The notes under the pieces were generated by a model. The model did not search any database. It was not told where the DNA came from and saw nothing but the letters and a program-made list of their open reading frames with translations. The translations under genes were made by a program, and so were the position numbers. This document shows, in pieces, positions 1 through 64,000 of a stretch of 64,000 bases of DNA. The stretch's first letter is position 1; each line of letters opens with the position of its first letter. Source of the DNA: Psychrobacter okhotskensis (GTDB lineage: Bacteria; Pseudomonadota; Gammaproteobacteria; Pseudomonadales; Moraxellaceae); the NCBI RefSeq assembly GCF_013248965.1, contig NZ_JABRVQ010000003.1, positions 1 to 64,000 on the forward strand. Direction: 5' to 3'.

Positions 1-128
1 ATACCACCAATTCTCTTGAAGGATTATTCAGCGAGCTCAAGCGACAATTACACAGTCATCATGGTCTAAATGAGCAGCGTAAGTTGCGGTTTATTAAAGA
101 CTTTTTAGGGTTAAAGTCACTTAAATAG
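1..128 (+). pseudogene. Transposase C-terminal fragment (DDE-type, edge-truncated)
   Basis: The reading frame open from the left edge ends at the TAG at 126-128 and encodes about 42 residues beginning (N)TTNSLEGLFSELK and containing HSHHGLNEQRKLRFIKDF. The TTNSLEGxFsxLK...H.GL...RK..FI pattern is typical of the C-terminus of DDE transposases, so this is the tail of an insertion sequence whose body lies outside the window. I cannot name the IS family. It is followed directly by two near-identical copies of a 21-bp sequence that probably form the element's end. Whether the full gene is intact cannot be judged from here. Confidence 0.6.
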
Positions 129-186
129 CATGAATTATGTCCATTAGCGACTACCTTCTACTTTTTAGCATGAATTTTGTCCATTA
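126..186. repeat. Two 21-bp direct repeats at the IS end
   Basis: TAGCATGAATTATGTCCATT(A) at 126-146 recurs at 166-186 with a single difference (TTTTG for TTATG), spaced 40 bp apart. The first copy overlaps the transposase stop codon. They probably belong to the right terminus of the insertion sequence, either as internal transposase-binding repeats or because one IS end was duplicated. The other end lies outside the window. Confidence 0.5.
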
Positions 187-206
187 CACCAATAATTATT
201 AAACCA

Positions 207-240
207 CAAAAAAAACCGCTCTGAATAAATCAGAGCGGTT
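207..240 (-). terminator. Intrinsic terminator of pnp
   Basis: A perfect 11-bp inverted repeat (AACCGCTCTGA, 214-224; TCAGAGCGGTT, 230-240) has a 5-nt loop. Read on the minus strand it is followed by a run of T, and it lies 39 bp beyond the pnp stop codon. A short T run on the other side may let it also stop plus-strand transcripts from the IS remnant. Confidence 0.85.
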
Positions 241-278
241 TTCAAAATTGTACTAAGCGACATCAACCAAAAAAATAC

Positions 279-2399
279 TTATTCAGCAGTTGAGGTTGAA
301 CCCTGCTCAACGCCTTTCATAGTCAACTTAATGCGACCACGGTTATCGACGTCTTGTACGAGTACCTTAACGGTTTGACCTTCTTTTAGATAGTCAGAGA
401 CATTCTCTACGCGCTCTTCTGCGATTTGCGAGATATGTACGAGGCCATCAGTATTTGGCAAGACATTTACGAATGCACCGAAATCAACGATACGAGCAAC
501 GGTACCTTCGTAAGTTTTACCGACTTCAACTTCAGCAGTCAATGCTTCGATTTTACCGATAGCGGCTTTGGTTGCTGCTTTGTTTTCACCAAAGATACGA
601 ATCGTACCACCATCATCGATATCGATAACGGCACCAGTTTCTTCAGTTAGCTGACGAATCATCGCGCCGCCTTTACCGATGACGTCACGGATTTTGTCCG
701 GATTGATTTCGATAACCGCATAGTTAGGGGCATGGGCGTTAATTTCAGTACGGCTCTCTGGCAATACTTTATTCATCGCGTCTAGGATATGGATACGACC
801 GGCATGGGCTTGCTTTAGCGCTTGCTCCATGATGTCAGGAGTAATCCCTTCGATTTTGATATCCATCTGAAGCGCAGTGATACCGTCTTTAGAACCAGCC
901 ACTTTAAAGTCCATATCGCCAAGATGATCTTCATCACCTAAGATATCTGACAATACAGCGAAACGCTCGCCTTCTTTTACGAGACCCATCGCGATACCAG
1001 CAACTGGTGCTTTAATCGGTACGCCTGCATCCATTAATGCCAAGCTGGCACCACAGACAGAGGCCATAGAAGAAGAACCGTTTGATTCAGTAATCTCTGA
1101 TACCACACGGATGACGTACGGGAAGCGTTCGCTGTCCGGTAGCATCGCTTGTACACCGCGGCGTGCTAGACGACCATGACCAATTTCACGACGTTTTGGA
1201 ATACCTTCACGACCCGTTTCACCAACAGAGAAATGCGGGAAGTTATAATGCAGCATGAAATGATCACGGATAGTGCCCGCTAATGAGTCAATCATATTGA
1301 CATCACGGCTGTTACCTAAAGTCGTAGTAACCAATGCTTGGGTCTCACCGCGAGTAAATAGCGCTGAACCATGCGTGTATGGTAGTACGCCAACTTGCAC
1401 GTCAAGCGCACGAACGGTCTCAAGGTCACGACCATCAATACGCGGCTTACCTGACAAGATATTGTCACGAACCGTACGATATTTAAGATCGTTATAGATT
1501 TCTTTTAATTCAGAAACGGTATCAGCATAATTTTCAGATTCCGCATCACCAGCAAGCGCATCGATAATGGATTGCTTAATGTCATCAAGCTTAGTATAAC
1601 GCTCTTGCTTATCAGTAATGGTATAAGCATCAGCCACTTGCTCGCCGAACTGCTCTTTCATACTGCTTTCTAACGCCGCATCACGTACAGGGGCGACGTA
1701 CTGCTGCTTAGCCGTACCGATTTCTTCCGCCATAGAAGCGATGTTATCAATAACGATTTGTTGTTGCTCATGACCGTATAATACCGCGCCTAGCATCTGA
1801 TCTTCAGACAGCTCTGCTGCTTCAGATTCAACCATTAGTACCGCAGATTTAGTACCAGCAACTACTAGATCAAGATCACTTTCTTTAAGTTGTTCAAGCG
1901 TTGGGTTTAGTACGTACTCACCATTGATAAAGCCAACACGGGCCGCAGCGACAGGGCCATTGAATGGCGCATCAGAGATCGCCAATGCGGCTGAAGCACC
2001 AATGAGGGCTGCAATATCGGCAGATTGAGTCTTATCTGATGAGATAACCGTTGCGGTAATTTGAATTTCGTTGACATAACCTTCAGGGAATAGCGGACGA
2101 ATCGGACGATCAATCAAGCGTGACGTTAACGTTTCATTTTCGCTTGCACGACCTTCGCGTTTGCCATAAGCGCCTGGAATCTTACCGGCAGCATACATTT
2201 TTTCTTGATAGTTCACGGTCAATGGAAAGAAGTTTTGACCTTCTTTAGGGTCAGACTTTACCACTGCTGCTACTAGTACGGTAACGCCGCCCATGTGAAC
2301 CAAAATAGAGTTTGCTTGACGTGCTACGCGACCAGTTTCGATAACAACCTGCTGGTTGCCGTACTGGAATTCACGCTTAATAGTGTTAAACATTGTCAT
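279..2399 (-). CDS. pnp: Polynucleotide phosphorylase (PNPase)
   Basis: This is the 3'-5' phosphorolytic exoribonuclease and degradosome enzyme that degrades mRNA to nucleoside diphosphates. The 706 residues match the usual length. The order is first RNase PH domain (about 15-145), helical linker, second RNase PH domain (about 325-545) with the conserved acidic [12 protein letters not shown] segment, KH domain with the IGKGGAMI GxxG loop (about 555-615), and S1 domain ([13 protein letters not shown]..., about 620-695). The first of two nearby ATGs is preferred because AGGAAG lies 5 nt upstream of it. Its terminator follows at once. It lies downstream of rpsO as in many proteobacteria, but about 660 bp and an intrinsic terminator separate them, so it probably has its own promoter. 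Confidence 0.98.
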
Positions 2400-2901
2400 A
2401 TAATCTTCCTAATGTTGACTGACGAAAATAACATCAACGTTATAAACACGCTGATATCTGTCATTAAAATTCTTTTTATCTAGCTACTGATCAACAAGTC
2501 TTTTTTCTACAAGTATTATTGCTCAGGCTGATAGTGTCACCTACTTATCTTACGCATTTGTCTATAGTAGACATCGTACTATTACATATTTTTAGTTGTT
2601 CAAATTCGGTTTTTTGCCCATACGGCTAAAGCTTGTGCCCAGTAGAAACCATACATATATGGTATTCACTATCTCTTTACTGCTCTACTGTGACGAATAG
2701 TAGCAATGCTATAAAGCTCACAAGACATTATTTTACAGTGATTTATAGGCATTGACCAATTAATTGCAAAACAGAGCCATTGTCTATAAATCGCCCTGAA
2801 TGATGGCCTATATTAGATATTAAATTAACGGTTATTTTTGCAAAATATGGTAGCGTTATATCATCTAAACACTCGAGCGCGATCATCCATACTAACAAGC
2901 A
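2400..2901. other. Long pnp leader/promoter region, no gene
   Basis: About 500 bp upstream of pnp carry no credible coding sequence. A small palindrome (ACCATA/TATGGT, about 2647-2663) is visible. In E. coli the pnp leader folds into an RNase III-processed stem-loop used for PNPase autoregulation. I cannot show an equivalent here, but the length leaves room for one. Confidence 0.4.
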
Positions 2902-2936
2902 TAAAAAAACGGCGTGAAACTATTCCACACCGTTTT
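2902..2936 (-). terminator. Intrinsic terminator of rpsO
   Basis: On the minus strand an 11-bp stem (ACGGTGTGGAA / TTTCACGCCGT with G-U pairs) and a short loop are followed by seven T residues. It lies 120-150 bp past the rpsO stop codon and separates rpsO from pnp. Confidence 0.85.
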
Positions 2937-3057
2937 AGAGAAAATCTATTTTATCGATAGCAACAAGCAAGTTCCAAGCGGTTTAGCAAAAAATCTGAAA
3001 TAGCGCCATAAGATGGCATCTGTTATTTTAGCGACCACTCGTACTATTGTCGCTGTA

Positions 3058-3324
3058 TTAACGACGTAGACCTAACTGGCTAATAAGGGTGGTATAACGA
3101 CCAAGATCTTTACCTTTTAGGTAATCAAGCAATTTACGGCGCGTGTTAACCATACGGATAAGACCGCGACGGCTATGATGGTCAGCTTTGTGCGCTTTAA
3201 AATGGTTCTGCAAATCGTTGATACGTGCGCTCAACAAAGCTACTTGAACTTCTGGAGAACCAGTATCGTTTTCGCCGCGCTGGTACTGAGAAATGATTTG
3301 TTCACGATCGGTATTAGTTAGCAT
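3058..3324 (-). CDS. rpsO: 30S ribosomal protein S15
   Basis: This primary rRNA-binding protein nucleates the platform of the 30S subunit by binding the 16S central domain. The 88 residues ([11 protein letters not shown]...) match the family length, with the diagnostic [16 protein letters not shown] and [20 protein letters not shown] segments. An in-frame upstream start would add ten residues. I chose the ATG at 3324 because GGAG lies 6 nt before it and the S15 family starts there. Its own terminator follows. It keeps the conserved position between truB and pnp, although other genes now separate it from truB. Confidence 0.97.
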
Positions 3325-3729
3325 AAATATCTCCGGCAATGCTAAAAGCTCCAAGATGTACTCAAATTAAGCCATCTTACAAGCAATAGAATAGTAAATA
3401 AAGTAACTTGTGCGCCATTCAGGACAACCCTGCATTACTAGAGTTGACCTAGTGTACGACAAGCCCAATGTATGATAAAACCATTTAAAAATAAGCCAGA
3501 TATCAGCAAAAATTCACTCAACTCATTAATCTGCTTCGAGCAGTGAGCTAAATAATCGGCTTAATCTAAAAGCATTATTAAATGTGACGGCAATTATAAC
3601 AAAAAACTGCTGAACTAGCAGCAGTTTTTCATAATAGTTTTATGCCGATAGAATTCATCGATTCAGAAATCTTATATAACAGCTATAATTTTGCAAGATT
3701 CTGATAAATTGTTAGAAGAGTCTAATGAC
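3325..3729. other. rpsO upstream region
   Basis: About 400 bp without a gene. It must hold the rpsO promoter on the minus strand, and it contains the terminator of the upstream small-gene unit at 3602-3629. I see no coding sequence here. Confidence 0.4.
3602..3629 (-). terminator. Intrinsic terminator, small acidic gene unit
   Basis: An inverted repeat (AAAAACTGCTG ... CAGCAGTTTTT) with a 6-nt loop and A/T tracts on both sides could work in both directions. On the minus strand it would end transcripts coming from the small acidic proteins and the PfpI gene, about 100 bp past the last stop codon. Confidence 0.75.
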
Positions 3730-3903
3730 TTACTTTTTCACGTCATCTTCATTTGCATTTCCACCTAGCTCGTCATCAGCAAGAGGGGCTGTAGTGGCTT
3801 CTGCTAAGCTATCAGGTCTAGCATCTTCGCTAGGGTTGATATCGTCTGCTAGCTTTTCAATCTCTTGTTCTTGTGAATCCATGTTTTTTGATGAATTACT
3901 CAT
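3730..3903 (-). CDS. Small acidic protein, unknown function
   Basis: This 57-residue protein (MSNSSKNMDSQEQEIEKLAD...) is very rich in Asp, Glu, Ala, Asn and Ser, has no hydrophobic core and ends in DDVKK. It is probably disordered. A longer in-frame start exists 18 codons upstream, but the ATG at 3903 has AGGAG at a good distance, so I prefer the short form. The next gene upstream encodes a similar small protein that also begins MSNS and ends in a Lys/Asp cluster. Both lie with a PfpI-family gene. I recognise no family, and the function is unknown. Confidence 0.65.
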   Translation of the reverse strand: MSNSSKNMDSQEQEIEKLADDINPSEDARPDSLAEATTAPLADDELGGNANEDDVKK

Positions 3904-4078
3904 AATGACTCCTATATTAGCATTTTCATTAAGTGAACTCTTTGCCGCATCGTTCATACTTATTAGTATTCAAACTTATGAATATTCGAATCAATGCGTA
4001 AAGACTCAACGAAATAATGTTTATATAAAATAATGCTTACATTAAATAGCGTGGACCGCTACTTAACGCAGAGCCTTT

Positions 4079-4240
4079 TTATTTATCTTTTTTTGCATTC
4101 TCTAAATTATCAGCGATGCGATCAGCGGCCGCTTCTGATTCTTCGGTATGGTTGTTTTCAGTTTGGCTCTTAAGAGCGGCGGTTGCCGATTCAGCACGTT
4201 GTTGCTCAAGTTCAGCATCATTTGGGTTAGAGTTAGACAT
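4079..4240 (-). CDS. Small acidic protein, unknown function (53 aa)
   Basis: I read this small frame directly from the sequence. ATG at 4238-4240 is preceded by AAGGAA, and the stop is at 4079-4081. The product (MSNSNPNDAELEQQRAESAT..., ending ADNLENAKKDK) is highly charged, Ala/Glu/Asn-rich and lacks aromatic residues, so it is probably disordered. Its MSNS start and composition resemble the 57-aa protein encoded 175 bp downstream, suggesting paralogues. The PfpI gene lies 75 bp upstream on the same strand, so the three probably form one unit. No function can be assigned. Confidence 0.65.
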   Translation of the reverse strand: MSNSNPNDAELEQQRAESATAALKSQTENNHTEESEAAADRIADNLENAKKDK

Positions 4241-4314
4241 AATATTTTCCTTAATTGTAATTATAAATAGTTGAGAATTTTTAATTTTTCATCTTTCAAT
4301 AAATGAAGCAAAAT

Positions 4315-4839
4315 TTAAGACAATGCTTTATCGATAGCATCGACAAAGTTACTGATATCGTCTGGATTACGCGAAGTAATTAAATTGCCATCGACTTGTA
4401 CAGTCTTGTCGACGTACGTCGCACCAGCATTTTCTAGATCGGTTTGCAGCGTATGATAGGCTGTTAGTGTTTTGCCTTTAGCAATGCCCGTGTTGATAAG
4501 TGCCCAAGAAGCGTGGCATATCACAGCTAATGGTTTACCTACATCATTGATAGCATTGATAATGTCATGGGCTTCTTTATTACCGCGAATGGTATCCGCA
4601 TTGACCGTACCACCTGGTAATACCAATGCATCATAATCGGAAACATTTGCATCTTTTACGAAGATATCAGCAGTAAAGGTATCACCTTTATTTACATCTT
4701 GCTGCATAGCTTGCACTTCTTTATCTTCATTAGTAGTGATCAGAAGGGTCTTGTAACCTTTGTCTTTCAGCTGGTTATTAACGTCTTCGTATTCTGCTTG
4801 CTCAAAATTATTGTGTAGTAAAAAAGCGATCGTTTTCAT
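4315..4839 (-). CDS. PfpI/DJ-1 family class I glutamine amidotransferase-like protein
   Basis: This 174-residue single-domain protein has the DJ-1/PfpI/YhbO fold. Visible family marks are an acidic residue early (FEQAEYEDV), the DALVLPGG loop and the nucleophile elbow AVICHASWAL with the catalytic Cys followed by His. Such proteins act as stress-linked deglycases, chaperones or proteases, and which activity applies here cannot be told. AGGAAA precedes the ATG. It sits with two small acidic protein genes between truB and rpsO, interrupting an otherwise conserved gene order, which suggests a lineage-specific stress module. Confidence 0.9.
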   Translation of the reverse strand: MKTIAFLLHNNFEQAEYEDVNNQLKDKGYKTLLITTNEDKEVQAMQQDVNKGDTFTADIFVKDANVSDYDALVLPGGTVNADTIRGNKEAHDIINAINDVGKPLAVICHASWALINTGIAKGKTLTAYHTLQTDLENAGATYVDKTVQVDGNLITSRNPDDISNFVDAIDKALS

Positions 4840-5224
4840 AATATTTCCTTTTCTGTCTATACTTGTTTCTGTTTATTTACATTTGAGTTTTTATAATCGA
4901 ATTTATTATTGCGCGATAATTTTTGTTGTTTATTATGATTTGATAAATGATTTTTGCATTAATAATAGTCATCCTCTGACATATTTTTTCTTATTAAAGA
5001 ATGTCCTTTCTACATACTTTTTATTCTTATTTTTTATTGTTATATTGTTTTTCCAGTTTATTTTTGATCCAGTCTTCCCTAGCTGGTGTATCTACTGTAC
5101 AAAAAAAACAGGTCTCACCATAGGTGAAACCTGCAATAAAATGTGACGGTATGTGATTAGTGTAAAATATTAGTAAATTGAATAGGCCTCAGTTAACAGA
5201 CTAGCTATAGCAATCACTCTATTA
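4840..5224. other. AT-rich intergenic region
   Basis: This strongly T-rich stretch between truB and the PfpI gene contains only the truB terminator and presumably the PfpI promoter. A plus-strand open frame across it is composed almost only of Phe, Leu and Ile codons in AT-rich sequence and overlaps the PfpI gene. I do not regard it as a gene. Confidence 0.4.
5101..5133 (-). terminator. Intrinsic terminator of the nusA-infB-truB operon
   Basis: On the minus strand an 11-bp stem (CAGGTTTCACC / GGTGAGACCTG), a 3-nt loop and eight T residues lie about 90 bp beyond the truB stop codon. Confidence 0.9.
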
Positions 5225-6292
5225 TCAGCGCTGAATCAACTTTTTAGGCTGTAATCGACCATTAAGGCTAACGGCCCCTAATCCAAGAAATGCTCCTTGC
5301 TCATTTAGCAAGCGTATATCAACAGCTAACTCGTGCTTTAAAGGCTGCGAGATGTCCATGCTGTCTCCAGTACCGATATCAGAACCAGCAATATTGGTTT
5401 CTGCTTCACTGGCATGGGATATTTGATGAGCAGCATTGCTTGCAACATAATCTCTAAGCTTACCTATCAAGCTATCGGATACGTTTAAGCGCTGTCCCAT
5501 ATATACGCGCGCGCATTGTTCTTCGGTCAGTACCAACTCAGCATCGATATCAATACACGCATCGACAGGCAATAACTGAGAGTGTCGGCTATCTAATTCT
5601 TTGTCTTCTAAAGCCGATAGTGCAATAGAGTCATCAATACTAAAATTACCGACTTGCGTGCGACGCAATGCCGTTAAATGTCCAAGCGTACCCAATGTTT
5701 TCGCAATATCTTCTGCCAATACACGCACGTAAGTACCTTTGGTACAAGTCACCGTCAATTGAACCTGCTCACTATCAATAGCTTTTAACTCGATTGCTTT
5801 GATCACGATATCTCTTGGCGGTCTATCGACCTCGATACCAGCACGAGCATATTCGTAGAGTTTTTTACCGTTTTTCTTTAAGGCAGAATACATTGGTGGA
5901 ATTTGTTGCTGAGCGCCTAAAAACTGCTGGGCAACATCTTTTAATAGCGCTTCATCAAATATTGGAATAGCCGCCTGTGCAACGATTTGACCATCTGTAT
6001 CACCGGTATCTGTCTGACTACCAAGCAGTATCGTCGCTTGATAGGATTTGTCAGCATCAAGCTGATAATGGCTAAACTTTGTGGCCTCACCCATGCAAAT
6101 AGGCAAGAGGCCGGTAGCCATTGGATCAAGCGTACCCGTATGACCTGCTTTTTTGCTGTCATGGATAGGAGACTTAAACAAATACTTCACTTTTGAGACC
6201 ACTTGCTGTGAGGTCATACCCTGCGGCTTATCAATTAAGATAACGCCGGAGACCTTTTGTTTATCCGTTGTCTTTTGAATAGTCATTGTCAT
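5225..6292 (-). CDS. truB: tRNA pseudouridine(55) synthase
   Basis: This enzyme makes pseudouridine 55 in the T-loop of all elongator tRNAs. The catalytic motif is KKAGHTGTLDPMATGLLP with the nucleophilic Asp, and the N-terminal GVILIDKPQGMTS segment is typical. At 355 residues it is longer than the usual ~310. About 45 extra residues, rich in Ala, Ser and Asp (around residues 275-320), interrupt the C-terminal PUA-like region. Its ATG overlaps the rbfA stop codon by 4 nt (ATGA), so the two are translationally coupled. It is the last gene of the rimP-nusA-infB-rbfA-truB group. Confidence 0.97.
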   Translation of the reverse strand: MTMTIQKTTDKQKVSGVILIDKPQGMTSQQVVSKVKYLFKSPIHDSKKAGHTGTLDPMATGLLPICMGEATKFSHYQLDADKSYQATILLGSQTDTGDTDGQIVAQAAIPIFDEALLKDVAQQFLGAQQQIPPMYSALKKNGKKLYEYARAGIEVDRPPRDIVIKAIELKAIDSEQVQLTVTCTKGTYVRVLAEDIAKTLGTLGHLTALRRTQVGNFSIDDSIALSALEDKELDSRHSQLLPVDACIDIDAELVLTEEQCARVYMGQRLNVSDSLIGKLRDYVASNAAHQISHASEAETNIAGSDIGTGDSMDISQPLKHELAVDIRLLNEQGAFLGLGAVSLNGRLQPKKLIQR

Positions 6293-6702
6293 GATTCGTC
6301 ATTTTCTTTACTATCGACTTCATCTTCATTCTGCTCAGTTTTGATAACCGCTTGACTGATTAAGTCCATCATATAGTTGCCACGAGCCGTTACTTCATCA
6401 TAATGAAAGCGCAGACGCGGCGTGGTACGAGTCTTGAGGCTATGGCTCAATTCGGTACGCAAAAAACCGGCGGCTTTATTCAGTACCTTGATGCTTTCTT
6501 CGTGGTTGGTTTTGGTCATCGCATCATTAAGCTCTGGCTCCATGATAGTGACATAGACGTCCGCATACCCTAAGTCTGGGCTGACCTTGACACTAGAGAT
6601 GGTGACAAAACCCGTCAGACGTGGGTCATTGACTGCGTCGCGAATAAGAACGGCAAGCTCACGCTGGATTTGATCCGCTAAGCGTTGTAAACGTTGGTTC
6701 AT
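6289..6702 (-). CDS. rbfA: 30S ribosome-binding factor A
   Basis: This cold-adaptation factor helps 16S rRNA 5'-end maturation on the 30S subunit. The 137-residue KH-like protein shows the family features: the RLADQIQRELAVLIRD start, DPRLTGFVTISSVKVSPDLGYADVYVTI, and LRTELSHSLKTRTTPRLRFHYDE. AAGG lies 7 nt before the ATG. It is coupled to truB by a 4-nt overlap. It is separated from infB by 185 bp containing a strong hairpin terminator, so its expression either relies on read-through or on a promoter in 6703-6780. Confidence 0.96.
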   Translation of the reverse strand: MNQRLQRLADQIQRELAVLIRDAVNDPRLTGFVTISSVKVSPDLGYADVYVTIMEPELNDAMTKTNHEESIKVLNKAAGFLRTELSHSLKTRTTPRLRFHYDEVTARGNYMMDLISQAVIKTEQNEDEVDSKENDES

Positions 6703-6783
6703 GTTATTACCTTGTTTTTAAAATAGCTTTTTTTATTGGTTGCTATATTGGCTTACGAATAAGCTGAAGAACTGATATTTGTC

Positions 6784-6816
6784 AAAAAAGGCCTAGCAGG
6801 ATGTACCTGTTAGGCC
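6784..6816 (-). terminator. Internal terminator between infB and rbfA
   Basis: An 11-bp inverted repeat (GGCCTAGCAGG, 6790-6800; CCTGTTAGGCC, 6806-6816) with a 5-nt loop is followed on the minus strand by six T residues. It lies 70 bp past the infB stop and inside an operon that is otherwise conserved, so it may attenuate rbfA-truB. Confidence 0.85.
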
Positions 6817-6887
6817 TAAGCATATCGTTATTACGGTAGTCTAAGCTTAACTTGCTCAGCACATATAATGCAATGCTACAAGAAGGC

Positions 6888-9614
6888 TTAGATAGTACGT
6901 TCGAACTCTTGGATTTCAAAGACTTCGATCTTATCACCAGCTTCGACATCATAGCCACGAACCGCTAGACCACATTCCATACCAGTGCGTACTTCGTTGA
7001 CGTCTTCTTTATAGCGACGTAACGATTGCAATTGACCGGTAAAGATAACTTGGTCATCACGCAATACGCGGATAGGCTTGTTGCGATAGATCGTGCCTTC
7101 AACCACCATACAACCGGCAGCTGCACCGAACTTACTAGAGCGGAATACTTCACGAACATCAGCAACACCCAAGATTTTCTCGCGATGTTCAGGCGCAAGC
7201 ATGCCACTCATGGCTGCTTTCACATCGTCAATCAAGCCATAGATAACGCTATAATAACGAATATCCATGTTAGCTGCGTCTGCTTTACGGCGTGCGGTCG
7301 CATCTGCACGAACGTTGAAGCCTAACAGTACCGCTTCGCTAGATTCGGCAAGCGTAACATCAGACTCAGAGATGGGACCGACACCTGAGCTAATGACTCT
7401 GACTTTTACTTCATCAGTAGACAGCTCATTCAATGCCGATAGTAACGCTTCAAGCGAACCACGGACATCGGTCTTAAGTACGATGTTCAAGAATGACACA
7501 TCGCCTTGTTCCATCTGATCGAACATGCTTTCTAAGCGCATGGCGTTCTGACGTTCAAGCTGACGCTCACGCTCACGATTGGTTCTGAAATCAGCGACTT
7601 CACGGGCTTTTTTCTCATCAGTGACGACTAAGAATTCGCTACCAGCAGCCGGCGTTTCAGGCAAGCCTAAGATCTCTACTGGAATAGAAGGGCCAGCTGA
7701 CTGGATACGTTGACCATGTTCATCAGTCATCGCACGGACTTTACCATAATACTCGCCCGCTAAGACCAAGTCGCCTTGCTTTAGTGTGCCTTTTTTGACG
7801 AGCACACTGACAACAGGACCACGACCTTTTTCAAGTCTTGATTCAATCACCACACCTTGCGCAGCACCATCTAACGGTGCTTCTAGCTCCATTAGTTCTG
7901 CTTGTAAGCTAATAAGCTCTAATAGCCCATCAATACCATCACCGGTTTTGGCTGAGATACGCGCCATTGGTGTATCACCGCCCCACTCTTCTGAAACGAC
8001 TTCTTTAGCAGTCAATTCATTAAGAACACGATCAGGATCAGCGCTTGGCTTATCCATTTTGTTGATAGCAACGATAATCGGTGTGCCAGCGGCGCGTGCA
8101 TGATCAATTGCTTCTTCTGTTTGTGGCATCATACCATCATCAGCAGCGACAACGATTACGACGATATCTGTCGCTTGCGCACCACGTGAACGCATTGCAC
8201 TAAAGGCTGCGTGACCTGGAGTATCTAAGAAAGTAATCACACCACGATCGGTTTTAACGTGGTAAGCACCGATATGCTGAGTAATACCGCCAGCTTCGCC
8301 TGTGGCAACTTTAGTCTCACGAATTTTATCTAGTAGAGACGTTTTACCATGATCGACGTGGCCCATAATAGTGACAACTGGTGGACGCGTTTGTACGTTA
8401 CTGCTGCGCTCATTGACTGCAACTTGTAAATCGTCTTCAACCTTGGTGTCGCTGACTGGTACAGGGTTATGACCCATCTCTTCAACGATTAGACTGGCTG
8501 TCGCTTGATCAATGGTATCTGACTCACGAGCCATTTCACCCATTTTCATGAGTAATTTAGTGACTTCACGAGCTTTAACTGCCATACGTTGGGCAAGATC
8601 TGCGACGGTAATTTGCTCACTGATCTCGACATCATAAACGATTTTTTCGACAGGCTTTTCAAACTTATGCTGTGACGCTTGCGTTGAACGTAAACCGTTT
8701 TTGCGGTTTTTCATTTCACGCTCGTCTTGATTCTTACGACGACCACGACCACGGGCACTAGTACTACTAGTACCGCGCTTGATTTCGCGACGTTCTTTTT
8801 CGAATGATTCTTCTAGTGCATCACCGACCAAACCTTCGGCTAGTGGCTCATCTTTACGAACTTCCGCAGCAGGCTGGTCCGTATATTTACCAGCCATTTT
8901 ACGCATTTGCTCAAGTGTACGCTTCTGCGCTTCTTCCGCTTGAACACGGCGTGTTTCTGTCTCGATTTCGCGTAGACGATTTTCTTCTTTTTCGCGTACT
9001 TCGCGAGCTTTACGCTCAGCGGCGGTTTCAACTTTTGGTTTCGTCGCCGCGACTTTTTTCTTCGGTTGCTCTTTCGGCTTAACTTCTACAGTCGCCTTGC
9101 CACCCTTCTTCACAACCACTGAAGTAGAAATATCGTCATTCTTATCGTCTGACTTTTTGCTAGAGCCTAAGCTTGCACGCATTGCCGCTAAGGTTGCCGC
9201 TTGACGTTCTTCGGCTTTTTTCTTAGTCGCCGCACGCTCTTCAGCATCTTTAGCAGCACGCTCTTGCGATTCGATCATCGCTTGCTCACGCGCAGCCAAT
9301 TCTTCAGCCATTTTTTCTGGATCAGGCTTCTCGAACACTTTCTTTTTACGCACTTCCACATTGACACTCTTCGATTTACCTGAAGAGCCGGTCACACGCG
9401 CAGTGCTCGTTGTTTTAGACTTGAGACTAATACGACGCTTTTCTTGCTGACCATGACTTTGCTTTAAATACGTCACCAACTTCTCTTGCTCAAGCTCGGT
9501 GACTAGGTCACCCTCTGCGCGAGCAGGCAGCCCAGCGTCCACCAGTTGCTGTTGTACAGCACTTGCGGTTTTGCCTACCATATCTGCCAGTTCTTTGACG
9601 GTCTTATCTGCCAT
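6888..9614 (-). CDS. infB: Translation initiation factor IF-2
   Basis: This GTPase brings initiator fMet-tRNA to the 30S subunit and promotes subunit joining. The 908 residues comprise an N-terminal IF2_N module ([21 protein letters not shown]), a long Lys/Glu/Arg-rich linker (about 60-330), a second IF2_N module ([21 protein letters not shown]) and the G domain. The G domain has P-loop [10 protein letters not shown], switch [10 protein letters not shown] and base-recognition NKMD. The EF-Tu-like and tRNA-binding C-terminal domains follow. AGGTGA precedes the ATG. It lies 166 bp downstream of nusA, as in most proteobacteria. Confidence 0.98.
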
Positions 9615-9780
9615 TTATTATCACCTACTGTCTATTATTTGCTATATGTTCAATTCAGTTGTTGGCTACAAATGATTGGGTTAAGGCTGATGGTTGTGTT
9701 GCATTTGATGATGCGACATAAATACCAGCACTTTATTATCGATAGCATATCACTAAAAGACAGCGATATGCAGTTACCGC

Positions 9781-11265
9781 TTATTCATTGAACCAAGATT
9801 CCCGAGCTTTCATGATGAGTTTTCCTGCGGTTTCGGTATCTAATCCTTCGATATCTTCTAAATCGAAGACGGCTTGTTCTGCCAAGTCATCAACGGTAAT
9901 GATGTCTTTTTGTGCCATTTTATAAGCCCAACTGACCGTCATTCCTTCAAGATCTTGCAGTTCTTGACTTGGCTCTTTCATGTTCTGTTGTTTAACCAGC
10001 TCATCAGCGATGACGACTTCTTTAGCACGTTCTTGAATCATGTCGATCGCTTCGTCGTCGAGACCTTCGATGTCATAGAAGGTTTCGACCGGTACGTAAG
10101 CCACTTCTTCAATACTGGTAAAACCAATATCGACGAGCGCTTGGGCCAAATCTTTATCAACTTCTAAGCGCTCATAAAATAACTCGATGAACGCTTTTGA
10201 TTCGTTTTGTTGGCGCTGCTGATACTCTTCTTCTAGCATCATATTGAGCTTATAACCCGTTAGCTCAGAGGCCAGACGGACGTTTTGACCTTGTGAGCCA
10301 ATGGCGCGCGCTAACTGATCGTTGGTGCTAAAGATGATATCAGCGGTCTGCATGTCTTCATCTAGGATGATACTACTAACATCCGCAGGCTCTAAAGAGC
10401 TGATGATAAATTGGGCTGGATCATCTGACCAAACCACCACATCAATACGCTCACCATCAAGCTCTTGCTGAACCGCTTGGATACGCGTACCACGCATACC
10501 AATACAAGCGCCAACCGGATCAATACGATGATCGTTGGTTTTGACCGCTATTTTAGCACGAGTACCCGGCAAACGAGCGACGTTACGAATTTCAATAATT
10601 TGTTCGGCAATCTCAGGCACTTCTTTTTGCATCAAAGCTGATAGCATTTCGGGATGGGTACGTGATAAAAGCAACTGTGCACCGCGATTTTCGCGGTTGA
10701 CATGATATAAAATGGCATTGATACGAGATTTTGCACGTAATTGCTCACGGGGCAGCATTTGATCACGTGACAGATAGCCTTCAGCATTATCACCTAGATC
10801 AATAATATAGCCATCGCGTGTCTGTTTTTTGACTTCGCCATACATCATCTCACCAACACGTGGCTCGAAAGCGTCTGCTACTAGCGCACGCTCAGCTTCA
10901 CGAATTTTTTGGATGATAACTTGCTTGGCTTGGGTAGCAGCAATACGACCAAATTCAATCGACTCAATCTGCTCTTCTTTGATATCCCCAATTGACCATT
11001 CTTCTTGATCAAGATCGGTAATAGCCAGCTGACAGGCTGGCATTTCATGGTCTTCATCGGCAACCACTGTCCAATAACGGTACGTATCATAATCGCCAGT
11101 TGCACGATCGATTGATACCCGCACCGCCACTTCTGGCTGTTCGGTATATACTTTTTTCTTAGTCGATACCACCAAAGCGTCTTCTATCGCTTCAAAGATA
11201 TCTTCAGGATTTAAGCCCTTTTCATTACTGACAGTTTCTACTACCGTTAAGATTTCACGACTCAT
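9781..11265 (-). CDS. nusA: Transcription termination/antitermination factor NusA
   Basis: NusA binds RNA polymerase and nascent RNA and modulates pausing, termination and rRNA antitermination. The 494 residues contain the N-terminal RNAP-binding domain, an S1 domain (GEMMYGEVKKQTRDGYIIDLG), two KH domains (DPVGACIGMRGTRIQAV and ARAIGSQGQNVRLASEL) and two C-terminal helix-hairpin-helix acidic repeats, as in gammaproteobacteria. AGGT lies 6 nt before the ATG. It is preceded by rimP and followed by infB. In E. coli this operon is autoregulated by NusA. Confidence 0.98.
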   Translation of the reverse strand: MSREILTVVETVSNEKGLNPEDIFEAIEDALVVSTKKKVYTEQPEVAVRVSIDRATGDYDTYRYWTVVADEDHEMPACQLAITDLDQEEWSIGDIKEEQIESIEFGRIAATQAKQVIIQKIREAERALVADAFEPRVGEMMYGEVKKQTRDGYIIDLGDNAEGYLSRDQMLPREQLRAKSRINAILYHVNRENRGAQLLLSRTHPEMLSALMQKEVPEIAEQIIEIRNVARLPGTRAKIAVKTNDHRIDPVGACIGMRGTRIQAVQQELDGERIDVVVWSDDPAQFIISSLEPADVSSIILDEDMQTADIIFSTNDQLARAIGSQGQNVRLASELTGYKLNMMLEEEYQQRQQNESKAFIELFYERLEVDKDLAQALVDIGFTSIEEVAYVPVETFYDIEGLDDEAIDMIQERAKEVVIADELVKQQNMKEPSQELQDLEGMTVSWAYKMAQKDIITVDDLAEQAVFDLEDIEGLDTETAGKLIMKARESWFNE

Positions 11266-11401
11266 GCTATACCTGTCCTATCATTTTATAATTGACTTAA
11301 ATTTTATAATTGGCATATTGACGTTGTATTGTCACCGTCAGTTATACGCTATTTAGGGGTCAAAATATGGATTAATACTACATTACCATTGAATATTGCA
11401 A

Positions 11402-11902
11402 TTAGACATCTTCATAAATCAAGTGGGCTTTATCAATATTACTCAGAGCAATTTCGAACTGCTCACCATCAGCAGATGTCAGCTTTAGAGACGTCTCATC
11501 GATACTGTCTAAAGTACCTGTTGCTTTGCGGCGTTTTTGATCGCCTTCACCAATGGCTTGTATCAAACGCAAGCTCACTGTTTGACCCACATAGCCATGC
11601 ATCTGCTCATCTGAGAAGAACGCACGGTCAAAGCCAGGTGATGACACTTCTAAAATGTACTCACCAGCAATAGGGTCATGCACTTCAAGAATACCGCTTA
11701 CTTGGTGATTCACTGCCGCACAGTTCTCAATGGTTACTTGCTTATCTTGGGCTTGCTCTTCTGGCAAAGCTTCAATATAAATACGTAATAAAGAGCGATT
11801 GCCTTGCGGTGCAAATTCAATGCCCCATAATGCCACATCACAAGCAGCAACGGCGGGGGCAATAATCTTGGTCAGTTCTGTAACTTTGGTCGAAAGCTTC
11901 AT
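11402..11902 (-). CDS. rimP: Ribosome maturation factor RimP
   Basis: RimP is required for late 30S subunit assembly. The 166 residues show the family pattern: LWGIEFAPQGNRSLLRIYIE, then CAAVNHQVSGILEVHDPIAGEYILEVSSPGFDRAFF, and a C-terminal SH3-like domain. It is the first protein gene of the rimP-nusA-infB operon and lies downstream of initiator tRNA, the same order as E. coli metY-rimP-nusA. A terminator after the tRNA suggests rimP also has its own promoter within 11903-12266. Only a distant AGGAA (13 nt) is seen before the ATG. Confidence 0.95.
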   Translation of the reverse strand: MKLSTKVTELTKIIAPAVAACDVALWGIEFAPQGNRSLLRIYIEALPEEQAQDKQVTIENCAAVNHQVSGILEVHDPIAGEYILEVSSPGFDRAFFSDEQMHGYVGQTVSLRLIQAIGEGDQKRRKATGTLDSIDETSLKLTSADGEQFEIALSNIDKAHLIYEDV

Positions 11903-12266
11903 AATCTATTTATATTTTCCTATTCACTTATCTATCTTATTGAGTAAACCGTAACTGTATCAACTTTGATTTATTATTAACGAATATAAGTCACGGTCAT
12001 TATGTTAAACCACAAACATCTATTAAGATGCGTTGTGCGTTTATATAAGGATGAGCATAGAAAACATCAAGCTCAGCCAAACAATGCTTTTATTATTCAT
12101 AAAGCAGTACTATCGATAAAAGAGTGAGGAATAAAAGATAGTGTGCTTACGAATCATCGCGCTGGTAGCAGCAAGTGACGCCCAGTAACGAATAGTATCG
12201 TACTCTATAGGCTTAGAGCTTAGCATAAGTAGGATAGATACCGCGATAACACCGAGCAGCAGATAC
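11903..12266. other. rimP promoter region
   Basis: About 360 bp between rimP and the tRNA-fMet terminator. An 85-codon minus-strand frame extends across it but starts inside the tRNA gene and lacks a ribosome binding site, so it is not called. The region must contain the rimP-nusA promoter if transcription does not read through from the tRNAs. Confidence 0.35.
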
Positions 12267-12293
12267 AAAAAAACCCACAAGCATAATGGTGGG
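12267..12293 (-). terminator. Terminator downstream of tRNA-fMet
   Basis: On the minus strand CCCAC and GTGGG stems around an 11-nt loop are followed by seven T residues, about 50 bp past the CCA end of the tRNA. The stem is short, so read-through into rimP is plausible. Confidence 0.6.
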
Positions 12294-12340
12294 CTAATCG
12301 TTACTGACAAATTTAGTGTACAAAACATCAGTATAAAAAG

Positions 12341-12417
<77 letters not shown>

Positions 12418-12541
12418 TCAATCTAGAACGCATATTATAGGGAGGTTTTGTAGAAGTGTCAACGTTTATTTTAAATAAAGTCTAAATTAAACGTTTGCTA
12501 CCAAAAAATCCAACCTGACGCTATGCAGCGTCCATAAAACT

Positions 12542-12626
12542 TGGTGCGATTGGGGGGACTTGAACCCCCACAGCTTGCGCCACCACCCCCTCAAGATGGC
12601 GTGTCTACCAATTCCACCACAATCGC
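12542..12626 (-). tRNA. tRNA-Leu (GAG)
   Basis: This 85-nt class II tRNA has an encoded CCA, acceptor GCGATTG/CAATCGC, a long variable arm and anticodon loop TTGAGGG with anticodon GAG, which reads CUC and CUU. It sits between secG and tRNA-fMet, the same place as leuU in E. coli and Pseudomonas. Confidence 0.95.
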
Positions 12627-12841
12627 ATTTTTCACTGCTTTACTTTTGCTGTCTAATCTATCGTAATAGATGCTTAAGGTAGGCATCGATAGAATCAGAC
12701 TGTAAAAACAGAAAAAGCATTGTAAATCTAACGCCTTAAAATAGCAAGCGCTGCCTTCATTAAAAGACAATGATTAAAAATGAATACTAAAAAACAGTTA
12801 TTAAAGATACCGTTTCTAGAGATAGCGTTTTAAAAAAATAA

Positions 12842-13150
12842 CTACTGAGGATTTTGCGTTAACGGGCGCGGCGTTTGTGGTGCTGACACGGGCGCATCTA
12901 AACGAAACTGATCTTCTGCCTGCTTACGCGCATGTACAGCCAGCGTCATACTGGTGATAAAAAATATCACGGTTAACACTGCCGTCGCACGCGTCAAAAA
13001 GTTTGCGGTCCCAGCAGCGCCAAATACGGTACCTGAGGAACCAGCGCCAAAAGAAGCCCCAGCGTCTGCCCCTTTGCCATGCTGTATCAAAATCAAGCCA
13101 ATCATGGCAATTGCCACGATAATGTGCAGGGCTAATATAAACGTAAACAT
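12842..13150 (-). CDS. secG: Protein-export membrane protein SecG
   Basis: SecG is the small subunit of the SecYEG translocon. The 102 residues have two transmembrane helices (about 2-22 and 53-72) around the conserved cytoplasmic loop LILIQHGKGADAGASFGAGSSGTVFG, and a polar C-terminal tail with PVSAPQTPRP. AGAGG precedes the ATG. It lies between tpiA and tRNA-Leu, a common order in Pseudomonas relatives, and may be co-transcribed with both. Confidence 0.96.
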   Translation of the reverse strand: MFTFILALHIIVAIAMIGLILIQHGKGADAGASFGAGSSGTVFGAAGTANFLTRATAVLTVIFFITSMTLAVHARKQAEDQFRLDAPVSAPQTPRPLTQNPQ

Positions 13151-13373
13151 GGTGGCCTCTTTTGCCGCGTAATGACGACTGATAACGAAAAATAAATCGT
13201 AGGGGTTAATAATAGCGCTTAGCGTGTAATGACGCCAAATCGATTATATAAATAAGGCGCATTGTACACGATTGCAAGGGCACTGTTAAACCCACTTTTG
13301 CCAACTGATAAAGACATTTTTTGAATAAGGTGGCCATTCAATATTTGTTAAATGGATGTTTTATTTAATTTTA

Positions 13374-14174
13374 TTAAGCCATAGCACGGCTAAAGGCCTC
13401 GGCAATCGCTAAAAAACTTTCTGCTTTTAATGACGCGCCGCCGACTAATGCGCCATCTATCATAGGGTCTGCCGCAAAACTATCGGCGTTATCGACATTA
13501 ACACTACCACCATATAGTACGGTCATCGTGTCCAATGAATCAGCGAAGCCTGCAACCGTCTGCTTAATATGTTGATGCGTGGCGCTCACCTCTGCCACGG
13601 TTGGCACTTTACCCGTCCCAATCGCCCATACTGGCTCGTAGGCAATGATTAAGCGCTCAGACAATGAGGCAGTAAGCTCGGGCTGTTGCGCGAGCAAGTC
13701 TTTGATAACTGACAACTGCGTATCAATGACTGGCAGCGTCTGCTTATCATCATATTGTGCTTGGGTCTCACCAATACAAAATACCACGCCCAAATTTTGC
13801 GTCAGCGCATGAGTCAGCTTTTGCAGCAAGCACTCATGAGACTCTTGATGGTATTGACGGCGTTCAGAGTGACCAAGTATCGTCCAAGTTGCGCCAGCAT
13901 CAACCACTTGCTGCGCGGAACAATCCCCCGTATACGCACCAGTGTTCGCACTATGCGCACTAATATCTTGCGCTGCACACAGCACTGAGGTATCTTTTAA
14001 GCGGACGCTGACAGCAGCCAAGTGAATACAACTGGGTGCCACCATTAACCTGCAGCTATTTTTGACCACTTGCTCTTCGGTATCAACGGCAGTTAATAAG
14101 TCATCTAGTAGCGCATTGACGTCGTGGCTCGTTGCTGGATTTTGCTTCCAATTGCCAATTACCCAAGCTTGCAT
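13374..14174 (-). CDS. tpiA: Triosephosphate isomerase
   Basis: This TIM-barrel enzyme interconverts dihydroxyacetone phosphate and glyceraldehyde 3-phosphate in glycolysis and gluconeogenesis. Catalytic residues are visible: Lys in GNWKQNP, His in LGHSERR and Glu in [11 protein letters not shown] (loop 6), plus the phosphate-binding YGGSV and [10 protein letters not shown] chose the second of two close ATGs because AAGG lies 8-9 nt before it. The first would add two residues and sits too close. It is upstream of secG. Confidence 0.97.
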
Positions 14175-14505
14175 ACTCATCTACCTTGTCTCATGTATTC
14201 CTGCCAATTCGGCTCATATGCGCGCCAGTATAACAAATATTTCACAAGTGCTATAGTATAGTGCGAGCTGAAGCAAAATGGCTTATATATAGTGGCATAC
14301 CCTATATAAAGCTTAAAAAAATACAGTCACTACTATGAATACTAAAAAATAACAGCCGCTTAAAACTACTTATCTCAAACGACTTTAACCAACATTGATG
14401 ATAATTAATGATTAAGAGCTACTCATGAAAACCATCAATACTTAAATACTCAAATACTTAGCAAGCGGGTTTTAGCAAAACATTCGATATCAAAGAGAGG
14501 TCATT
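14175..14505. other. Divergent tpiA / pilB promoter region
   Basis: About 330 bp between divergent genes must carry promoters for tpiA (minus) and pilB (plus). It is AT-rich with no coding frame and no strong consensus promoter that I can defend. AGAGAGG precedes the pilB start at 14506. Confidence 0.4.
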
Positions 14506-16215
14506 ATGTCTATCACAGCCAATAAATACGGTGGTTTAGCCCAGCAGCTGATTAGCGAAGGTATCGTAAGCGAAGCGCATATGAAAACTGCGCAGACAGA
14601 ATCGCAGCAACAGCAAATCGGGCTCGTACCTTATTTGGTAGACAATAAATTAGCCAATGCTTATCAACTGGCACAAATGCTGTCACAGGCTTTTGGCGAT
14701 CCGCTCTTTGATCTTGACGCAATCAGTGCGGATGTCATTCCAAAAGATTTGGTCGATGAAAAAATTGTACGCAAGTTTCACGCCCTTCCCCTCTTTAAGC
14801 GTGGGCAGCGCTTATTTGTTGCTTTAAGCGATCCAACACGTATAGACGCCATTGATGCGATTGCCTTTAACTCTCGCCTCTCTATCGAAACCGTCGTCGT
14901 CGAAGAAGATAAGCTAAAAAGACGTATCGAGAGTCTGTATGCCGATACCATGCAAAGTTTCGATAGCTTTTCTGACAGTGACTTAAATATTGGCTTTGAA
15001 GACGGTGAAGAAGAGGAAGGTGAAACCAAGCTTAGCGATAATATCGATGAAGCGCCTGTCGTAAAGTTTGTCAATAAAATGCTGGTCGACGCCATTCGTA
15101 TGGGCGCCTCAGATTTGCATTTTGAACCGTATGAAAAAAGCTTTCGTGTCCGCTTTCGTGTCGACGGTGTCATGCAAAAAATGGCCAACCCGCCAGTACA
15201 GCTCGCTAGCAAAATTGCAGCGCGGCTAAAGGTGATGTCACAGATGGACATCTCAGAACGCCGCATACCACAAGATGGGCGCATTAAGCTCAAAATATCT
15301 AAAAATAAAGCCATCGATTTCCGGGTCAACTCATTACCGACCTTGTTTGGTGAAAAGCTTGTATTGCGTATTTTGGACCCGTCATCCGCCATGCTCGGTA
15401 TCGAGGCTCTTGGTTATGAGCCTGACCAACAAGACATGTTTTTGGAAGCGTTGCATAAACCGCAAGGTATGCTATTGATTACTGGTCCGACTGGTTCTGG
15501 TAAAACGGTGTCACTCTATACCGGCATTAACATTTTGAACACAGGCGCAACGAACATCTCCACTGCCGAAGATCCGGTCGAGATTAACCTCGAAGGCATT
15601 AATCAGGTCAACGTGAATGCTAAAGTGGGGCTGACTTTCGCCAATGCGCTAAAGTCATTCTTACGTCAAGATCCTGACATCGTAATGGTGGGTGAGATTC
15701 GTGACCTTGAAACGGCAGAGATTGCCATTAAGGCTGCGCAAACCGGCCATATGGTGCTTTCGACCCTGCATACCAACTCAGCACCAGAGACCTTGACCCG
15801 CCTACGCAACATGGGTGTGGCTTCCTTTAACATTGCCACGTCAGTGAACTTGGTTATCGCCCAGCGCCTAGCACGGCGCTTATGTAAAAACTGTAAAAAA
15901 CCCATCAACGTGCCACGGCAAAGCTTGCTTGAGCTTGGCTTTACTGACACCGATTTAGACAACCCAGACAATGTCATCTATGAACCCGTAGGCTGTAACG
16001 AATGCCGCGAAGGTTATAAAGGCCGTGTGGGTATCTACGAGGTGATGAAAGTCAGCCCTGATATTTCTCGGATTATCATGGAAGATGGCAACGCAATTGA
16101 TATCAAAGATGCGGCTCTCAAAAATGGCTTTCGAGACTTGCGCCGCTCTGGGGTGTTAAAAGTTTTACAAGGCGTGACCAGTATTCAAGAAATGATGCGC
16201 GTTACCTCTGAATAA
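14506..16215 (+). CDS. pilB: Type IV pilus assembly ATPase PilB
   Basis: This cytoplasmic hexameric ATPase powers pilin polymerisation. The 569 residues have the N-terminal GspE/PilB domain (about 1-150) and the C-terminal ATPase with Walker A GPTGSGKTVSLYT, the Walker B region DPDIVMVGEIRDLETAEIA and the His box TGHMVLSTLHTNSA. A four-cysteine zinc site (CKNCKK and CNEC) precedes GYKGRVGIYEV. pilC and pilD follow on the same strand. The set drives twitching motility and often DNA uptake in Moraxellaceae. Confidence 0.97.
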   Translation: MSITANKYGGLAQQLISEGIVSEAHMKTAQTESQQQQIGLVPYLVDNKLANAYQLAQMLSQAFGDPLFDLDAISADVIPKDLVDEKIVRKFHALPLFKRGQRLFVALSDPTRIDAIDAIAFNSRLSIETVVVEEDKLKRRIESLYADTMQSFDSFSDSDLNIGFEDGEEEEGETKLSDNIDEAPVVKFVNKMLVDAIRMGASDLHFEPYEKSFRVRFRVDGVMQKMANPPVQLASKIAARLKVMSQMDISERRIPQDGRIKLKISKNKAIDFRVNSLPTLFGEKLVLRILDPSSAMLGIEALGYEPDQQDMFLEALHKPQGMLLITGPTGSGKTVSLYTGINILNTGATNISTAEDPVEINLEGINQVNVNAKVGLTFANALKSFLRQDPDIVMVGEIRDLETAEIAIKAAQTGHMVLSTLHTNSAPETLTRLRNMGVASFNIATSVNLVIAQRLARRLCKNCKKPINVPRQSLLELGFTDTDLDNPDNVIYEPVGCNECREGYKGRVGIYEVMKVSPDISRIIMEDGNAIDIKDAALKNGFRDLRRSGVLKVLQGVTSIQEMMRVTSE

Positions 16216-16282
16216 TGATGAACGCTAAATCGCCTTATTATTTCTACTCTCTAGGCATTGATAGCATTGCTTTTAAATAGTC

Positions 16283-16311
16283 TTGACTTCGAATGGCGTT
16301 ATTTTTATAAA
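16283..16311 (+). promoter_or_regulatory. Possible sigma-70 promoter for pilC-pilD
   Basis: TTGACT (16283-16288), a 17-bp spacer and TATAAA (16306-16311) lie about 155 bp upstream of pilC in the 250-bp gap after pilB. This fits sigma-70 well and would let pilCD-coaE be transcribed apart from pilB. Confidence 0.35.
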
Positions 16312-16465
16312 CCAGCAATAATACTTACTCAGATGTACTTAAAAATAAAACAGAGTTATACTGGTTTTTTACGTTAAAATAAAGTATGCCATCTTTGTGT
16401 AATAAGTTAGGCATCGTTGTATTTCTTTGCAATATCTATATTAGACAAATCTTGAGGGTAGTAAC

Positions 16466-17689
16466 ATGGCAAAAGCGAAGACCGACATGCTGTTAGACTT
16501 TGTCTATGACGGGGTAAATCGACGCGGACAAAAAGTAAAGGGCGAAACCACCAGTCGTAGCCTAGAGCTGGCAAAAGCTACTCTGCGCAAACAAGGCATC
16601 ACCGTCAAAGGTATCAAGAAAAAGCCCAAGCCCCTCTACACCTTCAAAAAACCCATCAAACCTATTGATATTGCCATCTTTGCCCGTCAATTGGCAACCA
16701 TGATGAAAGCGGGCGTGCCATTGACCCAGTCCTTTGAGATTGTCGCGGACTCATTGGATAATCCCAGTATGAAAGAACTGGTTTTGCAAATAAAAGCCGA
16801 TATCGAAGCCGGTGGGACTTTTGCCTCAGCCTTGCGTAAACACCCACGCTATTTTGATGATCTGTTTTGCTCGCTCGTCGACTCTGGCGAGCAATCAGGG
16901 GCGCTTGAGACCATGCTGGAGCGGGTTGCCACTTATAAAGAAAAAAGCGAATTATTAAAAGCCAAAATTAAAAAAGCGGTAAAATATCCTATCGCGGTTA
17001 TTGTCGTCGCTGTTATCGTTACCATGATTCTGCTTATCAAAGTAGTCCCTGTATTCTCAGACTTATTTGAATCTTTTGGTGCAGAGCTCCCTGCCTTTAC
17101 CCAAATGGTCGTTGGCATGTCAGAATGGATGCAGGCGTGGTGGTTTATTTTGATTATTCTCATTGGTGGGGCGATTATTGGTTTTTCAGAAGCCAAAAAA
17201 CGCTCTAAGAAATTCCGAGACTTTTTAGACCGTGCCGTATTAAAAATACCAATATTTGGCAATATTGCTTATCAAGCCATTATCGCGCGTTTCGCTCGTA
17301 CCTTATCTACCACCTTTGCCGCTGGTGTACCCCTTATCGACGCCCTAGATTCGACTGCTGGCGCCACTAATAACGTCGTGTTTTATAATGCGACGCAGCA
17401 AATCAAAAATGACGTATCTACTGGTCAACAATTGCAGTTTTCGATACGCTCTACCAATCTATTTCCAAGTATGGCCATTCAAATGGTTGGTATCGGTGAA
17501 GAGTCTGGTAGCTTAGAAGAAATGCTAGATAAAGTAGCGGTCTATTACGAAAACGAAGTCGACAATGCGGTCGACGGCTTGACCAGTCTGATGGAGCCTA
17601 TGATTATGGCTGTGTTGGGGGTTTTGGTCGGTGGCTTGGTGATTGCGATGTATTTGCCAATCTTCCAAATGGGCTCAGTGGTAGGTTAA
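16466..17689 (+). CDS. pilC: Type IV pilus inner-membrane platform protein PilC
   Basis: PilC (GspF family) is the inner-membrane platform that couples PilB to pilin polymerisation. The 407 residues contain two T2SSF domains with the motif pattern FARQLATMMKAGVPL ... SGEQSGALETMLERVA and its repeat FARTLSTTFAAGVPLIDAL ... IGEESGSLEEMLDKVA. Transmembrane segments lie near 170-192, 220-240 and 378-400. It lies 250 bp after pilB and 25 bp before pilD. Confidence 0.96.
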   Translation: MAKAKTDMLLDFVYDGVNRRGQKVKGETTSRSLELAKATLRKQGITVKGIKKKPKPLYTFKKPIKPIDIAIFARQLATMMKAGVPLTQSFEIVADSLDNPSMKELVLQIKADIEAGGTFASALRKHPRYFDDLFCSLVDSGEQSGALETMLERVATYKEKSELLKAKIKKAVKYPIAVIVVAVIVTMILLIKVVPVFSDLFESFGAELPAFTQMVVGMSEWMQAWWFILIILIGGAIIGFSEAKKRSKKFRDFLDRAVLKIPIFGNIAYQAIIARFARTLSTTFAAGVPLIDALDSTAGATNNVVFYNATQQIKNDVSTGQQLQFSIRSTNLFPSMAIQMVGIGEESGSLEEMLDKVAVYYENEVDNAVDGLTSLMEPMIMAVLGVLVGGLVIAMYLPIFQMGSVVG

Positions 17690-17714
17690 AGATGACGGAA
17701 AGGACAGCGATTTA

Positions 17715-18614
17715 ATGCAATTTATAGAATTATTACAAAGTAATATGACGGTAGCGTTAGTCGTATTTGGTCTGTTGGGCCTTTGTGTGGGCAGTTTTTT
17801 AAATGTGGTGATTCACCGTATGCCGCTGATGATGGTCTATAGCTGGCGTCAAGAATGTAGTCAATTTATGGCGCAGCAAGCAGACATGCCGCAAGAGCAT
17901 ACTATACCACTGACTGATATCGTCGCAGCGGATACCCCTATTACGTTGAGTCGACCAGCGTCGCGCTGCCCTCACTGCGCGCACAAAATAAAGTGGTATG
18001 AGAACGTACCCTTAATAAGCTGGCTGCTGTTACGTGGGCGCTGCTCAAACTGTAATGCTGCTATCGGTCTGCGTTATCCTTTGGTTGAGCTCGTCACTGC
18101 CTTGTTATCCATACTGGTCATCTATCAGTTTGGGGTCAGTGCCGCTGGGTTGTCCGCCTTAGTTTTAGTATGGACGCTAGTTGCATTAACGGGTATCGAT
18201 TTTGATACCCAGCTACTGCCAGATCGCCTAACCTTTCCGTTAGCGGGTTTAGGATTGGCCGTCAATTCACAAAGCTGGTTCGTCTCACCAACTCAGTCTA
18301 TTTGGGGCTTGTTGTTTGGGTTTTTATCATTATGGATAGTGGTCAAAGTATTCTTCCTTATCACCAAAAAACATGGCATGGGACAAGGTGACTTTAAGCT
18401 CCTAGCAGTACTGGGTGCTTGGCTTGGGCCCATGATGTTGCCATTGATTATTTTATTGTCTTCCCTACTCGGTTCAATCGTTGGGATTATCTTGATGAAA
18501 AAACAAGGTGAGAGTAAGCCTTTTGCCTTTGGTCCTTATATCGCAGTGGCTGGTATTGTTGCTTTATTATATGGCTCAGATATCGTCAGTTGGTACTTGG
18601 GCATGTATACTTAG
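17715..18614 (+). CDS. pilD: Prepilin peptidase / N-methyltransferase
   Basis: This membrane aspartic protease cleaves leader peptides of type IV prepilins and methylates the new N-terminus. The 299 residues have the N-terminal GSFLNVVIHRMP signature, a zinc-binding pair of CxxC motifs (RCPHC and RCSNC) in the methyltransferase loop, and catalytic Asp residues in TGIDFDTQLLPD and GMGQGDFKLLA. Several transmembrane helices follow. It is 25 bp downstream of pilC, and coaE follows, as in Pseudomonas. Confidence 0.96.
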   Translation: MQFIELLQSNMTVALVVFGLLGLCVGSFLNVVIHRMPLMMVYSWRQECSQFMAQQADMPQEHTIPLTDIVAADTPITLSRPASRCPHCAHKIKWYENVPLISWLLLRGRCSNCNAAIGLRYPLVELVTALLSILVIYQFGVSAAGLSALVLVWTLVALTGIDFDTQLLPDRLTFPLAGLGLAVNSQSWFVSPTQSIWGLLFGFLSLWIVVKVFFLITKKHGMGQGDFKLLAVLGAWLGPMMLPLIILLSSLLGSIVGIILMKKQGESKPFAFGPYIAVAGIVALLYGSDIVSWYLGMYT

Positions 18615-18674
18615 GGTCACAAACTATTTTCTCAGTTTATTACTGCCATTCTATCCGTTAGATAAGTCATTATT

Positions 18675-19367
18675 ATGTCAAAATATGCCACAACAGCTTC
18701 GCCTTATTCTCATCAACCACAAAGCCCACAAAAGAAAAGCAAGACGCTAGTAGTAGGTCTAACCGGGGGCATCGGTAGTGGTAAATCTGCCGCCAGTGAT
18801 TGGTTCGCTGAGCAAGGCATTGATATTATTGATGCCGATGTCATTGCCCATCAAGTCGTTGCCAAAGGCAGCGCAACGCTACGCAAAATCCAGAAGAAGT
18901 TTGGTGATTGGGTAGTGAATGAAAAAGGAGATATGGATCGGGCAGCGGTAAGAACGCATGTTTTTACTTATCCAGAAGCACTGATTGAGCTAGAAGCGAT
19001 TACCCATCCAGCGATACGTGAGGCGGCAAAACTACAGCTGGCCGAAAGCACCTCACCTTATGTGGTGTTGTCAGCGCCACTACTCATCGAAGCGGCGGAA
19101 GCAGGGCTGGCCAATTTATGCCAGCGTATTTTGGTCATGGATGCGGCGGTGGACACCCAGCTGACCCGTGCCAGCCAGCGAGATGAACAAAGCGTACAAA
19201 AGATTAAAGCCATCATGGTCAATCAGCTAAGCCGCGAAGAGCGGAATCAGCACGCTGATGATGTCGTACTTAATGATGGTAATTTGGCTGATCTCTACCT
19301 AAAATTAGAGCCACTACATCAGAGCTATCTTACGCTTGCCCAGCAGCTAAAGTACGCTGCCGATTAA
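18675..19367 (+). CDS. coaE: Dephospho-CoA kinase
   Basis: This enzyme catalyses the last step of coenzyme A synthesis, ATP-dependent 3'-phosphorylation of dephospho-CoA. P-loop GLTGGIGSGKSAAS, the DADVIAHQVV CoA-domain motif and VLSAPLLIEA are all present. A Ser/Thr/Lys-rich N-terminal extension of about 25 residues precedes the P-loop. The last 38 bp overlap the 3' end of rlmB on the opposite strand. Confidence 0.96.
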   Translation: MSKYATTASPYSHQPQSPQKKSKTLVVGLTGGIGSGKSAASDWFAEQGIDIIDADVIAHQVVAKGSATLRKIQKKFGDWVVNEKGDMDRAAVRTHVFTYPEALIELEAITHPAIREAAKLQLAESTSPYVVLSAPLLIEAAEAGLANLCQRILVMDAAVDTQLTRASQRDEQSVQKIKAIMVNQLSREERNQHADDVVLNDGNLADLYLKLEPLHQSYLTLAQQLKYAAD

Positions 19368-20100
19368 CTTCATATAGCGCCATGCCCGTGGCAACGCTTA
19401 CATTTAAGCTTTGTAAGTTGCCATGCTCATTGCCTGACATCGGAATATAAACCAGCTCATCACAGCTCTCCGTCGTCAGGCGGCGCATGCCCTCTCCTTC
19501 TGACCCCATAATAATAGCTGTTTTACCTGTCAAGTCTGCCTCATGTATCGGCTTCGCCTCTGCATTGAGTGCTGTACCGAATACAAAGACGCCGGCATTT
19601 TTGATTTGCGTCAGCGTGCGTGCCAAATTGGTAACGCTAATAATAGGCATCATCTCTGCTGCCCCTACCGACACTTTCGCAACCGTAGGCGTGAGGCTCG
19701 CCGCATGATGTTTTGGGCAAACCACCGCATCAACACCCATGGCAACGGCGGTACGCAAGCACGCACCAAAGTTATGCGCATCGGTGATTTGATCCAAAAC
19801 CAATAGCAGACACTGTTCACGGCCGATGATAATATCAAGCAAGCCTTCATCAGCGAAACCTAACGGTCGTGCATTCAGCACCACACCTTGATGCTGCGGG
19901 CTACCACACAGTTGCGTGAGCTTGTCTTTTTGCGTCGGTTGAATGCTGATGCCATTATCTGCTGCCTGCGCCATAATCGCTTTAACATGACTGTCGCTCT
20001 CGCGCCCTTGCTGTACAAACAAGCTAAGGCCATCAAGAGGACGATGTTCGAGTAACGCATCAATAGCATGAATGCCATAGAAATAAATGGGTTTTGCCAT
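19330..20100 (-). CDS. rlmB: 23S rRNA (guanosine-2251-2'-O)-methyltransferase RlmB
   Basis: This SPOUT (TrmH/SpoU) enzyme methylates G2251 in the 23S peptidyl-transferase loop. The N-terminal substrate-binding domain begins YFYGIHAIDALLEHRP. The knotted C-terminal domain carries motif 1 LVLDQITDAHNFGACLRTA, motif 2 AIIMGSEGEGMRRLT and motif 3 IPMSGNEHGNLQSLNVSVA. The ATG at 20100 gives the family-like N-terminus; a start 12 codons upstream is possible but unlikely. It converges on coaE with a 38-bp coding overlap. Confidence 0.95.
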   Translation of the reverse strand: MAKPIYFYGIHAIDALLEHRPLDGLSLFVQQGRESDSHVKAIMAQAADNGISIQPTQKDKLTQLCGSPQHQGVVLNARPLGFADEGLLDIIIGREQCLLLVLDQITDAHNFGACLRTAVAMGVDAVVCPKHHAASLTPTVAKVSVGAAEMMPIISVTNLARTLTQIKNAGVFVFGTALNAEAKPIHEADLTGKTAIIMGSEGEGMRRLTTESCDELVYIPMSGNEHGNLQSLNVSVATGMALYEVNRQRTLAAGQA

Positions 20101-20206
20101 AATAGGACTGCCGGTTATAAGGTGGCTATCGCACACTGCGATAGAAAAGGGAGATATGACGATAATTGTAGCAATTAATCAAGGGCTTAAACAAAATAAT
20201 GTCACC

Positions 20207-20248
20207 AAAAAAAAGAAATAAACCTTATCGCAAGATTTATTTCTTTTT
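20207..20248 (-). terminator. Terminator of ppnP
   Basis: A 13-bp inverted repeat (AAAAAGAAATAAA ... TTTATTTCTTTTT) with a 13-nt loop is followed on the minus strand by further T residues, about 50 bp past the ppnP stop. The stem is AT-rich. Confidence 0.6.
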
Positions 20249-20300
20249 GAGGGCTAAGCCGCTATAAACTGTCTTTTGGAACCTTTAACTGGTAATAGTA

Positions 20301-20636
20301 TCAACCTTCTAAATGACAGATATACTGCACGATTTCCTCTGTGCGTAAGTTAAAGCCACTGTTGCCTTCAACGACGAATGATTGTCCCGCGCGATAGTAG
20401 CTGAACTCTTCATCACCATTTATTTTGACTTCACACTCGCCGCTGATAATTTCGATACGCTCGGAGGTATTGGTACTGAAGTGATAATGCTCGACCAAAT
20501 TGTCGCAAGGTAAAATCACACCTAATGTTTTGTGCCGACCATCCTCGAACATAATGGTATGGCTTGAGCAACGACCATCATAAGATATCGTGGCTTGGGC
20601 ATTGACTGTCACACTGGTAAATTGCGCCGCTGTCAT
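20301..20636 (-). CDS. ppnP: Pyrimidine/purine nucleoside phosphorylase (YaiE/PpnP family)
   Basis: This small cupin of the DUF1255 family has a characterised E. coli member that phosphorolyses many nucleosides to the base and ribose 1-phosphate. The 111 residues show the family beta-strand pattern, with GRCSSHTIMFEDGRHKTLGVILP, ERIEIISGECEVKING and a C-terminal IVQYICHLEG. GGAAG precedes the ATG. It forms a single-gene unit with its own terminator. Confidence 0.88.
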   Translation of the reverse strand: MTAAQFTSVTVNAQATISYDGRCSSHTIMFEDGRHKTLGVILPCDNLVEHYHFSTNTSERIEIISGECEVKINGDEEFSYYRAGQSFVVEGNSGFNLRTEEIVQYICHLEG

Positions 20637-21265
20637 AGTGGCTTCCTTATCAAATAATTATTGCCAAACTAAAAAATAAGTAACGTATTGAACTGCTTAC
20701 TCTACCTAGGTTGTACTACGCATTTTGCACTATAGTAAAAACACGCTATGTCGCACAATGGCTAAAAATCTAGTGGTAAGAGTTTATCATTATGTGAGAT
20801 TATGCTACCACATTATATCTATAAAGTTTGTTACAGCACCAATGAAAATTTTGTTGCGTTTTTAGGCTGAATAATTCTTAACCATTCGCTTTGCAGCCAT
20901 CGACTGATGCCTATAGTGTATATACGTTGCGCCCCATTATGGCGATTGCTGTTTAATGATAACAACTTATTATGACAGTCGCTCATTATCACGCTTATGA
21001 TAGCTATTAAGGCGATTATTAAGACGGTTAACTGCTTTTTTATCATAGGCTTATTGAATTTTTATGATAGTCTTTCCTAGTTAGTTCGCAGTATTTGACG
21101 ACTTTAAAATTTGTATTTAATAGCGTTTGACACCATACTATTTACCAATGGCTATTGTCTATTTAGTACTATTACCCCTACCATTTTACTTCTTTATTTA
21201 CCCTATTTTAGATATGACCTCCCATGCTTTTATGTGAGGTTGATTGTCTGTCATGAGAGGCGTTG
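20637..21265. other. Gene-poor region upstream of recN
   Basis: About 630 bp hold no gene I can support. A 71-codon minus-strand frame (20831-21046) starts with a hydrophobic stretch resembling a signal or membrane segment, but has no ribosome binding site and an unremarkable remainder. The recN promoter must lie in the right part. I see no clear LexA-type box, as expected for Moraxellaceae, which lack a classical LexA. Confidence 0.35.
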
Positions 21266-22954
21266 ATGCTTGTATCATTAACTTTACATCAGTTTGCATT
21301 GATTGCTCAGCATGAGCTGAGTGTGGCTGAAGGCTTTAATGTCATTACCGGTGAGACAGGGGCTGGTAAGTCGCTATTACTAGATGCGCTATCCTTATGT
21401 GCAGGCGAGCGTGCAGACAGTGCGATGGTCAGACATGGCGCTGCAAATGCGGATATTTATGCGCAGTTCGATGTGGAAAATAACAATGTTGTTGCTGAAT
21501 GGTTTGCCAAAAATGAGCGAGCGCTAGAAGAGCCGGAAGTATTGATTCGTCGTCAATTGAGCAACACAGGGCGCTCCAAAGCATGGCTCAATGGCACGCC
21601 AGTGAGCTTGGCAGAGCTTAAAAGTTTGGGTGCATTACTGGTTAATATCCATAGCCAACATGCTCAGCAAGCGTTGCTTAAGCCGCAGTTTGTGGTGCAA
21701 TGGCTCGATGAGATGGCACAAATCACGCCACTAGCGGCACAAACGGCTAGCAGCTATCAAGCTTATCAGCAGCTTAAACGCCGTGCGGATGACATTGCCA
21801 GCCGCGAAGCTCAGCGTCAAGATAGAATCCAACTATTGCAAAGTCAGCTGGCTGATATTGCCCCATTACTGGCGGTTGATTATGCGGAAGTCGAAGCGGA
21901 GCACGAAGAGCTGTCTAATATCGAAGCGTTAATGCAAGAGGCCAGTCACGGTCTTCATCTACTCGACAATGATACCGATGAGCCTGACGTCATGACCTTA
22001 TTAGGACAGGCCATCAAGCTCTGTGATCATCAGCTGGGGGTTAGTCAAACCTTTGAGCAAGCTTCCGAGCAGCTACATTTAGCACAGCAGCAAATCACTG
22101 AGGTGACCGCTCTACTCTCAGATTATGCCGAGCAGCAACTGCCTGACCCAGAGCGCTTGCAAGCATTAGACAATTTAATCAGCTTAGGTCACCGCTTGTC
22201 ACGTAAGCATAGCTTGCCAGCAAGCGACTTGATTAACGAGGCCAAAGGCTGGGAAGCGCAATTAGAGCAGCTTGAAAACGAACCAAGCAGTGATGCCATG
22301 GCAGCGCAAATTGAACAAGCATGGCAAGAGTATCTGACGCTAGCAACCCAACTAAATAAAGAAAGAACAAAAGCGGCGCCAACTGTCAGTAAGCAGCTGA
22401 TTAAGCAATTAAAACCGCTTGCCCTGCCCAACGCCCGCTGCGATTTTGTCTTTACTAAGAAGACCGATCCAAGCCAATATAGTGCGCAAGGCTGCTATGA
22501 TATTGATTTATTGTTTAGTGCCAACGTTGGTATGCCGATGCAGCCGCTACATAAGATTGCCTCAGGCGGTGAGCTGTCGCGGATGGCGCTGGTCATGCAA
22601 GTATTGCAAGCGACCAATGCCGATAATAATGCCGCCAAGCCAATGCTAGTATTTGATGAAGTCGATGTTGGTATCAGTGGCGGCACCGCACAAGTGGTCG
22701 GTGAGCTCTTACGCGAGCTTGGGCAGACGCAGCAACTACTTGCCATTACCCATCAGGCGCAAGTCGCAGCGCAAGCGCATCAGCATATCTTGGTACAAAA
22801 ACACCATGACGAACAGACTGAAAGTGAGCTGTTAATATTGACTGACAGCGCGCAAGTCGATGAGTTGGCTCGTATGTCGGGCGGTGTGACCATCACTGAC
22901 GTCACCCGTGATCATGCCCGTAGTCTATTGTCTGATGTAAAATATAGTCAGTGA
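21266..22954 (+). CDS. recN: DNA repair protein RecN
   Basis: RecN is an SMC-like ATPase acting in recombinational double-strand break repair. The 562 residues have Walker A GETGAGKSLLLDALSL, a central coiled coil (about 155-370), the ABC-like signature ASGGELSRMALV and Walker B PMLVFDEVDVGISGG. I chose the ATG at 21266 with GAGAGG 5 nt upstream rather than the TTG just before it. The last codons and the stop lie inside an interspersed repeat starting at 22943, so the C-terminal Tyr-Ser-Gln appears to come from the repeat. Confidence 0.96.
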   Translation: MLVSLTLHQFALIAQHELSVAEGFNVITGETGAGKSLLLDALSLCAGERADSAMVRHGAANADIYAQFDVENNNVVAEWFAKNERALEEPEVLIRRQLSNTGRSKAWLNGTPVSLAELKSLGALLVNIHSQHAQQALLKPQFVVQWLDEMAQITPLAAQTASSYQAYQQLKRRADDIASREAQRQDRIQLLQSQLADIAPLLAVDYAEVEAEHEELSNIEALMQEASHGLHLLDNDTDEPDVMTLLGQAIKLCDHQLGVSQTFEQASEQLHLAQQQITEVTALLSDYAEQQLPDPERLQALDNLISLGHRLSRKHSLPASDLINEAKGWEAQLEQLENEPSSDAMAAQIEQAWQEYLTLATQLNKERTKAAPTVSKQLIKQLKPLALPNARCDFVFTKKTDPSQYSAQGCYDIDLLFSANVGMPMQPLHKIASGGELSRMALVMQVLQATNADNNAAKPMLVFDEVDVGISGGTAQVVGELLRELGQTQQLLAITHQAQVAAQAHQHILVQKHHDEQTESELLILTDSAQVDELARMSGGVTITDVTRDHARSLLSDVKYSQ

Positions 22955-23080
22955 AAAGTCATATCGATACATCGCGCACTGCTGATATCAATTTTTCTTG
23001 CTTACTGTGCCTACGCAGACAGAGGCTGCAAAAAATTGATATCAGCAATACCATAGCGTTTTTAGGATATTTTGATTATA
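22943..23080 (+). repeat. Interspersed palindromic repeat A, copy 1
   Basis: This is a ~138-bp element with ends TATAGTCA and TGATTATA. Its core is a perfect 16-bp inverted repeat (GCTGATATCAATTTTT, 22981-22996, and complement 23031-23046) around the conserved centre CTTGCTTACTGTGCCTACGC. Four other copies lie in the window near 54.1, 58.7, 60.9 and 62.3 kb. This copy begins inside the recN 3' end and fills the gap to algH. Confidence 0.85.
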
Positions 23081-23221
23081 AGTATCCATCATTTATAAAA
23101 AGATAACTGCTGGCTAACGTATGGCGATTGTTGGCCTCGGTTGATTTCCCCCTCATTATCACCATATAGTGGTGTGTCTTCTCTATTATTTCACCTTTAT
23201 TATTAGGTTGCGTTTGTTGCT

Positions 23222-23785
23222 ATGTCTAAAGCCAATTTGACCCATCATTTCTTAATCGCGGCACCCGAGCTGTCAGACCCACGGTTTGAGCAGGCGCTGA
23301 TTTATATCTGTCGTCATGACAAACATGGCGCCCTCGGTCTGATGGTCAATCGTCCATTAGAGCAGTCGCGCGTGGGCAAACTACTAGAGGATTTAGACAT
23401 TGAAGTCACCGATCCGCAAGTGATGGAAGATGTGGCATTAGAAGGTGGTCCAATGTATCCCGAGGTCGGCTTTGTCCTGCATACAGGTCAACCAGAATGG
23501 GCATCGTCTTTTGCCATCTCAGAAAACGTCTGTATCACTACCAGTCAAGATATCTTGAAGCGTATCGCCGCCGGTCAAGGCGTTGGTCATTATCAGCTGT
23601 GCTTAGGTCATGCCAGCTGGGGCAAAAAACAGCTCGATCAAGAGCTTGCTAGTGGCGACTGGCTCGTCTGTCCTGCTGATCTGAATTTATTGTTTAATAC
23701 GCCATTTGAAGAACGCTGGCAAATCGCTGCCGATAAGATTGGGGTTAATTTTGACTATTTAAGTAGCGATATTGGTCACGCTTGA
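23222..23785 (+). CDS. algH: YqgE/AlgH family protein (DUF179)
   Basis: This 187-residue protein of the widespread YqgE/AlgH family has no settled molecular function. Family marks are [37 protein letters not shown] and the [20 protein letters not shown] segment. It lies 40 bp upstream of ruvX, the usual pairing in gammaproteobacteria, and both are probably co-transcribed. No strong Shine-Dalgarno sequence is seen. Confidence 0.93.
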
Positions 23786-23825
23786 GTCACAAGCTCAATA
23801 AGTATGAAAATAGGAAGTATGCATA

Positions 23826-24356
23826 ATGATGGTAGAGTCTGAAACTAGCACTGAAATCGAAACTGCCGATACGACTATGGTGGAACCAGTTATTAAGCCG
23901 CATCTTATTTTAGCGCTTGATTATGGGGTCAAAAAAATGGGCATGGCGCTAGGTAACACTATCACCGAAACCGCACGTGCTTTTGATATCTTAGCGATGA
24001 ATAATGGCCAGCCTGATTGGGATAATCTACTGGGTATTATCAAGGTATGGGGCGTGGCAAAAGTGGTGGTCGGATTACCATTAAACATGGATGGTAGCAG
24101 CTCAATGCTGTCCAAGCGGGCTCATAAATTTGCCCGCCGCTTAGCGCATAGAATTATGGAACAGCATTTACCCGTCACTGTCTCTCTCTGCGATGAACGC
24201 CTAACTTCAGTGGCGGCGCGTGAGATCGCGTGGGATAATGGCTGGATTAAGCATGAGCGCGACCCCATCGATGACATCTCTGCTTGTATCCTGATGTCGA
24301 CTTATTTTGCTGATCCCAGTAGCAGTATCGCCATCGATGCCATCAAAGCAGACTAA
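23826..24356 (+). CDS. ruvX: Putative pre-16S rRNA nuclease / Holliday junction resolvase-like YqgF
   Basis: This RNase H-fold protein has a homologue needed for 16S rRNA 5'-end processing in E. coli. The 176 residues include the acidic metal-site motifs ILALDYGVKKMGMALGN, VVVGLPLNMDGSSS, CDERLTSVAA and DDISACILM. The N-terminal ~25 residues (Glu/Thr-rich) extend beyond the family core. AGGAAG precedes the chosen ATG by 8 nt. It follows algH. Confidence 0.93.
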   Translation: MMVESETSTEIETADTTMVEPVIKPHLILALDYGVKKMGMALGNTITETARAFDILAMNNGQPDWDNLLGIIKVWGVAKVVVGLPLNMDGSSSMLSKRAHKFARRLAHRIMEQHLPVTVSLCDERLTSVAAREIAWDNGWIKHERDPIDDISACILMSTYFADPSSSIAIDAIKAD

Positions 24357-24434
24357 ATTAGCGACTAGCTTGCTGTTACAATAGCGCTAATTTTTGACAT
24401 ATCGTCACTCTACACGGATAAATGCCTGATTATT

Positions 24435-24911
24435 ATGACCACTGTCTCAGACCAGTCTCTGCAAAACAAATCGCAACATGGCTTTGCGCCGCTTGCGATT
24501 GCTCGTATCAAAGGCGCTCAGCGAGCGAATCAAATAGCGATTTATCTTATTTATGCCGCTATCTTCGCCTTTATGGTCTTTGGTACCATTGCCAGTATCA
24601 AAGCCTTTCATGACAATCAGCTGCTTTATCAACTCTTCTATAACTTGCCCTACGTTTTAGTGGCGTTGACCATTCCCATTACCATTTACGATGCGTTGGT
24701 TATTTATCGTTATCGCTTAAACCAACCGTCGATGATTGCCATGAGTATTGGCGTATCCACGGTGATATTACTTGGCGGGCTATTATTTGCCGATACCGCT
24801 TGGTTAGGGCTGTCCTGCTGGCTTGGCGTGGCATTTTTGTTTAAGGTGAGCTTTAAGCGTTTTTTTAACTTTTTAGACGCTGAGGAAGCCGAAATCGCCG
24901 AAGAAGTGTAA
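24435..24911 (+). CDS. Membrane protein of unknown function
   Basis: This 158-residue protein has about three to four hydrophobic helices (roughly 36-56, 68-90, 101-119 and 122-140), a positively charged N-terminus and an acidic C-terminal tail (LDAEEAEIAEEV). I recognise no family. It sits between ruvX and tusA on the same strand. The start at 24435 lacks a strong ribosome binding site. Confidence 0.75.
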   Translation: MTTVSDQSLQNKSQHGFAPLAIARIKGAQRANQIAIYLIYAAIFAFMVFGTIASIKAFHDNQLLYQLFYNLPYVLVALTIPITIYDALVIYRYRLNQPSMIAMSIGVSTVILLGGLLFADTAWLGLSCWLGVAFLFKVSFKRFFNFLDAEEAEIAEEV

Positions 24912-24993
24912 AACAGCTGAACAGAAAATAACACTAAGCAATAGCTAGCAAAGAACTTTTTTAACCATACTTTATTAATTTAAAACGACGACT

Positions 24994-25320
24994 ATGACTA
25001 CTTCAATATCTGATAGCACGATTCAACATTATCTAGATACCCAAGGGCTTATTTGCCCTGAGCCAGTGATGATGCTGCATCGAATCATTCGTAAAGCCGA
25101 AGCCGGCGCGGTGATTGAGATACTCGCCACTGACCCTGCAACCACTCGCGATATTCCTAATTTTTGCCGTCATTTAGGGCATGAGCTTGTCCAGCAAGAA
25201 ACCCTTGCTGAAAATGTACCTTTAAATGTCGATCCTGATGAAATCACAGTTGCTGACGATAATAACTCGCCTATCAGCGCCACGCTTTATCGTTATTTGG
25301 TGAAGAAAAAGAGCGCTTGA
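24994..25320 (+). CDS. tusA: TusA-like sulfur carrier protein
   Basis: This SirA/TusA-family protein carries sulfur as a persulfide in the TusABCDE relay for tRNA 2-thiouridine and molybdenum cofactor synthesis. The active-site motif LDTQGLICPEPVMMLHR has the CPxP cysteine, followed by VIEILATDPATTRDIPNFCRHLGHEL. At 108 residues it is about 25 longer than typical TusA, because of a C-terminal tail ending YRYLVKKKSA. No tusBCD genes are nearby. Confidence 0.9.
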   Translation: MTTSISDSTIQHYLDTQGLICPEPVMMLHRIIRKAEAGAVIEILATDPATTRDIPNFCRHLGHELVQQETLAENVPLNVDPDEITVADDNNSPISATLYRYLVKKKSA

Positions 25321-25431
25321 AAGCTTGAACGCATGCGGTTGACCTTGCACTAATAATTTAAGAGCATCAAAAACACAAAGATATCTTTGCTTTGTACAAA
25401 ACATATCATTCACAAATTAAAGGTAGATAAC

Positions 25432-26652
25432 GTGTTAGCAACCCAACAGCAGTACGTACAGTGGCACGAAAATGGCAATGAAACCTTACGTCGTGCCCGC
25501 TGGTTATCGGAGAGCAATCATGCAGCGCCTGCGCGTATTGTATTGGTCGATGACAAAACAACCGCTGATGAGGCGTACCGCTTGGCTTGCGAAGGCACGT
25601 CACTGCTGTGGCGCGGTGACTTTCATAATGCCAAGCAATTGCTACAAGCACTCAACCGACGTATCGAGCGTACCAATGAGCGCTCTGAGCAGCGCAAAAT
25701 AAAGAAAGCGGCTAATAAATCTGCTAAGTCTAACGCAGAGTCTGATTCGGTCAACTCTAAAGAACTACCTAACTTGTTTCATCAACAACGGCAAATGCAA
25801 GCACAGCGTGCGCGTATATTAAGTCGCTTGCTACTAGAGCTTGATGCCAATTATGTCAGCCATCTGCGTCGCGCCCCTGATGTCAGCGCGGCCTGTACAG
25901 CAGCTTTTGGCCAGTTAGACAACGCGGCTGATGAATCATGTGTACTTTCATTTCGTGACTTGCAAGGGGCGTTAGGTGCAGCGCAGTGGCGCGAAAAAGG
26001 CGTGCCAGTTGAAAGCTTAGGTCTATCGATTTACCCGCATTATGGCGTTTTTGCACCAACCCGCCATGAGTATGTGCAGCTACTGCTCGATGCGACGCTG
26101 CCGACCATTCATGAGATCGCTTATGACATCGGCACAGGCACAGGCTTGCTTGCCATTATCTTAGCGCAGCGCGGTGTAAATCAGGTGATTGCTACCGATT
26201 TAAATCCACGGGCTTTAGCCTGCGCTAGCGAAAATTTTACGCGATTAAAACTCACTAACGTACAGTTGCAGCAAGCTGATTTGTATCCGACTGATGCGCC
26301 ACTCGCTAATTTAATTGTCTGTAATCCGCCTTGGTTACCTGCCAAGCCTAGCTCGCCCCTCGAATATGCCGTTTATGATGCCAATAGCGCCATGCTGCGT
26401 GGATTTTTGCAAGGTGCGAAAACTCATTTAGCTGAGCAAGGAGAAGTCTGGTTAATTCTGTCAGATTTGGCTGAGCATTTGCAGCTGCGTACTCGTGAGG
26501 AATTATTAGGTTGGTTTGCAGATAGCGATTTAAAAGTAAAATACCGCCTCGATACAAAACCTAAGCATGGTCGCAGCCAAGATAAGTCTGATCCTCTATA
26601 TGCGGCGCGTAGTGCGGAAATTACCTCATTATGGTGTTTAGTACCTGCCTAA
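25432..26652 (+). CDS. Class I SAM-dependent methyltransferase (N-methyltransferase type)
   Basis: A Rossmann-fold methyltransferase with SAM motif YDIGTGTGLLAIILAQRG and motif IV NPPWLPA, the (N/D)PPY/W type found in enzymes modifying exocyclic amines of bases or glutamine amides. The first ~190 residues are a family-specific N-terminal region with a Lys/Ala-rich stretch. I chose GTG at 25432 with AGGTAG 8 nt upstream; a TTG 15 codons earlier is less likely. The substrate is unknown; rRNA (RlmG/RsmC-like) or protein are both possible. Confidence 0.85.
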   Translation: MLATQQQYVQWHENGNETLRRARWLSESNHAAPARIVLVDDKTTADEAYRLACEGTSLLWRGDFHNAKQLLQALNRRIERTNERSEQRKIKKAANKSAKSNAESDSVNSKELPNLFHQQRQMQAQRARILSRLLLELDANYVSHLRRAPDVSAACTAAFGQLDNAADESCVLSFRDLQGALGAAQWREKGVPVESLGLSIYPHYGVFAPTRHEYVQLLLDATLPTIHEIAYDIGTGTGLLAIILAQRGVNQVIATDLNPRALACASENFTRLKLTNVQLQQADLYPTDAPLANLIVCNPPWLPAKPSSPLEYAVYDANSAMLRGFLQGAKTHLAEQGEVWLILSDLAEHLQLRTREELLGWFADSDLKVKYRLDTKPKHGRSQDKSDPLYAARSAEITSLWCLVPA

Positions 26653-26690
26653 TCTGTAATAATTGATAATTAATCATTGAGTATCAAATT

Positions 26691-27629
26691 ATGAGCCGCG
26701 ACCGTGCTGTACAACAGCGCCAACCTAAAGCGCTAGCCGTTGATGATGAACCTACTTATATCACCGAGTTTCGTCAAGCGATGCTGGCTCGTGGTCTAGC
26801 CACGCGGACGCGTAATGCCTATGTGCGCGACCTGCGCTCTTGCGAGCTGACCAATCCTATCGCTCTAACACGCTGGCAACCCGACGATGTGCTGCACTGC
26901 TTATCAACGCTTACCCAAGACGGCAAAACGCCACGTACTCAAGCGCGTATGCTCTCAAGCTTGCGTCAGTTTTATCTATGGATGATTGCTAGCAACCTGC
27001 GTGAAGACAACCCTTGTGAGCGTATTAAAAGTCCAAAGCTTGGGCGTCCATTACCAAAGGATTTAAACGAGGGCGATGTTGATAATCTCCTAGCATCTCC
27101 TGATACCAGCACGGCGCTCGGACTGCGTGATAAAGCCATGATAGAAGTGCTTTATGCCTGCGGTCTACGGGTCAGTGAGTTGATTAATCTGTCACTGGAA
27201 CAAGTGAATCTAAATTCAGGCTGGCTACAAATCACCGGTAAAGGTAATAAAACCCGATTGGTTCCATTAGGTGAATATGCAGCGGATGCGCTGGAAGATT
27301 ATCTAACGCATGCTCGTGGTGATTTGATTGCTCACCTGAAATCGGGGAATTGCCAAGCGGTGTTTTTGACTGCGCAAGGCGGCTATATGACGCGGCAGAA
27401 CTTTTGGTATTTATTAAAGAAGTACGCCAAAGTTGCCAGTATCGATAAAGAGTTATCGCCGCATACTTTGCGTCATGCTTTCGCAACCCATCTACTCAAT
27501 CATGGCGCAGACTTGCGTAGCGTACAGTTATTGCTTGGGCATAGCGATTTATCAACGACGCAGATTTATACCCATGTGGCGACGGCAAGATTGCAGCAGT
27601 TACATGCCACGCATCATCCGCGTGGATAA
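26691..27629 (+). CDS. xerD: Site-specific tyrosine recombinase XerD
   Basis: XerD resolves chromosome dimers at dif with XerC. The N-terminal SAM-like DNA-binding domain (about 20-110) precedes the catalytic domain with Arg in ACGLRVSELINL, His/Arg in SPHTLRHAFATHLLNHGADLRSVQ, His in LLGHSDLSTTQIYTHV and the nucleophile Tyr. The C-terminus RLQQLHATHHPRG matches XerD better than XerC. The partner gene and dif are not in this window. There is no sign of a mobile element around it. Confidence 0.92.
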   Translation: MSRDRAVQQRQPKALAVDDEPTYITEFRQAMLARGLATRTRNAYVRDLRSCELTNPIALTRWQPDDVLHCLSTLTQDGKTPRTQARMLSSLRQFYLWMIASNLREDNPCERIKSPKLGRPLPKDLNEGDVDNLLASPDTSTALGLRDKAMIEVLYACGLRVSELINLSLEQVNLNSGWLQITGKGNKTRLVPLGEYAADALEDYLTHARGDLIAHLKSGNCQAVFLTAQGGYMTRQNFWYLLKKYAKVASIDKELSPHTLRHAFATHLLNHGADLRSVQLLLGHSDLSTTQIYTHVATARLQQLHATHHPRG

Positions 27630-27696
27630 CTTCTGGGTAGCGTGGTGAGCAGAATTGTCATTAAATATTGATTCATGATCGTCAGAGGAATACACC

Positions 27697-28035
27697 GTGT
27701 CGCAAGCTCAGCCATCTTCCAAGCCCACTCTCACTAAAGCGCAAGCATTTGCGCTAAAAAAATTGACCATTATGGGTTATTTGGAAGGCACGTCTTTTTT
27801 GCTGCTACTGGGTATCGCGATGCCACTCAAATATATGATGGATATGCCTGAGATGGTGAGCTATGTCGGGCCTGTGCATGGAGTATTGTTCATCGCCTAT
27901 ATCGTTGTGCTCTTTATCACGGCCCATAAAATCAAAATGCCGCTGTGGGCGCTCCCTGCTGGTGTGCTTGGCTCATTTTTGCCCTTTGGGCCGTTTGTGT
28001 TTGATCATGTGTTAAAGAAGCGTTTGGGGAACTAA
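27697..28035 (+). CDS. DUF3817 family membrane protein
   Basis: This 112-residue protein with three transmembrane helices has the DUF3817 pattern: GYLEGTSFLLLLGIAMPLKYM, VGPVHGVLFIAYIVVLF and a conserved C-terminal GSFLPFGPFVFD. The function of the family is unknown. The start is GTG, with AGAGGA about 8 nt upstream. It is the last gene of the plus-strand run that began with recN. Confidence 0.88.
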   Translation: MSQAQPSSKPTLTKAQAFALKKLTIMGYLEGTSFLLLLGIAMPLKYMMDMPEMVSYVGPVHGVLFIAYIVVLFITAHKIKMPLWALPAGVLGSFLPFGPFVFDHVLKKRLGN

Positions 28036-28102
28036 GATTAAAGTTTTTTGTATGCTGGCAACGCTTAGGAATGTAATATAAAGAGTTATCTTCGAAGATA
28101 AA

Positions 28103-28136
28103 AAAATGGCAACAGCTCTAAAGCCATTGCCATTTT
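28103..28136 (-). terminator. Terminator of the 43-aa gene
   Basis: AAAATGGCAA ... TTGCCATTTT forms a 10-bp stem, and on the minus strand the T residues continue. It lies about 20 bp past the stop of the small cysteine-containing gene, which supports that gene being real. It could also end the DUF3817 transcript on the plus strand. Confidence 0.7.
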
Positions 28137-28156
28137 ATAAAATTAAACTCTAGCAG

Positions 28157-28288
28157 TTAAAAATCGAAAGACAACTGCTGATTTGGATAACTACGACAAT
28201 GTTCACAAACGCGTTCCCAGCGTTTGAATCTATACCGCCAGTACCAACGTACATGAACGGCTTTAGGGTAGAAACATTCTTTAGCCAT
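28157..28288 (-). CDS. Small basic aromatic-rich protein with four cysteines' worth of metal-site candidates (43 aa)
   Basis: I read this small frame directly. ATG at 28286-28288 is preceded by a near-perfect AGGAGG, and the stop at 28157-28159 is followed by a hairpin terminator. The product is MAKECFYPKAVHVRWYWRYR followed by FKRWERVCEHCRSYPNQQLS and FDF. It contains three cysteines, two in a CEHC motif, and is rich in Trp, Tyr and Arg, suggesting a small metal- or nucleic-acid-binding protein. Three cysteines plus His could hold zinc, but this is a guess. I recognise no family. Confidence 0.7.
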   Translation of the reverse strand: MAKECFYPKAVHVRWYWRYRFKRWERVCEHCRSYPNQQLSFDF

Positions 28289-28468
28289 ATAGGCCTCCTG
28301 ACTTCTTATAATTAATGAAATATCAATTTACAAGTAGCCACAGAGGCATAGACAATGCCTAACATTTAATATAAAGTATGTGTGTACCCTTCGAAAGTAC
28401 AAAATACCTTTAAATTATGATAGTCATCAACCTCTGAGACTACTCATTTTTTTTGGTTTTTAATTTCT

Positions 28469-28500
28469 AAGCTCAGCAATTGCCATTGCTGAGCTTTTTT
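28469..28500 (+). terminator. Plus-strand terminator, no upstream gene
   Basis: AAGCTCAGCAA and TTGCTGAGCTT pair around a short loop and are followed by T6 on the plus strand, the classic terminator form. The nearest plus-strand gene ends more than 400 bp upstream, so it may end a small RNA. It lies immediately after the stop of the minus-strand 165-aa gene and may also act as its 3' hairpin. Confidence 0.65.
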
Positions 28501-28996
28501 AATCCTCCATATTTTGTTCCTCCTCTTCGCTCACTGGTTGTAAAGAATAAACGCCTTTCTTATTAGGAAGAGAATATATTAAATTTTTACTAATCATTCT
28601 ATATAGCTTTGCACCAAGCTTTTGACGCTCAAGTATCTCACCAGTTTTATGGTAAACTCGAATCATTATTTTATCGATACTTGCAATACCACCCAGATCT
28701 TCAACAACTTCCATTAATAGGAAATCCTGTTTATCTGATTCGGAGATATTAAGTTCTGCAATTAGCTCAGGAGGTAAACCAATAAGGTCATTAGGAGTGA
28801 TATAGATAGAGTTTGAGGAGGGTTTTTCTCTACAGTTATTTTCGATAAACTGCTTTAAAGATAGAAAGTCCTTGGACCTATTACGGTAGGCATCAGCTCT
28901 TACTTGATCACCTTGCTGTTCAAAATGACCACTACGTGCAACTTGATAAGTTGCTTGTTCGTTGACAAAATCTAGTACTTTGGGTAAACTATCCAT
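28499..28996 (-). CDS. Hypothetical protein (165 aa)
   Basis: I do not recognise this protein. The first half is polar and probably helical. The second half (LGGIASIDKIMIRVYHKTGEILERQKLGAKLYRMISKNLIYSLPNKKGVYSL) looks like a winged-helix fold, with a final strand-turn KKGVYSL, similar to small DNA-binding or accessory domains. The C-terminus is acidic (EEEEQNMED). Base composition is more AT-rich than its neighbours, consistent with horizontal acquisition. It stands alone, flanked by terminator-like hairpins at 28469 and 29074. Confidence 0.75.
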   Translation of the reverse strand: MDSLPKVLDFVNEQATYQVARSGHFEQQGDQVRADAYRNRSKDFLSLKQFIENNCREKPSSNSIYITPNDLIGLPPELIAELNISESDKQDFLLMEVVEDLGGIASIDKIMIRVYHKTGEILERQKLGAKLYRMISKNLIYSLPNKKGVYSLQPVSEEEEQNMED

Positions 28997-29758
28997 TACT
29001 ACCTCATGTAGTATGCGTAAAAAAATGGTACAGCCTGAGCTGTTTAATAATCCATTACTCTATTTGAAAAACTGCTCCTGAACGCTCTCTTTAGTCGGAT
29101 AGCTCGCTCAGGGGCTTTTTCTTGTCTCTATAACTTAGATTCTATTGCATACTTTAATGCAAGTCAAGGTGGTTAATTGAGATTTTGAAGTATAAAGCAA
29201 TGAGTAACGCGATTTTTAAACAAGGCCAAGAGCTGAAAACTAAGTAAAAAAACTAATTTACTATATTTTTCAATACGTTACGTAGAAAAAATCAATTTTG
29301 TCATATATATTTGATATTCAGTTAACTATATTTTAACGAATATAACTTGCTCAAAAATTTAAAATTAACATATCGACGTCTTAGAAATGCTGTTTATCAT
29401 TCTTTAACAGCTGTCTTCCCCATTTAAATCTCGCAATAATACAATAGTCGCCTTATGGTGCGGTTTAGCCCTGACTGGAGCAGTTATCCTGTCATGACTG
29501 CTAGATTGCAAAGGCTTGGTAGGTCAGGATGTCGCGGTAGCAGCAACCTGACCTGTCTATAGCCGTGCCCTAGCAGATATGGCAGATAATAGCGGACGGC
29601 AGGATCAGCTCCTATCACAATTTTTGCAATAACGACGTCCCACAATACAACAGATAGCTGCAAACCTACCCTTTTCTCGTTACAATACCCATCATACGAT
29701 GCGCACTGTCTAATTGGACAACGCACCCCCTTTTACCTATCTATTATTTGAGACTCCC
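28997..29758. other. Long intergenic region with hairpins
   Basis: About 760 bp without a gene I can defend. The left part (to about 29470) is AT-rich and holds the terminator at 29074-29120. The right part (about 29470-29640) is clearly more GC-rich and contains nested inverted repeats: AGGTCAGG/CCTGACCT at 29521-29554, and AGCAGT/ACTGCT at about 29490-29512. An 80-codon minus frame spans it without a ribosome binding site. This could be a structured RNA or a decayed element. Confidence 0.4.
29074..29120. terminator. Bidirectional hairpin terminator
   Basis: GCTCCTGAACG and CGCTCAGGGGC pair (with G-U) around a ~20-nt loop and are flanked by T5 on both strands. No annotated gene on either strand clearly reads into it, except possible transcripts from the structured region 29470-29720 on the minus strand. 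Confidence 0.6.
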
Positions 29759-30367
29759 ATGAGCCATAGACCACCTGCTGACCTCCTCAAAAACGCCCAA
29801 CACTGGCGCGAAGATATTAACTTTCGCCAAGATGTGCTGGGCAAGCCGTTTGATTTTGCGACGACGTGGGGTATTTTTTCACCGCAAAAGCTCGATGATG
29901 GTAGCTTGATGCTGCTTGATTATGTGGACTTTGAAGCGGATGATGATTCGATCGATTTGGGCTGTGGCTATGGCGTGCTTGGCATGACGGCGGCGCGTGA
30001 ATGTCCGAATGGTCTGCATACGTTGATTGATAAAGACTTTATGGCAGTAGAATATGCCCGCCTTAATTGTGAGAAGAATGGTCTAGAAAATGTCGATGTG
30101 CATTTATCGAACGGCTTTAACCATGTGGCAAAGGACAAAGACTTTAGCTTGGTGATGTCGAACTTACCAGCGAAGGTAGGTAAAGAGCAGCATTATCTAT
30201 ATTTCCTCGATGCCTATGCACGCATGCGTCAAGGTGGGCGTTTCTATGTGGTGACAATCAATGGTTTGCGCCAATTCGTGAAGCGTTCGTTTACCGAAGT
30301 ATTTGGCAATAGCGACAAGGTCAAGCAAGGTAAGACCTATACGATTACCATGGCGACCAAAGACTAA
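29759..30367 (+). CDS. RsmC-like class I SAM-dependent methyltransferase
   Basis: This 202-residue methyltransferase resembles the catalytic half of RsmC/RlmG-type rRNA guanine-N2 methyltransferases. It has SAM motif DDSIDLGCGYGVLGM, then LIDKDFMAVEYARLNCEKNG and motif IV MSNLPAKVGKE (in place of NPPF). It is a single-domain form, as in many firmicute and Moraxellaceae homologues. I chose ATG at 29759 because it gives the family-like N-terminus; a TTG 15 codons upstream has no better ribosome binding site. The rRNA position modified is unknown. Confidence 0.85.
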   Translation: MSHRPPADLLKNAQHWREDINFRQDVLGKPFDFATTWGIFSPQKLDDGSLMLLDYVDFEADDDSIDLGCGYGVLGMTAARECPNGLHTLIDKDFMAVEYARLNCEKNGLENVDVHLSNGFNHVAKDKDFSLVMSNLPAKVGKEQHYLYFLDAYARMRQGGRFYVVTINGLRQFVKRSFTEVFGNSDKVKQGKTYTITMATKD

Positions 30368-30386
30368 ATGCTAGAGTAAAACAAAC

Positions 30387-30428
30387 AAAAAATCCCGCTA
30401 ATACGATGATGTGTTAGCGGGATTTTTT
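30387..30428. terminator. Bidirectional terminator between convergent genes
   Basis: A 15-bp inverted repeat (AAAAAATCCCGCTAA ... TTAGCGGGATTTTTT) with a 12-nt loop lies between the convergent methyltransferase (plus) and lptG (minus). T tracts on both strands show it serves both. Confidence 0.92.
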
Positions 30429-30488
30429 ATGGCTAAATTCTTAGAACTATATTTTTAGAGCTATATTTTTAAATTTACATTTTTAGGA

Positions 30489-31721
30489 TTACATCTGCCG
30501 CTTAAGCAAATACCCACCTAATGCCGCACTGGCGATAATTGGTAATATCACCATCACTAATGGCGAAAACCCAGTGGCTAGTGAGATGAAGCCAACCAAA
30601 TCCTGAAGATAACTAAACAGCAAGCCAAATAATAATGCCACGACGATACGCAAGCCCAAGCTATGGGTGCGCAATGAGCCAAAGACGAATGAACAAGCGA
30701 CAATCACCAGCGACAATATCGACAGCGGTGACAGCAGCTTTTGCCAAAATGCCAGCTCATGATTCAAAGAACGTTGGCCTTGTTGGCGCATAAACTGGCG
30801 GTGATCGTAAAGCTGAGTCAGCGATAAATCTTCGGCATCACGGGTCAATAAATAGACCGATTCGGGAGCGAAAGGCAGGCTTAAGGTATCCGACGGCGAG
30901 GTGGCTTGGCTACTCTCAAAGCCTTGATTGATACTGAGCTTGGTCATGTTGTTGAGCTGCCACTCATAGCGATATTGCTCGCTGGGCTTGTCGCTGGCGG
31001 TATTCGTACTTATCGGCTCTCGGCCCGTATATTGTCCGCCCTCAGCATGGACAGCCGTTTGTAAGTTGCCATTATTGTCCAAATGCCAACGCTTAACGGT
31101 GCCAATATTCCCTTCTACATCAGCATAATCAATATACAGAATATCACTGCCATCTGGCTTTGTATTACCAGTCCCCGAACTCTCAAAGCGTGGCTGCACC
31201 GTCCAATAACCACGTACCGAGGTAATCAATGAGCTGTTGTCTTCATCGTTAATTTCTTGCGCCAATTGGTTGGAATGCGGCAAGACAAACTGGTTGATGA
31301 GCAATGCGAGTAACACAAAAATCAGAGCAGGCTGCAATACCCAGCCAACGATACGATAGACGCTGACCCCAGCGGCACGCATGACGACCAGCTCACTTTT
31401 ATTCGCTAGCAACCCTAGTCCAACGACCGCACCGAGTAGAGCGCCAGTCGGTATAAACTCTTCTAAAAAGTAAGGCGAGCGATAAAAGATATACTTAATC
31501 GCCTCGCCCATTGTATAGCTCTCGTCTAGAGAATCTAGCTCTGACAAATAAGAAAAGATAATTTGTAGCGCCCACAAACCGATGACTGCGCCGATAATGG
31601 CCAACAACGCATTCAACTTTACGTAACGGCTAAGCACGGTTAAGGTATCAGGCTTTTTGGCGAGTTGAGCTGTAAAGTTTGGTGAGCGAGATGCCTGAGA
31701 TTTAGAAAATAAAGAGCGCAT
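30489..31721 (-). CDS. lptG: LPS export ABC transporter permease LptG
   Basis: LptG with LptF forms the inner-membrane permease of the LptB2FG complex that extracts lipopolysaccharide and pushes it over the periplasmic bridge. The 410 residues have six transmembrane helices in the YjgQ pattern (three N-terminal, about 35-150; three C-terminal, about 310-405) around a periplasmic beta-jellyroll. The GVSVYRIVGWVLQPAL segment after helix 3 is typical. It overlaps lptF by 1 nt (TAATG), implying translational coupling. It is slightly longer than the usual ~360 residues. Confidence 0.94.
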   Translation of the reverse strand: MRSLFSKSQASRSPNFTAQLAKKPDTLTVLSRYVKLNALLAIIGAVIGLWALQIIFSYLSELDSLDESYTMGEAIKYIFYRSPYFLEEFIPTGALLGAVVGLGLLANKSELVVMRAAGVSVYRIVGWVLQPALIFVLLALLINQFVLPHSNQLAQEINDEDNSSLITSVRGYWTVQPRFESSGTGNTKPDGSDILYIDYADVEGNIGTVKRWHLDNNGNLQTAVHAEGGQYTGREPISTNTASDKPSEQYRYEWQLNNMTKLSINQGFESSQATSPSDTLSLPFAPESVYLLTRDAEDLSLTQLYDHRQFMRQQGQRSLNHELAFWQKLLSPLSILSLVIVACSFVFGSLRTHSLGLRIVVALLFGLLFSYLQDLVGFISLATGFSPLVMVILPIIASAALGGYLLKRQM

Positions 31722-33019
31722 TAAGACTGCCCTCCTTGTGAGCCATTGCTTTGAGTGTCAATCAGCGCGACCGGCGCATGGTTTTTTAGCCGAAAGCGCA
31801 GACGATGCTGCACCCGACTGCCCCAGTTCATATAGAGCGCCAGTGCCATAAATCCTAGGATGAGCCAAGTATAAGCCCAGACGCTAACCGTGCCTTTGCT
31901 CACTGCACTCTTTAGCGAGATAATACCTAAAGCACAGCTGACGAATAACAAGATGGCAGGAAACAAACGCAGCCAACGTCCTTGACGCGGACGTACTTGC
32001 GCCAGTGGGACGGCGAGCATTGGAGCGATAATCATCAGCCACGGCAGAGCAAAACGGTAGCCAAGCTCACTTTGTGCTGCACGCAGCGCACTCTCACCAC
32101 CGAGTTGAGCACTGCCGCTTGCCGCTTGCCATAAGGGGCCAATTGCTTGGGTTTCGATATTGTCTTCGGTGATGACTTCTTGTGCCGATTCCGTCAAGGT
32201 AATGCGGTAGCGATCAAAGCCGACTTGGTTATACTTGAGACTGCCCGCGCCGACTTCGTAACGCCGACCTTGGAATAAATCCAATTGGGTCACACCCTTG
32301 TCGCCCGTCTGCACTTGTTCGGCTCTTTTGGCCAAAGTAATGGTGTCTTTAGTGATATTTTTATTGCTTTTGCTTATCAGCGCTTGCGGCACATCTGGAA
32401 TGTCTAGTTGTTCTGCGGTGGCAGGATCAATCTTATTATCAACATCCATCGCGGCGGCTTTTTTGCTGCTGCCTTTTGCTTCTGGCTCAGACTGAATGAG
32501 TATCACATCTTGCAGCTGTTTTTTATCGTCGCTAAGACTGCCGACATACAGATGATAATTGCCACTACTGATAAACTCATTGGGGCGAATCAAATCAAAG
32601 GCGCTGGTAAAGGCCTGCTGCTGCCACACCGCCTCAGATGAGCGCACACCCCACGGCTTACCGACCACTGACAATGCTGCCTCACCAACGAATAAGGCCA
32701 ATATTAATGGCGTCATCAGCCGAGCCAGCTTACCACGCGAGACACCACTGGCATTGATAACTGCCATTTCTTGATCGACATATAAACGCCCAAACACTAG
32801 CATTAAGGCGATAAAAAATGCCAACGGTAAGATCAGCTCTAAAAAGTACGGTAAGTTATAACCAATAATGGTAAATAATAAGCTGACGTCCAGATTACCT
32901 TCAGCCGCAATACCAAAGTAACGTATCAGGCGACCGCCAAGCATCATCACCACCAAAAACCCCAATACCAAAGCGGTGGTTGAGGCAACTTGTTGGGTCA
33001 TGTAGCGGCGTAATATCAC
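31721..33019 (-). CDS. lptF: LPS export ABC transporter permease LptF
   Basis: LptF is the partner permease of LptG in LPS transport. Six transmembrane helices are visible, with RRYMTQQVASTTALVLG at the start and ASGVSRGKLARLMTPLILAL after the third helix. At 432 residues it exceeds the usual ~365. A Lys/Ala/Asp-rich insertion of about 55 residues (around 170-230) interrupts the periplasmic domain. The start codon appears to be GTG at 33019. Divergent orientation toward pepA is conserved in gammaproteobacteria, although another gene now lies between them. Confidence 0.93.
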   Translation of the reverse strand: MILRRYMTQQVASTTALVLGFLVVMMLGGRLIRYFGIAAEGNLDVSLLFTIIGYNLPYFLELILPLAFFIALMLVFGRLYVDQEMAVINASGVSRGKLARLMTPLILALFVGEAALSVVGKPWGVRSSEAVWQQQAFTSAFDLIRPNEFISSGNYHLYVGSLSDDKKQLQDVILIQSEPEAKGSSKKAAAMDVDNKIDPATAEQLDIPDVPQALISKSNKNITKDTITLAKRAEQVQTGDKGVTQLDLFQGRRYEVGAGSLKYNQVGFDRYRITLTESAQEVITEDNIETQAIGPLWQAASGSAQLGGESALRAAQSELGYRFALPWLMIIAPMLAVPLAQVRPRQGRWLRLFPAILLFVSCALGIISLKSAVSKGTVSVWAYTWLILGFMALALYMNWGSRVQHRLRFRLKNHAPVALIDTQSNGSQGGQS

Positions 33020-33545
33020 AATAGGTACTCTTTAATAATGAATATGCGGACGATGTATCGCGTGCTGGGTAACAGAGGCAAGCGTAATAGGAGGCGCTAC
33101 CAACGTAAGGCGACCCCAATATATAAGCAAACCAACACTTAAATAAATATAAACGTAACGGTACCACTTATAAGTCAGAACCTATCAATATAAGCGATAA
33201 AGATAACCGCTAATGCTAGCATATTTTGATAAAAAATGGCTGTGAAATGTGTGCTAAAAAATCACCCAACCCTTACTGGCGACACGTGGTTCATCACTAA
33301 TAGATATTGATAAACATTGGTAGACGTTGCCAATAGCCAATGAGCCGTATCCAGCAGTCAATAAACACAAAAGACCAAGACTTCTCTGGACGCGGGCTTA
33401 CGTCAGTTTAATTAAACGGTATTTTTATTTTTGGAAAGGTTTGTTTGTCATTCGTATCAAGTCGCCAATATGAGCAAGATTAATTGCTAGACTGATTGAT
33501 TGTCAAAACTCACACATGTATCACACCCATTGGAGCATAAATATA
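33020..33545. other. Divergent promoter region lptF / hydrolase
   Basis: About 525 bp without a gene. It should contain the lptFG promoter on the minus strand and the hydrolase promoter on the plus strand. I see no strong consensus element, terminator or repeat. A minus-strand frame of 88 codons near 32901-33167 only extends out of lptF in another frame and is not called. Confidence 0.4.
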
Positions 33546-34151
33546 ATGTCTACTCCCTCTACCCTACTTGAGCTGGCTGGCGGTCAATTTGATACCCTTG
33601 ATTGGTCAAATTGCGCAGTCGTCTTTATTGATTATCAGAACGAATATGTTGATGGCGCTATGCCGTTAGGTCAGGCGGGCAGCAAGGCGCTTGCAAATGC
33701 GCAGCGCTTGCTTGATAAAGCTCGTAAGCAAGACATCCCTATCTTTCATATCGCTCACCATGGCGAAGACAATGGCAAGGTCTTTGACCCGTTATCCACC
33801 AACGTCGAGATCGTTGACGGTCTAAAACCGCTAGACGGTGAAAAAATTATTACCAAAAAGCATCCTAATGCCTTTTATGATACTCAGCTACAGGCGCTTA
33901 TCTCTGCTAGCGGTAAGCAGCAGGTGATTTTTGCGGGCTTTATGAGCCATATGTGTGTCAGCTCTAGCGTCAGAGCGGCATTTGATCTAGGCTTTGATAA
34001 TTTTGTTTGTCATGATGCTTGTGCCACGCGCGCGCTGCCTGATTATAAAAGAGAGACAATTAGCGCGGAAGTGATGCATGATACCGCTATGGCAGCGCTG
34101 CAAGATAGATTTGCAGCCTTGGTAACGACTGACGATTTGGTTAACCATTAA
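33546..34151 (+). CDS. Isochorismatase-family cysteine hydrolase
   Basis: This 201-residue alpha/beta hydrolase has the complete isochorismatase/nicotinamidase triad: Asp in VFIDYQNEY, Lys in ITKKHPNAF, and the nucleophile Cys in GFMSHMCVSSSVRAA with the preceding cis-peptide. The substrate cannot be told from sequence; such enzymes hydrolyse isochorismate, nicotinamide or other amides. I chose ATG at 33546 with GGAG upstream; another in-frame ATG 10 codons earlier has no ribosome binding site. It stands alone between lptF and pepA. Confidence 0.9.
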   Translation: MSTPSTLLELAGGQFDTLDWSNCAVVFIDYQNEYVDGAMPLGQAGSKALANAQRLLDKARKQDIPIFHIAHHGEDNGKVFDPLSTNVEIVDGLKPLDGEKIITKKHPNAFYDTQLQALISASGKQQVIFAGFMSHMCVSSSVRAAFDLGFDNFVCHDACATRALPDYKRETISAEVMHDTAMAALQDRFAALVTTDDLVNH

Positions 34152-34617
34152 TTCTATTAATGACTGACCAATAGATCAGATAAGTAGCAAACCGCTAAGT
34201 TACAGTATAGTGAGAACACTATTTACATTGCTTTTTTACCCTGTCTAATCGTCATACTAGCAATAGCATGACGATTGCCTACATCCGATTCAGTGTCAAT
34301 TATTGATGACGGCGTAGCCGAATATTCTATATGCCCTAGTAAGATAGTGCAGCAAAAAAATAAGAAAACATTACCTAACCCTTGCCAACTGCGCAGCAAT
34401 TAGCTGATATGCTACACTACAATAATAATCAATGGGCTAATCCGTTTCATCGCGGACAACAACAGCCTAACTGACGTTCGTTATTTTGATTGACCAGTTT
34501 TTTGCATAAGGTCAATATAAGATCAATGACGAAAAGTCATCATTGACAATTTTATTTTAAAAATAGTGATGTGCTATGAAAGTAGCAAAATGCCGATATT
34601 GTCTTCATCACTTATTT
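34152..34617. other. Intergenic region upstream of pepA repeat
   Basis: About 465 bp without a gene. An inverted repeat AATCGTCAT/ATGACGATT (about 34247-34275) lies 100 bp after the hydrolase and lacks a T tract, so it is a weak terminator candidate. TTGACA at about 34541 resembles a -35 hexamer but has no well-placed -10. Confidence 0.35.
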
Positions 34618-34727
34618 GTATAGTCGGTTCACTATAATTTAGATACAAGGAAGGCGAGTGAAAGTACTACAAATAGTAGACTGAGCGAGCCTAACGCCGT
34701 AGCTGATTTATAGAGGATTGACTATAC
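34618..34727 (+). repeat. Interspersed repeat B, copy 1 (upstream of pepA)
   Basis: A 110-bp element has perfect 8-bp terminal inverted repeats GTATAGTC and GACTATAC. The interior pattern is ACAAGG...CGAG...GTAC...GCGAG..TAACGCCGTA, which recurs with changes upstream of sstT (37160-37258) and mpl (49570-49672). It ends 33 bp before the pepA start codon. Confidence 0.7.
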
Positions 34728-34760
34728 TTCTAAATTTATAACTCTAATAAGGATAACTAT

Positions 34761-36410
34761 ATGAATATTAAATTATCTCAGCACCTACCAAAAACTCATA
34801 CTCAAAAAATTCTAAAAAAAGAAGCCAAAAGCAAAGACGAAGCCTGTTTGGTAGTCTTAGTGGATGATAAAAAGAACATCCTTGCTGAATCAGTGTTGGC
34901 AGACTATAGCGCTCGTATTGAGCAATTGATTGAAGTCTCTCACTTCAACGGTAAAGTTGGTGAAACGGTTGTCGACTATGCCTTAGCGGGTGATAAAAAA
35001 ACCACCAAGCAAAACCCTGTCCAGCTATTGTTGGTCGGTGTCGGTAACGTTGATAAACTCAACAATACCATCCTGCAAAAAATCACCAAAACCATCTATA
35101 GCAGCACACAAAAACGGGTAGCTTCTATTACTGTTGCCTTAGGTGACGCGCTGGAAGAAAACCAGTTTGGTCAATTCGCGCTTAACTTGTTGGCAGCGAC
35201 TTATCGTTTTGATAAATATAAATCTGAGCAAAGTACCCCAGAATTAACCGATATCTATTTAGTTGCTGATGAATCACTACAGCCAGCATTGGACTTTGCT
35301 CAGTCAGTTTTTGCCGGTCAAAGTTTGACTCGCGACGTGGCTAATGAGCCTGGTAACATTTGCTTCCCTGCCTATATGGCAGAGCAAGCAGAAGCGTTGG
35401 CAAAAACCTATCCTGACTTATTAAAAGTTACGGTATTGGGTGAAGAAGAAATGTCAGCGCTAGGCATGGGTTGCTTCTTAGCTGTGGCACAAGGCTCTGC
35501 TAAAGAAGGTAAGCTGGTCATCATGGAATACTATGGCAAGTCAAAATTCAGTGCCAACACTGGTAAATCTACCCTTAGCAGCGCAAAAGTAACGGGCGGT
35601 CTCAAAGCTTTGGCGGATAAACTACCAACCAAAGCGGCTAACAAAAAAGCCGCTAAAAACAACGATGACGTGCAAGCTGCCAATGATGACGCACCTATCG
35701 TATTGGTCGGTAAAGGCGTAACCTTTGACTCAGGTGGTATCTCAATCAAGCCCGGTGCGGCGATGGATGAGATGAAATTTGATATGGGTGGTTCAGCGTC
35801 GGTACTCGGTACGATTAAAGCGCTATGTGAAGCGCGTCTACCGATTAACGTTGTGGGTGCGCTCGCCTGTGCGGAAAACATGCCATCAGGTGATGCAACG
35901 CGCCCAGGTGATATCGTAAAAGCCATGAACGGCAAATCGGTTGAAATTTTAAATACCGATGCGGAAGGTCGATTAGTACTGGCAGATACTTTATGCTATG
36001 TGCAACGCTATCAGCCAAAAGCCATTATCGATGTGGCCACATTGACGGGTGCTTGTGTCGTTGCTTTAGGTCATGTACGCTCAGCTGTATTCAGTAATGA
36101 TGAAGATGTCTTGTTTGATTTAGAAAATGCCAGTAACCTATCTGGTGATCTCATTTGGCATATGCCGTTGGATGATGAATATCAGTCATTAATCGACTCG
36201 CCTATCGCTGATATGCAAAACATCGGTGGTAAAGGTGCAGGTGCAGTGACTGCTGCATGCTTCTTGTCGCGCTTCGTCGAAGAAGGTCAAGCATGGGCGC
36301 ATCTAGACATCGCTGGCACGGCATGGAACTCGGGTAAAGATAAAGCAGCCACTGGTCGCCCTGTACCGCTATTTATGCAATACTTAAAAAACAGCGCGAA
36401 TATGGTCTAA
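34761..36410 (+). CDS. pepA: Leucyl aminopeptidase
   Basis: This M17 dinuclear-metal aminopeptidase removes N-terminal residues. The E. coli protein also binds DNA in cer recombination. The catalytic domain shows VLVGKGVTFDSGGISIKPG, GGSASVLGTIKAL and the family signature NTDAEGRLVLADTL. At 549 residues it is about 45 longer than usual, owing to a Lys/Ala/Asn-rich insertion (about residues 258-312) before the metal-binding segment. AAGGA precedes the ATG. Order pepA-holC is conserved. Confidence 0.96.
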   Translation: MNIKLSQHLPKTHTQKILKKEAKSKDEACLVVLVDDKKNILAESVLADYSARIEQLIEVSHFNGKVGETVVDYALAGDKKTTKQNPVQLLLVGVGNVDKLNNTILQKITKTIYSSTQKRVASITVALGDALEENQFGQFALNLLAATYRFDKYKSEQSTPELTDIYLVADESLQPALDFAQSVFAGQSLTRDVANEPGNICFPAYMAEQAEALAKTYPDLLKVTVLGEEEMSALGMGCFLAVAQGSAKEGKLVIMEYYGKSKFSANTGKSTLSSAKVTGGLKALADKLPTKAANKKAAKNNDDVQAANDDAPIVLVGKGVTFDSGGISIKPGAAMDEMKFDMGGSASVLGTIKALCEARLPINVVGALACAENMPSGDATRPGDIVKAMNGKSVEILNTDAEGRLVLADTLCYVQRYQPKAIIDVATLTGACVVALGHVRSAVFSNDEDVLFDLENASNLSGDLIWHMPLDDEYQSLIDSPIADMQNIGGKGAGAVTAACFLSRFVEEGQAWAHLDIAGTAWNSGKDKAATGRPVPLFMQYLKNSANMV

Positions 36411-36430
36411 TCCGTTGACGAAAACCAACT

Positions 36431-36472
36431 TATGAAAACTACTTTATGAAAATCAGTTTATGAAAGTTAGCT
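36431..36472 (+). repeat. Three 14-bp tandem repeats around the holC start
   Basis: TATGAAAACTACTT, TATGAAAATCAGTT and TATGAAAGTTAGCT follow each other at 36431, 36445 and 36459. Each copy carries an ATG-AAA, and because 14 is not a multiple of three the three ATGs lie in different frames. Only the third (36460) opens the holC frame. Confidence 0.75.
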
Positions 36473-36957
36473 TTTATGTATTAAGCGACAGTAAAGCTCA
36501 AGATTTCTTGGGCTTTATTTGTCAGTTGACCCAAACGGCGCTCAATAAAAGCAATCAGTCGTTGCTAATTCTTATTGAAAAAGACGATGAATTATCATCC
36601 TCGCTTGATGAAGCACTATGGGCACAAGAGGCGACGAGTTTTATACCGCATCAACGCCTGTTCGCTAACGGTGCTGAAAATGCTGATACTGACAGCAATG
36701 ATACTGAGGTTGCTACCAATACCAACGAACAGTTAGCGCCTGTTCTGCTTGGCGGATATATGCCAGCAGATTTCAATGGTATCGTCATTAATACAACGGC
36801 ACAGCCTGTGAATACCTTTATGCAAGCGACCAGTAATGCTCAGCCTACCCGTATTCTTGAGCTGATTAAACCTGACGCGACGAGTGTGCAACAAGGTCGT
36901 GACAAGTATAAGCACTATCAACAATTAGGCTATGAGCTGACCCACTTTAAAGTCTAA
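36460..36957 (+). CDS. holC: DNA polymerase III chi subunit
   Basis: Chi links the clamp loader to single-strand binding protein. The 165 residues show the family ends: MKVSFYVLSDSKAQDFLGFICQLTQTALN at the N-terminus, and TRILELIKPDATSVQQGRDKYKHYQQLGYELTHFKV at the C-terminus. A 25-residue Asp/Asn/Thr-rich insertion lies near residues 66-92. It is 49 bp downstream of pepA, as in many gammaproteobacteria, but valS does not follow. No Shine-Dalgarno sequence precedes the start, and the ATG lies in tandem repeats. Confidence 0.9.
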   Translation: MKVSFYVLSDSKAQDFLGFICQLTQTALNKSNQSLLILIEKDDELSSSLDEALWAQEATSFIPHQRLFANGAENADTDSNDTEVATNTNEQLAPVLLGGYMPADFNGIVINTTAQPVNTFMQATSNAQPTRILELIKPDATSVQQGRDKYKHYQQLGYELTHFKV

Positions 36958-37159
36958 CCTCTAGTATCTCTTCTATTTTTTTACGATAAAAAACACTTTC
37001 ATCTTCCTTATACAACGCTATGCTCTTAGCTCTATACGCCCTCCTATATGCTTAGATGTGTATGGGTTAAAGGTAGGCGCTTATCCTAAAAAATGCTACC
37101 ATCCTTCGATTAGTTTTCCGTTTTCATTATAAATGTCTTATTTATCGTCGAAACTGTTT

Positions 37160-37258
37160 TAAGTGGCTACAAGGCAACCGAGCGCAAATCGTACACTTAG
37201 GTACAGGAAGCGAGGGTAACGCCGTAACCATTTACAAATGCTTCGACCATATCGACTA
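37160..37258 (+). repeat. Interspersed repeat B, copy 2 (upstream of sstT)
   Basis: The segment GTGGCTACAAGGCAACCGAG ... GAAGCGAGGGTAACGCCGTA then ACCATTTACAAATG matches the copy upstream of mpl closely and the copy upstream of pepA more loosely. It ends 16 bp before the sstT start, so it probably carries or modifies the sstT leader. The exact ends are uncertain. Confidence 0.6.
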
Positions 37259-37274
37259 ACTCGAGGTTGTATAG

Positions 37275-38476
37275 ATGCGTTCATTGATTGCGATGTACCA
37301 GCGTATAGGGCTGGTGCCGCTCATTATTATTGGTTTAATATTAGGGGTATTAATTGGTTGGTTGGCACCAGATACCGGTATAGCACTAGGCTTATTGGGT
37401 ACGCTATTTGTGGGTGCACTAAAAGCGGTGGCGCCGATACTGGTATTTATTTTGGTCATCGCAGCGATTAGTCAGCATCGTAGTGGCAATGAAGTCTTCG
37501 TCAAGCCTGTGCTCATTATGTATATGTTCGGCACTTTTTTGGCCGCCCTCACTGCGGTGGGCGCAAGCTTCTTATTCCCGACCGAGCTGACGTTAGTGAA
37601 TGCTACTATCGAGCAAGTACCACCGGCGAACCTCAAAGAGGTGTTGACCAATTTGCTGATGAATTTGGTTGCCAACCCTATCAACGCCATCGCTGAAGCC
37701 AACTATATCGGTATATTAGCGTGGGCAATCATCATTGGCTTTGCGCTGCGTCAAGCCAGTGATACGGCTCGTACTGTCGTCGGTGATTTTGCGGATGCTA
37801 TCTCGCAAGTCGTGAAATGGGTCATTGCTCTAGCGCCCTTTGGTATCTTAGGTCTAGTTGCCAATACCGTCGCGGAGACAGGCTTTGGTGCATTAGCGGG
37901 TTATGCGCGTATCTTAATGGTACTGGTCGGTTGTATGCTATTTATCGCCTTGGTCGCCAACCCCATTATCGTGCTGATTAAGACGGGCAAAAACCCTTAC
38001 CCACTGGTATTCACTTTCTGCGCGAATCTGGTATTACCGCCTTCTTTACCCGTAGTTCGGCGGCCAACATTCCCGTCAATATGAACCTTGCACGTAAACT
38101 GGGTCTGCATGAAGACACTTATTCAGTAACGATTCCACTGGGCGCGACCATTAATATGGCAGGCGCGGCGATTACGATTAACGTCTTAACGCTGGCTGCA
38201 GCTCATACCTTGGGTATCGAAGTGACGTTCGCTTCAGCGCTGCTACTCAGTCTGGTGGCAACCATTAGTGCTTGCGGTGCGTCTGGTGTCGCCGGTGGTT
38301 CATTGCTACTGATTCCACTAGCTGCTAGCTTATTCAACATTCCAAATGATATCGCTATGCAAGTAGTTGCGATTGGCTTTATCATCGGGGTGATACAAGA
38401 TTCTGCAGAAACAGCGCTGAACTCGTCAACGGATGTACTATTTACGGCAGCAGCTGATCCGACCTACTCTCGTTAA
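37275..38476 (+). pseudogene. sstT: Sodium:serine/threonine symporter SstT, frameshifted
   Basis: Two frames together make one SstT (dicarboxylate/amino acid:cation symporter family). The first (37275-38084) gives 246 native residues up to NPYPLVFT, then shifts. The second restores [20 protein letters not shown], followed by [20 protein letters not shown] and [13 protein letters not shown]. The break is at about 38016-38017, where the E. coli homologue reads TCLRESG: the Cys codon is short by one base (ACT-TT-CTG). No slippery heptamer is evident. This is either a true inactivating deletion or a sequencing error. The rest of the gene is well preserved, which favours a recent event or an error. 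Confidence 0.88.
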
Positions 38477-38511
38477 TTTATAGAAAATAAAACGCTATAA
38501 ATAGAGAAAAT

Positions 38512-38546
38512 AAAAAGGGCCCAATTTATCATTGAGGCCCTTTTTT
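38512..38546 (+). terminator. Terminator of sstT
   Basis: AAAAAGGGCC and GGCCCTTTTTT pair around a 14-nt loop with T6 on the plus strand, 36 bp after the sstT stop. It lies between convergent genes and may also stop the minus-strand cbpA operon. Confidence 0.88.
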
Positions 38547-38561
38547 ATTGGCTATCATTTA

Positions 38562-39101
38562 TTAGTGTCGTGGCAGCTTACCAAAAGACCAGTACACAAA
38601 TATAGACGCTAATGAAATAAAAATCATGAAATATCTTAATCGTTTTTTATCACTCTCAAGTATTGCTACAGTGTCGTCATAACTACGTATAACTTTATCT
38701 TCTGACTCTAAAGTGACCACCTGCAGCCTGTTATTGGATAAACTTGGAAAACCTTCTTGTTCATACCATCCAACAGTGGCTATCTGACCAATATAGGGCT
38801 CAAAATCTTCATTTGAACCACAACTGCGGTCAGATGTACCAAAAAATGCTTGTGAATATGCGCATGAAAACTCCAGTATTGTTTTGGTCTTTTTATCATA
38901 AAAAGCCAAATATTGGTGCGTCGACTTTGAGTCAGGATCAGGCCTCACTCTCAAAACATCTAGCTTGCCAGAATAATAATGTAGCTCGTTTTCCTTAGGG
39001 AAACTCATATCAGGATATGCCGTCATTAGCACACCACTCACAACAAATAAATTCACAGCAAGAAAGAAATCAAGTTTTCTAATAGGAGTAAATTTGACCA
39101 C
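38562..39101 (-). CDS. Hypothetical membrane-anchored protein (179 aa)
   Basis: I recognise no family. Two hydrophobic helices, near residues 10-28 and 155-172, enclose a ~125-residue polar domain with a cysteine pair (EFSCAYSQAFFGTSDRSCGS), so the middle part probably lies in the periplasm. The likely start is GTG at 39101, 3 nt beyond the cbpM stop, with GAGGTGA inside the cbpM end as ribosome binding site. That implies co-transcription with cbpA-cbpM, though the function may be unrelated to chaperones. Confidence 0.72.
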   Translation of the reverse strand: MVKFTPIRKLDFFLAVNLFVVSGVLMTAYPDMSFPKENELHYYSGKLDVLRVRPDPDSKSTHQYLAFYDKKTKTILEFSCAYSQAFFGTSDRSCGSNEDFEPYIGQIATVGWYEQEGFPSLSNNRLQVVTLESEDKVIRSYDDTVAILESDKKRLRYFMIFISLASIFVYWSFGKLPRH

Positions 39102-39104
39102 TAA

Positions 39105-39425
39105 TTATTTCACCTCAATATCCACTTCAATCACTGGTGCTTGCAGGTCTAGTTGGCGTTTTAATTGGCGTAGTTGCTCCACCTCATCTAACAGCTCAAG
39201 TATTAAACCAATCGCAGGGACACTGGCTTCAAAGTCGCGGCTAAGTCGTGAAGCACGACGCACGGTCGTCAGCTGATAACCAGTAAACTGCTCTCGTTCT
39301 GGTACATCATATTCAATAATATTTTCTTCAATCAATTCGATGACCCATTGGCGCTCTTGGCCACAGGCAGATACTAGCTCATCTAAGCTCATGATAATAT
39401 CGGTCAATTCAGGCGAGTGTTTCAT
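39105..39425 (-). CDS. cbpM: Chaperone modulator CbpM
   Basis: CbpM binds the J-domain of CbpA and inhibits its co-chaperone and DNA-binding functions. The 106-residue MerR-like protein has the family pattern: SLDELVSACGQERQWVIELIEENII, YQLTTVRRASRLSRDFE and a C-terminal coiled coil LILELLDEVEQLRQLKRQL. GAGGA precedes the ATG. It lies 121 bp downstream of cbpA, matching the standard pairing. Confidence 0.92.
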   Translation of the reverse strand: MKHSPELTDIIMSLDELVSACGQERQWVIELIEENIIEYDVPEREQFTGYQLTTVRRASRLSRDFEASVPAIGLILELLDEVEQLRQLKRQLDLQAPVIEVDIEVK

Positions 39426-39546
39426 AGCTATTATCCTCGTTTGTGCTTTATTTCATCGTTTATCGTATGGTCTTCATCTTTGTTACAGTGGTATCAGATT
39501 GTTATTAAGCACTGTCATTAAGCTGTTACCAAACCAAGCATTGCCA

Positions 39547-40578
39547 TTAGCGTTCTATACTCGTCTCGGCAAAGGCTTGTTTTAGTTGCTCATAAGCTTG
39601 GGTGGCAGTCTCACTGCTAATATCAGGGTTAACAATATTTAAGGTTAAGTACAAATCACCCGCTTGTTTGGCAGGGATACCCTTACCTTTTAAGCGCAAG
39701 TTGCTACCAGATTTACTGTTTTTAGGGACAGTCACACCAAGCATACCTGCTGGCGTACTGAGGTTAATTTTTTCACCCAGTGCGGCTTCCCATGGTGCTA
39801 TATTTACGGTTTGATAGACATCAGCTCCTTCGATACGAATGTTATCGGCGTGCTGGATTTTAACTTTTAAGAATAAATCGCCATTTTTACCACTACCGCC
39901 GCCAGCAGCACCTTGCCCTGTCAGGCGAATTTGCTTGCCATCAGTAATGCCTTTAGGGATTTTTATTTTGAGCGTTTTATTTTCATAATCGACGCTGCCA
40001 TTAGGTTGACGGACGGGAACGTTCAATTTAATACTATAGTCATTGCCATTATAGACCGACGCCAAATCAACGTTGATTTCCGCATGTTGGTCTTGACCCT
40101 TGCTATCTTGTGCGCCAAAACCACCACCAAATTGATCGAAGCCAGCACTTTGAGAGCGGCTACCTGCCTGCCCATTGGTTGAGCCACGTGCGCCACGACC
40201 AAATGCCGAGAATATATCATCGAAGCGAAAGCCACCATCGCCGTAGGCTGCGCCATCACCAAACTGGTCTTTGATATCTTCCCAGCGAAAGCCACCCTGC
40301 CCAGCGCCTGCTGATTGACCGCCGAAGCCACCAAAACCGCCAGTGCCAGCTTGACCAGCAAACGGGTTGTTTAGCATCGCGTCATATTCAGCACGCTTGT
40401 CTTTATCTCGAATGGTTTCGTAAGCGTTATTGATTTCAGCAATCTTGTTATCCGCGTCCGGATCGTCACTGACATCTGGATGAAATTGACGAACGAGCTT
40501 ACGGTATTTTTTCTTGATATCAGCGTCTGAGGCGTCTTTTTTGACCCCTAAAATGTCGTAATAGTTTTTTTCTGCCAT
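39547..40578 (-). CDS. cbpA: DnaJ-class co-chaperone CbpA (curved DNA-binding protein)
   Basis: This class B J-domain protein stimulates DnaK. The J-domain is at 1-70 with the catalytic HPD motif in LVRQFHPDVSDDPDADNK. A long Gly/Phe/Gln-rich linker (about 75-165) follows, then two C-terminal beta-sandwich substrate-binding domains (DLYLTLNIVNPD near the end). No zinc-finger CxxCxGxG repeats are present, which separates it from dnaJ at 56.3 kb. AAGGA precedes the ATG, and a sigma-32-type promoter lies about 50 bp upstream. Confidence 0.95.
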   Translation of the reverse strand: MAEKNYYDILGVKKDASDADIKKKYRKLVRQFHPDVSDDPDADNKIAEINNAYETIRDKDKRAEYDAMLNNPFAGQAGTGGFGGFGGQSAGAGQGGFRWEDIKDQFGDGAAYGDGGFRFDDIFSAFGRGARGSTNGQAGSRSQSAGFDQFGGGFGAQDSKGQDQHAEINVDLASVYNGNDYSIKLNVPVRQPNGSVDYENKTLKIKIPKGITDGKQIRLTGQGAAGGGSGKNGDLFLKVKIQHADNIRIEGADVYQTVNIAPWEAALGEKINLSTPAGMLGVTVPKNSKSGSNLRLKGKGIPAKQAGDLYLTLNIVNPDISSETATQAYEQLKQAFAETSIER

Positions 40579-40626
40579 ATTGTTTTTCCTTATCGTATAT
40601 ATTTCTAATTATTCAGTTAATACATA

Positions 40627-40654
40627 ATATGGGGATAATGAGTCAATATTTCAT
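40627..40654 (-). promoter_or_regulatory. Sigma-32 (heat-shock) promoter of cbpA
   Basis: On the minus strand ATGAAA (-35; consensus TTGAAA within CTTGAAA), a 14-bp spacer and CCCCATAT (-10; consensus CCCCATnT, perfect) lie about 49 bp upstream of the cbpA ATG. This agrees with heat-shock control of a co-chaperone gene. Confidence 0.65.
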
Positions 40655-40763
40655 TTTTTCGCTTGCTGCTGCCATTAATAAGGGAGTATTAGTAATACAG
40701 TAATGATGACAAGCGAGGCTCGACGTTGGGTTATCTGAATGACCTAATCCCTCATTATTCGCA

Positions 40764-40817
40764 TGTGTCACTATATTGATGTGTGTCACTGTATTAGCGT
40801 TTATCACTATGATTCTG
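40764..40817. repeat. Three 18-bp imperfect tandem repeats
   Basis: TGTGTCACTATATTGATG, TGTGTCACTGTATTAGCG and TTTATCACTATGATTCTG follow one another, with the third more diverged. They lie upstream of the cbpA promoter. Binding of a regulator is conceivable but untested. Confidence 0.5.
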
Positions 40818-41450
40818 GCATCATTTTTCTTTGACAACTGTTGGCGTAATGTCAATTTGGTTTACATGCTTTTATGGCTCACTACCAGTGAGGCTTTATC
40901 TGTCTACTTACTTTTAGACGGCAGAATATGTTTTTTCAAAGCATTGCACTGGTAAACACTTGGTATTACAAAATTCAAAAACCGTTTAATCAAAACGATG
41001 AAAATATTATTGCTAGATACTTTTGATAATACCCGACTTCTTACACCTTACAAAATAGTAATAATATAGCAAGTTTTATTTACATTATTTTTTACTCAAT
41101 TTTTTATTCCAAATATGACCGCGTTAAATCACACTAACATACTGATTCAAAATGCCGTTGCAAGCACCTTTTATAAGGGCTGAGCCTTAAGAAAGCCTTG
41201 CTTAAACGGCTCCTAACCTCGTCTGAGGGCAATTAATTTTTCTTTTAAATCAATGCTTTATTCTACATTTTTACTGGTCATTAGTTGATTATTACTATGG
41301 AAATATTTGACCTCTAGCGTTCTTTTACAGAGCAGTAAGGATATGACAAGCTATGTACGTTAAAATGGATATAGTGTTCATGCTCATAGGGAGTATGGAC
41401 GATATAGGCAAGCCTACCTGTCTATTTTATAAATCGCTTAAAGGTATTAA

Positions 41451-41813
41451 ATGTCTTATTTCATCAAGTCTTTAGTTATCACTTTATCACTACTGTTAAG
41501 TACCACAGTGTTCGCTGGTAATACCAGCTATTACGGTAGTAAGTTTCACGGTAAGCGTACAGCCAGTGGCAGTATCTTTAACATGAACTCTTTGACCGCT
41601 GCGCATAAAACCTTGCCATTCGGTACGAAGGTACAAGTGACCAATAAAAAGACCAAGCAGAGCGTGATCGTAAAAATTACGGATAGAGGGCCTTTCATTC
41701 GAGGACGCATTCTTGATTTATCTAAAGCTGCTGCTAGTCAGATAAACTGCGAGCTTTGTACGACCACAATGAAAATACTCTCTTATGGTGATGGTAAATA
41801 CCGTCTGCAATAA
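41451..41813 (+). CDS. RlpA-like secreted double-psi beta-barrel protein
   Basis: The 120 residues have a signal peptide (about 1-22, LSLLLSTTVFAG) and one RlpA double-psi beta-barrel domain: TSYYGSKFHGKRTASGSIFN, LTAAHKTLPFGTKVQVTN, KITDRGPFIRGRILDLSKAAA. RlpA proteins are septal lytic transglycosylases or peptidoglycan-binding proteins. This is a minimal form without a lipobox or SPOR domain, and a C-terminal Cys pair (NCELC) is unusual. AAAGG precedes the ATG. Confidence 0.9.
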   Translation: MSYFIKSLVITLSLLLSTTVFAGNTSYYGSKFHGKRTASGSIFNMNSLTAAHKTLPFGTKVQVTNKKTKQSVIVKITDRGPFIRGRILDLSKAAASQINCELCTTTMKILSYGDGKYRLQ

Positions 41814-41819
41814 TGTAAT

Positions 41820-41852
41820 AAAAAGGGAGAGCTAACGCTCTCCCTTTTTTTA
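41820..41852 (+). terminator. Terminator of the rlpA-like gene
   Basis: AAAAAGGGAGAGC and GCTCTCCCTTTTTTT form a strong stem with a 4-nt loop and T7 on the plus strand, 7 bp past the stop. It may also serve yheS on the minus strand. Confidence 0.92.
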
Positions 41853-41900
41853 TGCTTGTTATTATCAGTGAATAACCACTTCACCCATCATGAAACCTAT

Positions 41901-43928
41901 TTATTCAAAACCAGCTTCCATTTCCTCTAGCGTCGTCATAGACAGCAATAGTTTCTCTTCATTGTCGCTGTGCTGCTGCTGTAGCGCTGTTTGTTCATTG
42001 AGCAAAACCAATAAATCAGACTTACGGCTTTCTTCATATAGCTGAGTATTAGCCAGCTTTTCTTCTAAAGCCATGAGCTGCTCATCAATGTTAGCCAATG
42101 CCTTTTCTGTATTTTCGATATCACGACGTATCGGCGCGGTCAATTTACGTTGTTCAGCGGCCATTTTGCGCAGCGCATCTTTACTAAGCGTTGGTTGAGC
42201 AGCTTCGTTTTTTGCTGGTGCTTTGCTAGTAGAGGAAGAATTGTTGGATACTCCTTCAGCTGTTTCACGTGAAACAAACTTCTTATTCGCTTTTTTATTC
42301 TTTTTCTTACTGCTGCTTTTGTCTGTTGAATTCTCTTGCTTGCGCTTTTCTGCCAGCCACTTACCATAGTCGCTGATGTCACCATCGAACTCATCGATTT
42401 GACCATCATGGACTAAGTACAGCTCATCACAGACGTTGGCAATCAACTCGCGATCATGCGATACCAGTACCACTGCCCCTTCAAACCCTTGCAAGGCGAT
42501 GGTCAATGCTTGGCGCATTTGTAAATCCAAATGGTTGGTTGGCTCATCGAGTACAAGGACGTTCGGACGTTGCCAAACGATCAAAGCTAGCGTTAAGCGC
42601 GCACGCTCGCCACCAGAGAATAGCTCACTGATGGTATCGATACGGTCGCCACGGAAATCAAAGCTACCTAAAAACGAGCGCAGCATCGCATCAGACGTTT
42701 TACCTGCTAGGCGACGTAACATCTCGATTGGGGTTGCCTTAGGATCAAGGATATCCATTTGATGCTGATTAAAGTAGCCAAGTTTGAGCGTATCTGAAAC
42801 CTTGTAACTGCCTTTTAATACACTAAGCTCACCGACCAAGGCTTTAACCAACGTCGATTTACCCGCGCCATTCATCCCAAGCAGCCCGATACGAGTATCA
42901 GGGGTCACTTGCACATTGGCATTATAAAGTAGGGGCGTATCGCTATAACCAATATCGGCATCGGTTAGCTCAATCAATGGCGAGCTCATATTCGCTGGCT
43001 CATAAAAGCGGAACGAAAACGGGTTGTCTGCCATCATTGGTGATAGCTCTGCCATGCGCTCAAGCTGCTTGATACGGCTCTGTGCTTGTTTGGCCTTACT
43101 GGCCTTGGCACGGAAGCGACGAATAAAGTCATCCAAATGTGCCTTAGTCGCTTCTTGCTTTTCAAACGCTTGCTGCTGCTGCGCCATACGCTCATGACGG
43201 GTACGGATAAACTGCTGATAGTTACCCGTATAAAGGGTGATTTTTTGCTGCTCAACGTGCAAGATATGACCGACAGTATTGTCTAAGAAGGTTTGGTCAT
43301 GTGAGATCACGATGACCAGACCGGTAAAGGCATTAATCCAAGTCTCAAGCCACAGAATGGCATCCAAGTCCAAATGGTTGGTTGGCTCATCGAGTAGCAT
43401 TAAGTCAGCACGGCTCATCAAGGTTTTGGCGAGGTTTAAACGCATACGCCAACCACCCGAAAACCCTTCTACGGGCAGCTCATGCTGATTGGTATTAAAA
43501 CCAAGACCCGCCATGATTTGCGCGGCTTTAGTCGGTGTACGATAGCCATCGATCTCATCAAACTGCTGATGCAACACCCCAATCTGCTCATCACTGACAC
43601 TGCTCAAATCATTTAAAGCCGCGTTAATCTCATACCACTGCTCGTCACCACTTAACACATAATCAATCGCCGTTTGTGCACTCGCACCCACTTCCTGCGC
43701 CATATGCGCCACATGCCAGCTATCAGGAATGCTCACTTCGCCCCTATCAAGGGTAACCTCGGTATCGCCTGTGCCCATTCGCGTCAGTAATAAGGCAAAC
43801 AAAGTCGATTTACCAGTGCCGTTATTGCCCGTTAAGCCAACTTTGTGGCCCGGATGTAGCTGGAAGCTTGCCCCTGCAAACAACTCACGACCATCACGGC
43901 GAACACCAACGTCTTTAAATTCGATCAT
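41901..43928 (-). CDS. yheS: ABC-F family ATPase, YheS type
   Basis: This is a soluble protein with two ABC domains, belonging to the ABC-F translation factors that act at the ribosomal E site. Domain 1 has Walker A GLTGNNGTGKSTL, signature VEGFSGGWRMRL and Walker B LMLLDEPTNHLDLDA. Domain 2 has GLLGMNGAGKSTL, ELFSGGERARL and VLVLDEPTNHLDLQ. The linker FRAKASKAKQAQSRIKQLERM and sequence throughout match E. coli YheS. A Lys/Ser/Asn-rich spacer and a C-terminal coiled coil (about 535-675) follow. An exact parS site lies inside this spacer's coding sequence. Confidence 0.94.
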   Translation of the reverse strand: MIEFKDVGVRRDGRELFAGASFQLHPGHKVGLTGNNGTGKSTLFALLLTRMGTGDTEVTLDRGEVSIPDSWHVAHMAQEVGASAQTAIDYVLSGDEQWYEINAALNDLSSVSDEQIGVLHQQFDEIDGYRTPTKAAQIMAGLGFNTNQHELPVEGFSGGWRMRLNLAKTLMSRADLMLLDEPTNHLDLDAILWLETWINAFTGLVIVISHDQTFLDNTVGHILHVEQQKITLYTGNYQQFIRTRHERMAQQQQAFEKQEATKAHLDDFIRRFRAKASKAKQAQSRIKQLERMAELSPMMADNPFSFRFYEPANMSSPLIELTDADIGYSDTPLLYNANVQVTPDTRIGLLGMNGAGKSTLVKALVGELSVLKGSYKVSDTLKLGYFNQHQMDILDPKATPIEMLRRLAGKTSDAMLRSFLGSFDFRGDRIDTISELFSGGERARLTLALIVWQRPNVLVLDEPTNHLDLQMRQALTIALQGFEGAVVLVSHDRELIANVCDELYLVHDGQIDEFDGDISDYGKWLAEKRKQENSTDKSSSKKKNKKANKKFVSRETAEGVSNNSSSTSKAPAKNEAAQPTLSKDALRKMAAEQRKLTAPIRRDIENTEKALANIDEQLMALEEKLANTQLYEESRKSDLLVLLNEQTALQQQHSDNEEKLLLSMTTLEEMEAGFE
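42261..42276. promoter_or_regulatory. parS centromere site (exact consensus)
   Basis: TGTTTCACGTGAAACA is a perfect 16-bp palindrome identical to the widely conserved ParB-binding parS consensus. It lies within yheS and reads there as ordinary codons for VSRETA. parS sites normally cluster around the replication origin. Confidence 0.88.
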
Positions 43929-44346
43929 ATAATTTCTTCATCTCAACAGTAATATAAAATATAAGGCAATAAAAAACACACATCTGGCATGTTAACTGGC
44001 GGCTATTATTTCAAACGCTTGCCCCATAGGCAAACGATTAAATAACTATTTCAAAACCAAGCAGTTATTGTGCTAAAAAAGCCAGTCTTAAAACCCGTAT
44101 GGATGATGATCCCTCTTGACAAACTAATCGTGACCCCCATTATGATATACTGCCAAAAGCGTAATGCCTGCAGACAACTAAAGGGTTGTGATGGCGCAAC
44201 TACCAACCTTATAATAACCAAACGACATTGCTATAACGACAGCACCCAATTGAATCAAACGCCGCGCGTATCTTTATTTGCAACGATATCAGTTGCAAAC
44301 CCAAACAGGACGACGACCGCATTTGATCCTAGCAACTGAGGTAGAT
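43929..44346. other. yheS / erpA divergent intergenic region and erpA leader
   Basis: About 418 bp without a gene. The plus-strand promoter candidate for erpA lies at 44115-44146, giving an unusually long leader of about 190 nt. This leader holds the small dyad ACAACTAAAGGGTTGT near 44176-44191. No coding sequence is supported in it. Confidence 0.4.
44115..44146 (+). promoter_or_regulatory. erpA promoter candidate (sigma-32-like or sigma-70)
   Basis: CTTGACA (44115-44121), 13 bp, then CCCCATTA (44135-44142) resembles a sigma-32 promoter. The same TTGACA with TATGAT (44141-44146) after 19 bp could be read as a sigma-70 promoter with a long spacer. Either would start transcription about 190 bp upstream of erpA. 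Confidence 0.4.
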
Positions 44347-44727
44347 ATGAACGAATCAGCCAACCAATTTAATCCAAGCTCAAGCCAGCCGGTAGATCCT
44401 ACCGTATTAAGCCTAACCGACAGTGCAGCACAAAAAGTGCGGCGCTTGCGCGAAGAAGAAGGTGACAGCGATCTTATGCTGCGCGTCTATGTGACTGGCG
44501 GCGGCTGCTCAGGTTTTTCTTACGGCTTTAACTTTGCCAATGACCTAAATGAGGACGATGCCAACTTTGACAATGGCGACGTCACTCTAGTGGTAGACTC
44601 TTTAAGCTATCAGTATCTGCAAGGCTCTACCGTTGATTATACCGAAGGACTAGAAGGCGCGCGCTTTATCGTCACCAACCCGAACGCCACGACTACTTGT
44701 GGTTGCGGCTCGTCATTTTCCATCTAA
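44347..44727 (+). CDS. erpA: Iron-sulfur cluster insertion protein ErpA
   Basis: This A-type Fe-S carrier delivers clusters to apoproteins such as the isoprenoid enzyme IspG. The 126 residues carry the three ligand cysteines, in [13 protein letters not shown] and [11 protein letters not shown]. The N-terminal ~25 residues are Asn/Ser/Pro-rich, beyond the family core. GAGG precedes the ATG at 44347; an upstream in-frame start is not supported by the family. It forms a single-gene unit with a terminator downstream. Confidence 0.93.
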
Positions 44728-44851
44728 GTTAAATAGTGGATTTAGGCTTTTGATTGATAACTATTATTAATCAATGCTAAATAAATAGAAAACTATTGTG
44801 ATAAATTAAGTGTACGGTTGTATACTTAATATTATATTGCGCGCCGATAAT

Positions 44852-44883
44852 CCGACTAAAAGCCTATTTGGTCGGTTTTTTAT
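44852..44883 (+). terminator. Terminator of erpA
   Basis: CCGAC..AAA and TTT.GTCGG pair around AGCCTA and are followed by T6 on the plus strand, about 125 bp past the erpA stop. Confidence 0.75.
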
Positions 44884-45032
44884 TGTTTTATTATAAGGAT
44901 ATGCTTAAATATCACCATATTTTTAGTAGCTACATTAATCAATTTGAATTTAAGCTGATTAATCGAAGCTATTAATTGATGACATTTTTGAGAAACTCTC
45001 TTTATATCCCAAACAATTAAGGTACATGACCA

Positions 45033-45389
45033 ATGGCTAAATTAACACTTGACGCACTAAATGACATCGACGGCTTTATTGCAGCTGCGCTAGTAGACAG
45101 CGAATCTGGTCTTGCAATGGCCACGCTTGGTTCTGGCATCGATCTTGAGCTTGCCGCTGCTGGTAACACGGAAGTATTGCGCTCTAAACGTAAGGTTGCC
45201 GCAGCACTAGGTCTGAATGAGAGCATCGAAGATATCCTGATTACCCTAAGCAAGCAGTATCACTTGCTACGTCCATTAGTACGCAACGACAACTTGTTCT
45301 TATATCTTGTGCTTGATCGTCAAAAGTCAAACCTAGCGATGGCACGTCATAACCTAAAAAGCTTTGAAACTGAATTAGATTTTTCTTAA
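45033..45389 (+). CDS. Roadblock/LC7-like small protein
   Basis: The 118 residues begin [20 protein letters not shown] and continue with the hydrophobic strands and [21 protein letters not shown], which resembles a single roadblock/LC7 fold of about 110 residues. Such proteins in bacteria often partner small GTPases or type IV pilus/motility regulators, but no such partner is nearby. The highly regular [44 protein letters not shown] segment suggests strong conservation. AAGG precedes the ATG. Function unknown. Confidence 0.75.
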
Positions 45390-45468
45390 GTCAGTAATGA
45401 GCCCGTTATAACTCAATCATTTGCTCGTGACAATACCCGCACTGAGCTTGATTACTCGTAGCGTTCTA

Positions 45469-45500
45469 AAGCATCTACCCACTTGGTAGGTGCTTTTTTT
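45469..45500 (+). terminator. Terminator of the roadblock-like gene
   Basis: AAGCATCTACC and GGTAGGTGCTT pair around CACTT and are followed by T residues on the plus strand, about 80 bp past the stop. Confidence 0.88.
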
Positions 45501-45802
45501 AGTTTAGCCAATCCCTTGTTTTTGGCAATAAATTTTTTATTATCAATGATATAGACAACAATCACTTACTGACCTAAAGTATTCATGAGTAACTATAAAA
45601 CGTGTAATACCGACGTAAATACGCCAAGTTTATTAGCCAAATAGTCATCGACCGACTTTAAGCAAAGCTTATTGTATTTGTAATTGTCCGTGGTTTTCAG
45701 GGTGGCTTTGAGCTAAACTGACGTCATTATTAATCTAAATACCTACCTCTTTTATGGTCATACACCTGTCGTGTTTTGAGCCGCCATAACAAATAACAAT
45801 AG
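45501..45802. other. gshA upstream region
   Basis: About 300 bp, AT-rich, with no gene, repeat or strong promoter consensus that I can point to. It should hold the gshA promoter. Confidence 0.35.
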
Positions 45803-47386
45803 ATGACTATTATGAGTAATTTTGCACATAGCTTTGTTAGTTTTGAAATCCCTAATTGGTTTGATACCCAGCACTTAGCGGGTATGCTGCGCGGTATCGA
45901 AAAAGAAGGTCTGCGCGTCAAGCCCGATGGCTATTTGGCGCAAACGCCGCACCCAATCAAACTTGGCTCCAAGCTCACGCATCCCTTTATTACAACCGAT
46001 TATTCTGAGAGCTTGCTTGAGCTCATCACTGACCCAAAAACCAGCCCCAAAGAGACGCTAAATATGCTGCGTCAGCTCCATCTTTTAGTGTACCAAGGTA
46101 TGCCTGAAGGTGAGCTCATGTGGCCACTATCGATGCCATGCATGCTGTCATCCAAAGACGAAGACATCCCTTTGGCGGATTATGGTAGCTCTAACACGGG
46201 TAAGCTAAAAACGTTATATCGTAGTGGTCTGGGTATTCGTTATGGTCGCCGCATGCAGACGATTGCTGGTTTGCATTACAACTTATCTTTCGGTGACAAC
46301 CTATTCGAAGCGTGGCAAGCAAAAGTACCAGCTGCGCAAAGCCAAACGTTGACAGAATTTAAGAATGAGAAGTACCTAGGTCTGATTCGCAACTTTAAGC
46401 GTCTGACCAGTCTGGTACTGTATTTGCTAGGCGCCAGTCCCAGTGTCTGTCCTTGTTTTATAGCAGGACGCGAGCACGATTTAGAGCTGCTCAACGATTC
46501 AACTTATTACAAGCCTGCAGCGACCAGCCTACGTATGGGCAAGCTTGGCTATACCAATAGTGTGCAAGAGCAGCTGGATATTCGCTATAACTATCTACCA
46601 GAGTATGTCGCTGGCCTACGCCGCGCGATTCAAACGCCGCACGAGAGCTTTGAAAAGCTTGGTTTGGATGATGCTGAGGGTCATCCTATCCAGATCAATA
46701 ACCATATTCTACAAATAGAAAATGAATACTATAGCCCTATCCGCCCCAAACAAATTGCGATGAGTGGCGAGACGCCTACCGAAGCGCTGGAGCGTCGCGG
46801 CATCGCTTACGTTGAGTTCCGCGCTATTGATCTCGATCCTTATAGCGATATCGGTATCCGTCTATCGAGCGCTTGTTTTTTAGAAGTGATGGCGCTTTAT
46901 TGCTTGCTAAATGATTCGCCTGAATTGATGCCTGAGGAAGAAGAAGCGCTGGCCATCAATCTTGAGCGCGTGGTCAATGAAGGTCGCCGTGACAATTTGC
47001 ACATCATTAATAATGGTGCGGAGCAATCACTAGAAAGCTGGATGTTGATACACCTAGATCGTATGCAACCTCTAGCCGCCCTACTCGATGCGCACTATGG
47101 TGGTAATGACTACCGTGCGGCGGTAGCATTGATGCAAGGCAAAGCGGGACATTCTGAATCGACCATATCGGCGCAAGTAAACTCTGATAGCAAACGTCTA
47201 GGCAGTTTATGGCAGCTGGGCTTTACCTTAGCGCAGCAGCATCGCGATTCTCTCTTGCAACAAACTCTTAGCCCCAACAACCAAGCCAAATATGAAGTAT
47301 TGGCTGAAAAATCAATACTTCAGCAAGCAGAAATTGAAGCCGCCGAGACCGAAGACTTTATGGACTTCTTACAACAGTATCGCTAA
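45803..47386 (+). CDS. gshA: Glutamate-cysteine ligase
   Basis: This enzyme performs the first step of glutathione synthesis, ATP-dependent joining of glutamate and cysteine. The 527 residues match the proteobacterial type 1 family. Visible segments are GMLRGIEKEGLRVKPDGYLAQTPHP, ITTDYSESLLELITDP, RYGRRMQTIAGLHYNLSF and YVEFRAIDLDPYSDIG. Two ATGs lie 9 nt apart at the start and neither has a strong ribosome binding site. A MITE separates it from dsbB. Confidence 0.96.
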   Translation: MTIMSNFAHSFVSFEIPNWFDTQHLAGMLRGIEKEGLRVKPDGYLAQTPHPIKLGSKLTHPFITTDYSESLLELITDPKTSPKETLNMLRQLHLLVYQGMPEGELMWPLSMPCMLSSKDEDIPLADYGSSNTGKLKTLYRSGLGIRYGRRMQTIAGLHYNLSFGDNLFEAWQAKVPAAQSQTLTEFKNEKYLGLIRNFKRLTSLVLYLLGASPSVCPCFIAGREHDLELLNDSTYYKPAATSLRMGKLGYTNSVQEQLDIRYNYLPEYVAGLRRAIQTPHESFEKLGLDDAEGHPIQINNHILQIENEYYSPIRPKQIAMSGETPTEALERRGIAYVEFRAIDLDPYSDIGIRLSSACFLEVMALYCLLNDSPELMPEEEEALAINLERVVNEGRRDNLHIINNGAEQSLESWMLIHLDRMQPLAALLDAHYGGNDYRAAVALMQGKAGHSESTISAQVNSDSKRLGSLWQLGFTLAQQHRDSLLQQTLSPNNQAKYEVLAEKSILQQAEIEAAETEDFMDFLQQYR

Positions 47387-47423
47387 TTAACGTTTTCTAT
47401 TGTTCATGGTATTTTATTGTTTA

Positions 47424-47692
47424 TAGGGCGTGTTGAACATTCGACCATGGCACTGACAGAGACTATTTTTTAGGCGATTCAACGTTAAAAATCTTAAGTT
47501 TAGTCTTTCTAAACGTCTATTTTTAACACAGAAGCGGCAAAAAACAGTCCTGTCCCTACGGGCTGATGCTAAAATCGCCCCATACTGCGTTGCAAGTCTA
47601 GCTAAGGTGTTAACATTATCGTCGACTTGCGCCTTGTATGAAACCATTTTAGCAATCAGCAGTGCCTATTTGTGAATGTTCAACACGCCCTA
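47424..47692. mobile_element. 269-bp MITE with 19-bp terminal inverted repeats
   Basis: TAGGGCGTGTTGAACATTC (47424-47442) and its exact complement (47674-47692) bound a 269-bp segment with no transposase. It lies between gshA and dsbB. An open frame inside (47414-47647, minus) starts and ends without genic signals and is not called. The termini look like those of IS5-like elements, but that is a guess. A single diverged end, TAGGGTCTGTTGAATATTC, recurs at 51381-51399. Confidence 0.85.
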
Positions 47693-47728
47693 GTGTTTTA
47701 TTGATTATTTTATAAGAGTATTTGACCA

Positions 47729-48256
47729 ATGCTAAAGCTAACCACCTACCGTAACTTGCAAGTCTTTTTGGTATTAATGGCAGTGATAGGAATGAGCTTT
47801 GCGCTGTTTTATTTACAGCGCCATCTGGGTCTATCACCTTGCCCACTTTGTATTTTTCAGCGTATCGGCCTGATGGTTATGGGTGGCTTTGCCTTAATAG
47901 CAGCACTGTTTAATCCGAAATCTAAAGTGGTAAGACTTATATTATGGCTTGGTAGCTTAGCAGGTATCGGCTGGGCTACTGCGGTTGCTGCGCGTCATGT
48001 CTGGTTACAACACTTGCCCGCTGACCAAGTCCCTTCTTGTGGTCCGGGATTAGACTATTGGCTCGACACCTTACCAATGAAGCAAGTCTTGAATGAAGTG
48101 TTTGCTGGTTCTGGTGAGTGTGCTGAGATTGCTTGGCGATTTATGGGCTTGAGTATTCCTGAGCAATCACTGATTCTTTTTAGCATTCTATTGATAGTGC
48201 ATGTAATAATATTATGGCGCATCGTACGCCCTGCTACCCCTATTCGTCGTGCTTAA
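47729..48256 (+). CDS. dsbB: Disulfide bond formation protein DsbB
   Basis: This inner-membrane quinone reductase reoxidises DsbA. The 175 residues have four transmembrane helices. The first periplasmic loop carries CPLC in LSPCPLCIFQRIGLM. The second carries the Cys pair in VPSCGPGLDYWLDTLP and GSGECAEIAW. All four catalytic cysteines are present. A downstream terminator follows. dsbC lies elsewhere in this window. Confidence 0.95.
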   Translation: MLKLTTYRNLQVFLVLMAVIGMSFALFYLQRHLGLSPCPLCIFQRIGLMVMGGFALIAALFNPKSKVVRLILWLGSLAGIGWATAVAARHVWLQHLPADQVPSCGPGLDYWLDTLPMKQVLNEVFAGSGECAEIAWRFMGLSIPEQSLILFSILLIVHVIILWRIVRPATPIRRA

Positions 48257-48819
48257 CAGCAATCGGCGCGGCTAACTACCAAGCAAGATAACGCTTTATA
48301 CTTTTATACAATGGCAAATATCTAACATAAAGGGATTTGCCATTTTTTTATGCGCTTTCTTTTTTATGCGCTGTATTTATTGCTGTTATTGAATCGCTAT
48401 TATTTATTATAAGTGTCGTTATAAGTGCTACCCTATCTGTTCTCCCATCGAGTTGATTATAACAAAAAGTCCACATAGATATCTTTGAGCTTTGGTATGG
48501 TGAGACAGCTTGTATACTTAACTGGTATAATGATGTGTTTTAATTATACATTCGTTAACTATCAACCATTAGCTACCAGCCATTAGCTACTAGCCATTAA
48601 TGAACAAGCACAATGTTCAATATCTATAGCTCAGCCTTATTATTAATCGATACCAACCGATAAAACAATGCCGTCAGACGCCTAATACGGACTCAGTAAG
48701 CTCGTCCGCTTTTATCTCTGATAACAGCCATTGAGCTTCGGCGATCGCGCTGGCTCGGTCATAATTGACAATACTCGTAACGTTTCTAGAATCTATTTAA
48801 AAACTGTTTTTGGTATGCC
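48257..48819. other. Intergenic region dsbB / NlpE-like gene
   Basis: About 560 bp with no gene. It holds the dsbB terminator and a short tandem repeat, CCATTAGCTACCA and relatives with 13-bp period at about 48565-48600. No convincing promoter is seen. Confidence 0.35.
48310..48349 (+). terminator. Terminator of dsbB
   Basis: AATGGCAAAT and ATTTGCCATT pair around a 15-nt loop and are followed by T7 on the plus strand, about 55 bp past the stop. Confidence 0.8.
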
Positions 48820-49449
48820 ATGATATATCTTACGTCTATTTTTTCTACCAGTTCTAATATCATAAGACGCGCTCGTCGACCCTTATTAGCCGTGCCTATC
48901 TGCTTACTGCTTATTGGTTGCGACAGCTCTTCGTCGACGACCAATAAAGGCATAAGCACTAAAGTTGCCCCCGTCGATAATACGGAAAACGCTGCTCTGC
49001 AAGATGCTGCGCAAGACAATCAGCAAACGGATACTGATATATCGGCCAATGCAGATACAGGTCAATCGCTCATTAACGCCGCCCAACCCGATGATGACAC
49101 GCATACACGTCACTCACTCATGATCTCAGAGCCAAATGATAATAGTGCATTACAGGCTACGTTAATGGGCGATTATGGTGGTATGGTTCCTTGCGCATCT
49201 TGCGACAATATCGATCTTACTCTGAACTTATTCGCCGATGGTTCAGTGTTAAAAACCAGCCTCTATAATAGTGCTGAGCCGCCGCGCCAGCCATTGCTCG
49301 AGTCGGGTATTTATCGCCAAGACAATGATACAATTACGATTGTTTATGAAAGTAAGCATATCGAAACCTATCATATCCAAGACAACCATCTGGTGATGAT
49401 GGATGAGTACAAAAATCCCAACGGCGACTATACCTTGTCACGCAGATAA
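48820..49449 (+). CDS. NlpE-like outer-membrane lipoprotein
   Basis: The 209 residues have a signal peptide with lipobox LLIGC (Cys near residue 34), followed by a disordered Ser/Thr/Asn/Asp-rich linker (about 35-105). The C-terminal domain contains GDYGGMVPCASCDNIDLTLNLFADG, the CxxC pattern of the NlpE N-terminal domain, then a beta-rich end. NlpE senses surface contact and copper stress through the Cpx pathway in E. coli. No cpx genes are nearby. The start lacks a strong ribosome binding site. Confidence 0.85.
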   Translation: MIYLTSIFSTSSNIIRRARRPLLAVPICLLLIGCDSSSSTTNKGISTKVAPVDNTENAALQDAAQDNQQTDTDISANADTGQSLINAAQPDDDTHTRHSLMISEPNDNSALQATLMGDYGGMVPCASCDNIDLTLNLFADGSVLKTSLYNSAEPPRQPLLESGIYRQDNDTITIVYESKHIETYHIQDNHLVMMDEYKNPNGDYTLSRR

Positions 49450-49569
49450 AAGTGCAGCAGTATAAAAGATTGAATACACTCAATCTAATGATGCCAAATA
49501 AGCAGTCGCATAACGCCTATCTATTGGGCGTTTTTTATTGGTCATCCAACAGTGTTTACTTTACAATAA

Positions 49570-49672
49570 GTGCCTGCTGGCTATAGAACAACCGAGCGCA
49601 AATAGGTCGTTTAGTATAGCAAGCGAGGTTTGCGCCGTAACCATTTATCAATGCTCTGATATAGCCAGCACT
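49570..49672 (+). repeat. Interspersed repeat B, copy 3 (upstream of mpl)
   Basis: A ~103-bp element is bounded by an imperfect inverted repeat, GTGCCTGCTGGCTATA and ATATAGCCAGCAC. Its interior CAACCGAGCGCAAATA ... AAGCGAGGTTTGCGCCGTAA then CCATTT matches the copy upstream of sstT. It lies 110 bp before the mpl start, in the same orientation as the other two. Confidence 0.65.
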
Positions 49673-49781
49673 CGTGACCAATAGGTTGGGTACGTCCTAA
49701 AATACGCAGCGCTTTGATGTTGCTACCTTTTCGGATAACTCTACAATTTCATTTTCTTATTCAAGCTCGTACGGAACGTCT

Positions 49782-51275
49782 ATGCATATTCATATTCTTG
49801 GTATTTGTGGTACTTTTATGGGCTCATTGGCCTTATTGGCACGCGAGCTTGGACATACGGTCACGGGCTCAGATGCCAATGTCTATCCACCGATGTCTAC
49901 CCAACTTGAAGATGCGGGCGTGACGATTGAGCAAGGCTATCTGATAGAGCACTTGCAGCCAGCGCCAGATTTAGTCGTCGTTGGTAACGCCATGAAGCGC
50001 GGGATGGATGTCATCGAATATATGCTAGACACAGGTCTACGCTATACTTCAGGGCCACAATTTTTGTCTGAAAAAGTGTTGCAGTCGCGTCACGTCATCG
50101 CCGTTGCCGGTACTCATGGTAAAACCACGACGACGACCATGCTTGCCTGGATACTGCATTATGCAGGTATTGATGCGGGGTTTTTGATTGGTGGTGTGCC
50201 GCTAGTCGATACCACTGACGAGCATTTGCAGCAAGTTTTTGCACATAGCAGCTATTTGGGTGCTGAAAAAACCAATGATGCAGCAGAAAAAACTGGCTAT
50301 TTCGTGATTGAAGCTGATGAGTATGATTCGGCATTTTTTGATAAGCGTTCAAAATTCGTTCATTATCGCCCGCGTACCGCTATTTTAAACAACCTTGAAT
50401 TTGATCATGCTGATATTTTTGCAGATCTCGATGCTATCCAGACCCAGTTCCATCACATGGTACGCATGATTCCAAGTACCGGCAAAATTATCATGCCGGC
50501 AGCAACTATTAGCTTAGAAGATACCTTGGCAAAAGGCGTTTGGACGCCTATTTGGCGCACGGCAGTGATTGACTCAACAGAGGCTAATGCTAATGACGGC
50601 GACAATAATACGACTCTAAAAAACAGTAGCGACTGGCAAGCCGAACTTATTAGCAAAGACGGCGGTCAATTCAAGGTTAGTTTCGCAGCTGATAAAGAAG
50701 CCACAGCGCTCATCGATTGGTCGATGAGCGGTATTCACAACGTCAATAATGCACTGGTTGCTGTCGCCGCTGCCTATAATGTTGGCGTCGATGTCAAAAC
50801 TGCTTGCGCAGCGTTATCAGCATTTGCTGGTATCAAGCGTCGTATGGAACTCATCGGTGATGTAAATAATATTTTAGTGTTTGATGACTTTGCCCATCAT
50901 CCGACTGCCATCACCACCACGTTGGATGGTGCCAAAAAGAAACTGGCTGATAGACGCATTTGGGCAATCATTGAGCCACGTAGTAACACCATGAAAATGG
51001 GCATTCATCAAGACAGTTTGGCTGAGTCTGCTGCCCTCGCCGACTATACACTTTGGTATGAGCCTACTGGTCTCGAATGGGGTCTAAAAGACGTCATCGA
51101 CAATGCCAATACTGCCAATCCTAATATCGACAACCAACAGGTACTCTCTAGCGTCGATGCTATTATTGAACATATCACTAGCCATGCAAAAGCTGGTGAT
51201 GCGATTGTCATTATGTCTAATGGCGGCTTTGAGAATATTCATCAGCGCCTATTAACCGCCTTGCGCGAGCAATAG
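49782..51275 (+). CDS. mpl: UDP-N-acetylmuramate:L-alanyl-gamma-D-glutamyl-meso-diaminopimelate ligase
   Basis: This Mur-ligase family enzyme recycles murein tripeptide by attaching it to UDP-MurNAc. The N-terminal HIHILGICGTFMGSLALLARELGH, the ATP loop VAGTHGKTTTTTMLAWIL, GYFVIEADEYDSAFFDKRSKF and FDDFAHHPTAI are typical of Mpl. An Asn/Asp/Thr-rich insertion lies near residues 265-285. At 497 residues it is slightly longer than E. coli Mpl. It stands alone on the plus strand. Confidence 0.95.
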   Translation: MHIHILGICGTFMGSLALLARELGHTVTGSDANVYPPMSTQLEDAGVTIEQGYLIEHLQPAPDLVVVGNAMKRGMDVIEYMLDTGLRYTSGPQFLSEKVLQSRHVIAVAGTHGKTTTTTMLAWILHYAGIDAGFLIGGVPLVDTTDEHLQQVFAHSSYLGAEKTNDAAEKTGYFVIEADEYDSAFFDKRSKFVHYRPRTAILNNLEFDHADIFADLDAIQTQFHHMVRMIPSTGKIIMPAATISLEDTLAKGVWTPIWRTAVIDSTEANANDGDNNTTLKNSSDWQAELISKDGGQFKVSFAADKEATALIDWSMSGIHNVNNALVAVAAAYNVGVDVKTACAALSAFAGIKRRMELIGDVNNILVFDDFAHHPTAITTTLDGAKKKLADRRIWAIIEPRSNTMKMGIHQDSLAESAALADYTLWYEPTGLEWGLKDVIDNANTANPNIDNQQVLSSVDAIIEHITSHAKAGDAIVIMSNGGFENIHQRLLTALREQ

Positions 51276-51603
51276 TTCAACCGACCAATCAAAACTACTG
51301 TCAGAATGATAGCGTCGCTTATTAATCATAAACGGCGCTATTTTTATGCTCATCTTTTATAAATTATAATCAACTCAGACTAGGGTCTGTTGAATATTCA
51401 AATATTAGCGACATTGCTACCTTTTTAACCTTTCGTTTACCTATTGCACCTGTGCGATAGCAATTCGAGGTTTTTTCTCACATAGCCCGTACACTGGTAA
51501 CATTTTGTGCTTACTCTTATTCCTATAGAGTCCTTACAATGTATTTATCAAAGCCATCAATAATTAATAATACATTTAAATTACAATAAATTAGGAGAAT
51601 GAA
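51276..51603. other. Intergenic region with MITE-end relic
   Basis: About 330 bp without a gene. TAGGGTCTGTTGAATATTC at 51381-51399 matches 16 of 19 positions of the MITE end at 47424, without a partner end nearby, so it is probably a decayed element. A strong AGGAG for the next gene closes the region. Confidence 0.4.
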
Positions 51604-51858
51604 ATGGGCTTTATTTGGATGATTATCGTAGGTTTGGTCGCTGGTCTATTAGCACGAGCAATTAAGCCAGGTAGCGACCCTATGGGTTGGATTATGACCA
51701 TTGTCTTGGGTATCGTTGGTGCTTTATTGGGTGGTGTCATTGCTAGCGTTATCGGCATAAATGCTGATGGTGGCTTTACTGGTCTAATATTCTCAGTAAT
51801 CGGTGCCATTATCTTGCTCTTCATCTATGAGATGATCATGAGCAAACGTGGTGTATAA
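51604..51858 (+). CDS. GlsB/YeaQ/YmgE family membrane protein
   Basis: This 84-residue glycine-rich membrane protein has three short hydrophobic helices in the Transgly_assoc family pattern: MGFIWMIIVGLVAGLLARAI, PMGWIMTIVLGIVGALLGGVI and LIFSVIGAIILLFIYEMI. Family members are stress-induced small membrane proteins of unknown activity. AGGAGA precedes the ATG at 51604. It is a single-gene unit followed by a terminator. Confidence 0.9.
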   Translation: MGFIWMIIVGLVAGLLARAIKPGSDPMGWIMTIVLGIVGALLGGVIASVIGINADGGFTGLIFSVIGAIILLFIYEMIMSKRGV

Positions 51859-51940
51859 CCTCTAATTAAACAGTTTGGTCAGACAAAGTGAGCAAAACCA
51901 CTTGAGTTGAACCAACGAGCGTTTAACCGAGACCAATCGA

Positions 51941-51969
51941 AAAGCCTTGCTATTTGCAGGGCTTTTTTA
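51941..51969 (+). terminator. Terminator of the GlsB-like gene
   Basis: AAAGCCTTGC and GCAGGGCTTT pair (one bulge) and are followed by T residues on the plus strand, about 85 bp past the stop. Confidence 0.75.
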
Positions 51970-52034
51970 TGATCCTAATAAAAGTAACTATCTTGGTTTT
52001 TACTATGCTAAAAAGTAATAGTTGCGCGAAAGTA

Positions 52035-52072
52035 TTGATAAGCATTACTTTTGTCCCCATTTATCTTATAAT
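52035..52072 (+). promoter_or_regulatory. def promoter candidate
   Basis: TATAAT at 52067-52072 lies 38 bp before the def ATG, with a weak TTACTT -35 sixteen bp upstream. TTGATA (52035-52040), 14 bp and CCCCATTT (52055-52062, perfect sigma-32 -10) overlap it, so dual control is possible. Confidence 0.4.
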
Positions 52073-52110
52073 ATCAACCCTATTTTGTCCTTATCATTGA
52101 GGTGAGCGTT

Positions 52111-52665
52111 ATGGCTTTACTCCCTATCTTAAGCTATCCAGACCCGCGCTTACGCACGATTGCGAAGCCTGTCAAGGAAGTCACTGCTGAAATCAAAACC
52201 TTAATCGCTGATATGATTGAGACCATGTATGACGCCCAAGGTATTGGTCTGGCTGCCAGTCAAGTCGATCGTCATATTCAGCTCATCGTTATCGATTTGT
52301 CAGAAGATAAAAACGATCCAAAGGTTTTTATTAACCCAAAAGTCACGCCATTGGTAGAAGAAAAGCAACCGTACGAAGAAGGTTGTTTGTCAGTCCCTGA
52401 GGTCTATGATAAAGTTGAACGCCCTAATAAAGTGCGCATTGAAGCCTTAGATGAGAACGGCGAAAAGATCGATGAAGAAGTCGAAGGCCTACTTGCCGTC
52501 TGTATCCAGCATGAGATGGATCATCTAAATGGGGTCATATTCGTCGATTATTTATCACGTCTTAAGCAAACGCGGGCACGTGATAAAGTTCGTAAAGTGC
52601 TCAAAATACGTGAAAAGCAAGGTGAGCCAGCCTCTGAAAAGCAGCCGCAAACCACCAACTCTTAA
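52111..52665 (+). CDS. def: Peptide deformylase
   Basis: This Fe2+/Zn2+ metalloenzyme removes the formyl group from nascent proteins. All three motifs are present: [16 protein letters not shown] (metal Cys) and QHEMDHLNG (HExxH). The ATG at 52111 with GAGGTGA upstream is preferred over a GTG three codons before. The 184 residues include an Asn/Gln/Glu-rich C-terminal tail of about 15 residues. fmt does not follow, unlike the common def-fmt order. Confidence 0.96.
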
Positions 52666-52769
52666 TTGGATGCATTTATAGTTAATTCAGGACCTATTGT
52701 CCGATTATCTCAAGCATGCATTGGTTTTTATTATTCACCCTATCCTGTGTTAACTTAAGGTTCCCCACC

Positions 52770-53951
52770 ATGACCATGATCAAAATTGACCAATATTTTG
52801 ACCCTGCCGGCTGGCAGAAATTCACCAAAGCTGCCGAAGGTCGCGAAACCCCATTTTTAGTGGTGGACCTGAGTCGTATCAAAACCAAATATCATGAAAT
52901 GGTTGGTTTTTTTCCGAATGCCAAGTTGCATTATGCGATGAAAGCCAGCCCTGCTGTCGAAGTCATTAATCTATTGGCTGAACTGGGCTCAAACTTTGAT
53001 TGTGCGTCCATTTATGAGCTTGATCGTGTCCTTGACTGCGGCGTTGAGCCATCGCGTATTTCTTATGGCAACACCATCAAAAAAGCCGAGCACGTCAAAT
53101 ATGCTTTTGAGAAAGGCATTGATTTGTATGCGACCGACTCAGAAGCCGATCTAAAAAATATTGCCAAATACGCTCCTGGTTCAAAAATATTTGTGCGTAT
53201 CTTAGTACAAGGCTCTGAGACCGCTGAGTGGCCATTGTCTCGTAAGTTTGGTTGCCATCCAAACATGGCAATTGAGCTGTTGATTCAAGCCCGTGATTTG
53301 GGTCTAGTGCCTTATGGTATCTCGTTCCATGTGGGTAGCCAGCAAAAAGATGTTGCCGCTTGGGATGATGCCTTAGCCAAGGTCAAATATATGTTTGACT
53401 GGATGAAAAACGAAGAAGATATTAAGCTGCAAATGATCAACTTAGGCGGCGGTTTTCCAGCCAATTATATTAGTGAAGTGAATCCCGTAAAAGTTTACGC
53501 TGAAGAAATCACTCGTTATTTGACGGATGATTATGATGAGGAAGATATGCCGGAGATTATCCTAGAACCCGGTCGCTCATTGGTCGGTGGTTCAGGGGTA
53601 TTGGTCAGTGACGTGGTGCTCATTTCGCGTAAGTCGCATACTGACTTGACGCGTTGGGTCTATACTGATGTGGGTTTGTTCCAAGGCTTAATTGAAACCT
53701 TGGGTGAAGCGATTAAATATCCAGTTTATACGCCTAAGATGGAAACCTCAACCAGCGAAGGTACGGTCGTATTGGCCGGTCCAACCTGTGACTCAACCGA
53801 TATCATGTATGAAGAAGCAGGTTATCAATTACCAGAAGAGCTAGAAATTGGCGATAAAATCTTTTGGTTAACCACGGGTGCGTATACCAACTCGTATTCA
53901 TCGGTCGAGTTCAATGGTTTTCCACCGTTAGAAGTGGTTTATATTGATTAA
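52770..53951 (+). CDS. Group IV PLP-dependent ornithine/lysine-type decarboxylase
   Basis: This fold-type III (alanine racemase-like) decarboxylase resembles the eukaryotic/proteobacterial ornithine decarboxylase used to make putrescine. Visible residues are the PLP Lys in AKLHYAMKASP (K58), GSNFDCASIYEL, FHVGSQ, the Gly-rich phosphate loop NLGGGFP, and the catalytic Cys in LAGPTCDSTD. The 393 residues match the family. Substrate (ornithine or lysine) cannot be fixed by eye. I chose ATG at 52770 with AAGG upstream; a start 18 codons earlier is unlikely. Confidence 0.9.
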   Translation: MTMIKIDQYFDPAGWQKFTKAAEGRETPFLVVDLSRIKTKYHEMVGFFPNAKLHYAMKASPAVEVINLLAELGSNFDCASIYELDRVLDCGVEPSRISYGNTIKKAEHVKYAFEKGIDLYATDSEADLKNIAKYAPGSKIFVRILVQGSETAEWPLSRKFGCHPNMAIELLIQARDLGLVPYGISFHVGSQQKDVAAWDDALAKVKYMFDWMKNEEDIKLQMINLGGGFPANYISEVNPVKVYAEEITRYLTDDYDEEDMPEIILEPGRSLVGGSGVLVSDVVLISRKSHTDLTRWVYTDVGLFQGLIETLGEAIKYPVYTPKMETSTSEGTVVLAGPTCDSTDIMYEEAGYQLPEELEIGDKIFWLTTGAYTNSYSSVEFNGFPPLEVVYID

Positions 53952-53976
53952 TTCTCAGTGAATGCTCAGCAATAAG

Positions 53977-54016
53977 AAAAGCGCGGTACTGTGATTAGCA
54001 GTGCCGCGCTTTTTTA
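53977..54016 (+). terminator. Terminator of the decarboxylase gene
   Basis: AAAAGCGCGGTACTG and CAGTGCCGCGCTTTTTT pair around a 7-nt loop with T6 on the plus strand, 25 bp past the stop. Confidence 0.93.
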
Positions 54017-54050
54017 TGCTTTTTCATCTATCATCTATGCCGCCCATTAT

Positions 54051-54196
54051 TATAATCATTTCTAAATAAAAGAAGCACAGATGTTATAACGCGCTACTGG
54101 GACAAATTTTTCTTGCTTGCTATGCCTACGCAGACAGAGGCTACAAAAAATTAGTCCCAGCAGCACTGTATTCTTTTAAAAAATAGATCAACTATA
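54051..54196 (+). repeat. Interspersed palindromic repeat A, copy 2
   Basis: The core GCTACTGGGACAAATTTTTC ... AAAAAATTAGTCCCAGCAGC contains the conserved centre CTTGCTTGCTATGCCTACGC. The right end is GATCAACTATA and the left end a diverged TATAATCA. The ~146-bp element lies between the convergent decarboxylase and the secretin-like gene. Confidence 0.75.
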
Positions 54197-54230
54197 ACTC
54201 CTTGAATAACAAGGAACGATGTAATACTAA

Positions 54231-55157
54231 CTACTGCACTAACAGCGAGATAGGCATACTATTAGTGTTATTAACAGTGCGATTACTGCCATAGCTTGAG
54301 CGTTGGGTTTGATTATTCTGTGAAATCTGACCGATCGTCACCCACTGTCCACGTGGTACGACAATGGTACTATTTAAGCGCTGACCTTGAATAGCATTAT
54401 AACTATTTTGCTTATAAGACGAATGAGAACGCACGAGCTGCTCATCAACTTGTGATAACTGCACTTCGACTTGCCCGTTTGGTATTAGCCGTGGCGTCAC
54501 AGCAATGCCTTGCGTCGTTGGCAGTAATACTTGCTGCTGAATAATAATCTGCCCCGATGGTCGATTATAAGTTGGATACGTAGTGGCATGATAGGTTTGA
54601 GTCAGCGCATAGAGCGTGCCTGTACTAATGCTCGCGGCACTACCAGATAGCGTTTGTACTTGATATAAATTATTGCCTTGCTGCTGACTATTGCGCTGAT
54701 TAATTATCTCTGAACCCTCAATGCCGCGATTGCTAATAATAACCTGACCTTGCTGAATATTACTTTGAGAATCACTATTATTACCAACACGCACAGCAAC
54801 GATCAACGCCTGTGGTTGACCGTCAATTTGACTCAGTAATTGCTGTACCGCTTGATAATTAGCGGCGGTGGTATGCAATACCAGCTTATCCTGATAAGTA
54901 GACACCGTACCGCCATCGCGACTATTATTCAATTGCTGGCGTACCGCAGGCAACAGTGCATCACCACCATAGGTATGGATGACGTAGGTTTGAAAAGTAG
55001 CTGCTTGTACGACTATCGGCAGTACCGTTAAACTTAAAGTAAATGCTATCGGACGCTTATAACTTATGGCTTTGACAGTTTTTATATTTTTAACAATGTT
55101 AAGTATAGCCACTACCCGACCAAAACTCTCTCTTAAATGTTCGCTCAACTTATTCAT
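54231..55157 (-). CDS. Short secretin-like periplasmic protein
   Basis: The 308 residues have an N-terminal signal anchor (about 35-53). Next comes an N1-like secretin subdomain (GGDALLPAVRQQLNNSRDGG ... LVLHTTAANYQAVQQLLSQIDG). A Gln/Asn/Ser-rich loop follows, then a beta domain with GIAVTPRLIPNGQVEVQLS and TIVVPRGQWVTIGQIS, similar to the beginning of the secretin core. It is much shorter than true secretins (~600-750) and lacks the full barrel, so it is unlikely to be a pore. AGAGGT precedes the ATG. It is read from the same strand as dapB, 118 bp downstream of it. Confidence 0.7.
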   Translation of the reverse strand: MNKLSEHLRESFGRVVAILNIVKNIKTVKAISYKRPIAFTLSLTVLPIVVQAATFQTYVIHTYGGDALLPAVRQQLNNSRDGGTVSTYQDKLVLHTTAANYQAVQQLLSQIDGQPQALIVAVRVGNNSDSQSNIQQGQVIISNRGIEGSEIINQRNSQQQGNNLYQVQTLSGSAASISTGTLYALTQTYHATTYPTYNRPSGQIIIQQQVLLPTTQGIAVTPRLIPNGQVEVQLSQVDEQLVRSHSSYKQNSYNAIQGQRLNSTIVVPRGQWVTIGQISQNNQTQRSSYGSNRTVNNTNSMPISLLVQ

Positions 55158-55228
55158 AATTGACCTCTAACAATAGTTAAACGCTATCAAAAGCCATACT
55201 TAGCAGCTATCAAACCATCAGCAAAAAC

Positions 55229-55288
55229 CCTTAGTCATTTAAGTATGAGGTATTTAAGCCTTATTCATTTAAGCCTTAGTCATTTAAG
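55229..55288. repeat. Four 15-bp tandem repeats at the dapB 3' end
   Basis: Four units with exact 15-bp spacing begin at 55229, 55244, 55259 and 55274. The first and last are identical (CCTTAGTCATTTAAG), the third differs at one base and the second is diverged. The last unit contains the final codons and stop of dapB, so the gene's end has apparently been multiplied downstream. Confidence 0.75.
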
Positions 55289-56106
55289 CCTAAAACATCC
55301 TGCATATTATATTGCCCGACTTCCTGCTTAATTACCCAAGTTGCCGCACGTACCGCACCAGCGGCAAAGGTCATACGCGCGCGCGCACGATGGGTAATCT
55401 CAACCACTTCACCATCTGCAATAAACATCACGGTATGATCGCCGATGATTTCACCGCCCCGTATCGCATGAATACCAATGCTACCCGCTTCGCGCTCGCC
55501 TGTTTGCCCTTCGCGACCATAGACAGCGACGTCCTTTAAGTTCTGTCCGCGAGCCTCTGCGACGGCCTCTGCCATCATGTAAGCTGTGCCTGATGGGGCA
55601 TCGATTTTGTGCTTATGATGGGCTTCGATGACCTCTACATCCGCATCAGTGCCAAAGGCTTTGGCTGCCATGCCGAGCAACTTTAATGACAAATTAACGC
55701 CTGTTGAATAGTTACCCGCATAAACGATAGCAACTTGCTCACTCGCTTTTGCCAAGACTTTCTCTTGCTGCTCATTGAATCCTGTAGTGCCAATCACCAT
55801 CGCCACCTTATGCGCTGCACAGATTTGCATATTTTGCTCAGTGGCATCTGGCAAGCTAAAATCAATCAGCACATCGATGTCATTAATGACTGTTTTTAAA
55901 TCATCGACAATCTGTACATCTAAACGACCAATCGCTGCAACTTCGCCCGCATCTGCACCGACAAGGCTTGAACCTTGACGTTCAATCGCAGCGTTAAGCG
56001 CAGTTTGCGAGTTGTCCTGTACCGCTTCAATAAGCATACGCCCCATACGCCCACCGGCACCGATGACACCGACTTTAATAGCTTGGTTTTTTACTTGTTG
56101 ACTCAT
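55276..56106 (-). CDS. dapB: 4-hydroxy-tetrahydrodipicolinate reductase
   Basis: This NAD(P)H-dependent reductase acts in lysine and diaminopimelate synthesis. The N-terminal Rossmann motif VGVIGAGGRMGRMLIEAV, DFSLPDATEQN, GTTGFNEQQ and the catalytic EAHHKHKIDAPSGTA with the His pair and Lys are present. The 276 residues match the family. AGGA lies upstream of the ATG. dnaJ precedes it on the same strand, a frequent dnaK-dnaJ-dapB order, but a terminator separates them. Confidence 0.96.
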   Translation of the reverse strand: MSQQVKNQAIKVGVIGAGGRMGRMLIEAVQDNSQTALNAAIERQGSSLVGADAGEVAAIGRLDVQIVDDLKTVINDIDVLIDFSLPDATEQNMQICAAHKVAMVIGTTGFNEQQEKVLAKASEQVAIVYAGNYSTGVNLSLKLLGMAAKAFGTDADVEVIEAHHKHKIDAPSGTAYMMAEAVAEARGQNLKDVAVYGREGQTGEREAGSIGIHAIRGGEIIGDHTVMFIADGEVVEITHRARARMTFAAGAVRAATWVIKQEVGQYNMQDVLGLND

Positions 56107-56216
56107 ATCTCTGTCCTAAATATTTTATTTTTAATAAAGGGATTTTGCATAATATTTATCGTAAGTTTAGCAAATATCAATGTATCAATGTATCAATTGT
56201 CTTTGATACACTCAAT

Positions 56217-56253
56217 AAAAAAGCCTAGAGGTTTCATGTGAAACCTCTAGGCT
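56217..56253 (-). terminator. Terminator of dnaJ
   Basis: A perfect 15-bp stem (AGCCTAGAGGTTTCA and its complement) with a 2-nt loop is followed on the minus strand by T6, about 95 bp past the dnaJ stop. Its loop region resembles a degenerate parS sequence, but the hairpin and T tract explain it fully. Confidence 0.9.
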
Positions 56254-56345
56254 AAATTAACCACTTATTTGAAATGCTTATCCTGTCTAACCTTATGCTG
56301 TGTCAACTACTTGCTTTACATATAGCGATTCAGCAATCAGACGTT

Positions 56346-57482
56346 TTAGTCAAACAACTCACCAATCTTTTTGAAGAATGACTTTTTATGTGGCGACTGT
56401 TGATGTTTGCTATCACCATCAAGTGTATCTTGGAATTCGCGTAGTAGCTCTTTTTGCTCACGTGTCAAATTCACTGGCGTCTCGATGACCACGCGGCAGA
56501 TCAAATCGCCTTTCATAGTGGTACGAACTGGCGTCACGCCTTTGCCGCGCACACGCAGTAATTTACCACTTTGCGTCCCTTCTGCGACCTTGATTTTGAC
56601 TTTGCCATCTAGCGTTGGGATTTCAACTTCTTTACCCAGTGCTGCATCGGTGATGCTAACTGGCACGTCCATATAGAGATCGGCACCTTGACGGGTAAAG
56701 ACGTTGTGCGGTTTGACGCGTACTTCGACGTATAGATCGCCGTTTTGTACACCTGCGCCGCCCGCTTCACCTTCACCCGCTAAACGCACGCGATCACCAT
56801 CATCGACGCCCGCTGGGATAGATACTTCTAGCGTGCGTGATTTGTCTTTGACGCCATTACCATGACAGTCAGGGCAAGGGTTTTTAATCTGTTTACCAGA
56901 GCCGCCACACTGTGGGCAAGCTTGCTGCACGGCAAAAAAGCCTTGCTGCATACGCACTTGGCCCTGACCATGACACATCTGACACGTCACGACATCAGAG
57001 GCGTCTTTTGCGCCCTTACCATCACAAGTCTCGCACGGCGCAGGTGCGGTAAAGCTGATTTCTTTTTTGCAGCCGCGTACCGCTTCTTCTAAAGTCAGCT
57101 CAATCACATAACGCAAGTCCGAGCCGCGACGTGAACGCCCACCGCCGCCGCCACGTGATTGACCAAAGATATCGCCAAAGTTGCCAAAGATATCGCCAAA
57201 GATGTCTTGGAAGTTGCCGCCACCAGCACCGCCGAAGCCGCCACCGCCCATGCCATTTTCAAAGGCAGAATGGCCCATACGGTCGTAAGCTGAGCGCTTA
57301 TCTTCATCACTCAATACTTCATAAGCCATCGAGGCTTCTTTAAACTTGTCTTCAGCATCAGGATCATCAGAATTGCGGTCTGGATGGTATTTCATGGCCA
57401 GCTTGCGGTAGGCTCGCTTAATTTCCTTGCTGTCAGCGGTCTTGCTGACACCTAATACTTCATAAAAATCGCGCTTACTCAT
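56346..57482 (-). CDS. dnaJ: Chaperone protein DnaJ
   Basis: This class A Hsp40 partners DnaK. The J-domain (1-70) has HPD in [17 protein letters not shown]. It is followed by a Gly/Phe region (about 75-130), four zinc-binding CxxCxGxG repeats ([32 protein letters not shown]) and the C-terminal substrate domains. The start at 57482 has GGAGA upstream; a longer frame 16 codons upstream is rejected. dnaK is not in the window. I saw no sigma-32 promoter directly upstream. Confidence 0.97.
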
Positions 57483-57909
57483 GGGCTCTCCTATCGTCTT
57501 TACAGTGCCGCCGGCTGGTCGATTCATCAACCTTAATCAATTATCACCTTGTTTTTATACGCAGTTGTCCTTAAAGGTTTCACATGAAACATGGCAGACT
57601 GCGAATAAGGAGGCGATAATATTATGAATCTTATAAGCGAATACGGCGGGATGCTGCTTAGCCAAATCAATTATTAAAAGTTTGCGCTATTTATGGAGAT
57701 GCCAAGATGATTTATCAAGCGCTTAGATGCTGAAATTCTGACTTATGAAGTTTTAAGCCCGCTAAAAAAGGTTTTATTAAGAATTGAGCAAAGGTTTTTA
57801 TACCTTTATCAAGGCTGGCCATGCTAATATTTAGCGCCATATTAATGGGGTTTTAAATCCTATTTTTGAGATTTACCGCCATTCCGTTTGCGCTAAGGTA
57901 GCAATTTTT
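57483..57909. other. dnaJ upstream region
   Basis: About 425 bp with no gene. It contains GGTTTCACATGAAACA (57576-57591), a parS-like palindrome with two mismatches, probably not functional. AAAGGT/ACCTTT near 57791-57808 forms a weak hairpin. Promoters for dnaJ (minus) and the DUF2939 gene (plus) must lie here. Confidence 0.35.
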
Positions 57910-58560
57910 ATGAAGAAGCTGATTGTTTTATTGATTGTCATTGCAGTCGCGGTCTATGGCGGCTCGCCTTATTACAGCGCTTATCAGCTCAAAAACGCTT
58001 ATGATGCCAAAGACGGTGCTGCTATCGCTGCCGCCATTGATTACGAACAGCTGCGTCCAAGTATCCAAACGCAATTGACCGATCAATTTGCCAATACCAT
58101 GACCCATTATCCATTGGTTGCTGAGTTGGGTGGTGCGCCTTTGACTGAGGCGGCAAATGGCTTCATCACACAGGCAGTCGCTGGTGCAATCACCCCACAA
58201 AATATCGAAAAACTGATTAATACTCAAGGGCAAGCCAATAGCGCGACCAAGGAGCTGGCCGCTGCATGGGCAATCGCTAGCAACCAAGTCGATCTTAAAA
58301 ATCTGATTCAAAACTTAATCATCCAGCGCGGCGATGTCAATGCGGTGGTTCAAAATCAGATGCAGCAAATCATGAAAAAACAAGCGGCGGAACTTGAGCA
58401 GCAGGCCGCCCAAGGGTCAGACAGTGATAAGCCAACATTGAGCTATTGCGGTATCAATTGCTTCACTATCAGCGGTCAAGTTAAAGGCTACCCGCTCACT
58501 GTAGAGATGCAGCGCGACGGTCTGATTGATTGGAAAATCGTTGATATCGTCTTGCCATAA
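57910..58560 (+). CDS. DUF2939 family protein
   Basis: The 216 residues have an N-terminal hydrophobic anchor (MKKLIVLLIVIAVAVYGGSP) followed by the DUF2939 pattern: YYSAYQLKNAYDAKDGAAIAAAIDYEQLRPSIQTQLTDQF. The rest is helical, and a C-terminal beta segment (LSYCGINCFTISGQVKGYPLTVEMQRDGLIDWKIVDI) has a Cys pair. The function of the family is unknown. It is probably anchored at the inner membrane facing the periplasm. AAGG lies upstream of the ATG. Confidence 0.88.
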   Translation: MKKLIVLLIVIAVAVYGGSPYYSAYQLKNAYDAKDGAAIAAAIDYEQLRPSIQTQLTDQFANTMTHYPLVAELGGAPLTEAANGFITQAVAGAITPQNIEKLINTQGQANSATKELAAAWAIASNQVDLKNLIQNLIIQRGDVNAVVQNQMQQIMKKQAAELEQQAAQGSDSDKPTLSYCGINCFTISGQVKGYPLTVEMQRDGLIDWKIVDIVLP

Positions 58561-58948
58561 CATAATGTGAATGGCTATTGGGGAATTTTTCTATAGAGCG
58601 TTTTGACTTATTCTACTTCTGAAACCTCTAAATATAGTCAATTTGAAATAAAATCGACACGCTAATATTGCCAGTGCTACTGGGATAAATTTTACCTGCT
58701 TGCTGTGTCTACGCTGACAGAGGCTGCGCAAAATTCATCCCAGTAGCACTGTATTGGTTTTTTATAATGATTCAACTATAATCAGCGTTCTCAAAATTGT
58801 AAATTGCACGACGCGATCCATTATTTCCCAAGCTACTGTTGCCTAAGATTTCTCTTACTGATCTGCTCATCGAATTACAGGCGGTAGGAATACCGCCCAA
58901 AGTCATACGATAAACGTGATATCTTCTTAGGCCTAATAGCAGGACGAT
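58561..58948. other. Intergenic region with repeat A
   Basis: Holds repeat A copy 3 (58633-58780). Beyond it, nothing more than AT-rich spacer precedes the aidB-like remnant. Confidence 0.4.
58633..58780 (+). repeat. Interspersed palindromic repeat A, copy 3
   Basis: The left end is TATAGTCA and the right end CAACTATA. The core AGTGCTACTGGGATAAATTTT pairs with AAAATTCATCCCAGTAGCACT with one mismatch over 21 bp. The centre reads CTTGCTGTGTCTACGCTGAC. It is the left flank of the truncated aidB/paaX pair. Confidence 0.85.
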
Positions 58949-60232
58949 TTATTGTGCCGCTATTGTCGCACCAGCAGCACGTTCAATCAATTGCGCTACT
59001 GGCGCATCGGGGCTCAAAGTACCAAAGGTCAATCCGTGTTCGCCTGCAATGCGCGAACGGCAGAATTCCGTCGCGATGTCTGTATGATCACCCAGCAGAA
59101 AAATCGACGCCTGCAGCATCAATGCCAAGCGCTCAATCACATAACGACTCCGAAATTCTAAGGTCTCGATATCGTCGAAGCGTTGCGCCAAGCATTTGAG
59201 TTCGGCATCGTAATGGGCATTCTTACCAGCAGCATTCTGCAATTCGGCAAATAGAGCGTCGCGCGTTTCCGGCTCTTTGCGTAAGGCGCGTAATACATCG
59301 AGGCACTGCACATTGCCACTGCCCTCCCAGATAGAATTCAATGGCGCTTGCCGATAAAGGCGCGGCAGGATGTTTTCTTCTACATAGCCGATACCGCCTA
59401 AACACTCCTGCGCCTCGTTAACCAATACGGGTGTGCGCTTGCATATCCAGTACTTGCCAATGGCTGTCGCAATGCGTGCCAGTGCAGTCTCATGCGGGTC
59501 TTTGCCACTCATTTCAACCGCACGAGCAACGCGCATGGTCAGAGCGATGGCGGCTTCTGACTCCAAAGCCAAATCAGCCAACACATTGCGCATCAGGGGC
59601 TGGTCAACCAGCAGTTTGCCAAAAGCCTCGCGCTTGCTAGTATGATGAATCGCCTGCACAACGGCTTGGCGCATTTGTGCTGAAGAGCCAATCATACAAT
59701 CCAATCGGGTTAACGCCACCATCTCTAAAATGGTAACGATGCCGCGCCCTTCTATACCAACCAATTCACCAAACGCGCCTTGGAACTCGACCTCGGATGA
59801 GGCATTAGACCAGTCACCCAGCTTATCCTTTAATCGTTGTATTCGAACTGCGTTGCGCGTGCCATCGGGCAAAAAGCGCGGTACTAAGAAACAGCTAAGA
59901 CCGCCTTCGGTCTGTGCCAGCACCAAATGCGCATCACACATTGGCGCTGAAAAAAACCATTTATGACCGATGATCTCATAGCTTCCATCTTCTCGGCGAA
60001 GCGCTCTGGTGGTATTGCGCCGTAGGTCTGAGCCGCCTTGTTTTTCGGTCATGCCCATACCGATAGTACAGCCTGTTTTTTGTTCCATTGGCAGGCTACG
60101 TGGATCATATTCCGCTGATAGAAGCTTGGGCAACCATTTTTTTGCCAGTGCCGGTGCATGGCGTAGCGCAGGAATCGCTGCAAAGGGCAAAAACTGGGTG
60201 CTGATGTAGCGGCATGGTCTACGGTGGATCAA
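58949..60232 (-). pseudogene. AidB-like acyl-CoA dehydrogenase, 5'-truncated
   Basis: The 427-codon frame covers the acyl-CoA dehydrogenase core and C-terminal domains of the AidB/isovaleryl-CoA-type family. It has GMGMTEKQGGSDLRRNTTRA (flavin/substrate loop), YEIIGHKWFFSAPMCDAHLV and NEAQECLGGIGYVEENILPRLYRQAPLNSIWEGSGNVQCLDVLRAL. Family members have about 540 residues, and roughly the first 130-140 are absent. The frame opens only with a TTG lacking a ribosome binding site. Its 5' end abuts, head to head, a PaaX-like gene that is also 5'-truncated, so a deletion fused the two. Codon use is GC-richer than its neighbours. Confidence 0.82.
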
Positions 60233-60775
60233 CGTGTGACAGAATGGGACAGCACATGGATCGCCGTTACCACGGGCGGCCTACCACGTAGCGACCGTAA
60301 AGTGCTCCGTGCCCGTGCACGCGCGCTCTCCTTGTTAGGCTTTCGAGAGCTAGATACCGGTCTTTATCTGCGCCCCAACAATCTGTCAGGCGGCGTCGAT
60401 AATGCACGCGCGCGACTGTTGGATCTTGGGTTGGGAGAGGAAGCTGCCGTTTTTAAAGCCAGCGTCTTTGATAGCGTTCGACAGGAAAAAGCCTTATCAC
60501 TCTGGTCTGATATGCAGCTGGAAGCAAGCTATAAAGAAACCTCACAACGATTGAATGACTGGTTGGCCACCAAAGATAAGCTACCACGTGAGGCTGCCTT
60601 GCGTGACGTCTATCTGCTCGGTGATGCCGGTATCCGCAGTGTGATTTTTGATCCATTGCTACCCGCACCGCTGGTCAATGAGCGCGCACGGCAACAGTTT
60701 TTTGATACCGTCAGGCATTTCAATAGTGAAGGTCGTCGCCTTTGGTATGCGTTTTTTAAGGAAGGTAACTTATGA
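60224..60775 (+). pseudogene. PaaX-like regulator, N-terminally truncated
   Basis: The 183-codon frame starts at a GTG without a ribosome binding site and matches the central and C-terminal PaaX domains (TEWDSTWIAVTTGGLPRSDRK, RARALSLLGFRELDTGLYLRP, YLLGDAGIRSVIFDPLLPAPLV). PaaX repressors of phenylacetate catabolism have about 300 residues with an N-terminal winged helix (~95 residues) that is missing here, so DNA binding is probably lost. It overlaps the aidB-like remnant by a few bases at its 5' end, with no promoter between them. Confidence 0.78.
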
Positions 60776-60796
60776 AAAAGGTCATTTGAAAAGCAT

Positions 60797-60938
60797 TATA
60801 GTCAGTGAAAAGTAATATCGAACCATCACGCACTGCTGATATCACTTTTTCTTGCTTGCTGTGTCTACGCAGACATACAGAGGCTACAAAAAGTTGATAT
60901 CAGCAATATCGTCGCGTTTTTAGGATATTTTGACTATA
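60797..60938 (+). repeat. Interspersed palindromic repeat A, copy 4
   Basis: This 142-bp element has perfect ends TATAGTCA/TGACTATA. The core ACTGCTGATATCACTTTTTC ... AAAAAGTTGATATCAGCAAT is very close to copy 1 near recN. A 4-bp duplication (ACATACAG for ACAG) is present. It is the right flank of the truncated aidB/paaX pair. Confidence 0.85.
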
Positions 60939-60979
60939 TTTCATAGTGGACAGACGATAAGTTATTTAATGCCCAAAGG

Positions 60980-62044
60980 TTATTTAATACCTAGAAATTC
61001 TAAAAACTCTGGACTCTCAAAGCTCGCTTGATAGAGGACACCATCTTCACGATAAATAGCAGGCGTGGCCATCACTGCCAGTCCCGCCGCTTTTTCGCGA
61101 TTGGGCGTCACGTAATCAACATTACAGCTGGCAGCGGCTGGCGTCATTTTCCCAATTAACATGGCTTTATCAAGGGCTTTGCGGCGGCTGTCCTTATCAG
61201 CTTGGCACCAAATGGCACGCATTTGCGCAGGTGACTGCTCATATATCGGATAAGCGATGGTTTTTACTGTGACACCTTTGGTATTGAGCATAGGAAATTG
61301 TTGATGTAGCTTACGGCAATAAGGGCAATTGACATCGGTAGCCACATAAATAATGGCTTTTTCTGCGCTGATAGCGGGATAAGTAATCAATTGCGACTCA
61401 TCTAAAGCGGCAAATACTGATTGATTTTTGCGCATTTCAAACGCTTCATCAAGTCCGATAAATTGACCGTTTTCGATGACGGATATCTCACTGTCAGTGA
61501 TGTATTGCGCATCGTCCGATAGCAAGAAAGGCACCCCTTCTAACGTTGCTCCCCAGATAACGCCCGGCACTGCCGTATAAAAGAAAGGTGTTTTAGCGCT
61601 CATATTTTTCAGCGCACTCATATTGGCGAGTAGCGATGACTTGACGGTAGCACTGACCGGCTTGCCTATTTGGTCACGATTACTACGGACTGGCGTTTTT
61701 GTCACGACCCGCTTGCTGGGGTTTTTCTGTAGCTCGCCTTGGATGACATAATTGCCATCCTTAGTGATATGCAGTGGTAGCTGCCCTACTAGGTTGACTT
61801 GATACATATTAGGCAACTTAGAAGGCACAATCGAGGTTATCTGTGTCTTAATCCCTGCTTGCGTTAGTAACTGGCGTAAGCGCTTGTCCACCGACTGGCC
61901 TACCGTACCAGCGGCTGGCGTGGTTTGCACGCTTGAGCTGAGTTTGTTATTAATGGCATCAGTGGCACTCGGCTGGGCACAGGCTGTCGTCGCCAATAGT
62001 ATCGCGCTCATCAAACCAGCAGACTTTAATACAAGTTGTTTCAC
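60980..62044 (-). CDS. dsbC: Thiol:disulfide interchange protein DsbC-like, enlarged
   Basis: This is a periplasmic disulfide isomerase of the DsbC/DsbG group. A signal sequence (about 1-24, ending ATTACAQ) is followed by two DsbC-N-like segments: MYQVNLVGQLPLHITKDGNYVIQGEL (about 80-105) and IWGATLEGVPFLLSDDAQYITDSEI (about 170-195). The C-terminal thioredoxin domain has the active site VNCPYCRKLHQQ and the cis-Pro region MATPAIY. At 354 residues it is about 110 longer than E. coli DsbC, because of the second N-domain. The start is GTG with AGGA upstream. dsbB lies at 47.7 kb. Confidence 0.9.
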   Translation of the reverse strand: MKQLVLKSAGLMSAILLATTACAQPSATDAINNKLSSSVQTTPAAGTVGQSVDKRLRQLLTQAGIKTQITSIVPSKLPNMYQVNLVGQLPLHITKDGNYVIQGELQKNPSKRVVTKTPVRSNRDQIGKPVSATVKSSLLANMSALKNMSAKTPFFYTAVPGVIWGATLEGVPFLLSDDAQYITDSEISVIENGQFIGLDEAFEMRKNQSVFAALDESQLITYPAISAEKAIIYVATDVNCPYCRKLHQQFPMLNTKGVTVKTIAYPIYEQSPAQMRAIWCQADKDSRRKALDKAMLIGKMTPAAASCNVDYVTPNREKAAGLAVMATPAIYREDGVLYQASFESPEFLEFLGIK

Positions 62045-62494
62045 GGAGACAGTCCTATTTGTTATAAAAGAAGTGTTTTAACAGACGTGTTCGGCAAGTT
62101 TCTCTAACAAGCATCCACTTCATTATGCAAAAACATAGATTAAAAAGATAACGGGACTTTAGCATATGCGCTAACTTTGACAGCGATTAAAAGGCCAAAT
62201 TTGCAAAATTGCTACTGAGCTTTAAGAGACAGGCAATACAAATATAGATAGGTCAATATAAAAAAGATAAAGCGAGGCTTGGATAATTTTTTGCAGCCTC
62301 TGTCGGCGTAGGCACAGCAAGCAAGCAAGAAAAATTTGTACCAGCTCCGTGCGTTATATCGTGTATCTGCTTTATTCAGTATCGACTATAGCAGACAGAC
62401 ATAACAGGCAGCAAAAAGCAGCGCACTTTAATAGTGGCTGCTCATGTTAAATCTTATTTTCACAAATTATTTTAGGGTTCAATAAGGCGAAAAT
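62045..62494. other. Intergenic region upstream of dsbC with repeat A
   Basis: About 450 bp without a gene. It holds repeat A copy 5 (62243-62390, inverted) and the dsbC promoter region at 62045-62200. No further element is recognised. Confidence 0.4.
62243..62390 (-). repeat. Interspersed palindromic repeat A, copy 5 (inverted)
   Basis: Read on the minus strand this copy gives the conserved centre CTTGCTTGCTGTGCCTACGC then CGACAGAGGCTGCAAAAAAT. Its ends are TATAGTCG and TATAGATA. It is the only copy in reverse orientation and the most diverged in its stem. Confidence 0.75.
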
Positions 62495-63214
62495 TTAGAA
62501 TTTGGCGACTTCTTCTTCGGTTAAGAAGCGACTATCGCCTTTTTCCAAACCGTCTAAAGTGATATGACCAATACTGGCGCGATGCAGCTCAGTCACTCTA
62601 TTACCAAAATAACCCATCATACGTTTTACTTGGTGATACTTGCCCTGCTCTAAAGTTAAACGCGCATGAGTCTCATCGATGAACTCAAGAACCGCAGGCT
62701 TGGTTTCTTCATGTTCGCCTTCTAATAAGATACCTTCAGCCACTTTTTTAACAGCATTGGCTTGAGCGTCGCTGTCCATCGCTTCAGCCAAGGTCAGCTC
62801 ATAAATTTTGGCATGGGCATGTTTAGGGCTGGTGACACGGTGCAACCATTTGCCATCATCACTGATGAGCAACGCACCAGTCGTATCGACATCGAGGCGA
62901 CCCGCAATACGTAAGCTACCCAGTTCTGGTACCGAAATCAGCTCGGTGACGATAGGATGTTCTTTAACTTTTAAGGTACATTCAAAACCTTCAGGCTTAT
63001 GCAGGAGTATATAGCGATTGCCCGCCGCGACCGATAGTGGCTCGCCTGCCCACATGACATCATCGTTGACGATATCGACATGGACGCCAGGATCTTTGAT
63101 TATCTGATCATTGACCGTGATTTCACCCGCGTGCATAATCTTTTTGGATTCTTTGCGCGACAGCTCAGTGGCTTTACTAATAAATTTATCTAAACGCATA
63201 CGATTGACTACCAT
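62495..63214 (-). CDS. rsuA: 16S rRNA pseudouridine(516) synthase
   Basis: RsuA makes pseudouridine 516 in 16S rRNA. An N-terminal S4-like domain (MRLDKFISKATELSRKESKK) precedes the catalytic domain with the Asp in AGRLDVDTTGALLISDDG, then KPAVLEFIDETHARLTLEQGKYHQVKRMM and the C-terminal FLTEEEVAKF. The 239 residues match RsuA better than RluB/E/F. A second in-frame ATG five codons in (MRLDKF) fits the family start; neither start has a strong ribosome binding site. Confidence 0.93.
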   Translation of the reverse strand: MVVNRMRLDKFISKATELSRKESKKIMHAGEITVNDQIIKDPGVHVDIVNDDVMWAGEPLSVAAGNRYILLHKPEGFECTLKVKEHPIVTELISVPELGSLRIAGRLDVDTTGALLISDDGKWLHRVTSPKHAHAKIYELTLAEAMDSDAQANAVKKVAEGILLEGEHEETKPAVLEFIDETHARLTLEQGKYHQVKRMMGYFGNRVTELHRASIGHITLDGLEKGDSRFLTEEEVAKF

Positions 63215-63445
63215 CAGTGTTATGTTACCACTCCCAACTCTGCCGCTAACGGAATGAACTTAACGAAATCGCTAATTCTATCCGCCGCGCCAAGGCTACT
63301 AGATTAGCACTTAGCCGCGACTCGCTCGTTATCTTTAAGCGTGAGAAATGGTACTATAATGAAAAATTAAATGAACACTGCGCCAAATATGGACAACAGT
63401 GAAAGTTAGACAAGTTTACCATATCCTACCTAGACCTGATGAAAT

Positions 63446-64000
63446 ATGAGCTATCAAACGCTAAAACGTGCCGTCACTGCCCGCCTAGAAATCAAAAAAT
63501 CTGATTTTATCGCTTATGCGTATCCGGTGCACTCACGTGAGCAAGCAATGTTTCACGTGGAACAACTACGTGAGAAATATGCCGATGCCCGTCACTACTG
63601 CTGGGCCTATATCATTGGTGACCCTGATAATACTACCAGCGCTGGCTTTGACGACGATGGCGAGCCGAGTGGGACCGCAGGACGTCCGATATTAAATGTC
63701 TTACAACACAAATCTATTGGCAACGTCATCATCATTGTGGTGCGTTATTTTGGCGGGATTAAGCTGGGCGCTGGCGGTCTGACCCGTGCCTATGCAGGTT
63801 CTGCGCAAGCGGCGGTCGACCAGATGATTTTAAGCCCTTATGTAGCCATGAGCCGAGTGCAAATACTCGCAGAATTTGCGACCGAAGCGCAATGCCGCTA
63901 TGTGGTTGAGAGTCTAAACGGTCGTATTGATGAGGTCGCTTACAGTAAGCAAGTCACCTTGACCGTGACGCTTGCTGAGGCAGATATTGAGACTTTAAAA
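63446..64000 (+). CDS. yigZ: YigZ/IMPACT family protein (3'-truncated by window edge)
   Basis: The 185 residues seen are the N-terminal UPF0029/IMPACT domain plus the start of the C-terminal ferredoxin-like domain. Marks are KKSDFIAYAYPVHSREQAM, YADARHYCWAYIIGD, FDDDGEPSGTAGRPIL and VVRYFGGIKLGAGGLTRAYAGSA. The homologous mammalian IMPACT regulates GCN1/GCN2; the bacterial function is unclear. The gene continues past the right edge. A parS-type site lies inside it at 63549. Confidence 0.92.
   Translation, partial: MSYQTLKRAVTARLEIKKSDFIAYAYPVHSREQAMFHVEQLREKYADARHYCWAYIIGDPDNTTSAGFDDDGEPSGTAGRPILNVLQHKSIGNVIIIVVRYFGGIKLGAGGLTRAYAGSAQAAVDQMILSPYVAMSRVQILAEFATEAQCRYVVESLNGRIDEVAYSKQVTLTVTLAEADIETLK
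63549..63564. promoter_or_regulatory. parS-type site in yigZ
   Basis: TGTTTCACGTGGAACA differs from the perfect palindromic consensus at a single position (a GG/AA-type variation known in parS), leaving the central CACGTG intact. It lies in codons for MFHVEQL of yigZ. Together with the exact site at 42261 it suggests a ParB-loading cluster. Confidence 0.8.

Follow-up and report, generated by a model that had tools for sequence, protein, structure and literature searches.

Compensatory pairing and a one-strand bias in the inner hairpin of an IS630-type MITE family of Psychrobacter

Why does a short palindromic repeat of Psychrobacter okhotskensis carry stems that differ in sequence from copy to copy and still pair? 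The question comes from an earlier sequence-only reading of the window, the 64,000-nucleotide stretch of DNA analysed here (G000:C3:1-64000, from a genome of 3.38 Mb in 74 contigs), which described five copies of the repeat. All five are present, in two subfamilies, as follows.

22943..23080, folding strand minus: copy 1, A1 subfamily, 138 bp; covariance model R1, 93.1 bits
54051..54196, folding strand minus: copy 2, A2 subfamily, 146 bp; R1, 89.7 bits
58633..58780, folding strand minus: copy 3, A2 subfamily, 148 bp; R1, 87.1 bits
60797..60938, folding strand minus: copy 4, A1 subfamily, 142 bp, apical segment longer by 4 bases; R1, 71.3 bits
62243..62390, folding strand plus (opposite orientation): copy 5, A2 subfamily, 148 bp, the poorest stem; R1, 61.4 bits

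Several features first ascribed to these copies change on closer inspection. The ends, thought to be common to all, differ: TATAGTCA/TGATTATA, TATAATCA/CAACTATA, TATAGTCA/CAACTATA, TATAGTCA/TGACTATA and TATAGATA/CGACTATA. The centre, thought to be invariant, has CTTACTG in one window copy, CTATGCC in one, GTCTACGCTGAC in one, four additional bases in one and GCCGAC in one, and its middle is wholly replaced in some copies elsewhere in the genus. The stems, described as paired in every copy, have 18, 17, 18, 16 and 13 Watson-Crick pairs among the first 20 register pairs of copies 1 to 5, so that the stem of copy 5 is clearly poorer. Each window copy adds two minus-strand G.U pairs within these 20. 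Four copies do cluster within 8.4 kb, but this is only mildly unusual, as a four-copy cluster anywhere in the genome has a P of about 0.047 for 70 copies placed uniformly. The parts of copy 1 are given below.

22943..22975, plus strand: left IS630-type end (TATAGTC...ATATCGATAC), from the end-profile test on 315 family ends
22976..22997, strand unassigned: left arm of the 22-pair stem, from pairing by position
23000..23007, minus strand: 3' block of the minus-strand internal loop (CAGCAAGC; copy 1 reads CAGTAAGC)
23008..23019, minus strand: apical segment (TCTGCGTAGGCA), swapped for unrelated sequence in some other copies
23020..23027, minus strand: 5' block of the minus-strand internal loop (AGCCTCTG)
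23030..23051, strand unassigned: right arm of the 22-pair stem, from pairing by position
23052..23080, minus strand: right IS630-type end, closing in GATTATA, from the end-profile test

Copy 1 is also located at the 3' end of a gene: the ORF at 21263-22954 stops on a TGA within it (overlap 22943-22954), so the insertion seems to add a few codons.

The repeat has further copies in the genome, as the sequence-only reading had supposed. About 70 are present; a 19-base core with up to three mismatches gives 71 matches, versus 1 for a reversed control pattern. At the same stringency, core matches reach 344 in genome G122, 289 in G064, 143 in G158, 127 in G025 and 124 in G234, and at least one occurs in 58 of 80 chosen genomes, a set picked in part for earlier matches among its members. 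The exact 20-base core pattern is found in at least 114 stretches of named genomes, all Psychrobacter among the matches listed, and in 18 of 57 genomes of relatives, all of the window's own genus, with none in 21 genomes of other genera. Of 199 genomes in the family, a first covariance model had matches in 61, namely 60 of Psychrobacter and one from a different genus. With a second model, for which only 12 candidates were scored per genome, matches were obtained in 12 genomes out of 390 in the order, every one from the window's genus. A 40-base exact pattern gave no match across genome contigs, and a match on an Acinetobacter baumannii plasmid spans 46 of 138 bases, with no IS630 transposase annotated in the 8 kb inspected. 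Carriage as phage cargo was rejected, since copy 1 had no match at E 1e-5 among 50,697 phage records and the exact 20-base core pattern none in viral contigs.

Of 220 core matches collected from loci, 217 had the expected neighbouring bases and were retained. Both ends lie within two mismatches of TATAGTC and GACTATA in 201 of these. In the 151 copies with at most one mismatch at both ends, the element is 134-175 bp long, which leaves no room for a transposase gene. There are two main classes, A1, mostly of 138 bp, and A2, mostly of 145-146 bp. Five loci of this same genome (L263, L277, L278, L279 and L286) have an A1 left end and no hairpin core; they are either deletion products or core-less relatives.

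Compensatory change had been read as pointing away from passive MITE copies. However, compensatory change does not exclude MITE copies, and the copies are MITEs, with a TA target duplication at empty sites and IS630-type ends. What a filled site has beyond an empty one is the element and a single additional TA. Joined-flank queries (210) returned 16 spanning matches, 7 gap-free at the junction and 9 gapped. One gap-free match was dropped because it fell in the core of another copy; the remaining six sites lack the element in a relative, and five have TA and one has CA. Nine filled/empty pairs were compared by eye. Two are clean, one of them also among the six joined-flank sites, and seven are not, including window copy 1 versus L119. 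The clean pair that is not among the six, L101 versus L076, gives a further empty site by eye. At L033 (~982-1066), two cores lie 84 bases apart, one copy apparently having inserted into the core of the other.

A transposase with matching ends, which had been proposed as something to look for, has a counterpart in the genus, where IS630-family elements ending in TATAGTC were found. Those with boundaries that could be placed measure about 890-980 bp, and their ends consist of TATAGTC, approximately 8 variable bases, and then ATAAAA..GATACA or ..GTTAT. A profile of these ends, built on 68 distinct ends from 45 IS630 elements with the first 7 columns omitted, distinguishes 315 ends of the MITE family from 1032 further sites reading TATAGT, with an AUC of 0.88. 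By its TA target and its ends, the family is an IS630-type MITE. Matches to PF13358 (IS630-family genes) occur in 48 of 60 genus genomes, three of them in this genome, and copy number does not correlate with IS630 gene number (rho 0.16, p 0.22, 60 genomes). Genome G033, with 56 copies, lacks any PF13358 match, and G122, the genome richest in copies, has three short matches, none intact; in these two genomes the autonomous partner may have been lost or may lie outside the PF13358 profile. An origin of the hairpin within IS630 elements was rejected: among 49 of 70 loci that were fetched, there were two matches, both outside the elements.

The pairing of the stem was examined in an alignment anchored on the core, a global alignment of 111 copies having given a poor consensus fold. 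In 59 non-redundant copies read as the minus-strand structure, 92.3% of cells pair, which bears out the claim that the stems vary with compensation. Cells changed on both sides number 221, as compared to 71 when shuffled and no more than 61 on sliding the structure, and 18 of 28 pairs are altered on both sides. This two-sided change is confined to the outer stem. The inner pairs are near-constant and speak neither for nor against the model; covariation therefore supports the outer stem only. The inner register, originally UGUC/GGCA, was superseded by CUG/CAG once the apex variants were known. Pairing by position was counted, with minus-strand G.U included, in the copies that have 11 or more of 20 ungapped Watson-Crick pairs (87 of 104 in A1, 85 of 113 in A2). 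It spans 22 positions and then drops, in A1 from 0.70 to 0.20 and in A2 from 0.86 to 0.24, with positions 21-23 lying outside the criterion by which copies were selected. The sharp stop in both classes indicates that stem length is equal despite the differing sequences. Own arms also exceed arms swapped within a class, at 28.7 versus 19.6 in A2 and 29.7 versus 25.2 in A1.

The hairpin domain thus delimited between the ends is a 22-pair stem closed, on the minus strand, by AGCCTCTG...CAGCAAGC, which flank the apex. Among the weak covariance-model matches are copies that keep these two blocks, often exactly, with a different 6-16 nt between them, such as TCACGCCTGCGAA, GAGTGACGGAGTCGCA, GGAACG, TGATAA or GAACTACCGTA. 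Later sets of variant apices were retrieved with the blocks themselves as the query, so that the invariance of the blocks, both in those sets and in the alignment made from them, is partly by construction. The block-based search gave 257 candidates, 35 of which have an apex other than the main one. Of these 35, 28 form 15 or more of the 20 outer pairs, and two, at window 33038 and in L112, resemble chance matches. When 32 copies were aligned, 22 of them with variant apices, 93.3% of cells pair, and two-sided cells number 110 versus 24. The ends differ as well: L394, from another genus of the family, and L338 have GTTAT-type ends, and L402 carries TAGGACTTACGC at its ends, for which kinship to IS630 is only putative. 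Genomes G102 and G142 contain several identical-scoring copies, those in G102 matching over 66 nt, as variant-apex elements do, suggesting that variant-apex forms amplify on their own. At L378:9686-9773 (G122), the CAAG unit of the 3' block is expanded to several tandem repeats.

Mismatches within the stem are not distributed evenly between the two strands. Read on the minus strand, the 59 copies have 108 G.U, 21 A.C and 96 other mismatches; with the innermost pair left out, G.U still exceeds A.C by 80 to 21. G.U is in excess at 15 stem positions and A.C at none, and the number of positions per class is 17:2 and 14:4. On a tree inferred from the same 72 bases, one-step events from Watson-Crick pairs led to G.U 51 times versus 19 times to A.C (p 1.7e-4), whereas control transitions in the core are balanced at 30:28 (Fisher p 0.017). 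When distinct one-sided variants are simply counted in three groups, the ratio is 30:17 (p 0.08; p 0.22 versus the outer region). At stem positions 16 and 18 of G122, the consensus is a minus-strand G.U and both Watson-Crick forms occur in other copies; a G.U intermediate is likely the path of compensatory change at these positions. Given the excess of G.U on the minus strand, this strand appears to be selected to fold, as RNA or as single-stranded DNA.

When such selection acts was addressed with copies that share an insertion. Seventeen copy pairs have matching flanks on both sides, two of them within one locus. Of the 15 others, eight have flank matches that approach the element to 25 bases or less at either end and are treated as same-site pairs, L206/L212 being among those left out. 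These eight differ at 15/272 core (5.5%), 24/407 arm (5.9%), 21/336 end (6.3%) and 21/411 flank (5.1%) positions. Over all 15 pairs, differences are less frequent in the core than in the flanks (42/507 vs 104/731, p 0.0016), a result that we take to reflect the seven added pairs being different insertions. Genome G122 provided 85 copies in 390 kb, of which 78 aligned well. In these 78 recent copies, mutations found in a single copy fall in the core about as often as elsewhere (8/2574 vs 38/8148, p 0.39). Variants common to several copies occupy 1 of 33 core columns versus 23 of 105 others (p 0.015), a contrast weakened by the core-based retrieval, which is biased against core-mutated copies. 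Because the eight same-site pairs give no sign of added constraint on the domain and the variants that spread avoid the core, the constraint is probably exerted during multiplication of the element, as purifying selection in multiplying lineages and not after insertion.

These observations suggest that the repeats probably constitute a non-autonomous IS630 (Tc1/mariner-type) family of Psychrobacter in which folding of the minus strand raises the success of the element during its spread. In this mechanism, IS630 transposases would mobilise the MITE in trans. Its minus strand would act as a transcribed RNA, or less likely as single-stranded DNA, and a protein would bind the internal loop of the folded strand. 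The fold would then favor the element while it spreads, and would not be a service to a neighbouring host gene. The RNA role of the fold in propagation is our inference. A wider and more tentative proposal is that a structured RNA domain is a working part of a DNA transposon: the folded minus-strand transcript, or folded single strand, might promote the mobility or copy success of a Tc1/mariner-type MITE through its conserved internal loop, and might be passed between elements with different ends, leaving stems and apices free to change.

The minus strand could also fold as DNA, for example on the lagging strand or during transposition, and be recognised by the transposase or a host protein. 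G.T is better tolerated than A.C in DNA too, so the strand asymmetry fits this reading, as does the appearance of the constraint in transmitted copies. IS630 transposition, however, is a double-stranded cut and paste, and a Y1 (HUH) transposase is dispensable in G013, G033, G062 and G063, which have 69, 56, 43 and 36 copies and no PF01797 match. We regard a single-stranded DNA hairpin as unlikely, although it is the strongest of the alternatives.

Somewhat less probable still is a host regulatory RNA, in which the hairpin would be kept for the stability or processing of neighbouring transcripts, as with Correia/NEMIS and ERIC. Effects of RNase III or RNase E are known for such elements from the available parts of PMC2229807 and PMC10969869. 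Nearly all copies (216/217) lie outside called ORFs of at least 100 codons, and the minus strand is the sense strand in 79 of 132 tandem gene contexts and the plus strand in 53 (p 0.03). The recent copies of G122 nevertheless show no orientation bias (17 minus vs 21 plus), and a general bias relative to genes, weak over all copies and absent in G122, was rejected. At the same sites, moreover, the hairpin is no more conserved than its flanks, so a host-maintained function is not indicated; only the 15-pair set, with its lower core difference, departs from this. Copy 1, the sole copy scanned for an intrinsic terminator (a GC-rich hairpin followed by a T run), has none, nor was a sigma-70 promoter detected there, and both roles were rejected for this copy. 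A known Rfam family was likewise rejected. In the window only two tRNAs score above the gathering threshold, no copy does, and the ten sub-threshold matches at copy 1 are to miRNA families and SmY. Two minus-strand tRNA genes lie at window positions 12344-12626.

The arms might instead be complementary through template-switch correction or cruciform formation, with no selection for a folded strand. Palindromes are prone to template-switch correction, and at L167 (G000:C5, ~91976) the inner hairpin appears, by eye, to be inverted relative to the ends, as correction events would yield. Cruciform formation and palindrome repair are disfavoured because they treat both strands alike and predict no strand bias, yet G.U exceeds A.C on one strand. 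Neither the end of pairing after 22 pairs nor the conserved blocks around an exchanged apex is explained by a passive palindrome, which we consider improbable. A REP-like palindrome moved by a RAYT (Y1) transposase is very improbable and was rejected on the four copy-bearing genomes without a PF01797 match (36-69 copies each; this genome has one match): in the A1 consensus the apical part is immediately preceded, on its 5' side, by GTAG, a REP motif, but window copy 1 and most A2 copies have GCAG at that position, the TA duplication and IS630-type ends argue otherwise, and copy number is uncorrelated with Y1 number (rho 0.16, p 0.21).

Among known systems, REP/BIME elements with RAYT are likewise intergenic multi-copy palindromes; they use another transposase class, which the Psychrobacter family does not require. 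In its putative folded transcript the Psychrobacter family comes nearest to Correia/NEMIS, ERIC and CIR. Closest in origin is RUP, described in the portions available of PMC2229807 and PMC3049150 as 107 bp long and intergenic, with a TA target, ends like those of a resident IS630 (IS630-Spn1) and a folded transcript; the Psychrobacter element is similarly small and intergenic, with a TA target and IS630-like ends. The fold of RUP joins the terminal repeats (PMC3049150, in part), and the accessible part of PMC2267715 reports that it has no common structure above the RNAz threshold used there. Unlike RUP as described there, the Psychrobacter element has an inner strand-specific domain with a fixed 22-pair stem, a conserved internal loop and an exchangeable apex. 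The Correia/NEMIS elements of Neisseria resemble it in being small, with TA termini, inverted repeats and an RNA hairpin. A conserved core is mentioned for them in the part available of PMC2649163, and RNase III cleaves their transcript at its terminal repeats (PMC10969869, in part). In contrast, as far as these excerpts go, the Psychrobacter hairpin is an inner domain, a distinction drawn by description and without an alignment. ERIC is one conserved sequence, unlike the Psychrobacter family, whose arms diverge with compensation; here too the comparison is of descriptions, not of sequences. As described in the accessible sections of PMC2229807, ERIC/IRU elements are palindromic with TA termini, both of which the Psychrobacter family shares, and have orientation-dependent RNA effects. 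CIR elements of Caulobacter and Brucella are described in the same sections as small mobile repeats with phylogenetically conserved RNA structures and a conserved loop motif, points on which the Psychrobacter family is similar; they differ, again by description and not by sequence, in that they consist of two arms plus a linker and have a GANTC methylation motif. MITEAba12 of Acinetobacter, a MITE from the same bacterial family, differs in its duplication and ends, which are a 9-bp duplication and ISAba12 ends in the available text of PMC6382973.

A literature search of open-licence papers gave, among the matches listed, nothing on the repeat in Psychrobacter; the part available of PMC12306157 has one table row on P. 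arcticus, and that of PMC3733652 did not contain the terms sought. Within these papers, to the extent that their text was available, we did not find a prior description of an inner strand-specific domain with an exchangeable apex. In the sources above, as far as they were accessible, the hairpins of bacterial MITEs are described as a pairing of termini or as acting on host transcripts, whereas the Psychrobacter hairpin is a separate domain that folds on one strand and is seemingly constrained during multiplication. The comparison raises a testable question, namely whether a folded RNA or single strand is needed for a cut-and-paste DNA element to spread, and the hundreds of near-alike copies in one relative, together with naturally exchanged apices, provide ready material with which to address it.
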